The notes beneath the pieces were generated by a model that saw only the letters and a program-made list of their open reading frames with translations, was not told the DNA's origin and ran no database searches. The translations under genes and the position numbers were made by a program. Positions 1 through 64,000 of a DNA stretch of 64,000 nucleotides are shown here, one piece after another. Every line of letters starts with the position of its first letter. Within the stretch, counting starts at the first letter, position 1. The DNA is from Saccoglossus kowalevskii (Eukaryota > Hemichordata > Enteropneusta > Harrimaniidae): NCBI RefSeq assembly GCF_000003605.2, contig NW_003116453.1, positions 789,683 to 853,682 on the forward strand, given 5' to 3'.

Positions 1-625
1 CATTGATCAAATACTGAAATTGGCAGCCATGTCTATCCATTGATCCAATACTGAAATGTGCAGCCATGTCTGAACATTGATCAAATACTGAGATTGGAAA
101 CCATGTCTAAACATTGATCAAATACTGAGATTGGCAACCATGTTTAAACATTGATCCAATACTGAGATTGGCAACCATGTTTAAACATTGATCCAATACT
201 GAGATTGGCAACCATGTCTAAACATTGATCCAATACTGAGATTGGCAGCCATGTCTGAACATTGATCCAATACTGAGATTGGCAGCCATGTCTAAACATT
301 GATCAAATACTGAGATTGGCAACCATGTCTAAACATTGATCCAATACTATGATTGGCAGCTATATCTGAACATTGATCAAATACTGAGATTGGCAGCCAT
401 GTCTGAACATTGATCCAATACTGAGATTGGCAACCATGTCTGAACATTGATCCAATACTGAGATTGGCACCATCTGAACATTGATCAAATACTGAGATTG
501 GCAAGCCATGTCTGAACATTGATCAAATATTGAGATTGACAACCATGTCTAAACATTGATCCAATACTGCAATTGGCAGCCATGTCTGAACATTGATCAA
601 ATACGGAGATTGGTGACCATGTCTG
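1..625. repeat. 37-bp minisatellite, about 17 copies
   Basis: Head-to-tail copies of a 37-bp unit whose core reads CATTGATCCAATACTGAGAT, followed by TTGGCAGCCATGTCTGAA, with scattered substitutions. The array is already under way at base 1, so its left end lies outside the window. It sits in the ICE2 intron downstream of exon 7. The short open frames across it come only from the repeat and are not genes. Confidence 0.97.
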
Positions 626-906
626 GGTGAATTTGAATTTGATTTGTTAGAAATATCTAATTCACATATGCCAGATGACAATTTATTGTATTTTTTATTC
701 TTTTAAATTATGGAAAGATAATGGTAATTGTTTTACTTCATCACAAAATTATTTTACTCTCAATATCCTCCAGTTCTCACATGAAGAACCTCTTACTTTC
801 ACATAGTACATTTTGAACACATTGCAATGTTATATTGTCCACCAGACAACTGCACAGATTGGTTAGGCAGCACATCACAAAAAGAATAAATTCATTAGCA
901 CCTCAC
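626..906. other. ICE2 intron sequence, no further feature seen
   Basis: AT-rich intron between the 37-bp minisatellite and the donor of ICE2 exon 7. No conserved coding or repeat signal was seen here. Confidence 0.6.
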
Positions 907-3900
907 CTTGTATTATATTCACTGGAATCTCCCATTGTTCAGTATAATATGGTGGATGGTTGTTAATAAGAGTTTCTAGTCCACTCATTGATATTATCGT
1001 ATCCACTTTATATTTATCAGCTAATTTTTTAGCATTCACATCTTTACTTACAGGCTGAAAAAAAATAATAAGGTTTTCATTTCTATTTTGAATTGGTATT
1101 CACTCCTTTAAACACTCAAGACTAGCTACCAATTTTGTTTTCAACATCAAAATGTTAGTTGAGGTTCACATGAACACTTTTATATATTTTGTTATAGTCC
1201 CTTTGAAGAAAGTTCTCAAAATGGTACAAATAACTTTGAAACAGTGCTCATCTAACATAATTAAAAATAAACGAGAATCCATCATGAACTTGTACACCAT
1301 ATTAAACCTACTTCAAGGCATCCCAAACATTGATTAAAGAATTTACTATTACAATATTATAACAAACTGCATACAGCGTTGGGAGCAATTACCAGTCAGC
1401 AAACAGTCATTTAACCACTCAATAATGTGTTTGTGAATCTTAAGTACTTTTTCCCCTAAACTTGAACCTTAACCAAGGCATATCTTTGAAAGAAAAACAA
1501 TTCTCAGACTGTACTAGCATAGGAAAATTGAGTAATATAAATGAGCAATTCCATAAAATATGAGTCACAAGTTCAATATGAAGTCCATACCTGTCTTTTC
1601 CACTCTGTGCAGGAGCTTTGTGGAATTGAATATACAACATCACATGGTGGGAAATCACATACCATATTAGAATACTGTCTAGATACAAATGTCTTCTTTT
1701 CGTATAACGGTATTACCTTATATGAAACATTACCCTGGGAATTTAATTTAGATATTAGTATTTGTTCTATCTGAAGTGCATTTCCATAGAAACACATAAA
1801 AATCAAACCTTGCATTTGTTATACAATGAATCATTAAAATATTACTTATTCTGACCATGGAAATGTCAATGTAATTTATGTAAACACATGCACTGCTAAT
1901 AGAGCATACATGATAAAATGATACACATATCTAATTACTGTTTGGGAATGTATATTAATTAAATTTATATGTTTTAAATGTTTATCAGTTAAAAATTGCA
2001 TTCACACATCGCACATTTGTGAGATACCATCTCCTGATCAATATATATATAATACAATGTTGAAATTGTAGATTGGTAATGAAAAATTAAATTCAGAATG
2101 CAAATTTAAACGGTCAACAGTTTTTAAATTTTCAACAATAGACAGTTTTTATATTGTATCTAAAGGTAAAGAACCTTCAGAACACTTAAAATTAATTGTG
2201 GAGAAAGTTAAGGACAATTTATCTACTTTTAATATTTAATAATTTTTACATAATTTTATGTTTTTAGCTTGTTCTGGGAGTGATGATTGCAAAGTGAAAA
2301 CTCAACTTTAAAATGTTTCATATGTGTTTCCCACATCAATTTGTGCATATTCGAATTAATTTATTTCACAAAATATGTTGCATACATGTGATAGCCCCAA
2401 ATAGCAATATCCACTCAGAATACAACTTTACTGAAAGTTTCTGTGAATAAGCAACACATTTAACAAAAAAAAAACAAATTATTGATAGAGTGATCTCACC
2501 AGTGTTAATAATGTCTTGACACGTTTCAACATAGAGTCTGATGGAAATGACATGCCAGTACTTATACCTAGAGTCTGGTACAATGAATACTGTTGTGGAT
2601 ACATGCATAGTGAGCTTTTATAGCATGCCATCAACTCCTGAAAAATTAAAACACATTGTTATGGTACAATGAGACACTTTCAAAGACATACAGGGTTACT
2701 ATTTACTTTGCGAGAAACACATATCATGTAATTTAACTGAAATTTAGTTGACTCTGCCTTAAGATACATAATGAATATATCATGAATGTTGTCTTGAATG
2801 GCACACTATATTTCAATTTTTTGATGATTAACAAACAATGAACTAACTCACAAACAATCACACATGTGAGCCAGTAAGTTTCAAGCGTAAAAATGCTGAT
2901 TTATGGATCACCTGTGATAGAATGTTCAATTTCATTGTATCCCTTGCATAGGGGTTTTTCTAGAGAAAAAATGCAAGAGGCAAGAGGAGAACTGCAATTC
3001 AGTGGTGCCACCAATTGGGGGAGATTGGGTTCTTTCTACCAGGGTGTGGAGTTTTTGATAGTTCTAAGTTAAAATGGAACATTCTATGGCTTCCTTGGGG
3101 CCAAAATTACTATCAGACATGTCACAGTTGAAGACTGTGGCCACATGTGATCTCTGGTCAATCAGAATTTTACGGATCTGCTCCCCAGGGTAAGGGGGTG
3201 CATGGCCATGGCATGAGGACACTGCGTCCCTGTTCCCTTGTTTAAAAAAATTCATGCCTTGCATATATTCCAACTTACATAGCATATAAGCTGCATACTA
3301 TATACTTAGACAGCAACATCTTCTGGCAAATTAACATAAATACTTTTCTCCTTTAATACGTTTTTTTTTCTCATTTCCATCTTTCATTGATTTACTGTTT
3401 ATTGCTTATTTTTTTTTATTATTATTTCATCTATTTTTTGTTCAATATTATTACCTACATATATAAATAATTTTTTTGTAATTTTAGTTTGTTGATTTTT
3501 TTTTTTAAACCATTGTTGTGCTTTAGACAGTAATTTGTATGTTTTATATATGTGTTTTAGCAGTTAGTGTAACCATTGTAATTCCTTCTGAGGAATTATA
3601 AGTGTTTCAATAAACCTATATACTATAGACACAACAAACCCATTCCTTTCATTTCATTTTTATAAATATTTATAAATTTCACAATTCAGTATGAAATGAG
3701 AGGAATGGATTAACACATTTTCAAATGCATCATTGGGTTCTGTACTCTTTGATTGGGTGTCATTGAAATTTATAAATAGTTACAGAAATGGAAAAAAAAT
3801 GGGTTTGTTGTGCCAATAGTATTTAATTACCGTATACCACTTTAATTTTGTGGGAAAAAAAATCAGTCAAAATCACAAACATTTATAGCATTGAACATCT

Positions 3901-5984
3901 CTCTGGGATTATACAAAGGTTCTACATTACGGAGTCTGTGGTCACTTTCTCAGAATTTTGTCTTTACCAATGCCAAACAATCTTGAAATTGCAAAAAATT
4001 TGAGGAGTAAAAATTAAACACTTTACACACAATATGTTATATTACAGTTAGCAAATTATATAAAAGTTATTCTGTGACAAACAATAGTATTCCCATTACA
4101 CATACGTCTACATATCTGTTAACATCATTATTAATGAAATTATAATCTTCTGGGCAATGCCTTGCAATATATTCTAAATATCTGTTGAATTCCTCCTGTT
4201 CTGCCATGACTTTTGTCTTTAATTCCTAATGAGAGAAATATACGATTGTATGTTAGAAGGACAAGTGACGTAATTTGCTCTATTTAAGGTGCATACGCTT
4301 ACGTAAATAACAGAGGTGTGTTTATAGTCAAAATAAGTCGTATTTTAATGATCCAGTATACAATAAAAACTATTTTTAGGCAAATATATGTAGTTCTACT
4401 CAAGATGTGCTTCTAAAGCAGCAAATCATGATACTTGAATAGACAGCTCACCAACAAGGCTACCATTGTCTGATTCATGTGGTTTCGCTGACCATCCATG
4501 GCCCTTCCACTGAACACATATGTGATATTGATAGAAAAAGCTGTATTTGACTTCAGTTAAATTAAATGTTTTTTGATTGGGCATGCCAATGAACCATCAA
4601 TCAGCACTCCTGTAACAAGAACTCACAACAATTTTAACCAATAGATTTTGTTGTCTCATATCACAGTTTAACTGATAAAAACATGCATTATAACAAATGA
4701 CTTTGTGTTGCATTCACCATGGAAACGCATCAACAGGGAATACAGGTTTATAGTTTGAATTTTGTCAAAATATAATGGTGAGGTGATGGAGGAATTAATG
4801 AACTTTGACTGGCAAAAATACAGGCCTACCACAAAGAATGAAACAATTTCAGCAATAGTGGCTTGAAACAGGGTCATTTCTAAAATATTTTATTTTTATT
4901 AGGCCACTACATAAACTAAGAAAATAATTTTCAGATCCATGTGGCATATAGTCCATTTTTTCATTTCTGGATGTTATGTGTGAAATAAAACAGAAAAACA
5001 GGACATACACAAGTTATAGCATTGTAGAGGCATCAAAACATCACATGGGATTCAACAAATAATAAACTATTTTTGATGGTGGTTACTTTTGATGAAGTAA
5101 AGATATCTCAACCACCTGAAAGATAGGCATAAGTTCAATATTGAAATATATAAATAAAGGGAAATTGAAGTACAAAATCAAATAATTTTATTTTTGTGGT
5201 AGGCGTTTGATCTGTGTCATTCACACATTATGCCAGATGCTGCAGTGTACAGAAAAAATCCCCAAACTGGTACTACAGTATATGTTCTATTAGAAGTGCA
5301 TATAAAACAAAAATGGCATGTATACTAGATCATTAAAATATGACTTATTTTGTTCATAGACACACGTCTGTCATTTACGTAAGTGTATGTGCCACTAATA
5401 GAGCAAATGCAGTAACTGCTATCAATACTTGAATAATCGTTGTGCCTCCCCTATTTGCATGCTCAGTTGCAGCAACAGTAAGCTTTCACAATGTTTAATC
5501 TAACTTTCTGTTTCTGATTTTTGATGGTAACCATTTCTTTTGAACAATTTATGGTTTTCACAGCCAAAGTGACAGAATTTTGATGTACCGGTAGTCCACA
5601 AGTGAACAGCGCTAATGGCCACTTGACATGTTTAATGACCATCAAACCTGTTTTATCAAAAGTTACAGACATAGTTCCCCAAATCAAGTGGCTCATTCTA
5701 AAACACTGGTACTATGTGATGGTACTCACAAATACAGATAATTTGTTGCCGTATTTTATCAGAATATGATTGTAGCAGGAAAATATTATGGTGAAAAAAT
5801 GTCCTTGTAGTAATCACCAGTAATCATGCTACAAACGCAATCAATATTTTTGTGCCAAGTGACATTTTCAGAAATTGAAGTCACTGCTGTCCCTCCTTAT
5901 TTTTGTCTTAGATGCTAATTGCAAATGATAGACTTTTACGATATGTAATCCGCATAGGAGAATATGCGCATGATAAGTCCTCTA

Positions 5985-6016
<32 letters not shown>

Positions 6017-9000
6017 GTATTGTGACAAACCATGCAGTCTCGATCTCAAACATAATCCTGTGTGTTTGGAAGGCATGGCAGACTGTATTCAGATTTATTT
6101 TGTCGAGTGACAGTTGGCTCCTGGAATCAAACCTTTTCTGTGATTCACTCACCATAAACGTAGTCATCTCTTGTTGATTAGGATACATGCGTAACATCTC
6201 AGTGTGGAAGTGTTGAAATTTTCTCCACAACTTGAGGTACTGTCGTTTATCATGGCTTGTGAGATTTGAAAATCTGGGGTATGGAAACTGAGGTTTGGAA
6301 CTTTGCAACAGCCTCTTAACTTGATATGGTTTCAATGGCTTGGGTAATGTCTTTTTCCTGTGGCAAATTATTATAATACTTCCATGTAATATTGGGCACA
6401 CACTTTTCGCAACATTAAACAGCATTTCCTGGAAATGATCCTTAATTTTAGAGCCAACAGACAAAATTTTAGTCAATTTTCGTTTTTACTCAAAAATTGT
6501 GGCTATTTTTGAACCAATCTTCTGAAAAAGAGTGCAGACTATAAACAGGACTATTTTGTGAATTTGTGATTAAAAGAGGGTACTGCATGGTGGTGAAAAG
6601 GTGATAATACACTGTACATGGCACCTTCCCTTATAATGTGAAACATTGAAATTCGCAAATCCTTAACAAAATTTAAACTTGCCAACCACTATCTGAAAAT
6701 TGAATCAGGTTGGCATACAGGAATGGATATTAAGACAGAGTCTGCAATATGAGCGACAATGACTATGTTGAAGATTAACAACATTTTGTCTTAAATCGTC
6801 CTCGTTATAATGAAATAAGGTTAAAACTTTACATTGTAGCTAATAAATGTATACCAAATTTTGACAAACTTAGTAATAACTATCATCATTATTTACTACC
6901 TAGATACAAAATACCATATTTGGTTGTACTGCTATATATATACTTACTTTTCAAGTTTCTTAACATTGTGTGACGGTACATGCATTTGTAAAAGATTCTC
7001 ATATCTTGGATTTGTGGAGTAGGTTTTAAAGACATCTTCACTAAAAAAGATGCTGTCTTTTGAATCACCATCAGCAACATCCCTAAATAAAAATATAAAT
7101 TGTATACAACAAAATAAGTTCCACCATGGCCATCTGATCAGACATTTTGCATCATTCTTTCATTTTATTTACATAAGAGTTAAACAAATTTCAATTGTAC
7201 AAGAGAAGGAGTTTAGTAGGTTCATTTATAGAAAAGAGAAAATGATCTGGGTAGGGAATGATCCTAAATTAGATTAACTTGTCTTAATGTATTTGCATAC
7301 AATTGCATATAAACTGTCCATGACGAATAAACCTGCTAACATCTATATCCAGACTATGCCTTCATTGTCTGTCTGAGTGTATGTAACTTGATAAAACAGG
7401 TTTGATGATTGTCATTAAACATGTTAAACATATGTCAAGTGGCCATTAACGCTGCTGTCTTGTTAACATTTTAAAACTAAGCTTTAGGCTGGGATAACAT
7501 TAACACATATATGCAGCACTTCAACCACAATAGATAATTTTATCAAAAACAATTAATGAAAGTGTTAATTTAAGTTTAAATTTTGAATAGCCAAGTTAGG
7601 TTCATTACAACACTCATTTTGGATTGTCCTTGAATATAAATATGTGAATAAAATTTAGAGACTCAAAAAGGCAGATAAAAACCATTTGACACGGCAACAA
7701 ATGGTATTTTGGTGCAAATGAATATAATTTTAATAATAACTTTTCATACACCAGTTTCTATCATAGAGGGTGTACAATTTAATAGAGCTTCTCAGCAGCT
7801 GATCACGACCTCTTATTTAATTAGAATCTAATTTTATAAATATTCCCAAAATTTATCGTTAACAACATTCATGGCTAGTGTATCTGACAGCTAAATTACA
7901 TTTGTCAGTTCTTAGTGAACAGGTATTTTACACAGCAATCACTTCATACCAATTGGGTATGAAGGTATTGAAAGTATTACGTTCAATATTGAATGTAGAC
8001 TGCATCTTTTATTCAATCCACTTGTAATGAATTCTTTGTCTACTTCTATTCATTCCCAGAATTCTGTATGGCGAAAATGGTCAAAGAGGATTTTCTGATA
8101 TGTATTTTGTCCTGATCTACTAGTATTTCTAAATGATTTTTTTATGATCTGAAATAAACATAATAATAATGTTATGTAAATTATGTTTTATTATTCATAT
8201 AACACATTTGTAATTATATTTTAAAGAGACATGCATTGCGTTTTCATGTTTTTTTTTTCCCAATTTTTTTTTTAATGCATGTAATAATGAACCAAAATGA
8301 TCTTTGCTGTACCAAATGAGTAAATATGTCACATGACATAAATCTAATATAATAGCACGCAAATAGATGAAAAAGATTTTGGTTGCATGAACATCCTACC
8401 ATTGTACCTGATGTGAGTTCATGTGGTGTTGCCCAGGGACTCAGTGTTACACGGATTGAAAATATCAAGAAAATTTAACATATAGTTTACTTGACACCAT
8501 TATCCTCATTCATTTTTACTATTCACGAAGGCTTTCAGCATTAGATGTGTTAAGTGGCAACCATCACGGTGAAAACAAAGGCATAAAACTCCCAGAAAAC
8601 TGTATATTTTGGGTTTGGAACCTGCGATCAGACCAGCATTCAATCTGAATTGTGTAATACATTTGTTCATAATTGTATATTTTAATATATAATATAGAAA
8701 ACTTCATTTTCAAGAATATATACTATAAATATAATATTTTATGGTATTCAAGATGAGATATTATATTAGGTGGAACCCCCACCCCTAACACTAATCCTAC
8801 CGACAATGGTTCCCTAATTTATTTGTAGAATAGAATCTTTATTGCTATCAAACCCCATATTTGAGGTTTGGATGAAAAGTACAATAAGATAATAAATTCT
8901 GAACACATAAATAACAATACAGGAAAAAATCAAACAAGATGTTATATGCCCCTCCTAAGAACACATATAGAGGGGGGGGCATATACAATTGAATTGGGGA

Positions 9001-10638
9001 TGACGGTTAGAGTTAGAATTAGGGGTGGGTTACAAAAGAAACTTTTTCCAAAATATATATTATCAGAGGTACATTACTTAGTATTTATTTGGATACTCTG
9101 ATACTATACTATGCAATACCTGTGTCAAGGGGCATATCCCACAAAATTACTATTCTCATGCCCCTGTGCTGGTAACCAGACCCCAGCCTAGCTGCAGTTC
9201 TGTAGCTCTGCACCAGCAAAATCCAGAGCTACAGAACTGCGGCTAACCCCAGCCCAACTTTCTCCAATAGAGGGGTGGGGGGTAACCTTTGGAATGTGTG
9301 TGATTATACCAGATAAACAATCCAAGCAAAGTTAATCGCAACTTGTTTATTCATGAAATGAAATGAACTAGCCATGCCCATGGAAAGTAATATCACCCCC
9401 AATATCACGTTCCATACCTAGCTGCGGTTCCGTAGCTCTTTGGTGCGGGGGACGGTCGATTCGTCCCAAATCACATTCGTCCCAAGTCGATTCGTCCCAC
9501 AAGTTGATTCGTCCCAAGTCGATTCGTCCCACAAGTTAATTCGTCCCAAAGTCGATTCGTCCCACAAGTTGATTCGTCCCAAAGTCGATTCGTCCCACAA
9601 GTCAATTCGTCAGATTTAAGGTTAGCCCACTACTAACTCGCCAAATAAGATTTCTAGACATCTCGACCCAAAAATGTCTCAACCCAAGACACTTCGACCC
9701 AAATTGGACATCTCGACCCAGACACCCAGGGCATCGTTGCGCCATTTTGTTTTTGCCGACGTTATATACAAATACACCTTACCTACAACGCTGAGTTATT
9801 AGTTAATAAATACAAATACACCGTACAAGTTATTAGTCAATAAATACAAATACACCTTCGTGCAACGTAGAGTTATTAGTTAATAAATACAAATACACCG
9901 GACATTCAACGTACAAGTTATTAGTTAATAAATACAAATACACCGTTCACGCAACGTGGAGTTATTAGTTAGCGTGTCAGTAGCAGTTGGCATAGAAATC
10001 GACCCTGTTCAAGATCGTAATGCTGACTAAAAATTTAAAAAATGGACGAATGTGAATTGGGACGAATGTGAAATGGGACGAATGTGAATTGGGACGAATC
10101 GACTCGTGGGACGAATGTGAATTGTGACGAATCGACTTGTGGGACGAATGTGTTGGGACGAAAGTGAATTGGGACGAATTGACTGTGAATCTTTGGTGCG
10201 ACCTACAATCGAATTTCGCCCTAACAATTTCATTTGGACGTCTTTTTTTTAATTTTGTTGTTGTACGTCGAACATATGGGCCGGCCAGAGTCAGTCACGT
10301 AAATAATGCGGTCGGCAACATAAGGCTATGATTCCACAGCTAGTTCCATACCTAGCCCTGCGTACAGTGCTGTGTGTAAGGGGACGCGTTTGGTTGATAG
10401 ATGTTCCCACCACATGTAGTTCCATACCCTGCCTCAGTGCCTGACCAAATGTTGGTCATCGACCTCTGCCCCTCGACTCGAACACGGCCCTCGGATGAAG
10501 AGCTGAACGAACTTTATACCCCCCCCCCCCTAAAATTCACTTCCTTAATATTAGCACAAATGTTGGAAACTATTCACGTGTTTTTTTGAATAACGAAATG
10601 CGTGAGGTGACACCTTACCAAATCGACTCTGAAGTCAT
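907..10638 (-). CDS. ICE2: ICE2 / NARG2 homologue, little elongation complex subunit 2 (5' seven exons; 3' part outside window)
   Basis: ICE2 is a subunit of the little elongation complex, which with ICE1 and ELL supports RNA polymerase II transcription of small nuclear RNA genes in the nucleus. Exons, in coding order on the minus strand: 10619-10638 (ATG at 10638), 6948-7082, 6153-6357, 4106-4225, 2500-2637, 1591-1770 and 907-1054. All junctions are GT-AG and the phases chain without a break, giving about 316 residues before the frame leaves the window. Recognition rests on matches to vertebrate ICE2 from memory: a Trp-Asp junction then FFSED (human WDIS..TFFSRE), FPYPRFSNL (human VPYPRFSRF), HCPEDYNF (human KCAQDYN), and INNHPPYYTEQWEIPV (human LNNHGPTYKEQWEIPV) in exon 7. 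The conserved NARG2 C-terminal domain must be encoded left of the window. Exon 1 has only 20 coding bases and is separated by a 3.5-kb intron. The gene is divergent from tra2. Confidence 0.93.
1831..1909 (+). repeat. Dispersed repeat family A, copy 1
   Basis: About 80 bp starting TCATTAAAATATTACTTATT and ending in CTAATAGAGCATAC. It aligns with 5329-5408 in the same orientation and with 4271-4353 in the opposite orientation. All three copies lie in ICE2 introns. The class is unknown; the even length and lack of coding content suggest a MITE or SINE remnant. Confidence 0.65.
3064..3285. other. ICE2 intron 5 sequence around a weak unidentified open frame
   Basis: Within the ICE2 intron between exons 4 and 5 (2638-4105). 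A minus-strand open frame of 73 codons spans this stretch, which is more GC-balanced than its surroundings. It shows no recognisable domain and its splice context is poor. It may be a remnant of a repeat; I would not call it a gene. Confidence 0.3.
3623..3819. mobile_element. MITE with TA target duplication (Tc1/mariner-type)
   Basis: A 197-bp non-coding element. The ends form a terminal inverted repeat: left CTATAGACACAACAAACCC, right (reverse complement) CTATTGGCACAACAAACCC, then ATT in both. The inverted similarity continues inward through an AT-rich part, for about 55 bp in all. TA dinucleotides flank both ends (3621-3622 and 3820-3821), as expected for TA-targeting Tc1/mariner elements. 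It lies in an ICE2 intron. Confidence 0.85.
4271..4353 (-). repeat. Dispersed repeat family A, copy 3 (inverted)
   Basis: Reverse complement of this stretch reads ATTAAAATACGACTTATTTT and ends in AATAGAGCAAATT, matching the copies at 1831-1909 and 5329-5408. Together with the 5.3-kb copy it makes a loose inverted pair in the ICE2 introns. Confidence 0.65.
5329..5408 (+). repeat. Dispersed repeat family A, copy 2
   Basis: Begins ATCATTAAAATATGACTTAT and ends with CTAATAGAGCAAATG. It is closest to the inverted copy at 4271-4353, including the shared ATTTACGTAAG core. ICE2 intron. Confidence 0.65.
5600..5673 (-). repeat. Dispersed repeat family C, inverted partner of 7372-7462
   Basis: The reverse complement carries GATAAAACAGGTTTGATGGT, CATTAAACATGTCAAGTGGC and CATTA. 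The same string with small indels is at 7372-7462 on the plus strand, so the two form an inverted pair 1.7 kb apart that flanks ICE2 exons 2 and 3. Confidence 0.7.
5985..6014. repeat. (AAT)n microsatellite
   Basis: About nine AAT triplets followed by two AAAT steps, directly beyond the donor side of ICE2 exon 3. Read on the minus strand it gives the poly-isoleucine tail of a spurious read-through frame. Confidence 0.9.
6480..6590 (+). repeat. Dispersed repeat family B, copy 1
   Basis: Carries the family core GTGCAGACTATAAACAGGAC, then TATTTTGTGAATTTGTGAT. Related copies are at 22235-22320 (inverted) and 48185-48285. All three also share an upstream GGCTATTTTTG and an AATCTT block, so this is an interspersed repeat of at least 100 bp. 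Confidence 0.75.
7372..7462 (+). repeat. Dispersed repeat family C, copy on plus strand
   Basis: Contains TGATAAAACAGGTTTGATGA and TCAAGTGGCCATTAACGCTG. It is the inverted partner of 5600-5673 and lies in ICE2 intron 1. Confidence 0.7.
7463..8826. other. ICE2 intron 1, AT-rich, nothing recognised
   Basis: No coding exon that chains in phase with ICE2 exons 1 and 2 is seen here, and none is needed because exon 1 (10619-10638) joins exon 2 (6948-7082) directly in frame. No repeat of note apart from short AT runs. Confidence 0.55.
8827..8880 (-). repeat. LINE-like 3' tail remnant
   Basis: On the minus strand this reads as a tail with GCAATAAAGATTCTATTCTA, the (ATTCT)n-type end seen on many CR1/L2-clade LINE 3' ends. 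Only the tail is recognisable; no reverse transcriptase is next to it. Confidence 0.4.
9189..9245. repeat. 22-bp perfect-looking hairpin
   Basis: Inverted repeat with arms TAGCTGCAGTTCTGTAGCTC plus TG (9189-9210) and its complement at 9224-9245, differing at one base, around a loop of about 13 bases. A related string, CTAGCTGCGGTTCCGTAGCT, recurs at 9419, beside the foldback element, so the hairpin probably belongs to the same family. Confidence 0.8.
9455..10186. mobile_element. Foldback-type element with tandem-repeat arms
   Basis: The left arm (about 9455-9611) is a tandem array of GTCGATTCGTCCCACAAG-like units. The right arm (about 10043-10186) is built of the complementary units (GGGACGAATCGACTTGTG), so the arms form a long imperfect inverted repeat. 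The spacer (9612-10042) holds its own small array: five copies of GTTATTAGTTAATAAATAC at spacings of 34 to 45 bp, plus several CGACCCAA motifs. No transposase is encoded. Foldback elements are known for arms made of short tandem repeats; that family call is inference. It sits in ICE2 intron 1. Confidence 0.7.
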
Positions 10639-11092
10639 CCTCGATTCTTGGCACCGAACTGTTTAGAGACTGTGGTTTGTTTTGTCCGATTAATATGGTT
10701 GAAAAAATAATACATACAAAAAAATACGTTTGTCTCAAATTTTCTGATTTTTACAAATATGTTAAACTCAATTTAAATTTACATTATATCACTTATTTAA
10801 GCAAGTATAATTATCTAAATTCTCGCAAATATTTTAGAACATTTGGTTACATTTAAATGAATAAATTGTGCAACGTATTAACCATCGTTCAACACCATAC
10901 TCCTTCCCGTAGTCCCTTGCGATATTTTCTGAAAACCCGCGAAATCTCGCGAGTTCTCAATCGGTGACGTCATTGAATCTTATGCCGCCATTTCTGCCAA
11001 CGCAAGAACGACAGTGACAGAACAGAAGAAGACTAAGTCAGAATATCTCCATTCAGGCGTTTGTGGCACCAGAAATAACATTTACATTAACA
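10639..11092. promoter_or_regulatory. Divergent ICE2/tra2 promoter
   Basis: The ICE2 and tra2 start codons face away from each other 454 bp apart. The interval has no TATA box at a sensible place. It does carry three motifs known from TATA-less housekeeping promoters: TCTCGCGAG at 10945-10953, a palindromic CRE TGACGTCA at 10965-10972, and a YY1-type GCCGCCATTT at 10984-10993. All three lie within 50 bp, about 100-150 bp upstream of the tra2 ATG. The CG-rich character contrasts with the AT-rich surroundings. One promoter driving both genes is inference from this layout. Confidence 0.75.
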
Positions 11093-14000
11093 ATGAGTGA
11101 CATCGACGATAAATACGACAAAAAGGTAGGTCTTAAATGTGACGTGCAGCTTATAAGATTGGATTCCAAACGTGAGAAAAATTAGGAAAATTCGTCCCTG
11201 CTGCACGCGGTTGATAATGATGTTGTCCAGTTAAACCTTTTGTTAAACATTTGCACCACCCAGCTTCACTATATTGCAATGTAATTTAATAAATAAATTC
11301 GTTAGCGTAATATTTATGTTTCGTTTCACCATTTTAACCGAGCTAAACGTCGTATTAAAGAAACTTTTTTGCGTCCTTCAGGTAAAACGTGATGGTCGAG
11401 GCAATTCCCGGTCACGCTCAGCCTCTCGTTCCCGTTCTCCAGTTTCGAGGTCTCCGACGCGTTCAAGAAGCAGGTCTCGCTCAAGATCCTACTCTAGATC
11501 GCCATCCAGATCACGATCTCGCTCAGTGGATCGTAAACGGCGATACACGAGATCAAGGTCGAGGTCCAGAACGCCAAGACATATTAGAAGTAGAAGGCGA
11601 CGGTAAGTAAAGTCTCCCCGTACAAAATTGATATAATTAGCACAGTACATGAAAACTACCGTGGTAGTATATGGACCAGAATTGGCACGTTTAGTTACCT
11701 ATCCCCTCCCCACTAAATCAGTTTTATAAATCTAGGTAAAGTTTTAGCCTCTTTTCCAAAATATACCAAGAAACCTGCGTTTATGTCCGGTTCTGGATAG
11801 TTCTGCTGAAAGCAACCTGATGACAAAGGGTGCCAGTTGGATGTTTATTAAGTTAGCATTGTTTTGTGTTGATCACATTAATGTTGTGAGGTATGGATAA
11901 CAGGCTGTGCAGGACAAATTTTGTGAAGACAAATAGGTATGCTAAGTAGAACATCCAGGGTTAACAACCATCGCAACAAATTTAAAATATCTGTTCTACA
12001 AGGCATGTATCTATCTAAAAAACAATTGATTGGGCGAATAATGATTAAACTAAACTATTGTGTAGTTTTATATTGTGTTTTTATTTGGTTACAAGATTAT
12101 CTGTACTAAAATGTTAGTTTTTGTGAAATGCGAATTTTGAAATGTTTGGAACAAGGCTGAAATAAAGATAGCTGCAAAGGATTAAATTTAATTTTGAGTG
12201 TAGAGTATATTTAGCTTCAAGTAACTACCATTTCAGGTTTTGACTGGAAATCCATCACTAATGCCAACAAAATTCTATGCGTTTTCTTTCATGTGTTCGT
12301 GTATTGACTGTCTACCACTAAATAGCTCTCGAAGGTGAGTTGTGTATATTTATTGGTTAACAATTGAATGGTTTGAGGTTCTGGTCGCTGACCTTTTTAG
12401 AAGTTTTAGTTTCTTGGTGGTTATGAGAGCATTATGCATACATAAAAACTAGGTCATCTCAAATTGACATTTTTTTCCAGCTTTATTAGCATATACAGTC
12501 TTCTCCCGAGAGAAAGAGTATTGGCTAAGTTGCATAACAATGTTAACCAACTGTATTGTATTCAATGTCATGCTTAATAGACTCTATTCTTTATATAACA
12601 GTTGGGAAACCCTGGGGAGACCCCTGATGTATGCATAACATTCTTTTACAAATTTTCTGTAAACTCCAGTTCATACTGGATGCCTTTTAAATTATGATTA
12701 TGTTCAGTCCTAAACTGCAACTGATCATTGGAAATAGTAAAATGTTTTTTGTTATTGTTATAATCATAGATTCTCTTTGTCTCCTCGGAGTAGAGAGTAT
12801 CGCAGTCATAGCAGATCACCGATGTCAAACAGAAGAAGACATATTGGAAGTCGGGTATGTTCGGGCAGACGGGAAGTTTCTCTTCTACCACCAGTACATA
12901 AACAATTGTCATAATACATGTATAAGCCAGCAGTAAAATAGAAAAAAAAATAACATTACAAATAGTTGCCCAAGTTTTGTACAAAAGCACATGAGTGATA
13001 TGCATGATTCTGTTGTGCAGGAAAATCCAGTTTGCAACTCTAGTCTGGGGATATTTGGTCTGAGTTTATACACTACTGAAAGGGATTTGAGGGAAGTGTA
13101 TGGAAGATATGGAACCATTACTCATGCCAAAGTTGTCTATGATCAACAGGTAAACAATTACTCAATTTGCTCTTATCTTGCTGTGTAGGCCAATCCTGAA
13201 ACCAACAATTGTCTTGGAGTATTTGGTTTGAGCCTATCAACTACTGAAAGGGAACTGAGAGAGGCTTTTGGAAGATATGGTCCAATTGCGAACATTAATG
13301 TGGTCTATGATCACCAGGTAAAATATCTAATCATTTTTTGGACGTCTTTGAAGAATTCTCTTGCATGTCTAATGAATATTATTGCAGTGTTACTTTTGTG
13401 CTTATTTGCATTTCTGTTTGTCTTCAGAGTGGAAGATCTCGTGGATTTGCTTTTCTTTCATATGAATCTGAGGAAGATGCAAGAGAGGTAGGTGATTATG
13501 GAGTTCACAAACCCATTTGAACTTCTTCAGAAATTCAATAAAGCTGTCGTTTTTTTTTTCTGGCCATTGCAACCATGAAATTAGTGTGTTAAGACCAATG
13601 CATGGCAAGTACTTAGATTTCTGGGGGCTTATTGAAATTGTAAAGTGTTGAAGGGCAACAAGACTTTAACATTTGGACCCCTCGATTATACTTAATATCC
13701 AATTGCATGCAACAAGAAAAATGGTAATCATTAGTTCAACTATGTCGACACTTCGTCAATACTGTATTTTGAAGTACATCCTACTATAAAGGTGCATTTA
13801 CCCCATATTGGTAGTGTGCTTTTAATTAAGTAACCCCACTTAAATTATCAGTCATTTCTTCTGTTATTAGGCCAAAGATCGTACTAATGGAATGGAAATA
13901 GATGGTCGTCGAATTCGTGTTGATTATTCCATCACTAAAAGGGCACATACCCCAACTCCTGGCATCTATATGGGAAGACCAACATAGTAAGTGTTCAGAT

Positions 14001-15483
14001 GTTGAAAAATACACGCACAAGATAGATTGTCACAAGGTGTTTCAGTTCATGAATTTGTAAATAATCATCTTGCCATGTGAACAGAACCATCACATATTTA
14101 CATTTGTTGAAAGAAAAAAACTTGTGAACTCCCGGACGGTTGCACTTTGACTAAAGCCGCTCCATCTTAGTCAAGGTACAAGGTCTGATTTACAATAGTT
14201 TACAAAATAAGGCCAGTTATGTAGCCATTATACTTATTAGCCATACAAATAAAATTGTTATAAAGACTAGATTTACAGAAATAAGTATGTATCCTGAATG
14301 ATAGGTCACATGACCAAAAATAGTAAAAGGTCCACAAATTAAACTGTAAAGTGGATTCTTAAAAATGAAAACCTAAACAAGAGTGGCATATGGTGTTCTC
14401 CATAGACTGAATTCTAGGATATTATTTTTAGTGAACATTGGTTACCGTAATTACTATAAAACAATTGCAGTAAAAGTATATCACATTCTATTGTATTCAG
14501 ATTAACCGTCTCTGGTTGATAATCATATGGGATGAACTTTGGATATAACAGACATTTTGGATGGTGCTTGTTGCACTAGTTTTTATGAACCTCTTTAAAT
14601 TTATTTTTTTAGTCCAAAAAGAGGTGGCTATGACAGAGACCCTCCTTATGAGAGAGAACGAAGCTCTTACAGAGACAGAGACCGTTACAGACGATCTCCT
14701 TCCCCATATTACAGACGATCACCATCACCCTACTACAGACGACGATATTCTCGATCACGTTCCAGGTCTTACTCTAGATCTCCACGTAAGTAGTCTTCAA
14801 CTTTATTCCCAACTTGTTTAAAGATTGTTCAGCTAAGTCAAGTTTTTAAAATATACACCTGTGTATGGTTCACCTGATAACAATAATGAACAAATACTGA
14901 TTTATTGGTTTCTGGTTAGTGATTTGATTAGTGCACACCACTCGTGTTGAACTAAAATTAAGATATACTGCCCTGCAGTATAAAAAAATGATTCTTGACT
15001 CAAACATATGGTAATTTTACTTATTTAATAATGTTGTAATTGATGACCAGTTGGCATTTTATTTAAATATTTGTTTGAATATTTGATCTGGTAAGTGACA
15101 TAACTAAGTACTTGATGGTTTCACCATAGGCAATTTTCTTGTTACTGCGAGATCCTGCGTTGTGTGCAATCATATGTAAAAACGAGACAAAGAAAAATCG
15201 TAGTGGCATGGGATTCAATGCTATTTTTTGTGTATACTTAATCAAGCTATAAACATTCGATGGTCAATTTTGATAAAGAAAATTTATCTTGAGATCTCGC
15301 AGTAACAAAAAAATTCTGTTGAGTAACATTTGCTTCATAAAATTTAAAAAAAATAACTTTCTTACATACATACTGCTGCACATTTAAAATGCCTAATTTT
15401 AAGCCACAGCATTATTCATTGTTCTACCAGTTATTCTTATTTGCGCTTTATGCTTTCTTTTACCTACTATAGGACGATATTAA
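11093..15483 (+). CDS. tra2: Transformer-2 (Tra2) SR-like splicing regulator
   Basis: Tra2 is a nuclear RNA-binding protein that binds GAA-rich exonic enhancers and promotes exon inclusion. Exons: 11093-11125, 11382-11602, 12770-12854, then 13021-13149 (4a) or 13189-13317 (4b), 13428-13487, 13871-13986, 14613-14785, 15473-15483. Every junction is GT-AG and in phase; with one copy of exon 4 the product is 275 residues, close to human TRA2B (288). Residues about 14-113 form the first RS domain, ending [13 protein letters not shown] as in human. The RRM follows, with RNP2 (LGIFGL in 4a, LGVFGL in 4b) and RNP1 RGFAFLSY with both aromatic residues (about 163 and 165). Next come the family linker [14 protein letters not shown], a second RS/Tyr-rich domain, and the typical C-terminal SPRRY. 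Exon 4 is duplicated (listed separately). Confidence 0.97.
12237..12334 (+). other. tra2: Candidate tra2 poison exon
   Basis: A 98-nt interval in the intron between tra2 exons 2 and 3, with a good acceptor (CTACCATTTCAG) and a near-consensus donor (GAAG followed by GTGAGT). Exon 2 ends two bases into a codon, so inclusion of this exon would give CGG TTT TGA, an immediate stop. Vertebrate TRA2 genes autoregulate through a stop-bearing cassette exon near the 5' end. This could be the counterpart by position, but it lacks the dense GAA motifs of the vertebrate exon. Confidence 0.4.
13021..13149 (+). other. tra2: tra2 exon 4a (RRM start, first copy)
   Basis: Codes 43 residues: the linker, beta1 with RNP2 LGIFGL, alpha1 ([14 protein letters not shown]) and beta2, ending VVYDQQ. 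It has an acceptor TTCTGTTGTGCAG and donor CAG/GTAAAC, starting and ending in phase 0. It is 129 nt, exactly as long as exon 4b, and 27 of the 43 residues are the same. Compared with human TRA2B it keeps [11 protein letters not shown] and VYDQQ but has lost the ANPxxN start. Confidence 0.9.
13189..13317 (+). other. tra2: tra2 exon 4b (RRM start, second copy)
   Basis: Also 43 codons in phase 0, with acceptor CTTGCTGTGTAG and donor CAG/GTAAAA. It keeps the family start [14 protein letters not shown] better than 4a but has changed the alpha1 region ([16 protein letters not shown]) and ends VVYDHQ. The intron between 4a and 4b is 13150-13188, 39 nt. Using both exons would keep the frame but put two copies of beta1-alpha1-beta2 in one RRM, so either/or use is more plausible. 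Confidence 0.9.
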
Positions 15484-15830
15484 TCCGATGTACCATAGCT
15501 GCTCACCCGGGTATCCACAAACTATCCAGACTGTAAATTTTTGCTACGTGTTGCTTATAGTAGCGACTCTTATACAAGTCAATTTCAATGACATAAAATG
15601 ACTGAGAAGTTTTCATTTATTCAGTATGCATTTATGTTCTTTTATGTTAGGTTTTTGTAATCTGTAGTAGTTTATCAAGTCGGTTTACACCCAGTTGGGA
15701 AACAATTTTTTGTAGCATAGTTAGCTGTTCATAAATCAGCCTTGAAAGAGGATTGTCCATTTAGTATACAATACATGTACAAAAAGTTTCACCTTTTTTT
15801 TTAAAAAATAAAGCGAAGGTTAAAATATTT
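15484..15830 (+). other. tra2: tra2 3' UTR
   Basis: Follows the tra2 stop codon in the last exon. An AATAAA poly(A) signal at 15807-15812 is the first good one downstream, so the main transcript probably ends near 15830. A longer 3' UTR that takes in the GAA-rich tract beyond it cannot be excluded. Confidence 0.6.
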
Positions 15831-15854
15831 TTTGGGCCTAACTTGTATTTCTCC

Positions 15855-16425
15855 TTGTAGTCTATTGAAGGCAATGAAGACAATGTCAGAAAAAATGAAA
15901 ATCAAGAGAAGGCACGAGTAGGGCAAAATGAAAATACCTCGGTTGTCTATTCAGTTGAAGTTTAGAAGGGTGAATGAAGTTTGAAGAGAAGAATGAAAAC
16001 TGAAGAACGGCGACTAAATTTAGAACCTCGCTTCGCACGATAATTGGCGAAAATTTTCGGGTGTGCCACTGCTTTCAACCGAGAAAAATGAAAGTGTGCA
16101 TTGTTTGGAGAAGTTCAAATAGACTCCAAGGGGGAAAGAAGATTGAAGAATGAAAGCAAAAAATATGAAGTAAATTTTTATTTGCTTTTTTTTTTTCGAA
16201 TGAAAAAAAAATTTGGCAACTTTTTCCATGTGATTCTAAATGTGAATTCCCACATGAAGCTTCCCACATGATAGATGGATAAATACCAGTCACCTAAATT
16301 GTTTGAAAGGAACTCACCAAATATATTGCCTTTTCAGTTTAGACTGAAGCTCGAAGAGTTTTTGAAGAGCAAGAATGCAAAATGAAGAAAGAAAATGGGA
16401 AGAGAAAAAAAAAATGAAGAATCAA
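15855..16425 (+). promoter_or_regulatory. GAA-rich tract downstream of tra2 (possible Tra2 RNA-binding region)
   Basis: The plus strand is strongly purine-rich here, with many GAAG, AGAA and TGAAGAA motifs, for instance GTTTGAAGAGAAGAATGAAA near 15980 and TTTTTGAAGAGCAAGAATGC near 16360. AGAA/GAA is the known binding core of Tra2 RRMs. Whether this DNA is transcribed with tra2 is unknown; the function is inference. Confidence 0.35.
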
Positions 16426-16440
16426 AATTAACTAGAGGGT

Positions 16441-17091
16441 AAACGATTGCGCTCTAATGAGCTTTTCTTGCCAGATTCTTGTCCCAATTTTTAGTGGTTA
16501 GTTATATTTGGAGTGTATGAAAGGATGGTAAGTATTGTTAGGTAAAATGAGTAGGTTTTTGCTTGATGAAATTGTTTGCAGGTGGAGTTAGAAAACTGAT
16601 GGATTGAAGTGGAAACTGCAAGACCTCTAGCTGCAGCAGTGTGGATCAAAGAAAAGATTGCAGAGAATGCTGCTGTGCGAGGTGTTACAACATGGTTTAA
16701 CGGAAAACCTGTCAAGTCATGCCGATTACATTTGTTGGTTTATATAAATTTTATTGTAAACTCTCAAAATTTTGTACAAGTAAAGATATAGTATAAAGAT
16801 ACAAATGTTGCTTTTCTTAAATCTTGGTTGAAAGTATGTAGTGTTGTTGCAAAAGTGAATTTTTCTAGGTGCATGTGGAATCGTAATTTTGGCCACAGTA
16901 TTCCCATGTCTGCTTATGTGCTAATTGTGAATATGGTAAACATCAAAGTACTGGCTCTCCTGGGTGTATTCAATTAGAGGTCATCATTGACATCCTCGAT
17001 CTACTCTTAGGCCCAATTATAGCCTCCCCATATTAAAAAAATACTAACAGAATATGTGCAAGTAGCTTGCTAATTGTATTTACATTGCCTT
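16441..17091. other. No recognised gene; one possible exon-like stretch
   Basis: Within 16582-16720, after a TTTGCAG acceptor-like string, there is a GC-balanced stretch with an open frame reading ETARPLAAAVWIKEKIAEN. I do not recognise it and see no matching exon. It could be a remnant of a repeat or an alternative terminal exon; nothing supports a gene. Confidence 0.3.
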
Positions 17092-18066
17092 TAGGGATGA
17101 CATCAAAAGATCGATGTTGGATAAATAAAAAACTTAATCCTTTAGTTTTTTTCCAAACCACGTTCATTTGTGTTGGCAACCACATAACAATTGCAGTAAT
17201 ACGACTTGTAAGTCGAATATATTTCCTTTGAAATTGCGCCCAGAACTTTATTCGTACCAAAGGCATGCAATCAAATCCAAACATCACAGTATCGGCCTTT
17301 ATAATACAAGGTCGATGTCTCAAGTGCGGCGTTAGGGACGACGTCAAAAGATCGATGTCTGAAAAAAAAAATTGATTTAGTTTTTTTCCAAACCCCCTAC
17401 CCCCCCCCCCCCCACTGAAACTTAATTGATAAATATTGGTCATGGCGTCAAACTACATTCACCATTAAATACAAATTGATAATCGGACAGTAGTATAGCA
17501 GTTGGTTGTCGGGTGGGTGTAAAAAAATTTTNNNNNNNNNNNNNNNNNNNNNNNNNNNNNNNNNNNNNNNNNNNNNNNNNNNNNNNNNNNNNNNNNNNNN
17601 NNNNNNNNNNNNNNNNNNNNNNNNNNNNNNNNNNNNNNNNNNNNNNNNNNNNNNNNNNNNNNNNNNNNNNNNNNNNNNNNNNNNNNNNNNNNNNNNNNNN
17701 NNNNNNNNNNNNNNNNNNNNNNNNNNNNNNNNNNNNNNNNNNNNNNNNNNNATAATCGGACAGTAGTATAGCAGTTGGTTGTCGGGTGGGTGTAAAAAGA
17801 TTTTACAAATGCACTTCATTTGACACACAGATTTACACTCGAACCAAACCATTTTTCTGTTTTTTGCCCCTTTTCGTTTATTTCTGTCCATGATTGGATA
17901 GAAGAAAAACGAACTACAATTACTCAAGATTTTTTGTTTACTTCATTGAAAAATAAAATCGTTTTTGTAGGATGGAAACTTTTTGAGGTCAAAACCCCCC
18001 ACCCCCAAACTAAAGGAAATACTAGTAAGTTTTTTATCAGACATCGATCTTTTGACGTCGTCCCTT
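17092..18066. repeat. Three copies of a GACGTCAAAAGATCGATGTC repeat
   Basis: Copies of TAGGGACGACGTCAAAAGAT followed by CGATGTCTGATAAA lie at about 17092-17164 and 17331-17400 (direct) and 17990-18066 (inverted). Each is followed, in its own orientation, by a TTTAGTTT and C-rich stretch (up to 13 Cs in a row at about 17400). The direct/inverted layout suggests ends of one or more DNA transposons around the gap. Confidence 0.65.
17532..17751. other. Assembly gap (220 Ns) flanked by a direct repeat
   Basis: The 47 bases beginning ATAATCGGACAGTAGTATAG occur immediately left of the gap (from 17479) and again immediately right of it (from 17752), identical over the compared stretch. Either a 273-bp tandem repeat spans the gap, or the two sides overlap and the gap is an assembly artefact. 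Confidence 0.95.
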
Positions 18067-20077
18067 ATTGTCAATGCCATCTTTAATTGCAACTATGAAG
18101 TCCAAGTGCACGACTCTGGTGGTTGTCATCAAATGTGTTTATGATTTGGCAAAAATAGTTTGTAGAAATGATTACCTGCTTAATTTGTTATTGAAATTAC
18201 AAGCGTTTTCAACATTCAGTTTGAAGCCATTTGTCAGCTGATAGTATGACACGGACAATATCGAAAATTTTTTAAAAAAATATTTCGATATTCTGCTGTT
18301 AGCTCTTGCTTATCCAATGTAGAGTACATTGGATACACAAGAGCCAGGTAGGCAGAAACGTGTTCAGTTTCAAAATTGTATGTATTGCATTTGGGTGCAA
18401 ATATAGTTGGTGTATATACCGTATATGGTAGCATTGTGCTGCAATCTAGCATGTTTGAGGGAATTACTGTGGAAAGTGATTTTGCGGGAAAGGCTATACA
18501 ATTTTGTTCTGTAATTAAAATTGTAATGGTATAATTGTTCATTGAAAATCTTGTGCGTTGACCTTTTTTTAGTACTTTTATCTTGAACTATGGATTTCAG
18601 TGAATCTAGTTGCATAAATGCTTTATAAACTAGCCTGATTGTGGCGCAAATATAAAATGTAGAGTATGCCTGTACAAATGAAACTAAACTATAAAAGGAA
18701 CCAAGCATGTGGGTGTTACCGGTACATTGAACCTGTTGGTGCAGTGGTACCAATCCACTTCATAGGAATACCTTGGAGGCACTCATTATCTAAAATAAGG
18801 TATAACCATGTACAGAGAACAATTCAAGGGTGTGCGAGTGATATCTTAACCATAACATCGCTTGTGATGGCTTTCTGCATTCGTATTTACGTCTAGTCTT
18901 ATTTGTAATATTTGATCTGGCTTGTTGAAGTCGCATTATCCACCGGTGATAAAACTGGACTGTAATGTGTGAACCAAGCAATCGACTGGATTAGTAGTAC
19001 CGTAGTAGTTTGTGGTTTCAGTAACCTTGCACAGAGTTGTGAGGGTTCTTTGGTTTGCTCATAATCGCCGGTAGATCTCTCTGAACCCTTGCTATTGTTT
19101 CAGTACTAAATGCTGTTTGCCATGGATTGCCTCAACTGCTATATATGTACAATGGACGTTAGGTACCTAAACATATTTTGCAAAGCATTCTTCTGGAAAG
19201 AAAGATTGAAATTAGTAATAGGATTAAGTGTGGCAGTGTGAAAAATTGAGAACTGTCTTTCCACATGCAAGAGTCTCTTCAAAATGTTTTAAAAGTAGTA
19301 GATTAAAGCAGTATTTCAAATCTATGTTTGGGAATTAACTCTAAACAGTTCCATGATGGTAAGACCGAGTCTGCTATCAATGTAGTTACACATCGTAAAT
19401 GGCGCCCTCACTCTGTATTCATTATACAATGTACGTTTAAAACTGACCGTGACGCTAGTTTCGGGGGGGGGGGGGTGTCTAACATTAAGAACTGGAATTG
19501 CGAAACGTCCCGAACCAATTTTACTGGTGAACATGATAAAAAAACGATAATACAGATCATGGACCCTAAAAACTAACTGAAAATGTAACTTTCCTTGAAG
19601 AAATAGACAAAAGTCTGAACATGGTTGTATAGACAGGTATAAACCCCTATGGTCTGAACATTCAGTGCAGTGCCATTGTTTCCACTGGACGATTTATTTG
19701 GCATGCATTTAAGGTCAACATGTATTTACAATCACGGTGGGGTGACTTCCAAAAAAAAGAATGCCCGAGGCAAGATTAGTGATACTAGTAAAGAAACCAT
19801 GGCCTAATATGACGAATCTGAATTTGATTAGCATTTAATTTTGTGCATCAATGCGATTTTAATGTAATACATACAGACGCGTGGCCGCCTGTTGAGGTTG
19901 CAAAGCTACTATCAATTGTTAGTCCTTCACCATGAGACCTGGTACACCTATACCATAGGTCAATTCGGTATGTCTAGCTTGAAGTTTAAATTTAACGATG
20001 TTACATTTTGTTTTTTAAAAAGGAACCCGGCCGTTATTAAAATGAAAAATACGCAGTATTTATTAGACCCGACCGAC
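18067..20077. other. No gene recognised
   Basis: AT-rich DNA with short unrelated open frames on both strands and homopolymer runs (13 Gs near 19466). No frame here has a domain or an intron-exon pattern that I can support. Confidence 0.5.
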
Positions 20078-20277
20078 TTAATTTTATGGATGACATCCGC
20101 GAGCGCATTAGTTTTCGCCTGTTCTCAAAAAAAAAAAAAAATCTCCGACGATGAGTCTCCACAGATCGGTTGTCTGCCCGGAATATGCCGACTCATATTG
20201 TCCCAAAGCGTGGCTTGTTGTAAAACTCGTTTTGAACTACCTCAAAACGTGCCAATTTTGTCGTAAATGATTTCAAC

Positions 20278-20631
20278 ATGGCGACCACGCCACCAAAATA
20301 CGTGAGCATAAAAGTTCAGAAGAAAAACGGAGGGATTGTTGTAGACTGGTACGCAATTGACGTTGGCCACGGAGATGTGACGTTTACACAGCTATATGAG
20401 AGGTCGGTAGCGGCAAGCGAGTTTCGCCAAGACAACTTTAAGGACATATAGTCCAGAGTGGCTGTCCCGCGTTTCTTCTGCAACGATGAGAGACATTGGA
20501 GAGGAGTGGAGGTGTATGGTGGCCTTAAAGTTGGTCAGGCGACAAGTCAGTTCGGTTGCTTTGTTCGCATTAAAGTCGACAAAACTGCAACAAAAGCAGA
20601 GGAAGCTCCTCGGCCGAAGTCCGCGTTCGAG
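20278..20631 (+). pseudogene. Broken coding fragment, family not recognised
   Basis: From ATG at 20278 a frame starting MATTPPKYVSIKVQKK runs for about 118 codons with one interruption. It includes protein-like segments such as DVGHGDVTFTQLYERS and VPRFFCNDERHWRGVEVYGG. It is much more GC-balanced than its surroundings and ends at a possible GTGAAG donor, as a first exon might. I do not recognise the family. The inverted repeats around it suggest a mobile-element gene, but a decayed host gene is equally possible. Confidence 0.45.
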
Positions 20632-20640
20632 GTGAAGAAA

Positions 20641-21035
20641 ATTTTCCTCTTATTTTTTTTTTCATTTTCTGATTCGGATAATTTGCTTGAACACACAGTG
20701 CAATGTTTTGTTAGTTATTGTCATAAAGTAGTGTATGTACATTCCGCCTTGACTTGTACTGAAAATGGTGTTCATGCTGTACCTTGAATGCAGTGTTTCT
20801 GACTGAAGGTACATCATGATTACATCATGACTACATTTGACTAAATTTTCCTCTTATTTTTTTTTTCATTTTCTGATTCGGATAATTTGCTTGAACACAC
20901 AGTGCAATGTTTTGTTAGTTATTGTCATAAAGTAGTGATATTTACATTCCGCCTTGACTTGTACTGAAAATGGTGTTCATGCTGTACCTTGGATGCAGTG
21001 TTTCTGACTGAAGGTACTTCATCATGACTACATGT
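20641..21035. repeat. 204-bp tandem duplication
   Basis: The stretch starting ATTTTCCTCTTATTTTTTTT at 20641 is repeated from 20845 with very few differences. The copies share GATTCGGATAATTTGCTTGA and CCGCCTTGACTTGTACTGAA. High identity means the duplication is recent. Confidence 0.9.
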
Positions 21036-21262
21036 ACTAGAGCTTGTCTGAAATGGTTATACCTGTGACAATAATACAGTACGAGATGTGTACATCAACA
21101 TGTGCCTCCTACAAATAGACTTCTTGTTGTTTTTTTGATACACTCTGTTCTGTGGTTCAATTCGTAATACCAGTTCGTAGTCCCGTGGTTTTAGCAGGAT
21201 TTTTTTTTTCGCCTTCTCGCATTAGTTTTGGGGTCTCCAGAGGATGACATCCATAAAATTAA

Positions 21263-23700
21263 ATCAGTGTGGCTTTACAGAACCAAAAACCTTCAGCAGT
21301 TGCTGCTGCTTGCAGTAAAAATTGTGCATTCAGTAATTGCCATGGTTCGGCCACTTACCTGACTGATATTGTCGATCAAACCACGACCGTGACAACGTGT
21401 ACACCCTTGTAGTTACAGATAATAGTATATCGCACGTTGAAATAGTTCATCTCGATTGGGTGTGGGCGTATACACTGTAGGTTCATAACTGTAGGTGTAA
21501 TTTTTTTGCTGACAGGAAATGTGCAAACACGTTGGTATTGACACGGAAGTTACAGTAAAAATTTTTTTGTGAACGTGTTGCCTGGTTACATGAAATTCAT
21601 AATCGATGTGATCTTATCCATCCACGATTTGAACCATTATCACCGACGCACCACTTATTATAGAGATAGGCAATGTGAAACCATAGTGTTTATACTCATT
21701 CCGATCTAATCATTTTACTGTTAAAAAGTGATTCTTTGACGTACATTTGTTTCACTGTAACATATATCGATTGGTGCATACAATAACACCATGTACACAA
21801 ATCACGTATTCGGAAATAGGGGTGTTAGTCAACGCTCAAACGATGACGCACACCAGCGTTATTCTCATGACTTATATCCTTTATGGACAAGTAACACTTC
21901 TAATAAGGTAGATCGACACCTTCCTGACGTCATTACAGTTTTGCTTTGTGTTCATTATCTCTACTGAGTTACACCTGAACTATTAGTGGCTATGAAATAT
22001 TGAAGCAAACTATAATAAAAATGAAAATCAACTGCAAAAATAACTACCAGCAAGTACGAAAAACAACTTTCTGGCCCGCTTTATGTTGCCATGCACTATG
22101 TACCAATAGAGGGCGCGATAACACGTTGTCTCTAATACATGTGTTCCGTGGTTATTAATGCCGTTTATGCATTAGCTTACTGAAATACAATGGCAACTCG
22201 CCTGTATTTTTACAACGTTTTAACCTTTTCAACACCAGTTACCTCTTTTCATCACAAAATAGTCCCGTTTATAGTCTGCACTTTCTTTCAGAAGATTAGG
22301 AAAAAAAATAGCCATTAATATTTTGAGCTTTTTGTTTATTATTTCAAATCTGGAACAGTGAAAATCGCTGTAATTTATTACTAGTAACTTGATTTCGGGA
22401 AATAGCCGTAAATGTAACTACTGTGAAAATCATCAAATCGGTCGATACTTTTTTCAGAGCTAAGGAATTTTTAGGTATTTGTTGTTCCGGTATTCTCACG
22501 GTGTTGGTTTAAATATCTCAAAGTTGTCATACAATCATGAAATGTTCCACTTAAATGTATTTAGATGGGTCATGTAAAAAGTTGTTTTTAATGTTCAATT
22601 CCGCGGAGCAAAGCGATAGATAAAACTGAATATATCGTTCGGGGTCGTGTCACGGATCGATATATGTCGCATTTCATTGTTTCTATACTATACCTGTACT
22701 TGAATTTGACATTGAAAACGTTGGCAGCAGTTTCAGAAACTCAAATCTTACATGTAAATGATTTTGCTCGTTTCGAAAAACAGCAGAGTGTGTGTTTATT
22801 AATTAATGTACTGTATCATAACTCATCACCATCATCATAATCCAACAATACTCGATAAAAAAAAATGTATTCTTTGATGGCATATATATTCACGAATTTC
22901 CAAACCATCGAAGCTGAGACGAGGGTTTTGATACTATTTGATATTATTTCATTAATGAAAATTCACCTTTCTCATGTTTTTTATATGGGTTGGGGGGTCT
23001 AACCTAAATCCGTCGATTCCTGATTTGAATACTGTTTTGGGTATGACCACATATGATGTACGTTTACTCTTTTGTCCGTCATGCTACAATATAACAATCA
23101 TATTTTTGAAAGCTCGCGGTCATCGCTGCTGTTTATTTATCTAACACCATTAGTGCCACTCATGTTTTAGTGCCAGGGGCTCTTCCATTTCAATCCTTTC
23201 TGTGCTTGAATAGGACTTCGACATTATAGACGAGTTCCGAGCTCCCTGGTTGCTGCTGTGGCGTTGTTAAACGTGCACCCGCTATAGAAAGAGGTGTGTG
23301 TGGGCGTGTGTTTGTGTGTGTTCACAGTTTTTTCATGTTCCATAGACATCCTTGTGTCTACCGGGGTTGAAATGTTGTGAAAATTATATTTTTTTCTGTA
23401 TCATTGTGTGTAATAACGAGCAGTAAACTTTCTAAGGTATAACCTCGATGCTTACAATACAATCTGTACATGCGCCGACATTTCCCTTCCCCATCTCCCT
23501 TCGCGTGCATGGCAACCAAGCGTGGGTAGACTAAATTACGTACTTGTTCAATAATTGTTGTTTTGTTGTTCTTATCCGCGATAATTTTACTCGCTTCCCA
23601 TTAATGACATAAGTACATGTACGATTCAATTGGCTACACTGCTGTATTGCGTAGAACCACTGCCTCAGAGTGATATATATATATATATATGTTTATATGT
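21263..23700. other. No gene recognised; one dispersed repeat
   Basis: Apart from the family B repeat at 22235-22320 and an (AT)n run near 23672-23690, nothing was recognised on either strand. Confidence 0.5.
22235..22320 (-). repeat. Dispersed repeat family B, copy 2 (inverted)
   Basis: The plus strand reads TCACAAAATAGTCCCGTTTA then TAGTCTGCACTTTCTTTCAG. This is the reverse complement of the copies at 6480-6590 and 48185-48285. Confidence 0.75.
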
Positions 23701-23708
23701 ATATACTG

Positions 23709-23873
23709 TATATAAAGTGTAAGTGATTTCCGCACTGGGATTACTAGTACTCGTATATCTGCCTTTGAAAGGCCACACTTCAGTAACTAAACGATTGGGC
23801 CGTGTTCGACCGATAACAACTTACGACGACTCTGCAAAGATACGGTAATATAGCTATCAAGATGCAACCACGG
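23709..23873 (+). promoter_or_regulatory. Inferred pburs-1 promoter and first exon
   Basis: A TATA box (TATATAAAG, 23709-23717) precedes a short leader, an ATG at 23862 and a strong donor after 23873 (CGG/GTAAGT). The four codons, MQPR, end in phase 0 and join in frame to the exon starting at 28416, which reads ISISSFLLFA before the internal ATG. The last bases of this exon (TATAG...CCACG.GGTAAGT) resemble the first exon of pburs-2, which supports the link across a 4.5-kb intron. Transcript evidence is missing. Confidence 0.45.
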
Positions 23874-24143
23874 GTAAGTTATCTATCATAATTTCGACGG
23901 ATGTGTTCGTACTTGTGTCGTCATGTTTCGTTTTCATACTTTATTTGTGTCGTCATCACGATGTTTTGTTGTTTTATACCAATTCTGACAATTGCCTTTC
24001 ATGTCCCCAAAAATAAGAGTGGCTCCGTGCCGTCATTAGTGACATGGCATTTGGAAAGAAACAGTAAGACGCCAGTGTGTCTGGGCGATATGTATACTCC
24101 GCTGGAGCGATCAATTTCCTGTGAGGCATGCTACCGTCTTTGA

Positions 24144-26690
24144 TTGCTGAAGACAGTAAAAATCAAAGTGCTGTTGTGGCGTCCCGGAAATCAACATGTT
24201 GCCTTCAATATGAAAACCTACATTTCACAATATCGATCTCATACTCAAAATAATCACACATAAGCGGAAATTGTGAATACTATTTACAAGGACGACACGT
24301 GACGAGTTTGGAAATTGACGAAAATTGCTGATTCGATCATCAGTAATTCCGACTATTTTCACTTTGCGTTGGTTCGCTACCCGTTATGATGTTCAACTGT
24401 GGACATTCGAATTCACCAACTATTTGTCACGATTGTCAACGATCTTTCATATGTGAAGAACGTATGGACATTGATTGTCGGAAACAGTCGCCTGATACAC
24501 GCCGATTTTTTCTATTTAATCTGTGAAGTCGATAAATATTTATTCTTGTTAATGTATCAGCGTTTATTATAAATAATGTCCAATTTATCCGTTTGTTCAA
24601 TATGTTTAACACACCATTTTTTCTTTTGCGCGTTTAGGTGTCTCAGGCCCTCTCCTCTGGTGCATCATCACGATTCACTTCAGTCGGGTCGTATTTTCTC
24701 TAAATCGCCGCTAATTGCGAATAATAAGGAATCCGTATTCCCACAAGAACTGTTTATGCCAAATTATTTACTGGCCAAATATTAAACATGCCCTTTAAAC
24801 TGTGTTTACGTCATTGTTGATTTAGCATGGTAATTGCTTTTTTTATTTTTAATCCGCATCACGAGAAGGACTGGCATCAACACTGCGCCCTCACACATCG
24901 AGTTAGAAGTACGGCGCCCACAAACTTTGAAAGAGATGCTTCTGCTAAAATTATTGTTGTAATATATACAATATATACAACGAATATTAAAAGAGTTTTG
25001 CTGAATCTGTAGAACAAACATGTCAACCCTCGCCACGAAAGCCGCTGCCTTGGCGGCAGTGATCGCGATTGAAGCAGGGCTTCATATGGTTTGTATCAGT
25101 TCCGAGTCATTCTGTAATTTCGTCAGGTCTATATGGGTTCATTCTGAATATTTGACCATGACAATATATTTCATAAAAAAACGTCAAAATCCGTCATTAC
25201 GTTCTCGTTTCCGACGTAGTTCTCTCTGATGTGTCAAGACTAACGTGATTTCAAACAAAATATATGCTACATATGCACTTTTTCAACTTTTGTTATACTT
25301 TGGTTATGCATCTTATTGTACATCAAATAATCAACGGCGACATCGCCTGTCGACAAACATCACATACCGACAAATTATCACATACTGACAACGAGTTGAC
25401 GTAATGTTTATTCCAAACTTGTTCGTCAGGTTAGCCCTCAGTTTCTATGGTAAATACAACCTTAATCTCTAGTACATTTGTTACAATTCATTTAATGATT
25501 AATTGTCAGAAAATATCTAATTAGTATTCAAATGCCATAATTTAAAAGGATGGGCACTAGTTTATTTAGTCTGCGCGTAAATTCAATCAATTGTAAATGC
25601 CTATTATCGATGTGAGTTTATTGTTTTGCCGAAACCTCTTTAGCGCTGAATGTAATGGTAATTTGCCGACATGCAAGCGATTACATATCGCCGATACACA
25701 CCAATGGCAATCAATTGTTCACGGTAATCGTTACCTATATTTATGGATTTTCATTTGTCGGGAAACTGCTTGTCCATGTTTGATTGATTTTTATGAATTG
25801 CTTCATAAGACGGTTATGCTTTGTATAGCTAAAAATCAATGCCATACAACACATTTTTTAAGCTGAAAAGATTTTTTCTTGATATTTTTCTTCTGCAGCC
25901 ATAAAAAAATGAGATCATTACTGACCGATAAAATGAACGTCAGAAAGAATACATACAAACGCACACACGTATTAGTGGTAACTGTACACGCACGACATTT
26001 ACGCGTTGTTCTCCTTCGTAGGTTCAAATTGACGTCACTTCCCCATGACAACTTAACGTGCGTTCTCGTTGGTTTTATTATTATTATTATGTTATCAACT
26101 TTTCGATATATTTGCTGTAATAAATTATACAATACCGATGAACTAGTTTGTGTGGCTTCGAGACAGTAGATTTTTAGACCAGTGTGTGCGCCCATTGTAA
26201 AATAGCTAGTTTAGTATTGGTTGGTTCGCCAAACGAGTTATACTTAATTGGTGACGTAGAGTCCACCATATCATGTTTGTATCGCAAACGGTGTGACCGA
26301 TTATTGTCTACAGGGGGTATCAGAATGACCTGCCAACGAGTGACGGGTCCCGTGAATTGGTCTCAGGCTGTCCACCATAATTAAACAATAAACGGCTGGG
26401 TTTAGTATTTGTTTAGCTGATTGATGTGATGGCTACATGTATATAGCCGTCTTAGTTTTTCCCACCTTTCCCGAATTTAAACCAGGTCTCGCGTATATAC
26501 GTACGATCACCCGGTGTTTTCAATATTCCTTGAATGAATGTATGTATATTGTGTGTGAATTATAGACATGTTCACGTCCATTCACATAATCTTTGTTCGA
26601 GGACTATACCATGACAACACCTTGTGTATTTTACCTGGCATACAACATTTTCTCTGTAACCTATTTTCTCTGTGATTTCGTGACAGAATC
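24144..26690. other. Inferred pburs-1 intron 1, left part; unconfirmed ORF at 25020
   Basis: Mostly AT-rich. A GC-rich patch at 25020-25091 begins with ATG and would encode MSTLATKAAALAAVIAIEAG, a hydrophobic start, and could end at a weak donor near 25090. It has no partner exon and no known relative, so it is not called a gene. A GGCGCCCTCAC-type string near 24888 also occurs near 19400. Confidence 0.35.
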
Positions 26691-26695
26691 GATAC

Positions 26696-26888
26696 ATACT
26701 AGTACTAACGATGCAATACTAATACTAACGATGCAATACTAGTACTAACGATGCAATACTAGTACTAACGATGCAATACTAGTACTAACGATGCAATACT
26801 AATACTAACGATGCAATACTAGTACTAACGATGCAATACTAGTACTAACGATGCAATACTAGTACTAACGATGCAATACTAGTATTGA
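26696..26888. repeat. 20-bp tandem repeat, about 9.5 copies
   Basis: Unit ACTAGTACTAACGATGCAAT, nearly perfect; the only common variant changes ACTAGT to ACTAAT. It lies upstream of the pburs-1 signal-peptide exon. Confidence 0.97.
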
Positions 26889-27030
26889 CGAGTATTGTTT
26901 GTTACTGTATGTTGATAAATACATTGGGCTGTGATTTATCAAGAACTGAAAAGTATGTTCTTGTAACACTCACGTGCACCGAGTATTCGATCAAGGGAGT
27001 GATTCAATTATTTCATGCGCATGTCCACTG

Positions 27031-27105
27031 GTTATTTTGGTACGTACAATAAAAATCAGTGCGCATGCGTATTAGTGTTTTTCCACTCAACAAGCATTAT
27101 TGCTG
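27031..27105 (+). repeat. Repeat shared with 43155-43230
   Basis: Contains TTTTGGTACGTACAAT, CGCATGCGTATTAGTGTTTT and TCCACTCAAC in this order. The same blocks with small changes occur at 43155-43230, just after pburs-2. It is either a dispersed repeat or a trace of the duplication that made the pburs pair. Confidence 0.65.
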
Positions 27106-27319
27106 TTGTTGTTGTTGTTTTAAAGTAAAGTATCCAGATTTCGACATGACGGTGCATCGACACTAATGTTGAGAAATAATTGACACAGTTGCTGAAAATA
27201 CATCTCTGACCACAAACAACGAATATCTGAAATATAACATGCGTTTTATAGAACCAATTGTGTCGTATATATCTGGACGTATCTAAGCGTCATGAATTAA
27301 TGCTAATTCACCATGATAT

Positions 27320-27893
27320 AAGAATAATACATCATGTCACTATATTGGTACATTATGGCATTATATAAATATATCACGACATTATACAAATACATCATGA
27401 TATTATACAAATACATCATATCATTATATTGATACATTATGGCATTATAAAATGCATCCCGGCATTATATAAATATAACATGACATTATACAAATATATC
27501 ATGACATTATACAAATACATCATGACATTATACAAATATATCATGACATTATACAAATATATCATGACATTATACAAATATATCATGACATTATACAAAT
27601 ATATCATGACATTATACAAATACATCATGACATTATACAAATACATCACGACATTATACAAATACATCATGACATTATACAAATACATCATGACATTATA
27701 CAAATATATCATGACATTATACAAATATATCACGACATTATACAAATACATCATGACATTATACAAATACATCATGACATTATACAAATACATCATGACA
27801 TTATACAAATATATCATGACATTATACAAATATATCATGACATTATACAAATATATCACGACATTATACAAATACATCATGACATTATACAAA
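27320..27893. repeat. 21-bp tandem repeat, about 26 copies
   Basis: Unit ACATTATACAAATACATCAT plus G, with CATC/TATC variants. Because 21 is a multiple of three and the unit lacks stops in one frame of each strand, it creates long open frames on both strands (plus MTLYKYI repeated, minus MIYLYNV repeated). These are artefacts of the repeat. Confidence 0.97.
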
Positions 27894-28445
27894 CACACCT
27901 CAAATGATGTACCCTCTAGCTGCATGTTTGTATCCGCTCTAACAATGTAGTAGACTGATGTATATTTCATATCAAACTTAATCACACTTGCTTTTCCGGG
28001 TGCCCACATGAATAAGAAAGAATAATCATTGTATAATATGATACTTGTTGGGAAGTAATTCAAAGTTGAAATTAAACTGGGCCACATTTGGAGGGTAGAA
28101 TCGAATCTGGAACATTCCGTTTATCTGATAAAAGGGAACGTGCACTTTCTTATCAATGCGAATGATAATGCACATGACACCACGTGACCAGGCGACGAAT
28201 GACAATAGGGTAGACAGCGGTTGGCGCTGATAACGATGAAGAATATAACTACATGTGTGCCAAAATGATCATATAGTGTGTCTCTTCGGCGTACTCACCA
28301 CTTTAGGTAAAGTCCACTGAAATTGTTTAGCAGTAGGGGAATATTGCAGCTCGTTGACAAACACATTCTCATTTGTTTTAATCTTCATATTGTTTTCCAT
28401 TTCGTGTCTTTTCAGATTTCGATATCATCTTTTCTTCTGTTTGCA

Positions 28446-31400
28446 ATGAACGTTCTAATCTTCCTTGCCTGCTGCAGCGCCTCTATACTCATGCGATCGA
28501 GGGCGCAACAAGAAGACAACTGTTTTCCGGGAACTACTGACTTAGTGATCCACCATGAGGTAGTAGACCAAGAAACGGGATTCACAAAGTACTGCTCTGG
28601 TATGGCTGTTCTTAAAAAATGCGAAGGATCGTGTATTTCCCAGGTAACGCCGAGTGTGAGATATGGATTTTCCAAGGTAAGCATCACTCATAAAAATACA
28701 TATTTGTTATTATATATTGTTTTTTATTTGACTAAAGTAGTTAAGAGTATCATGTGTATTGGAAATGAAACCGCACGTTAAGATTAACTTTAAAATGAAA
28801 GCATAAAATGTCACCATCTTCTCGTTACCGACGTATAACACATAACGTGGATATTAAGTTTTAGGCAATCAGAAAATCACCATATAAACAATCTACAGTT
28901 CTGTATGGACCGCAGTCATCGCATGTATCTCCCCATATGTCACCCAGAATCAGCGAGAAACCATATCATACAGAATATTGTTTTCAGATTGTAGCAATTC
29001 AAGTTCGGGTAATGAATGGTAGACTGTTATCTCAAGTTCAGTAAATGCTAATGTTCTTTCCGCGTCCTTGGACGAGCTTATATATTACCCAATATTGTAG
29101 GTTTATCACTACCCCCCCCCCCCCGTTCATAGATGCATGTGATAAATCCTCGGCATTTTCTCTAAGAACAAAACAAAATGTTTCAACTGCACTACACAAT
29201 CAGTGCATTTATAAGCTTGCTATAGTACTAGTCTAATCATCGGATTGCCTTGTATTGTAACGTACATGTTAATTAGCTAGCGTCGTTTCCCAAGAGCCAT
29301 CACACATGGCGCGATCACAAAGAGTTTCCCGTATACATGGAAGACACATGCAGCGTAAACCCATTAATATTTACAGACGCTAAAACGCGATAAATTGCCC
29401 GGGAGAGTATACACCATGTTGGGTCCATTATTCATTAGAAAAAAAATCACCCAATGTTTCTCAAATGCAACAAAATTAGAATTTATGTACATTTGACACG
29501 TACTCATGTATATGAACGATACTGATATGAGTGTATGCATAGAGAATTCAAACCAGGGTGTTGGAAATGTGATAAACTTGTATTTGATCCAAATAAAATT
29601 TATATCATAATCTCACGTGTACTTTCTTTTCTCGCCTGTGCTATATTATAGCAATCATGTATATGCACGCTTGTCTTATTATTCTTATCATTTTGTTATC
29701 TCGCAGGAAAATTAACTAGAGTATATTCAATGCAATATTAACGTGCATGTTTTGTCTTTGGAAAATGCATTTTTGCGATTTAGCTGAAAAGACAACATTT
29801 TCGTCGAGTTGCGTATGCGTATAACTTATTATTAATTATATCTATTAATGTGATTCATTATACTAATTAACATATGCAGATTACCTACTCATTTATTTTA
29901 CTCATTAACATATGCGGATTACATACTCAATTATTTCACTCATTAACATATACAGCTCACATACTCATTTATTTTACTCATTAACATATGCAGATTACAT
30001 ACTCATTTATTTTACTCATTAACATATGCAGATTACATACTCATTTATTTCACTCATTAACATATACAGCTCACATACTCATTTAGTTTACTCATTAACA
30101 TATACAGCTCACATACTCATTTATTTTACTCTTTAACATATGCAGATTATATATTCATTTATTTTACTCATTAACATATGCAGATTACATACTCATTTAT
30201 TTCACTCATTAACATATGCAGCTCACATACTCATTGATTTTACTCATTAACATACGCAGATTACATACTCATTTATTTTACTCATTAACATATGCAGATT
30301 ACATACTCATTTATTTTACTCATTAACATATACAGCTCACATACTCATTTAGTTTACTCATTAACATATGCAGATTATATATTCATTTATTTTACTCATT
30401 AACATATGCAGATTACATACTCATTTATTTCACTCATTAACATATGCAGCTCACATACTCATTGATTTTACTCATTAACATACGCAGATTACATACTCAT
30501 TTATTTTACTCATTAACATATGCAGATTACATACTCATTTATTTTACTCATTAACATATACAGCTCACATACTCATTTAGTTTACTCATTAACATATGCA
30601 GATTACATACTCATTTATTTTACTCATTAACATATGCCGATTACATACTCATTTATTTTACTAATTAACATATGCATATTACATACTCATTTATTTTACT
30701 AATTAACATATGCATATTACATACTCATTTATTTTACTCATTAACATATGCATATTACATACTCATTTATTTTACTAATTAACATATGCAGATTACATAC
30801 TCAATTATTTTACTCATTAACATATGCAGATTACATACTCATTTATTTTACTTAATACATATTTAGACTACATACTCATTTATTTTACTAATTAACATAT
30901 GCAGATTACATACTCAATTATTTTATTCATTAACATATGCAGATTACATACTCATTTATTTTACTTAATACATATTTAGACTACATACTCATTTATTACA
31001 ATAATTAACATATGCAGATTATATACTCATTTATTTTACTCATTAACATATACAGCTCACATACTCATTTATTTTACTCATTAACATATGCAGATTATAT
31101 ACTCATTTATTTTACTTAATACATATTTGGACTACATACTCATTTATTACAATAATTAACATATGCAGATTATATACTCATTTATTTTACTCATTAACAT
31201 ATGCAGATTACATACTCATGTATTTTACTCATTAACATATACAGATTACATACTCATTTATTTTACTCATTAACATATACAGCTCACATACTCATTTATT
31301 TTACTCATTAACATATGCAGATTACATACTCATTTATTTTACTTAATACATATTTAGACTACATAATCATTTCACCAATTACCATATATATTACATAATC

Positions 31401-31759
31401 ATACATGTCAATTATATGTAGATTACACACTCATTCATTCCACTTATATAATATTTATACATACCTTTTCATTTATTGAACATACTGTTTACTGTTTATA
31501 CTGGACATACTGGTCATTGATATCACGATGATAATGTTGGTCCAGTATTACGAACAAAACGAACATATCGTATTTTAAAAATGAATTCATTTTCGTTATT
31601 TTGCAGGAATGTAAATGTTGCCGAGAAAGAACGCGAACTTTGCGAACAGTAGTTTTAGATGCGTGCTTCGATGTAGATAACAACCCACTTCCAGGCGTGA
31701 CTCATCAAATGGTCTTACAAGAACCCAGCGATTGTGCCTGCCAAGTCTGTGCCCTTTAA
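28446..31759 (+). CDS. pburs: Partner of bursicon-like hormone subunit (pburs-1, beta type)
   Basis: A secreted cystine-knot glycohormone subunit, expected to pair with the burs product as the bursicon ligand of LGR2-type receptors. Two coding exons, 28416-28676 (ATG at 28446) and 31607-31759, joined in phase 0; 127 residues from this ATG. A hydrophobic signal peptide (about residues 1-20) precedes NCFPGTTDL. The mature part has 11 cysteines in pburs order, with KKCEGSCISQVTPSV matching insect pburs VNKCEGLCNSQVQPSV, then GFSK/ECKCCRE (Drosophila GFLKECYCCRE) and the end EPSDCACQVCAL (Drosophila EPTECKCFKC). The intron splits just before ECKCC, as in pburs-2. An upstream exon at 23862-23873 may add MQPR and ten further residues. 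The 2.9-kb intron carries a 38-bp minisatellite and a conserved block. Confidence 0.93.
29348..29438 (+). promoter_or_regulatory. Intronic block conserved between pburs-1 and pburs-2
   Basis: In the pburs-1 intron, ATGCAGCGTAAACCCAT, ACGCGATAAATTGCCCGGG and ACCATGTTGGGTC occur in the same order and spacing as ATGCAGAGTAAACCCAT, TGATGCACCGCCCGGGG and ACCATGGTGGGTC at 42170-42260 in the pburs-2 intron. The rest of the two introns has no visible similarity, so this block looks selectively kept. A shared enhancer is inference. Confidence 0.6.
29866..31375. repeat. 38-bp minisatellite with 228-bp higher-order unit, about 40 copies
   Basis: Unit ATTAACATATGCAGATTACA followed by TACTCATTTATTTTACTC. 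Two main variants (CAGATTAC and CAGCTCAC) alternate in a pattern. The variant CAGATTATATATTC recurs at 30143 and 30371, 228 bp (six units) apart, with the same variant order between, showing a higher-order repeat. The whole array is inside the pburs-1 intron and ends about 230 bp before its last exon. Confidence 0.95.
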
Positions 31760-31869
31760 AGCAATCCATGTATCAAATGTATAATAAGACTTTTTACACA
31801 CAGAAACATATATTGTATACAGACTCATGGTGAAATGATTTATCATATAGGTTTATAGTATATAGAGTT

Positions 31870-32140
31870 ATATATGTAGTATACACACTCATAGTATATA
31901 TGTGCATAGTATATGGGTTCATGGTGTATATTATACATGTTCATATGTATGCACCTACTATATGAGCTCATAGTAGATATACACATATAGGGAATAGTAT
32001 ACACACTCATAGTATATATGTGCATAGTATATGGGTTCATGGTGTATATTATACATGTTCATATGTATGCACCTACTATATGAGCTCGTAGTAGATATAC
32101 ACATATAGGGAATAGTATACCAGCTCATTGTATGTAGATG
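31870..32140. repeat. 118-bp tandem repeat, about 2.3 copies
   Basis: ATACACACTCATAGTATATA starts copies at 31881 and 31999, with a partial third near 32116. It lies in the pburs-1 3' region, 100 bp after the stop codon. Confidence 0.9.
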
Positions 32141-32399
32141 CATGGTATATAGACAGATAATAAATAGTATATAGACTCATAGTAGTATATAACTATACAA
32201 TGCAACAATGCACCCTAACTTGTGCAACTATACTGACACATAATGTGTCAATTATTCAGTCAGTTATTTAGGTATGATCATTATTAAACTTCAGAAAGTC
32301 TAGGACTCATGAGTATGCCTTTGATTTGAATTTACGAATGCTGTATTTTGTATTTCCTTAGAAATTATTAAAGGCACTAATTATTCGCAAACAACTCTA

Positions 32400-35300
32400 T
32401 ATCATGTGCCGTGTCTTCATTTTATTTATACTGACTTTACAAATCACAGTACACGGCATTTGCAGATACTGTTGTCATCACGAAGCTACTTGCGAGATTG
32501 TGCTTGACAACTCTTACACCTTAACCTTGATACGTTGACAAGTAGAGAGACAAAAACGTCACTTATTGGATCACATTTTTAGTTCGAAGTTAATAATTAT
32601 TTTAAATTAAAAAAAATCTATAACTTATAGATGTTTGATGAAATTAAGAGCACACTGAAAATGAAAAACATCAGAGCAGAGTTTCACTCAGTAGAACAAC
32701 ATTGAATGCAAAACATATTTGCTGTTTCTTTGACAATGTAAGACTTAAGAATGAATGGATTTTGGAATGTTCCATTAAACATTCCATTAACGATGTACAT
32801 TTGCCTTGCCGTTTTTCAACTTATATTTTAGAATAGAAAACATCCATCTACGCTTTTGGGGTCAGCATTTACGTGCAATATATTAGTATATGAGTCACTG
32901 AATCTTCTTGACATTTCCCACCCCTTTATGTGCATCTACCTTGCTACATGTGAGAATGTGAGAATCAACCTTACTATATGTGAGAATGTGGGAATCTACC
33001 ATAGTATATGTGAAAAAACTACCTCACTATATGTGAGAATCCACCTCACATATGTTAGGATGCAATAAATCTTCTAAATTATATTCGTCAGTACGTGTGT
33101 TTCCAATTTCCTGACATAGGTCGCTAATTGTGGGAAGCCTTCATGTCCCGAGGTTGAACACAATTCCCTGCAACCCAATCTAATTAAAGAGCTTGCATAT
33201 TTCAATATGTCCCTTATTTCCGGAATGACGCAGGATGTCCCACGCAAAAAAAAAAAAAAATTCTTGAGTGATTTTGTCAAGCTCCTGGGTCCAGCAACAT
33301 TTTCAAATTCGGTTTTATAATATAACTCTTCTAGCCTATACCCCAGTTTAAAATCTTTACTAGACAAAGTGAAGAACTCACAATAAACTACCAAAGTGCA
33401 ATCACATTGGGTGAAAAACCATAATTAGCAGAACAATAATCACCAAAAGCAGCAATACAATACTTGAAGAGCATAGTAACACGACATAACAGAAATCTTT
33501 ACATTTTATGATTTTTGAGATAAGTGAATCAATGACTCAACACAGGCATATCAGCTATCACACTAGACTTACATACAACCTTTCCATCTTTTTTAACATA
33601 ACGAACATTTTCTGAGCTGCTAATCCAGTTAGATTTAGTTTTAAAAAACGGGGTGACCCCATTTTTGCGAACACTGCACTATTTCGATTTTTTCCAAAAC
33701 CCAGAAGTCGGAACTCTCTACTATTACACTCCATACGCCATTTTGTACATCAATTACTAACATGAATTAAATATGACTCATCATCAGTAAGGACAAAGTT
33801 GCATCTTATACTGAAAATTAGAATCGTTTATTAGGACACCTAAACCTATACTACGCAATTGCCAATTATATAGTAAGTGACACGATAGCGTCACCTTGCC
33901 TATCGTTATAGAGAACGTGATCGTTTACATTAATAATATTCAGTCGCTATATAAATAACATAATTAACAAAAATGGATGTTTTCACCTTTTTGACAAAAC
34001 ACAATTCACATCAGCGCAGTCAATTGTTTTTGTTATATCAATGAACGCCGACAAAGTAAATATATAATCATTCTCTTATTTCAAAGAGTAAATTTTACTT
34101 ACATTTGCCCAAAAAAACTGATTCCCATTTTATTCCAATTTGCGTGATAGGTTGCATTATTCCTTGTCACCACAGCTAAAAACATAACTCAAATGTTTTT
34201 TTTAACCAATGCATCCTTATACCTATGATTGACAACTTTGTTAACCTCATCCATAGTAGTATCACCATTCAAGGATTCATGAAAATATCACGATTCAGAG
34301 TACTACGTTTATTTCTCCATTCAATTTGAACTTTGATCTGAATAATCCTAGCATATGATTTATCATCAAATACTAAAACATCGTCTACACCAGAGACTTT
34401 ATAAAGATTTTCAAAATAATGTTTTCAATTCCTTGAAACGTGGTTCATATCCGGAATAAGGAAATTGATTTATGCGTACACACTCAGTTGAACATGTTTG
34501 TGTTAATTTGGACCTAATTAGATTGTACTATCCTCATTAATATTTGTCATTACATTATTTTCATTCGTATAGAGGATCATTTTATGTAACTCGTGTTGCT
34601 TCATACTACTAGTAATCTTTGGGTATGTATCGCTTGATATACTGGGCTGTACACATTTGATGAGGGTCAATTTTGTTGAAGTAAGGATATCCCAACGTCA
34701 AATTCCTCTCTGAGAGATAGGCTTTCGAAAATGAACTATAAAAATACAAATTCAAGTTCAAAATCAACACATTCGTTTTTTGCGGCAGATCTTCGACCCG
34801 CATTACTCGAGACTCACAGTGAACGGAAAACCACAAATTCTGGACAATGTTTTTCTTAAACGCAGATCAGTTATGAATAATGAAGAAATAGATTATATAT
34901 TTTCAATTTCTTACCTATAAAGACATCTTTTGTTTCCTTGCAGTTATATGTTGTGCAATATTCATTAATGCTTTTGGCAATTATTATAAAAGCTGGTTTG
35001 TTTGCATCTTGTTAATACATAATGACTTATTCATATTTCGCACCATCGATTATACTATGGTTACAAGGAAGACAACATTTATACAGCTTGCTCGTATTTT
35101 CAGACCATTGTGCTTTCTCAATGTCGCGATTTACACCCAAGTGTCTGGGATTCAAATTGTGCATTCAGTCTGTTTATGTATGTATGCACAAAGTCAAAGA
35201 TGCTTTTCAAATGTCGCATTCGATTCGATTAATATTTGAAATTTGTGAAAACAGAAATTTTTCTGAATACCGGTACTGGTACTGAATAATAATCCATGAG

Positions 35301-37879
35301 CCCGTTAATATTGCAATCACGCGTCGAAAGTAACGATATTGCTTTTTGTTTAGAAATGTGATTGAAACACGTGGATATTCTGATTGTGCCTGTTCATTTA
35401 CTTTTGTGGTAATATTATATATAATAAGCCTTACTACGCCCGTGTCAATACGTACTAAATAATTGATTGTGTCATGAAGCATAAACCGGCGATCAGCATA
35501 GCTCTCATTTGTTCTTATATTATATCGATTTGTAATCCGAAGAAGCGGACCGTTACATGTCTCTGTATGACATGCCCCGAATAACACAAAACCTTCAGGC
35601 TAATGCCTCGCGGTTTTTAACGAATTGTCACTAATGTTCAACTCTTTCTGAAATATTATGATAAAAAAGTTAATTGTCATCTTACATTTATTCTATTACA
35701 TAATCTGTCAATAGATTACATTTTATAGATATATTGATCTCTACTTCGAAGAGATATTATAATTACTAGTACTTGTAAGTGTTCTCTACAGCGGGAAGTG
35801 TATCGGGTTCAACACTATGATCCCCTGTATGCAAATGCTTGATCGCTTACAAAACATATGGGTTTTAGGATAACTTGCACGTCATATATCATATAATTGA
35901 AATGTATTAATGACAAAAGTGATATTAAGAGTGTTAGTGGTTATAATATACGCTCAGTCATAATCCCAGTCACGTTTTATGCTGCAACTGAGTTCAACAC
36001 TGAGTTCTGTAAGTGAATAGTTTGTGCTTATATCATACGTTCTGCAATTATCAGGACATTTAAAATCTCAACCCATTTATAGAGATAATTTAAAGCGCGG
36101 TGGCCGTTGCGCAGCGCGTGTTCGAATTTCATGTAAATAAACAATGTCATTTACACGCGTTGTATACGTCGCTATGAGTCCCATATCGAACAGGACGCGG
36201 CACGACGACCATCGCTCTTTAAGTATCGTTGGGAAAACAAAACTATGTCTTCCATGCGTCTCATGATTCAGGGTATGGTAATATTCTCCATAAGGCCCCT
36301 ACCTTTGAACCCTGGCATTTGTGACCGCTATATTAAAATAATGGCTCTAATAAGTCTGCTATACGACAGCCTTGCATTCATAAAATGAACGTAGCGATTC
36401 GATTGGTTGAATTGTTAATGAGATGAGTGTCGATTATTTGCGCGTGTGTTTGAAATAGACAGAGTAAACGAGACGAGGCGGCGGTTCGAATTTGAATGGT
36501 GAAATTATTGGGGAGGCAGCTTTCTTGTGAATTGAAAATCAAACATGACCTGACAGAACTTGCATGGTTGCAGAACTAAAACAGAATCACGCGACCGTAG
36601 AAAAATATAGGTACGATATTCCAAATACGGTCAAAGTTTATTCACTAGTATAAACACGCGCGTCAGTTGGGGGTTCGTGATTGGCTGTACCCCACAGTGC
36701 ACGGGTCACATGCGAAATATAACAGCTCGGAGACAGGAGGTCGAACAATTTCTGAAAAGTTCAGGTGTCACATAATTGATATTCCCTGTCACATTTTAGA
36801 AATATACACTCCATGCATGTGATATGTGATAAGAATATATTCCGTAGTGTTATTTAAAAATAATCGCTGATAATTATGAAAATATAATGACAACATAATT
36901 GACTGATGTGGTTTAGGTAACAAATGTCATCGTATCCAATCATACACACAAATACATAATAAACTTCATGTGAGAAAGATATATTATTCTCATAGCATAT
37001 AACTAAAAAGTCAAGCCAATATTGTCTCGAGTCCACCTTATCCCAAATATGACGCCCGTGAACTGAACAGTTCTCAATATAAACTGTTGATCTACATTGA
37101 ACAAACGTTGCAGGGGCTTCTGATACCATCTTTGTAACTTTGTTACAAAATTTGTCAACAAGCTATAACATTTGTCGACAATAAAAACAAAAACAAAAAA
37201 ACATTACAACTGAATGTTGCTTTGAAGACTCGACTTACCGTCGTGTATGAGCGGGGTAAACTCTCTAGGCTAGAAAGAGTATAGTATTATTATACAGATA
37301 ATTGAAAATAGTTAAATTATAATATCTTATTTCATTACAAGACACTCTCTTACTGGGATTATATGTCCATCCGAATATAAAATTGAAGTTGTTAGCGTGA
37401 TTTGTTTTTACGAATAAAGGAACAAATCAGCTAACGGGAAAGCACAATTTGATCCCAGCTAAATGCCAGTAGTATGTTGAGTTTTTTAGAATATTGGTTA
37501 TGCCTTCTACGGCGTAGAAAAGTTTTGTACCAATCTCGCATGCGATGCAAGAAAGTTTGTAAACCAAAATATAGCATGGGTTTGTATAGCATATAGTATC
37601 GAATAGTGTTAAATGTTATCACAGTATAAAGAGACGTTTTATGCAATATCTATACTTGATTGTGGCAAATACACATGATAACTCAATGAGTGAACATCTA
37701 GATAGCCCATCGATATATTGTTGTAGTGTATAATTAAATCCGATACAAGTTATACATTCGTTCTTTTCATGGAATGGAGATTCACAGAGGGATGCCAGGA
37801 CTATTCAGGCACACTGACCATCAAGTTATAAATTTCACTTAAAATATTGTGGTTCTCTGAAATTGTCTTTGAAGAGTAC
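32400..37879. other. Intergenic, no gene recognised
   Basis: AT-rich DNA between pburs-1 and the mariner element. Short degenerate TATATGTGAGAATGTG repeats lie at about 32940-33055. The 33074-33394 region gives a minus-strand frame of 106 codons with a long Phe run from a poly(A) tract and is probably not coding. No other structure was recognised. Confidence 0.5.
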
Positions 37880-37881
37880 TA

Positions 37882-39069
37882 CGAGGGGCGTTCAATAAGT
37901 AATGCCCCTGACCCATTTCCCATAGCAGGAGATTAATGAAACTTGGCACAGTTATTAGTCTTTCTCTACATAGGAACTACCCAGAGTAAGTTATGCATTT
38001 CTTCCATCGTTTGATGTAGCTCTGGACACCGTTATTGTAGAACACCCCAGGCTGGTCCTCCAACCACGTCGTGAGTTCAGGAATCAAGGCTGTATCATCT
38101 GGGAAACGCTTTCCCTTCAAAAACAACTTCATGGCTGGGAAGAGATGAAAGTCAGAGGGTGCAAGGTCAGGAGGGTAAGGGGTGGGGGAGGATTTCATAG
38201 CCACACGCCCGTGCTTCTGATCTGGCGACATGCGAGTTGTGGACCGGAGCGCTGTCCTGCAGGAGGAGGATACCTTTGCTGATCTTGCCCCGCCCCTTGA
38301 TTTTGCTAGCTTCTCTTAATTTCATCAAACGTGAAGCGTAATAGGCTCCTGTAATTGTGGTACCTTTTGCTAGGGAATTTGTCATCAGTACTTTGTCCTG
38401 GTCCCAGAAGACTGTGAGCATGACTTTGCCAGCGGAGGGCTGTACCCTTTCCTTCTTTGGAGGTGGTGAGTCCAAGTGCTTCCACTGCATTGACCCAAGT
38501 TTTTGAAAAACTTTGACTCATCTTCTTGGCACATCTCCAAATTCATCCCCGAGCAGCCTGGAAATCCATCTGGCAGACACCTTATGCATATGCAAATGAT
38601 CGCAGATGCTGTACTAATCTTGACCTCTTGGGCTATTTTGCGAACAGTAATACGTCGATCCTCCAAAATGGCTGCCTCAACTTGACGGACAGATGCCTCA
38701 TCAATGGCAGAACAGGGACGACCAGGTCTGGAAGCTGTTTTCACAGACTTCCGGCCATGTTTGAATTCACAATGCCAGTGTTTTACAAGGTCATATGATG
38801 ATCATCACCATAAGTTTCTTTCATTTCATCAAAAGTCTCCTTTGGTGTGCGTCCTTTCAAATACAAAAACCGGACCACTGCGCGACACTCAACTGGCACT
38901 ATTTCACACCTGACTCAGTTCAAACACCTGTAAATAGGAAACCACAATTAGTTCAGAGCTGTTGTTTGCAACATAACCCATAGAGATGTAAATCATTACA
39001 CATGCAAACTTTCATCTAGATCAGACAACTGGAAGTGGGTCAGGGTCATTATTTATTGAACGCCGCTCG
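37882..39069 (-). mobile_element. Mariner transposon, decayed
   Basis: Complete 1188-bp element with TA duplications at 37880-37881 and 39070-39071. The terminal inverted repeats are 39 bp with 4 mismatches and begin CGAGGGGCGTTCAATAAGTA (left) and CGAGCGGCGTTCAATAAATA (right). The transposase lies on the minus strand, roughly 38930 down to 37977. Segments: an HTH part (CRAVVRFLYLKGRTPKETF, then ILEDRRITVRKIAQEV), VMLTVFWD with the first catalytic Asp, LLLQDSAPVH with the second, and YPPDLAPSDFHLF with the third. The spacing across one shift fits D,D34D. At least three frameshifts and stops break the reading frame, so this copy cannot make transposase. Confidence 0.95.
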
Positions 39070-39071
39070 TA

Positions 39072-40440
39072 TTTGGTATCGCATTTTGAACATTAATCAC
39101 AACTAGGGCATAGTTTGAAATCCTGTGCTGAACATGAATTGTACCCGTCATATTCACTTCTGACGCAGAAACTGCAGCCAACACTTATAGTTGTAACCTA
39201 TATTATTATAATATTAGGTAATTGTCGGAACCCATTATTTTTTTTTTTCCGACGGGTAAAAGACTTAGTTTGAGGCATTTACCGTGTATAAGTTTTCAAG
39301 TAGTTCGATATCCAATCACTTCTGCACGACCGACTTCTTGCATTTTGCAAACATTTCAACAACTGCGTTTTTAATTTCGTATTGTTATAATTGCAGTTGG
39401 ATAATTTGAAAATTTTTTCTAGTTATTATGATCCCCTATGGCAAATCAGATGGAGTAGGACATGTCTTGATGGTAATTGTTAAACAATAACCCATGCGTC
39501 TTTGATATATGTAAGTGATTCCTTTCAGACGTCATAGAAAGTTATAATTGTACACACATACATATATGCAAGCGTTCGGGACGCCACAGTATGTACCATT
39601 ACAATAATTTCATTAATAGTGTGTTCACTTTATTTCTGATATTTATGATTCTCTGCCACATTCACTGTCCCAAAAAAGTCAGTTCGAAAGGGCGTGCAGT
39701 GAAAATCGTCCCTCAGTGATTCTAATCACCACACAAACACATTTAAAACATAATGCTCAATTCACGTAATGATTATAACATATAAGATTATGTATGTATT
39801 ATATTATATTATACAAACAACATTTATTCGTATACAAGAAAACTAATTTAGAAGATTACCAAATACTATAAACCACGTGTCATATCGGTAAGATATTGTC
39901 GAAGACGGCGATTTTTTTCTTTATCTGCTGAATGGTATGATCTTAATCTGCCTAAATTCTCATCTATTAAGGAATGCATCTCGGCAAATGACTTCGCGGC
40001 AACTCCCAGGGGGTTACCTCAAATATAAGTATGTATGCATTTGTGTCGCTAAAATAGGTTCCCCCTTTTCGCTAAAATGTCCGGTAGGGGGTTCTCTTTT
40101 GAGCAAAAGTGTCTTTGCAGTGGGTCTACCAAGAACCCTAGGTGCCCCCATCGAATCTGTATTACACGCATTCAGAGTTAGAGCGACTCGTTTGTATCAT
40201 TTGTATACAGGAGAATTTGAACTTTTGATGGTGGGTACAGTACAAACTACGGGGGAAGCAGAGTAACACAGTCTGGCAAGTCAGATGAAGTAGTACGTGT
40301 CGTGATGTTAAATGTTTCAATAATTTACGATAAATGTAATTGATCCGTTTCATTACGTCATATGATGCGAATACCTGATAGCTAACCGTGTAATATGACA
40401 TATATATATAATGTATATTTGGAAATAATAGTAACCGGAT
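39072..40440. other. Intergenic, nothing recognised
   Basis: AT-rich DNA between the mariner element and the pburs-2 promoter. A plus-strand frame at 39937-40266 has no recognisable content. Confidence 0.5.
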
Positions 40441-40464
40441 CCTATGGCTAACTTATTAAGGCTT

Positions 40465-40567
40465 ATATATAAGCTCATTTCATATCTGTGTATTCAATGT
40501 GTTCAGATTAAAACCACAAAGTTGCAACGATTCTCCGACAGAAGTTTATAGTTTATACGTCCACGTG
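40465..40567 (+). promoter_or_regulatory. pburs-2 promoter and inferred non-coding first exon
   Basis: TATA box TATATATAA at 40465-40473, an expected start site near 40495-40505, and a strong donor (CCACGTG/GTAAGT) after 40567. The leader has no usable ATG in frame with the next exon. Intron 1 would be 40568-40672 (105 nt), ending in CCTCTTTTTCAG. Confidence 0.55.
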
Positions 40568-40702
40568 GTAAGTACAATGTTTATGCATGTGCACGTATGC
40601 AAGAACCTGGCACTATGTTGGTTTTATGGCCACGTGACAACTCGTCTACAAACTTAATTTCCTCTTTTTCAGATTTCGATATCATCTTTTTATCTGTTTG
40701 CA

Positions 40703-42901
40703 ATGCACATTCTACTCTTCATTGTCTGCTGTATCGCTACTTTGTTCATGAGATCGGCGGCAGTACATGAAGACGTCTGTTTCTTAGGAACCACGGAGTT
40801 GGTGATCAATCGGGTATTTGTGAACGATGACACAGGGATCACCATGTACTGCACTGGTAGGGTAATCGTGAACAAATGCGAAGGGCTATGTTTTACTACT
40901 GCCACGCCGAGTAGGAGGAACGGCTTCAAGTTAGAAAGGGTAAGCGTGGGTAAAGAAATTTATTAAATAGTAAAATGTGACCGAGAGGTAAATATAATTA
41001 CTGGTATGTAAATAATCGTATCAGCGTGCACTATTTAGCATTACTCCCAGTTGTGGGTGGTTCATTGTAATAGTTTAAAAGATACCAATCCCTTCCATAA
41101 CACGCGTAATTACACTTCCGCTGATTTGTAAGCTTTCAACAACATTCATTTATGATCTCTTTGTTGATTCTTACTCGAAAGATTTATTACCAAACTGAAG
41201 GTCGTTTTATTTTCTGAGTAAAGTCACACATTATTGTATAATTCGTATCACATGCATACTGTGCGTAACTCCATAGTGTGACGTAATACAGACCGGAATC
41301 GTCAACAAGCGTACATTCATATCGCATATAATACGCGCAATGGTATCTCCGTAGTTAGTTTCAGCAATTATAGTACCATTTACAACACGCCATCGTTTTT
41401 CGTAATGTGGAAACATACATCCCATGGATATACTATAATGAATATTCATTATGTCGAAACTATCCGATAAATCGGATATATCCAAAGTTTAAGTTTAATG
41501 ATCAAGTTTTGTCAAACTTGTCGCCAGATATTGAATTGTCTTATTTTCGATTGTTGTCAGACATGTTTCGGACTTTTCCTATACGACTTGTGTTCAGCGA
41601 TCCATGGTCTGATATTTAATTTCCACTCTACACGCCACGTATTTGTGACAAGACAAGAAAAAAAAGAACTGAATGTTAATATTCCAATTCCTACACCAAC
41701 AAATTATTGCACTGGCGAAATTTTCACTCATAATAGAAATGTTCAATGTGTAGCACATTCTGAATAAAACAAATCAGCATTTCCATGGAGATTTTAAACC
41801 ACAACCAAAACCTGAAATGATTTTTCACATCTGAATTTCCCATTTTCTACTTTTTTTGTTAGTTATAGAGTAGCCACAGCAACCGATTAATTTATCACAG
41901 TTTGCAAGGAGAAATCGTGAGGTATTATTAAGTAAATATGCGAAGAAAACATTTATAAACAAACTAAAATGGAATACCAAATTGCTGATTTCCAGCTATG
42001 TATGTATCGTAAGCCAACATGACAATGGGGTCTCATGTTTTCCTGTGTACGATTCCACTTAATCGCACACTACCATTCATATGCCAGTTTACTGTGAATA
42101 AAAATACACATTACTGCTAACAAATCATGATACTTTTGTCACATGGCATACCGTGAGATAATTGACGTCATGCAGAGTAAACCCATATATTCAGTGACGT
42201 TAAGATGTGATGCACCGCCCGGGGATGTGAACCATGGTGGGTCTACACTCATGCATTAATCTCGCATATTGCGTTTTAAAAATACAGGACAATTATTCGT
42301 TCCTAATGACAACCAGATATCATCGATGTAGTTCCATGTCTTGGCGACCATGATCCATCTGTTAGTGGACATCTACTAAACAATCAACATAATTTCTGTG
42401 AACTTTTATCTTGCTGTTTATAATTAATATTTAATCCGCTGTATGTAAGAACAAAATGTGAACCATTTCTGTCTCATTATTTTGTTGGGTTTCTCTTATT
42501 TTGTAGAGTTTAAATTCTGTTTACCATTCAAAGATCTACGACATTATGTAGCGGACTAGTATATACACATCTACAAACTAGTGTGTTACGTTCGTGTGCC
42601 CAACCCTCATATAAATACACACACCATACATAAATACATGCATACGTATACCTCTACACATATATATGTCTAGTGTCATTGATAGAATCGTCAAATCAAA
42701 TGAGCCACTGTAATCGTCTGTAACACCTTCATGTCTTCACAGAGTTGTAAATGTTGTCGAGAAACGACACGAACCACTAAACAAGTTCAATTGGATACCT
42801 GCTTCGAAGACGAGAACCAGATGACACGAATGGCTGGTGTGACTCATTCATTGTATGTAGAAGAACCCAAAACATGTGCCTGCCAACAATGCGGCATCTA
42901 A
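40703..42901 (+). CDS. pburs: Partner of bursicon-like hormone subunit, second copy (pburs-2)
   Basis: Paralogue of pburs-1, with coding exons 40703-40939 and 42743-42901 joined in phase 0; 131 residues. The exon begins at 40673 with the same ATTTCGATATCATCTTTT as pburs-1, and translation starts at the internal ATG. A signal peptide (MHILLFIVCCIATLFMRSAA) is followed by VCFLGTTEL, VNKCEGLC (identical to the insect pburs motif), the SCKCCRE cluster and the end EPKTCACQQCGI. All 11 knot cysteines are kept. It differs from pburs-1 at about half its residues, mostly between the knot cysteines, and has a longer loop before SCKCC (TPSRRNGFKLER). It is tail-to-head with pburs-1, 8.9 kb apart. A different partner choice, or homodimers, is possible but unproven. 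Confidence 0.92.
42170..42260 (+). promoter_or_regulatory. Intronic block conserved between pburs-2 and pburs-1
   Basis: Partner of 29348-29438 in the equivalent intron. It holds TGACGTCATGCAGAGTAAAC, including a palindromic TGACGTCA, and CCGCCCGGGG. See the pburs-1 entry. Confidence 0.6.
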
Positions 42902-43154
42902 GTAATAATATAATATTTACTTACATATGCTAGAAACCTGGCAGTTCACTCTGTATATTCGATATAACATATACACTGTACAACAGGTTTATATAACTAA
43001 ATAAAAATCGCTAATTATAGTACATTGAGTTAATATTTAAAAATTGTTATTAAACACTGTATGTCGAATATGATTTATCATTACCTGAAAATGCTGCTAG
43101 TGTGGCGAATATACGAGCAATGAAACAATGCAATTCGCTACTACGCACGAGCAC

Positions 43155-43230
43155 TGTTTTTTTGGTACGTACAATCACTGCACATGCGTATTAATGTTTT
43201 ATCAGTTTCCACCTAACGAAAACTGCTGCG
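43155..43230 (+). repeat. Repeat shared with 27031-27105
   Basis: TTTTTGGTACGTACAATCAC then GCACATGCGTATTAATGTTT, matching the stretch upstream of the pburs-1 coding exons. It begins about 250 bp after the pburs-2 stop. Confidence 0.65.
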
Positions 43231-46200
43231 TGTGCTATAAAAACAACATGTTTAGTTTACGAAAACTCACAACAATATTAACAAATATATATCTTCGTCC
43301 ATCTTTGAAGGAGCTGGAATTTTAATAAATTTGAATAAATGATACTCTGTCTGTTATTTCATCTAAAACGTATATATTTACTATATATATTTTCTCGAAA
43401 TTCTTGATACTCTGAAACATACGTAGTCATAGTCCCTCATTTACGCACGAGTCAATTGACACACTAATTGTTGGACCTCGTCCAATCAGTGCACTGGATG
43501 TCAAACAGTGACTTTAACTTTACCGATGAAACCGCTCAATAAACCAAACCATTAGATAAAAAAAATGCGATAACCATAATTCATTACCAGCTTGTTCCTA
43601 GTTAAGTGTCCACGATGCTCACCGATACTGTCGCTGATTACTGGAATTTGAAGTTCTCGTATTCACTTAGTTTGTGAAAATAACTTTTGATCGAACAATT
43701 TGTGGCAAGAATATGTCGACATTTGTCAGGCAGTTCTATTGTGTGTTTTTAATGAAGGAAACGAATTGTCTTAAACAGTGAAAGTGAACGCATCTCCGGT
43801 GGATTAGTAATTGGGATCGAAATCGACACTAAGTTGAACAGGCATAACCCGTTCAAAACTATATAAGTATAATTATGGTGGTAACCTAAGAGATCATTTT
43901 TCTGTGATAAAAGTGTTTTTTCTCTAATTTGTCAACAACTATCATCACACTAAATACCGTTCATATCTAGCATGATTACGTAATGCTAGATTGACGTATA
44001 ATTACGTAATGTTAGATTGACGTATCACCACTTCTCGCTGGTTCAATCTAAATCAACCGTCCTACCATGGCCGCAATTTCCCCATTTTTCGCCCCGCAAT
44101 TTTTAAATACAATTTTCCGTTTCTACTGGTTTCTAAATTAAATCACGATCATATTACATATAATATAATATAATAGTATAATTGAATCCAACTACTCGTT
44201 GTAAAATCACGCATTTTCCGAGACAAAGCCTTCAACGTTTGAATTCTTTTCCCCCCGCAAATGTTAGCAAATGTGGCAAATTAAAAAAAGTCTGCGTTGG
44301 AACAACAACAACGTGGAAATAAAACATGTTAAACTGTGTCAATAATAACCACAAAATAATATTTTTTTTTCTTGATTGTAAACATCTATGACATCGAACA
44401 AGTTACTCGTCTTACGATCGACGCTAGATATACACTACGGTGTGGTCGTGCGTGGAGGATGTAAGGAAGAATAAGGAAGTGCTTTTCAAAATGATTAAGT
44501 TAATTTAAAAGAACTCACAGCAGCTGCGCAGTTTTGTCTACGTCTAGTTATGGTTCAATAGGGCATGGTCTGAAATGAATCTTGTCATTGCCAAATGAAA
44601 CTAATTCTGTGCTTGTATCTGAATAACAAAGAATCGTATTGCGACAACAACAGAATGCATTAACTTAATTAGGATTCATTATAATTCATTAAGTAATTAC
44701 ACGAAACAATTAGAAGTATTTTTTACTCACTGACGTCTAAGTTTGTTAATTATCACTCTGATTGCACTGATATACTCTTGATAATAACGTATAGTACGAA
44801 ATTATTTATTTAATTGCTTTAGTATTGACACAAACTTTGCATATGAATTATACTAATTATAATATAGCCAAGAAACCCCAGGTTTCTTAGTTAAACAAAA
44901 ATAGGTCATGGTGCTGGTAAACAAATTAAAACAAATTATCGCAGAAACAAAACAAAAGTTTCATTTAATAGTCATTCATTATTTTCCGTCCTGTTTTGGA
45001 CGATAGGTTTTTTCGGTTAAAAATTCAGTAGTTTTACTGAGCGTTGTCTTGTACATTGACCCCGATATACAATTAACGATATACAAATTTCAACTTATAT
45101 CATTTAATTAAGTTCGCTGCAAGGAAGACAAATTATAATCTGCTGATTTACAGTATAATTTATTTAAACGATAATCTTTGTAATGTTTGTGACCATAAAT
45201 AGGATAGTGTAAGACTACTTCTTATACATGTCACTTAATTTATTGTATGACACTTAGAAACAAACACGATATAGATATGTCACTTCGACACATTACAGTA
45301 TCCAAGTTCAAGGTGGGATATATACTATGTACTTCTATATTCGTGTCTTAGCCATGGTAGTCTATAATTACACTTCACTGAATCGTAAAATGAATCGTGT
45401 TCGTGGATTTATGCGTGTACCCCTGCGTAACGTGAATTACAATACGGCCGTTCATTCCCGTAATACAAATCATTAACGTTGATAATATAACATACATCAC
45501 ACTCTCCCTCGCAGCGTTGCATCGAATTCATCAGCGCCTACAATTATCCGGGCAACATCAGCGAGAGCAGTTATAATTTCGATAGTACAGCATTTTAAAA
45601 CACCGGGAGGCCTTGTTTACATGTCATTATTGCCTTTACTCCAATGCCGTATACGAAGATATGCAAATTAGTTTGACAAGGGCGCTTATTCGTTGAATGA
45701 GCGAAGTCTTAGCAAACATCGCAAAACGACTCCTACTCCATAGAACGGATGTTGGCACTGATGGGAATAGGATGATAAGATTAATTATGGAAAAGTATAT
45801 GCCGTCATTCACGGGTTGATGTGATCATCGTTTCAATTCATCTTAATAGTGGCGTCATTTGAAGTATATTCTATCCTTAAGGTAAGTACATTTTAAGTAT
45901 ATTTACCGATTGTTCGACATACATACATCCGTCTAAACGGAACCATCGTTTCCTCCTCGGAAACATTAATATCACGTAAAGAGTAGGAGGCATTCAGTCA
46001 GATTTGTTCTAAATGTTAAATATAGTTTTGCCTCGATTCGTTATTTATATATTTATTAGGTTGAGGGAATTGTACAAAGCAGTCTACTTAAAATATTGTT
46101 ATATTAAGTTTTGTAGTGAAAGAATATACATTTCCCCATATAGTTCGGCGAATGTTTCAAAATTCTTTTTTCAAGAGACATTACAATATTTGAATGTAGT

Positions 46201-48184
46201 TGTTACTACAATATCATGTGCTATATAGACATGTGAACTAATTGGAACATATTGGTGGAATTTGTGAGAAAAGTTGTGTATGATCAAATGATAAAGAAGA
46301 GACAACTCGTCAAAATAGTATCTAAGCGTGAACATCGGTCGTAACACGAGTGTATCTTCTACAGTATTAGAATGGTCAACTAAATATGCATGTGACCTCG
46401 CCATTGTACACTCAATATACGCACGTGTCAAGTAAGAAATTGACATGTATTAACATACATAGTGTCACTGATTGCATGTATACTGTTTGGTCATACTTGT
46501 TTGCAACGCCGACGAATGTCGGAGTAAAATTAAATTCCTTACATAGCCATCATGTCAGAGGCGATCTATTAACGATCAAATAAAACACTTTTTCGTTCTG
46601 TGATAATGAGAAGTACAGTGACACTCGAAAGAGAACTCAAGCTGTACATGTGCTCCTTCAGAACCAGTCAATTGCCGGTCACAATCTGACAATAACACAT
46701 GAAACCTGTGAAGTATCCTACGTTTTTTTTTTCCAGTTTGTTTTTATTGCCAAATTCTCGCATCTTAAAAAAACAACAGCTATCTAACATACATGTCCCT
46801 AATGCTTTCGCACTCATACAGAAACACAAGTAAAAAAACAGTAAATACTCGGCTTCGTTTTACATGGATATACCACAATTAATGTCAATGTGAATTAGTT
46901 CCTTCATAACTTTGATATAAACACCCCTTGACAAGTATGACATTTGCCCCACTGTACGCGTTTTACATGTGATACTAAATTTAAATACAGCCTGACATTA
47001 GATTTTAACAGCTTTGACACACATTTTTGTTTCACTGTGTTTCGCTTCCTGTCTTCACTTGAAATATAACGATTTTGTGTTTTTGAGATGAGATGAAACG
47101 AGATAACAGTGATAATCAGATTACTACGAATTATGGTGAAACAAAAGAAACATGCCTTATCCGGTGAAATCCGCTTGGGCGTCTCAATTATAGTTGAGTC
47201 TGAACTCCCTGTGATTGGCTAGGGCGTTGCCTGTTAGAAACTAAGAACGACAGAGTAGGGTATTTCGGCTGCTGCTAAAAGCATTCTGAGTAACACCATC
47301 GGAAATATGTATCGATGTCCCGGAGATCGAATTAATGTATCGATTACGACCTTTAAAATAGCGTGTTCGTACCACCACGTGATGCATAGTTTGGCAACGG
47401 TGACGACTACGTCATATGACGATATTAATCATTAGTCGTTTTAGCGTCAAACCACACCATCCAACAATGTCAGAGGCGTTTATTTTCATTCGCATTCTCT
47501 AAAATTGCAGGTGGCTCATCAGCGAAAATCCCCTATAATATTCTGAAATATTGAAACCAGCATTCCTTCTTTTAGATTTTTAGTGAATTAGAGCGAATCA
47601 TCAGGAAAAAAATGTCAATATAATCAATGGTCCTACTACAAAAGATGACTAGTAATTGGTTTCTACTGAATAACTATTTTGAGAAAGATATTTTGTCACC
47701 CGGTCAAGTAATTATATACATGACGTGACTCACGCGACTGACATCTGTCACAGAATATTACCCACAGAAATTGAATGAAATTCCTAAAGATAATGCACGT
47801 ACTAAACATTAGGAGACACGTATACCACTGTGCAACAGTACTAAAGGTCGATTTTAGGAGTCCAAATATTTTTTTGATTCTGAAAGTAAAAGGGTATTAC
47901 TCACATGCGATAACTTCCGCCGGGGAAAATCATTTCCGCCCTCTGTTACTTCCACGAATTGTAATTTATAATTGTTAACGATCTTCATTTTTGACTAAAA
48001 GTCATGTTTTAAGGAGGTTCGGGTGGAATTGATGATTATTTCCCATCTTATTCATGTTTCATGAATATGGGTTAATCTTTTCACAACCAGACTTTCTCGA
48101 CTAAATATCTCTTTTTTCTCATATTCTTCAATATTCCGGGAAATAAGCCCTAATTTTGAAACGAAACAATTTGGGCAAATTTTA

Positions 48185-48285
48185 AATTTTTACTCAAAAT
48201 GATTGGCTATTTTTGTCACAATCTTTTAAAGGAAAGTGCAGACTATAAATGGGACTATTTTGTGAATTTGTGATGAACAGAGAGA
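48185..48285 (+). repeat. Dispersed repeat family B, copy 3
   Basis: GATTGGCTATTTTTGTCACA, AGTGCAGACTATAAATGGGA, CTATTTTGTGAATTTGTGAT: the same order as 6480-6590. Confidence 0.75.
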
Positions 48286-48689
48286 GCTAGTAGTGACAAG
48301 GTTTATGGGATTAGGGTACCGAAATTTCACAGACAAATAATTCCGAAACGTCATGAAAAATGCCAGTTGCATTTTTTCACCCGTTTCTATGCCGATATTT
48401 TTCATATCATACAATTTTGCTAACTGAGCAATAGACAAAGTAGTCACATATTATTGTTAACACGAATCTTAATATTGTAAAACATTTACAATAATGACAT
48501 TCAATTGTCAGTGTGATAAATAGTTTTCGAGTCAGAAATAATATTTGAAGCAGTTTTCCACATGCATTTGAATGTAAATACACAGTACATAGTGTGGCAT
48601 ATTCGGCATTATTGTGAAACCAACCCCAATGTGTCCAATGCGACTCACCTTTATGAGTAAAACACGAATATTTTACCAAGTCTTTTTAT

Positions 48690-48948
48690 TCGTTATGACC
48701 TGCACAGGTTTTCTATGCCTACGAGAATACATTTCAAATTGCCTCTCATTGCCTACATTGCACTTACCTAAGTGAACCTCTCAACCTGTATGAACCTACT
48801 CGTAACCTTCACTCCAAATCACACTTACTGTTTCAAGCTATGCCGATCGACTTATCTTTTGGGAATCCTTCCCTTCAGAATTTTGTCCTCAAATTATGGA
48901 ATAAACTCCCATTTGAGTTGCATTACATTTATTACAATGTGTACGCGC
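48690..48948 (+). pseudogene. LINE fragment: end of reverse-transcriptase ORF (CR1/L2/Jockey-like)
   Basis: Translated pieces give RIHFKLPLIAYIALT and, after a frameshift near 48760, YLSEPLNLYEPTRNLHSKSH and NPSLQNFVLKLWNKLPFEL. This matches the general C-terminal pattern of non-LTR reverse transcriptases (RI.FK...Y..L, then Y.P.R.LRS, then LWN.LP..LR). Only about 85 codons remain, with no upstream RT palm domain, so it is a short 5'-truncated relic. Confidence 0.65.
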
Positions 48949-49097
48949 ATGTCAACAGAATAATTCTCTGTGTTGACGTGGAATACAATGTGTGCATAAC
49001 ATTAGAATGTCAGCTGAGGTGTTAGTTTTGTTGGTGAGTATCTCTTTGCAGCAATTCTCTGACTTAATAATTTAAAGCTGTGTATATTCATATATGC

Positions 49098-50865
49098 GAT
49101 GAGCTAAAACTTTGTATGAACCACCAAAAGTTCCAAGGTGTGAAGAGCTAAAACTATGAATGTATTGCCATAATGTTCACATGGTGACGAGCTAAAACTT
49201 TGTAATAAACGCCAAAATGTTTCAAAGTGTGATGAGCAAAAACTTCGTATGAACCGCCAAAACGTTCAAAATTGTGTTGAGCTAAAACTTTGAATTAACA
49301 ACCAAAATGTTAAAAATGGTGATGAGCTAAAACTTTGAATTAACAATCAAAATGTTCAAAATGGTGATGAGCTAAAACTTTGTATTAACAACCAAAAGTT
49401 CAAAATGGTGATGAAATAAAACTATGTATTAACAACCAAAAGTGTGAACCAAAAGTTCCAAAGTGTGATAAGCTAAAACTTTGTATTAACAACCAAAATG
49501 TTCAAAATGGTGATAAGCTAAAACTACGTATTAACAACCAAAATGTCCCAAAGTGTGGTGAGCTAAAACTTTGTATTAACACCAAAATGTTCCAAAGTGT
49601 GATGAGCTAAAACTTTGTATTAACAACCAAAATGTTCCAAAGTGTGATAAGCTAAAACTTTGTATTAACACCAAAATGTTCCAAAGTGTGATAAGCTCAA
49701 ACTTTGTATTAACAACCAAAATGTTCAAAATGGTGATAAGCTAAAACTTTGTATTAACACCAAAATGTTCCAAAGTGTGGTGAGCTAAAACTTTGTATTA
49801 ACACCAAAATGTTCAAAATGGTGACAAGCTAAAACTTTGTATTAACAACCAAAATGTTCAAAATGGTGATAAGCTAAAACTTTGTATTAACACCAAAATG
49901 TTCCAAAGTGTGGTGAGCTAAAACTTTGTATGAACACCAAAATGTTCCAAAGTGTGATAAGCTAAAACTTTGTATTAACAACCAAAATGTTCAAAATGGT
50001 GATAAGCTAAAACTTTGTATGAACCACCAAAATGTTCCAAAGTGTGGTGAGCTAAAACTTTGTATTAACAACCAAAATGTTCAAAATGGTGATAAGCTAA
50101 AACTTTGTATTAACACCAAAATGTTCCAAAGTGTGGTGAGCTAAAACTTTGTATTAAACACCAAAATGTTCCAAAGTGTGATAAGCTAAAACTTTGTATT
50201 AACACCAAAATGTTCCAAAGTGTGATGAGCTAAAACTTTGTATTAACAACCAAAATGTTCCAAAGTGTGATAAGCTAAAACTTTGTATTAACACCAAAAT
50301 GTTCCAAAGTGTGATAAGCTAAAACTTTGTATTAACAACCAAAATGTTCCAAAGTGTGGTGAGCTAAAACTTTGTATTAACACCAAAATGTTCCAAAGTG
50401 TTATGAGCTAAAACTTTGTATTAACACCAAAATGTTCCAAAGTGTGGTGAGCTAAAACTTTGTATTAACAACCAAAATGTTCCAAAGTGTGGTGAGCTAA
50501 AACTTTGTATTAACAACCAAAATGTTCCAAAGTGTGGTGAGCTAAAACTTTGTATTAACACCAAAATGTTCCAAAGTGTGATGAGCTAAAACTTTGTATT
50601 AACAACCAAAATGTTCCAAAGTGTGGTGAGCTAAAACTTTGTATAAACACCAAAATGTTCCAAAGTGTGATAAGCTAAAACTTTGTATTAACACCAAAAT
50701 GTTCCAAAGTGTGATGAGCTAAAACTTTGTATTAACAACCAAAATGTTCCAAAGTGTGGTGAGCTAAAACTTTGTATTAACACCAAAATGTTCCAAAGTG
50801 TGATAAGCTAAAACTTTGTATGAATCGCCAAAATGTTCAAATTGGTGAAGAGCTAAAGCTATGTA
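49098..50865. repeat. 44/45-bp minisatellite, about 40 copies
   Basis: Unit CCAAAATGTTCCAAAGTGTG, then ATAAGCTAAAACTTTGTATTAACA(A). Variants are TTCCAAAGTGTGG and TTCAAAATGGTGAT, and CACC (44 bp) versus CAACC (45 bp). They are mixed along the array. Copies at the left edge are more diverged than those from about 49,480 on. It lies between pburs-2 and burs. Confidence 0.96.
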
Positions 50866-50869
50866 CTAT

Positions 50870-52330
50870 GTATGTAAGTCATATAATCAGATATATGTAA
50901 CTTCACAAGATTAACCATGGTTAATTTTTCGTTGCTATCGTAACCTTATTTACGACAGTGTTGTTAATGAGACCGTTATTGCATTACTGAACGTATGATT
51001 CAATCACCAAATCAGTAGAACATAGTTGTAATACTCCGACTTTGACGGGATAATACTGAATTTTGATACATGGCATGGATGGGCATTATGAAGTTCAACA
51101 CATATGTTGCCTGGCAACACAGATGAGGCAACCCTTGTATTGAGTGAAATAAAACATTCTTTTTCATGCATACTAAAACATATTTTTTTGTTTTTTAATT
51201 CGAATAGAAGTTCATTTTGACTTTGCTAATTCTATGTTCGGCTGAAATATTTAAAAACAAAAAAATCGAAACTTCTAATGTTACCTTATTCGTTATTGGG
51301 CGCCGAGATTTCGTTGAAATCAAGAGAGCCGCGGGACTTTTTTTCCTTCGAATAGCGATCCATACACTGACTAGCGTCTACTCCTCCTCAGGCAATAAAA
51401 TCTAGGGTATTTGGAATAGTGGACGTGATTACGATAGAAAATGAATCTATATTCCGGAGCTCCTCAGCTCTTACGCTCCTAACGATTTTGGCAGCCATTT
51501 TGTGAAACAGATAAATTGGATATTACATACTAACAACCTCTTCGCCAAATTAATTGTTACAACGATAGCTTCATGTGTTCGTGAATTAATGAATACCTTT
51601 TTGATACGTTCTTTTGATGTTTGTGTTTGCATATTATATTACTGGCGTGAATGTGAATAACAAATCACTACAACACTCAGATTGCGCGATCTGTTATTGA
51701 TTAGTGTGTTATTATCGATTACTGCTAGTGTTTTGCTTCACAAGCCAGTTTTGACGTTACATCAGATGCGACAAAAATAATTTAAAAAATCTTACTTTTT
51801 CCACCACAACGCAATACTGTTCTGAAAGTTATAGAGATACTAAAAGAGATACTGTTTAATATGTAGAGTTTGTACTTGGAAGATGCATTTCCAATTTCCG
51901 ATCTGTGTTGTGTTAAAAAATAAATCTTTACAAGAACGGACAGGCAAGATCCTGCACAGGAAACGAACTTGTCCGCCTTTTGACGTATTTGTTACTGGAT
52001 CGACTCAATGCACACGAATGCATATAATCATACTACTAGGAATTAATTAAATAATTTAATGTGACACCCACACATGTCATAATAACGCAATATCCGTTGA
52101 TTTTCTGTATTGATTCCTATTCCTCTTACCAACACTGTGAGTGCTATTGGTAACGTGAAACATTGATTTCGCTTTGGCTTTACACTGTGCGTATAATATT
52201 AATATAAACCACCAGAACTATTTGCATGCAATGACGTACGTGCATTATTGTGTAAAAAGTGCTGAGCACATTACTAATCTATTGTAGTCAATTCCGTTTT
52301 TCACTCTGAACTCACTCTACTTTGTTTTGG
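50870..52330. other. Intergenic, nothing recognised
   Basis: AT-rich DNA between the minisatellite and the burs promoter; no feature supported on either strand. Confidence 0.5.
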
Positions 52331-52337
52331 GCTCAGG

Positions 52338-52746
52338 TATAATTGACTCCAGACCAGAAGTGCGAAAGATACGTTGTACATATATTGTAGGATTGAAACG
52401 GAGAGGACATCATCTTATCAGTTTACGGTCACTGTAAATACCAGTACTACATAATAGGTAAGTATATTCAAAGGTATATGTATATATAGCTATATTTATT
52501 TTAACGGCGGACGTAAAGACGTATGTAAAAATGAGTGTGTGTTTGTGACGTTTTCATATACCACGAGCATTTAATATATGTATATAGTAGTTTATTCATA
52601 TCATTTTGCTATTAAGCTTTGAGTCCCAGTTTAACCACATGATATTGCTCAATTAGTTATTAGTATGTTTATGAATTTATGTTTTGTAGCTAAGTTATGA
52701 ATGAAAATTATTTTTATTTTATCTTAGAGTTATATAATCAATCACC
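52338..52746 (+). promoter_or_regulatory. burs: burs promoter, leader exon and leader intron (inferred)
   Basis: A TATA-like TATAATT at 52338-52344 precedes a leader of about 90 bases that ends at a donor after 52457 (ATAATAG/GTAAGT). The intron ends at 52726-52727 (TATTTTATCTTAG), and the coding exon starts at 52728, 19 bases before the ATG. The layout, TATA box then short leader exon then leader intron, parallels pburs-2. Confidence 0.5.
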
Positions 52747-53115
52747 ATGAGGAAAGTTAGTTGGAAGTTGTATTGTTTACTGAGTTTTATTGTTGTTACC
52801 GTGGCAACATCTGGCTGTAACAAGCGTATGGTTAGATACCACCTATCCCACCCAGGATGTATACCAGTATTGCGGTCCGCCTACGGTTGCCGAGGAACGT
52901 GTTCGTCGTACTCTTTAATTTCGGCCGAAGATCCTTTCCAGATGCAACGCTCCTGCAAATGCTGCGAAGCCATAGAAGAGCGGTTTGTTGGTGTGAGATT
53001 GCGATGCCCACGTCTTGACAAACCGTTTAAAAATGTATACGCCAAGTCCGCTATCGAATGCTTGTGTCGTCCATGTGGACAGATATCGGAATATTCCGAA
53101 ATTAAAGCTCCATGA
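52747..53115 (+). CDS. burs: Bursicon alpha subunit (burs)
   Basis: The alpha subunit of the bursicon heterodimer, a secreted neurohormone; in insects it drives cuticle tanning and wing expansion through the receptor LGR2 (rickets). The coding region is one uninterrupted exon of 122 residues. A basic start and hydrophobic stretch (MRKVSWKLYCLLSFIVVTVA) form the signal peptide. The mature chain has 11 cysteines in burs order: HPGCIPVLRSAYGCRGTC (Drosophila YPGCVPKPIPSFACVGRC), MQRSCKCCE (MERSCMCCQ), VRLRCPRL, and KSAIECLCRPC (KAPLECMCRPC). It lies 9.8 kb downstream of pburs-2 on the same strand. The start is the first ATG after the leader acceptor. No intron interrupts the knot, unlike pburs. 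Confidence 0.96.
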   Translation: MRKVSWKLYCLLSFIVVTVATSGCNKRMVRYHLSHPGCIPVLRSAYGCRGTCSSYSLISAEDPFQMQRSCKCCEAIEERFVGVRLRCPRLDKPFKNVYAKSAIECLCRPCGQISEYSEIKAP

Positions 53116-55234
53116 GCAGGTCACTTGAACTTAATTTATTATATATATATATTAGTGACATTTTCGCATGAATACTGGAGGATAAGAAAACATACAATTT
53201 CAAAGAAGACTATAACAATGCGTAAATACTGACACATTGTGATCGGGTTATTACGATCAATTGCGATACATTGAAATTCTATTTATTCTACCATACACTG
53301 TGCTGTTCATTGTTCATTTTTATGTATTTTATTAATCACTTATATTATAAGCACTTCAATTATGTATTCTCATTTAACTTAGCTGCACTGTACCGATATA
53401 TGTTTATATACCATACCTATACACTGATACAAATATCACAACTCGGATATAACTTCGATATACCTTTGTATGTCCATATAGTTACGTAAAATAGAATCTT
53501 AATTTTCTGAAACTTGAAACTGCATGCTAGCCGATCGATACCTGGTATCTCAGATCTAAATTTCAATGTAGAATAATTGCGACACATGCGTTATTTAAAA
53601 TAGATGTTTACATGAGGTGATCAGGGCTGATTCCAATATTATTTATACATTATAGAAGAAACATTTTTGAAAAATATAACATGTCTTTGGTTTAACAATA
53701 TTGATATTAGTCTGTATGTACAGAGTGGTCGTGGAGACAGGTCTAACGGTATAATAAATAATGTTGACTTATTAAATTGTGTACAACCATACAGACCCCG
53801 TAAAAGAAGGATATGAAACAGCGTAGTGTGGTTTCACTGGGTCAGTTTCATAACCTTTACTCAAGGGTATGTTTTACATGTTTGTTGGTAATACAAGCTG
53901 GGATTTCGAGCTAATCGCCTAAAATCGTGAGTTTCTCTTCGGAATCTCCCTTGGTTTCATGTATGAGATAACACACGAAATTTATAATGTAAATATTTGT
54001 ATCTAAAACCATTTCTGTTATAAAATTCAAAGAAAGATAAACTTGAATTGTATCTTTAATAGTCGTATGGTTCTCAACCAATACTTGAATCTTCAACAGT
54101 CGTGAAACATTTTTACGATCCTCAATCGTTGCTATTCATGAAACTAAGACTAAGACTGTGTTAACTGCGTTTTCATTCAGCTTCCAGTTATATCTTGTAA
54201 TTTCCTTAGCTATTAACTAGAATTTCTGAATTATTTAAATTGGAATTTCCGAAATTGGATATATACATCTACAGCAATAAAACATAAAGCAATGTAACAA
54301 AATACATTGTGTCCCTCTCAATATCTTAGTCGTCCACACAATTTCAGACACAGCATGGAATCGATAGTTTGTAATGCCTTGGGGTAAAAACAGAGATAGC
54401 CACGTTTTTATTTCTCGTCACATCCCCAATAATACAGTCTCACTCGTTCCGAAATGCTGAGAAGTGTTACATTAATGGGAGTTGGTAAACTCTGTCAATC
54501 AGAATTGAGTAGGCAGATATGGTACAATTAGATGATAAGGATTGCAGAAGCAATCTCAAAAAACAACTTTTCTCTATTCACATTTGTAATTCAGTTTCAC
54601 ATCGAATGATTGTACAATATTTATGGATCTTCGTTATAAGTTGTTCACAAAGCATAACATTAAATGAAACCCTAGTATGAGGAGATTTAAATCAATACAT
54701 ACGCATACTTCGGTCACTAGATGATAAGCTTAGGAGTTGGAGGTAAACTTGATCCTGGGTAATATGTGACAATCTTAGTATGAATATTATCTTTATTGAA
54801 TCTGTTTACAACTTTTTATTAATTGACAATTGCATTTAATCTTTTAATAGTTCTCACAATATATACATTCAATATCCGCATAATATATATACATTTATGT
54901 TTTTACAAATTATGTTCAATCATAATTGGTTGTTAATATGTTTTAATAGATTAAAACACACTTTCAGATTTGTCAAGTGGGAATGTAATGTCTATATTGA
55001 TTTATAAAATATAGAATATCACGGCGTGGGTGTCCTGTCATACAAAATATCACAAGCATAATAATGCATATTGCAGGGAATCTGTGTGTTTTTATGTGAT
55101 ATCGTGCATTTTATGGAACTGACCCTGTTATATAGTGTATTGCAGAGAAGCCATGCTGTGATAGTGTGTATTACAGGGAAACCATGCTGTGATATTGTGT
55201 ATTGCAGAGAATCATGCCGTTATATTGTTTATTC
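53116..55234. other. burs 3' region and intergenic DNA
   Basis: No gene recognised. Three degenerate ~34-bp repeats around GTGTATTGCAGAGAAGCCAT lie at about 55130-55215, just before the hairpin at 55239. Confidence 0.5.
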
Positions 55235-55238
55235 CACA

Positions 55239-55345
55239 AGGATACCTCAAAGTATGCACGAAGACAGTACAGCTGGAATATTGACCGACGCGCAACGGAG
55301 GTCGATGCACGGCGTACTGTCTGAGAGCATACTTTGAGGTGTCCT
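55239..55345. mobile_element. 107-bp hairpin element (MITE-like)
   Basis: The left arm AGGATACCTCAAAGTATGCA (55239 on, 32 bases) is complementary to the right arm at 55314-55345, which ends GCATACTTTGAGGTGTCCT. Few mismatches. The loop is GC-rich (CCGACGCGCAACGGAGGTCG). Short terminal repeats with no coding capacity suggest a MITE; a transcribed stem-loop is the alternative. Confidence 0.6.
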
Positions 55346-58300
55346 CGTAATAACCTTATTATTATTATACATCTTTTTCTTTCAATGATACACCATGGGA
55401 ATGCCGAAATCCCAAATGTTTAGAACACAATCAGCGAACTTCTTTGTGTGGAGTCAGGTCAAACTCTGGTGGCAGCCATGTCTGTTTTTATTATTACGGT
55501 TACACGCGTAATCATTCCATATTTGGTACGATGTAACTTATGGCGTTACGGCGACAGATGTATAATAATGTTTATTACAAGAACACCCATACAGTTAATT
55601 ACCTAAATTTACACCACAGTCATACCACGTTCTTACCATTATGATCAGAGGAACGCCAAGAGACTTTATTAATACCGGGTCAAGCCACCGGTCTTCAGTG
55701 TTACGCGTGAATTGTCCCAATATGTGTATTTTTATCTTGATTTTAGGAACCAAATCCCATAAAAAAATTAAAAACACACGTAAAATCATCGAGAAAACTG
55801 TTATGCTCAGGCTTGCAAGACACTTTGATCAAAAGCGCAGAGTCAAACAAATATTAGCATAACATTTTAAGCTAAACAACAAAACTGGCAATATGGTACA
55901 CCACACGTATCCAGCACTCGACAAGCATCTGATATTATACATCTGAACATATTATTATAAGCTACACCAGTACTGCATAAAACACAATATACATCGGAGA
56001 ACTGCGAAACAGACCACGTTTCACTTCCAGTGAGAGTTACTAAATCTGCGAAACGTTTGATTTCCTCTAGTAAGCTTCTACATATGTCATCAGTTCTTTT
56101 ATACTCAAACTATCTGTACCATCTGTAGATAACGTAGACCCCAAAAATGTCCGACATTATCAAAATTTAATGAAGAGTCGTCAAGTTATGCATGGGTAAT
56201 AAGACCAATCTTTCAGGAGGCTACAAACACATTTCTCCAAGTTAAACACTGTGTCATGGGCGCCAGTATGTGTATGACAAGGTGATTGAGAACTGCGAGA
56301 TAAGAACCCAGTCATCAGCAAAGACACAGCTGAGTTACATAGGTATTAGTTATAACACAACCAAGGTTAATACTGAGTTTGTTCCTTAAACAAAGCAGGA
56401 CTGTCTGACTCTATTACATATAATGAACTTATTTTGCGTATTAACAAACAATATATTTTACACATGTTGTGTATTCGATATATGGGTACCGCGTCGAACA
56501 GGAAGCGACGAAATGACCATACACCGTCTTGTAATTTAATATTATCCATCCATTACGAGAAGCATTGTTGGCATGTTTTTGAGCGCGTAACCACGAAGAT
56601 AGATGCGCATACTTTAGGACGCGTCTTCGTTATTGTCTGGAATATGCCAATTTGATGTGAGGATTACTGTTATATATATATATATATATCTTAAACTAAC
56701 GAATTTTTAATAATCGTGGAGTTATGGCAACGTAGTGATTGGATTGGAATCTGTGTGTTATTTTTGCAATTTTGAAGGCGGACGGGTTCAAAGGATATCG
56801 CATGGTGTTGATCGAATATCGCAAATACCGCAGGATATGATATCTCAGTTGTTGATGCATAGTACATATACATTTTAATAGCGCGATTTCCGATTTCCGA
56901 TTTCGTTGTGTCAATATCTCATCCATTGCAGGATGTTCAATGGTTTCTTAGTGATCTAATCAATTATTGATTTGCAAACCATTACCGAAATATCGTCTGC
57001 ACTGATAGACAATCGTTTTGTATTGGACCAAACATTATTTGACAATAAGTCGTATGACCACTTGCGAAATACGAAAATGGACGAATTTCCAGTTTCAACC
57101 AGTTTAATCAAAGGCGAAAAATTGTGAGTGACAAGAAGAAGAATGCCCGAGCCCCGGGCATGAACGGAATCACCCGTAGGTTCGGACAACACAATGAAGT
57201 TATTAACTAGTTCATCCAATGACTCATGTAGGCAGTTATGACGACTATTTGTTGCTATGACAAATACAGTGCATATTTAAATACGCATATATTATATTGC
57301 CGTTATAAGCCATGGTTAGATGCAATGCGTAGTATGTTCTTTAATTAGTCACATGGGCAGTGCGGCGATTTAACTGATGACGTCACAATTGTAACAAGGT
57401 TGAGTACACCAATTGATGGTCGATCAACTCACTCGACACATTCACTCTCAGTTATATTACAATGTGTGTTTTAAGCCAAGAAAAGCGCCTCACCAAGTTA
57501 ACGCAGTAACCGTGAAATATAGTACGTAATGTGACGATGTATATAATAATGAAAAGTACATATGACCTTGGAAAATGAAGGTGGCCCGGGAACTAGTATT
57601 CGAGGCGATATAAATATGCCTGCTTCAAGTTAAACCCGTTGTCATATTTTGTTTAACTGTTGTCATGGCGACGACATCAGTATACATGTTGCCCCCCAAT
57701 TGTGAAAGTAAATTCAACTGTGTACGCCTTTATATAATATTTATCTGACGCGATAAGAAGATTGGCAAGTCTGTTCGCTAGATTGGACAGCATGAACGGC
57801 AGTCGACCAGCAGGCGCCTGTTGAAACAAGCGACCTTCCCTTTATACTGAATATCAAACCAAATGTTCATTTCGTAAGTGTCCGGTTATCAAAATGAATC
57901 TATTTTGCAAGTAACATTAAGAGAGGGAGATTGACTGCAGACAAAAATAACAGTGTTAGTACTACCAATATTTGCAATGACACGAAGTATTTTATTAGTG
58001 TTTAACAGCTCTACTATGATATCCAGGTATCGCCCTAGTAATACGAGAAATGTCTGACTATACTAGAAATCGTTTGTAATGTCCAAACACTTAAACCCAA
58101 CTATACACGGCAAGGTATTCGCGAATGTTATGATAATGTCACCGTGATGGAAGCTTTTTAAATGCCATAAGGTTATGAAATTGAAGAAAGAATACACGTG
58201 TCATTGATTTGGAAAAAATGTTTCGTAGCATGGAGTCATCTGATTTTGAAAAAAAAATGCATGTCCATTGTCATTGTACATTGTGTCATTGTAAATCGGT

Positions 58301-60530
58301 CATCTCTTTAAATTATCTTTGATGAATTTCACTACAAAAATATCGAATTAACAAAAAGCTACAATAAATACTCGTGGTAGAAGTCGAACACTTGAGAATT
58401 TTTGCTTTAACTATGTAGCTAATGACTTCATACGTCATCGAGTACCATGATGTCAGTATTCGTACGTTACCAAAGCTGAAAAAAACTGTCCAAGGCCCGT
58501 GTCGGGACTACCCGTTCCTGTAAAACTAGTGATACTGTTAGCGATTTTATCCATGAAATGTATTATAATTTATACAACATATCGCGGCAGTTCCATGTAA
58601 AAAGTTCCATGGTAACAATGCATTCCCGAATCCGTGCATATATTGATGACCCCATATGTGGCCGTAAAATAGTTTGTGATTCTCGTCCTAGAGACAATTT
58701 AAAAATGATGTGGTGACGAGGTGTTAATATTTTTTTTTTTTATTTAATACCATATTGTTTATTGTTATTGGTATTTACAATATAGTGACAAATAATTATT
58801 GATATGATTTATTGAGTAATGAATAAATGACGTGTGCGATCATGACGCGATGCAAAATCTTTCTGTTGTGTTGCCTTATATAGTCATAATGATCGCATAA
58901 GGAAAACAGTAATTGTGTTCAAGAAGGGCAATTATGTGAAATGAGACAGGAAATTATATGATGTCTTGAATAATCGTTCAATACACGGAGAATACGATTC
59001 CTGTAGTTGACTGCGTTTGAAAGCCGCAAAAATAACAAGATATATATTGGATAAAAACGAGTGCCGATTTCGCATATTCCTATATTATCTGATTTATTAT
59101 ACTCGTTGTGTAAAAATTATATATTGTTTCACTCCAAAGGTTCGGAACAAATCACGAAACACTCGTTCAATAAATGTAACACTGTGTCAGCCAGTCGTGG
59201 TATGTCTTTTAATACTAGTATCAGTATCAGTGTTATTGACAAAAGCGGCCACGTGATCGAAATTCCGTGTTTTGACACACAGTTTCACTCCATACTCCGC
59301 TCGTTTTTCCCTTTTGAAATAATAATGGCCATATCAAGAATTATCGTTCCTTCCCTTCCTTCTATTCCTTCCATGCGTTTTCATACAAGGAACCTCTCAT
59401 TTTTCTAATCATAGGACGAATGTGTTGTACTCAAGCCAAAACAGGGACTAATATTATCTCTTGAGAAAGGCATAATGTAAAAGTACGGTAAAAATCATTC
59501 TTTTTATTCGTTTTGTTACGATATTGCACAGTACAATGACACACATAAATTCACATAGCATATACAACCGAGGACAACATAGCATGACCATTTTTCACTG
59601 GTTGAACATTAACTGCGATTGACGCCGTGCACAGATAATCGTAGACAGAGCGTACATGCGTCCCCAGTTTCACAACGTACATAACATGAACACGATGTTG
59701 TGGTTTTGGTTGTATTTCGATGCAAGTTTGACTTTTCAAAAAGCTGTGTGGGCGAGAGTGAACCTAGTCGGCATGATCACAGGGTTACTCGTTAAATATA
59801 CATGTATCCATTCGATATTACACTAATATAAGTCCACGTTTCTTTGAATATATCGAAATAATATGGTGACAAATGAAATACTATTATTTGAAAATGTTGC
59901 CTCTTAGCTACAATAAGCATGTACGTATAACTTTAATATTACATTGTTGTAACAATTTTACAACTTATAATACTTGCTAATGATTGAAAGTCAGCGTGGT
60001 ATACAAATTGAAGTGACAGGGATTGTGGATCCAAAGAACAGATGCAATTACTTGCCTTGCATCGCCAGGGGCGAAGGGAGCCAGGAGAAGTCGTGGTTAT
60101 TATGAAAATAAAATAAAAAGTATGTACGAGAGCATGTTTGTGGCGTCAACGAAATATCCGCACAAATCTTGAATACTTTTCAGAGAGGCTAATAGATATA
60201 CAATCAGTGGTTCCGTTACACGGTAGTTGCATGACGTTGTCAGATAGTTTAATGCCGCCCGTTGTGTTTGTATCCGATGGAATGAACTGATATTTACAGG
60301 TCGATAAGTTCTATATCCGAAAACGTGAAATGCGTTAAGAAGGTTATAATTACTAACTAAACTACGCATTCAGCTGAGGTCACAATGAAATACACCCGCT
60401 GACGTCAGTGAAGCAATTACAATGCAGCCCATTGTGTCTGCGTTGAATGACGTGCTACGAGTTTTGAACATTGAAACACTAACATAAGCACGTAGTACAC
60501 CTGACGTCACTGTCACGTGACTTTGAGAAG
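55346..60530. other. Intergenic or 3' region of the minus-strand gene; no gene recognised
   Basis: Short open frames only. A minus-strand frame at 56956-57219 (MDELVNNFIVLSEPTGDSV...) is free of stops for 87 codons, with balanced composition, but matches nothing I know. A (TA)n run lies at about 56672-56690. Two stretches near 60245-60285 and 60410-60455 share GCCC.TTGTGT.TG and may be diverged copies of one repeat. Confidence 0.4.
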
Positions 60531-62918
60531 TTATATTTTTAGCATTTCTAGAATTTCTTTCGATGTTGGGCGTTTGATTGGTTCCGGTCGAGTGCAGAGC
60601 TCCACTACTTTGCGCAACTGAAAGAGACAATAAAAGTAACAAAGTCACTATCGGATATTTAAATGAGCCAACCTGACGTCAACTCCCATGCTGCATTTGG
60701 ATGTGATCAAATGTAATTGTAGTTCTATTGAGTAATATTCTACGCTTCACGTTTTAAGATTTTGCGTAGCTAGGTCTTTCACAAATATATTTACAATATA
60801 TAATTTTTTTTTCTTTTTCAAAAAATAAAAAATAATAATATAAATATACAGTTGAAAGTTAAAAATTGATCTGTTCACCATAATTAAATTGTCGCTGAGC
60901 GGTTAAATTGCATGATGGGTAATGTCATAGTACAGCAACTTGATCGGATTCACCAGTCACCTTTTGAACGCCATCATTTTTTCCCACCAAAATGTTGGTT
61001 CAACCGTTTGTCTATTTTTATCTTTGTCTTGATAATCATTTTGATAATTTTGGATCAAATGAACATTATTTCCTATTGATTACAAATCTTGAAAACAAAT
61101 TTGAAAAAAACAACAATGATGTAGTAAATATCATTATATAATGACAATAATGGAGATTGGGACTTAAAGCGGGAGGGTCGCCACCTGCGCACGCGCGGTA
61201 GACGCTTGTTTGTAAACAATGACACGCTATGGCCATTTAACGCATGCGCAGGTGATGACTCCCCCGCATTAAGGCTTAACAATCTTATTGATTCATATTG
61301 TTTTTTTTACTAACTATTGTGCACGTCATTGTACGTCATTTACTAATCCGTGTCGTTTGTGATTCGACTCATAACACATAATTTGTCTTAGTGTAAATTA
61401 TTTGTCGCATCTTTGTTACTCGCGCTGTCTTGGATTGTTCATTGCCACAGACTGTGTCACGATACCTTTTCGAGCATTAGGCGCTCCTCTTCTGTGTATT
61501 CTCTTTTCTTTCCCTCGGCTCCTTCGATACTCACAGTATCTGTAAACAAACGGAATATATTAAAGCGGGGGAGTCGTCACCTGCACATGCGTCAGATGGA
61601 CAAAGCGTGTCATTATTTACAAACAAACGTCTACTCAAGAGCTTTTGCGTTTTTAGCGTGTGTTGTTATCGTCGCTTGGGACTCCCGCGCGTGCGCAGGT
61701 GACGACCATCCCGCTTTAAAGTTACAGCACAACGAACTCAAATTCAAGCGCCGCAGCCGCGTTCGAAATTTGGCGTGAACAACGTTATTTTACACGTGAT
61801 TGTATGTGGAAATGAACCCATATCGAACACGATGCGTAACAACGACGGTAGAGCTTTATTGTAAGGAACATCTTGTCGATACACGGAATAACTACATGAA
61901 ATATGGAGAGCCAACTATCCACTATTTAAAAAATAAAATAAAAAGACAAAGTTGTGTAGTTTTTAAAATCAAATTGTCGTTACTCAAAAAAATTCAGTCG
62001 GAAATTTCAACAAACCCAGTTGGTTTCCGCTAAAATTCCACACAAATCTTAGGCTTGGTGGTTTATTAAATAAAGCAATATATAAATATGCAAACGTGCA
62101 AAAAGTTGTTTTCTAAATAAGGTGGATGCGGGGTGATACCAATTCACCTCATGGGGGTCACATGATGTGAGGTATCAACTGATCATCTCCCATAGTTATC
62201 ATATCTCGCGATATCATGTGATGAGACTATGACGTCAAAGAATTTGCTTAAAATTAGTATTGGTGGGGGTCACGTGAATAATGTACACATCTCACGAATA
62301 TTTCTAGGAAATATAGCGTCATTGAATCACGTGATTTCATCCCCACAAAAAAATTAAGTTTAAAAACAAGTTTACCCTTGTCACTGTCCTGCTTGTCGCT
62401 TTCGTTGCTGTGTGCGCTTGAAATACCACTAGACGCCTGTCGAAGTGCTTGCTTATGAGGCACGTCACTGCTGCAAAATTGTCAAAAAAAACAACGTTAG
62501 AGGCTAAGAGAAAATGACGATCAATTCGATAATGGATGTCTGTGCAATAACACGTACTGTAAATCGGGGTATAAAACCCGATGTTTCATAAACGATGTAA
62601 TACTGTCACGGAGTTCGATTTAATTGTAATTCCTACTCAACCGAAACTTTTTTGTATATATAGTATCGCACACAAACTGGTGTTCGATAAGTGTTTTAAT
62701 GCATTGAAGCTTATTGTGATTGCTCCACACAACCAGCAACCAACATGTACCTTTTTGTATGTAGCGACGCAATGACGACATCCTGGAAATTACTGCCCTC
62801 TGCGCTGTCATTTTCCAGTTCTCTTACACGAGCTTCCTGTTCGTCTTGGAGGTTAACTTCCTGTTGGTATACAGTGATCTTGTGTTGAGTGTGAAGGTCT
62901 ACTGCATGAGTTCTGAAT
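60531..62918 (-). CDS. Unidentified protein, C-terminal four exons (5' part outside window)
   Basis: Not recognised. Four minus-strand exons chain perfectly in phase: 62751-62918, 62376-62470, 61466-61539 and 60531-60617 (stop at 60531-60533). All have GT-AG borders, and the odd phases match at every junction, which is strong evidence for a real gene. The 141 residues start with a likely coiled coil (HTQHKITVYQQEVNLQDEQE, then ARVRELEND). A Ser-rich linker follows (SSGISSAHSNESDKQDSDK), then a charged helical part (KKREYTEEERLMLEKLRKVV), and the end CTRPEPIKRPTSKEILEMLK. The last piece looks like the end of a protein kinase domain (C..P.P.KRPT..EIL), but no kinase core precedes it, so that is probably chance. 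The acceptor of the second exon is a NAGNAG (GCAGCAG). Confidence 0.65.
61168..61268. mobile_element. TTAA-flanked MITE, copy 1 (piggyBac-type)
   Basis: 101-bp element between TTAA at 61164-61167 and 61269-61272. The terminal inverted repeats begin AGCGGGAGGGTCGCCACCTG and (right, complemented) TGCGGGGGAGTCATCACCTG. The core TTGTTTGTAAACAATGACAC is shared, inverted, with copy 2. TTAA duplication is the hallmark of piggyBac elements. It lies in an intron of the unidentified gene. Confidence 0.85.
61564..61715. mobile_element. TTAA-flanked MITE, copy 2 (piggyBac-type)
   Basis: 152-bp relative of copy 1 in the opposite orientation, between TTAA at 61560-61563 and 61716-61719. The ends begin AGCGGGGGAGTCGTCACCTG and (right, complemented) AGCGGGATGGTCGTCACCTG. 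It carries about 50 bp in the middle that copy 1 lacks. It lies 25 bp upstream, in coding sense, of the exon at 61466-61539. Confidence 0.85.
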
Positions 62919-62929
62919 CTGTAGTTCTC

Positions 62930-64000
62930 ACACTACAAATAAACTCCCAGTAGACAAAAATGCATTTCTCACACTACAACTATACATTCCCCATCGTTAA
63001 CAATGTACGGGACTCACATTACAATAAAAAAAAAAACCCATAAACGACAATATACTTGATGCAATTAAACTCCCATAGACAATGTGTAGGTCTCACACTA
63101 CAATTAAACACTCCAACGATAACAATATACATGACTCACACTACAATCAAATTCCCATAGACGACAATATAAATGACTGACATTACAAATAAACTCCCCG
63201 TAGATGAGATGCGCATGTCTCACACTACAATTAAATCCCCTATAGATAACATCATACAGGACTCACACTACAATCAAATTCCCCAAAGACGACAATGTAC
63301 AGCACTGACATTACAAATAAACTCCCCGTAGATGAGATGCGCATATCTCACACTACAATAAAATTCCCCATAGATAACATCATACAGGACTCACACTACA
63401 ATTAAATTCCCCATAGATAACATCATACAGGACTCACACTACAATCAAATTCCCCAAAGACGACAATGTACAGCACTGACATTACAAATAAACTCCCCGT
63501 AGATGAGATGCGCATATCTCACACTACAATACAATTCCCCATAGATGACATCATACAGGACTCACACTACAATCAAATTCCCCAAAGACGACAATGTACA
63601 GCACTGACATTACAAATAAACTCCCCGTAGATGAGATGCGCATATCTCACACTACAATAAAATTCCTCATAGATAACATCATACAGGACTCACACTACAA
63701 TAAAATTCCCCATAGATAACATCATACAGGACTCACACTACAATTAAATTCCCCACAGATAACATCATACAGGACTCACACTACAATCAAATTCCCCAAA
63801 GACGACAATGTACAGCACTGACATTACAAATAAACTCCCCGTAGATGAGATGCGCATATCTCACACTACAATAAAATTCCTCATAGATAACATCATACAG
63901 GACTCACACTACAATAAAATTCCCCATAGATAACATCAGACAGGACTCACACTACAATTAAATTCCCCATAGATAACATCATACAGGACTCACACTACAA
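62930..64000. repeat. 43-bp minisatellite with multi-unit periodicity
   Basis: Units of 42-43 bp sharing CTCACACTACAAT.AAATTCC. Three subtypes (CATAGATAACATCATACAGG, CAAAGACGACAATGTACAGC, and ATGAGATGCGCATATCTCAC) follow one another in recurrent orders. The AGCACTGACATTAC marker recurs at 63301, 63472, 63600 and 63814, steps of four, three and five units. The array runs past the window end and lies in an intron of the unidentified minus-strand gene. Confidence 0.95.

Follow-up and report, generated by a model that had tools for sequence, protein, structure and literature searches.

The first RRM exon of the one transformer-2 (tra2) gene found in the acorn worm Saccoglossus kowalevskii is present twice in tandem, and we consider it likely that the two copies have been kept as a mutually exclusive pair that gives rise to differing Tra2 forms. 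The gene is complete within the window (the whole stretch of 64,000 nucleotides that was analyzed), where it lies on the + strand with exons spanning 11093-15483 and a domain order of RS1-RRM-RS2. Its features are as follows.

11093..11125, + strand: tra2 exon 1, with the ATG start, an open frame and a GT donor
11382..11602, + strand: tra2 exon 2, RS1 domain
12770..12854, + strand: tra2 exon 3, end of RS1, phase 2 to 0
13021..13149, + strand: tra2 exon 4a, 129 nt, linker/RNP2/alpha1/beta2, version a
13150..13188, + strand: intron between 4a and 4b, 39 nt, GTAAAC...GTGTAG, 12 residues and then an in-frame TAG if retained
13175, + strand: yTnAy branch-point candidate, the sole one within the 39-nt intron, from a consensus scan
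13189..13317, + strand: tra2 exon 4b, 129 nt, linker/RNP2/alpha1/beta2, version b
13428..13487, + strand: tra2 exon 5, RNP1
13871..13986, + strand: tra2 exon 6, end of the RRM and linker
14613..14785, + strand: tra2 exon 7, RS2 domain
15473..15483, + strand: tra2 exon 8, final coding bases and TAA

With either 4a or 4b, exons 1-8 encode a product of 275 residues consisting of RS1, one RRM, a linker and RS2, with a single, terminal stop; in the translation an RS-rich region flanks the RRM on either side, and there is a single RRM_1 match. A search of solved structures with the 4b-form protein placed four human TRA2B entries (2RRA, 2RRB, 2KXN and 2CQC) at the top of 302 matches, the best 60 of which were listed (best E 1.7e-40). 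Human TRA2B and acorn worm Tra2 have the same RRM, and their alignment shows the adjoining SITKR.HT stretch in both; the human protein also shares the remainder of the linker and the domain order RS1-RRM-RS2. The acorn worm protein keeps the RNP2 Phe and may bind AGAA/GAA RNA.

DNA and protein searches of the 572-Mb genome, which comprises 4830 contigs, found a single tra2 locus. No second tra2 locus or allelic contig was found genome-wide, and at the DNA level the segment 13000-13500 matched only itself. The protein search returned 12 matches, eight of which lay outside the tra2 locus and belonged to other RRM genes (28 to 46% identity), and no third copy of the exon was among the 12. Thus, no paralogue was seen that could supply a second Tra2 form. 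In searches for relatives, viral contigs gave eight pattern matches, none of them a relative, and phages gave one distant match (31%).

The exon that encodes the RRM entry, RNP2, alpha-1 and beta-2 is a real tandem duplication. The original prediction of two adjacent 129-nt, phase-0 exons with intact splice sites and 27 of 43 residues in common proved correct: copies 4a (13021-13149) and 4b (13189-13317) are of that length, are in phase 0 at both ends, are free of stops, and are preceded by AG and followed by GT, and they share 91 of 129 nucleotides as well as the 27 residues. The pair, a repeat with a period of 168 (144 nt at 72%), is the longest direct repeat in 12855-13480. A degenerate core pattern, which was written from 4a and 4b themselves, occurs at two places in the window, these being 4a and 4b, and had no matches in 100 shuffles. 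A whole-genome search with the 4b-form protein recovered exon 4a at E 3.9e-10, and Pfam RRM_1 is matched by both the whole 4a-form protein (E 2.3e-19, 69.5 bits) and the whole 4b-form protein (E 4.8e-21, 74.8 bits). It might be argued that the pair is an artefact of assembly, for example two haplotypes set end to end, as draft assemblies do show tandem false duplications. However, 38 of the 129 bases are not the same in the two copies and synonymous divergence is near 1, far beyond allelic difference, and the flanking introns match little beyond the exons (12/30 and 13/30), and we regard an artefact as extremely improbable.

Exons 4a and 4b both look constrained, as judged from one genome with human TRA2B as the outgroup. 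The comparison of 4a with 4b gave a dN of 0.24 and a dS of 1.2 by NG86, and a dN of 0.22 and a dS of 0.93 by LWL85. Exon 4a is identical to human TRA2B at 28 of 43 residues and 4b at 30 of 43. At the 16 positions where the copies differ, human TRA2B agrees with 4a at four, with 4b at six and with neither at six, such that the copy-specific changes relative to the human protein number six versus four and the two copies have diverged about equally. Neither copy has outpaced the other, as a dead or decaying exon would. When 38 random changes were placed on 4b, the frame stayed open in 35% of 100000 trials, and it stayed open with at least 27/43 identity in 0.075% of them. Neutral decay passed the same test in 0.005% of 20000 trials at 0.6 per site, 0.64% at 0.4 and 7.5% at 0.3; given the last value, for the shortest branch tried, the argument for constraint depends on dS being high.

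An alternative to the use of both copies is that one of them, likelier 4a in view of its weaker acceptor, survives as a relic whose frame happens to be open or which is rarely spliced, in which case the gene would effectively encode one Tra2. Exon 4a has the lower Pfam score, its acceptor is poorer in pyrimidines (fraction of 0.59, versus 0.71 for 4b), and the 80 nt upstream of it lack a yTnAy branch site; moreover, an open frame by itself is weak evidence, given how often one survived the random changes described above. Yet the exon 3 acceptor has the same pyrimidine fraction as that of 4a (0.59), the donor scores of the two copies are similar (3.95 for 4a and 4.03 for 4b), and both copies have retained their splice sites. 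The low dN/dS over a high dS and the near-equal divergence from human TRA2B likewise argue against decay, and at four positions 4a has retained the human residue where 4b has not. A relic is therefore unlikely in our judgment. The more pyrimidine-rich acceptor of 4b may favor 4b as the default form.

If both copies are used, how might the resulting proteins differ? The RNP2 Phe, which had been predicted to be retained, is found in 4a and 4b alike, and both forms should thus bind RNA. The 16 differing residues are at 112, 115, 116, 118, 119, 122, 128, 133, 137, 138, 143, 145-148 and 153, by human TRA2B numbering. These positions presumably fall in the N-terminal extension (112-119), beta-1 (122), loop 1 and alpha-1 (128-138), loop 2 (143), beta-2 (145-148) and the start of loop 3 (153). 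The claim that each copy has kept different positions of the family holds against human TRA2B: where the two differ, 4a keeps Y128, D133, V137 and Q153 of the human protein, and 4b keeps A112, C119, V122, F138, P143 and A145. It is plausible that the substitutions alter affinity, specificity or partners between the 4a and 4b forms.

Another question is by what mechanism the two exons would be kept apart. The reading frame affords no protection: each exon, at 129 nt, is a multiple of three, and the frame stays open whether both are included or both are skipped. The spacer between the exons is 39 nt, whereas the other seven introns in the tra2 coding region are 256, 1167, 166, 110, 383, 626 and 687 nt. 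Lengths of other introns in the same genome were gauged from intervals between consecutive exon matches. The shortest estimate was 108 nt among 61 intervals for myosin/kinesin and 114 nt among 18 usable intervals for p450 (from 58 of 100 rows); for two more p450 pairs the estimate was negative, and these look to be frame breaks or degenerate copies rather than introns. None of the 79 intervals sampled elsewhere in the genome was near 39 nt, the shortest being about 108 nt, in a sample that is small, consists mostly of estimated lengths and was taken with a profile that could read through tiny introns. Tiny introns were sought in three of the 124 myosin/kinesin rows, those with at least four internal stops, and none was found. 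Three short introns elsewhere for which the splice sites were located are 111, 115 and 124 nt.

Because the spacer is far below the length of the other introns sampled, splicing of 4a to 4b should be sterically blocked, and the double-inclusion product 3-4a-4b-5 would be mechanically unlikely. A distance of less than 50 nt between donor and branch point has been used as the criterion for potential steric interference, and 57 human clusters (9%) fall within it (PMC5740500). The tra2 pair falls within it as well, given that the entire spacer is 39 nt, with a branch point that is a candidate. A consensus scan placed a yTnAy at 13175, between the 4a donor (25 nt away) and exon 4b (14 nt away), and another candidate inside exon 4a, at 13124. 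We propose that exon 3 would be joined to either 4a or 4b and that the chosen exon would then be joined to exon 5. The branch point serving 4b may lie within the spacer, where the best candidate is the one at 13175, or within exon 4a, and binding of U1 at the 4a donor and of U2 at the nearby branch point would be mutually incompatible, which would prevent 4a from being joined to 4b. Ready joining of 4a to 4b is thus not to be expected. Some animals, such as nematodes, splice introns of near 40 nt, and a length of 39 nt is therefore no absolute bar to splicing. The original prediction of a mutually exclusive pair draws sequence support from the equal length and phase of the copies, the signs of selection on both and the very short spacer; the pairing itself stands, and mutually exclusive use through steric constraint is well supported but unproven.

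Retention of the spacer would lead to a different outcome. A retained spacer adds 12 residues after 4a followed by an in-frame TAG at 13186-13188, such that a spacer left in the mRNA would be expected to halt translation inside the RRM. Neither the 39-nt length of the spacer nor its terminal in-frame TAG figured in the original prediction. It is conceivable that the pair also serves as an autoregulatory poison switch, in which abundant Tra2 causes 4a, the spacer and 4b to be included as one 297-nt, stop-bearing exon and the mRNA to decay. The TAG would suit such a role, and vertebrate Tra2b autoregulates through a poison exon (PMC11791180). Stops in retained introns are common in general, however, and GAA is not clearly denser in 4a and 4b than in exons 3, 5 and 6 while AGAA is absent. 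We consider a poison switch very unlikely. A comparison of 4a with 4b showed no bias in Tra2 sites (GAA, five and five; AGAA, none and none). Pairing between the introns that flank the pair, introns 3 and 4b, was no better than in shuffled sequences (233/500 as good), and inverted repeats around the exon pair are weak.

A further alternative is that splicing treats the 39-nt spacer as a mini-intron, with inclusion of both exons as the norm, which would give a longer protein with the first half of the RRM doubled. The frame is kept on double inclusion, and the joined protein matches RRM_1 at 95.2 bits (best stretch 167-235), above either single form. No similar length occurs among the 79 sampled intervals, though, and a second copy would leave the protein with an orphan beta1-alpha1-beta2, a Tra2 of a kind not met in the part of the open-licence literature that was covered. 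We think this arrangement very improbable. Under the preferred reading of a mutually exclusive pair, the duplication suggests that one tra2 gene makes two Tra2 protein forms, which would have the RS domains and RNP1 in common, would differ at 16 of 43 positions, and would probably not have the same affinity for purine-rich RNA or the same partners.

Tandem exons that are used alternatively are known from another splicing factor. Exons Ab and 3 of U2AF1, which specify U2AF35a and U2AF35b, are duplicated 67-nt exons that cover RNP2 and a helix and are used alternatively (PMC5224494). Like tra2, U2AF1 encodes a splicing factor with an RS domain and an RRM-type domain (UHM) that is partly encoded by duplicated exons of equal length. 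In U2AF1, as described in the same source, seven residues differ, and inclusion or omission of both exons leads to a stop and decay (PMC5224494). In the acorn worm gene, by contrast, 16 of 43 residues differ, the exons have a length divisible by three and lie 39 nt apart, and exclusivity of the U2AF1 type, in which double inclusion shifts the frame and leads to decay, does not hold. Exon pairs in tropomyosin and actinin provide further comparison systems beside OGDH. For exons 4a and 4b of OGDH, a distant branch point is described as responsible (PMC7969005), whereas in tra2 it is the whole intron that is only 39 nt.

Human TRA2B has isoforms without RS1. The alternative exon of human TRA2B that is described in PMC11791180 is a poison exon, and alternative RRM exons like those of acorn worm tra2 were not met for the human gene in the literature searched. 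The mutually exclusive exons that appear in PMC8858584 belong to fruitless, not to tra2. The earlier statement that no tra2 gene with such a layout has been described agrees with our search of the open-licence literature, which was partial in coverage. Mutually exclusive tandem exons are thus a known kind of arrangement, of which tra2 would be a new example within the literature covered; the genome annotation may already list the isoforms.

Tra2 regulates splicing in animals that range from flies to mammals, the latter with two tra2 genes. If the acorn worm lineage gains two Tra2 proteins by exchanging half of the RNA-binding domain, this would be another way to diversify a core splicing regulator. 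Exons 4a and 4b would also offer a natural pair with which to ask which residues besides the conserved aromatic determine RNA specificity, and a compact way to test whether intron length imposes exclusivity. A bolder and more doubtful scenario, which we offer tentatively, is that the lone acorn worm tra2 gene makes two Tra2s that differ in their choice of RNA and are switched by tissue or sex, with the spacer stop silencing failed choices. If true, one tiny intron would both enforce exclusivity and tune the dose of Tra2.

The window also contains a number of repeats. Long tandem arrays with units of 20-45 bases and up to 40 copies occupy 1-625, 26696-26884, 27326-27897, 29853-31372, 49098-50865 and 63088-64000. 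Two other arrays, at 9455-9611 and 10044-10179, have units (ATTCGTCCCA and GGACGAAT, respectively) that by eye look mutually reverse-complementary. They lie some 900 to 1600 bases upstream of tra2, on either side of other repeats at 9766-9971. Judged by eye, these two arrays are possibly the ends of an inverted-repeat element. A 138-aa frame on the - strand at 38385-38801 has a sub-threshold match to HTH_32 (25 bits, with a cut-off of 33.7) and is perhaps a transposase remnant. Rfam and tRNA scans of the window returned nothing.

The mitochondrial contig of the assembly (C4830, 17037 bases) was also inspected. With genes named by eye, cox1 is on the strand opposite cox2, nad1, nad2, cob and nad5. 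Between the rRNA region and cox1, nad2 comes before nad1, and the gene order is thus derived. Codons were read against conserved protein stretches, and on that basis TGA is Trp, ATA is Ile (cox1), AAA is Lys (nad1) and AGA is Ser. The ten gene stretches counted, a set that leaves out cox3, nad6 and atp8, contain no AGG. Table 3 of PMC3121625 gives ATA as Ile, AAA as Lys and AGA as Ser, with no AGG, for the S. kowalevskii mitochondrion and lists other codon combinations for echinoderms, Balanoglossus, Rhabdopleura, tunicates, vertebrates and cephalochordates. On this evidence the contig likely comes from an acorn worm close to Saccoglossus. The inverted cox1 had raised the possibility of a cephalochordate, which was rejected given that ATA is Ile. 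The same source describes the Saccoglossus mitochondrial gene order as derived (PMC3121625).
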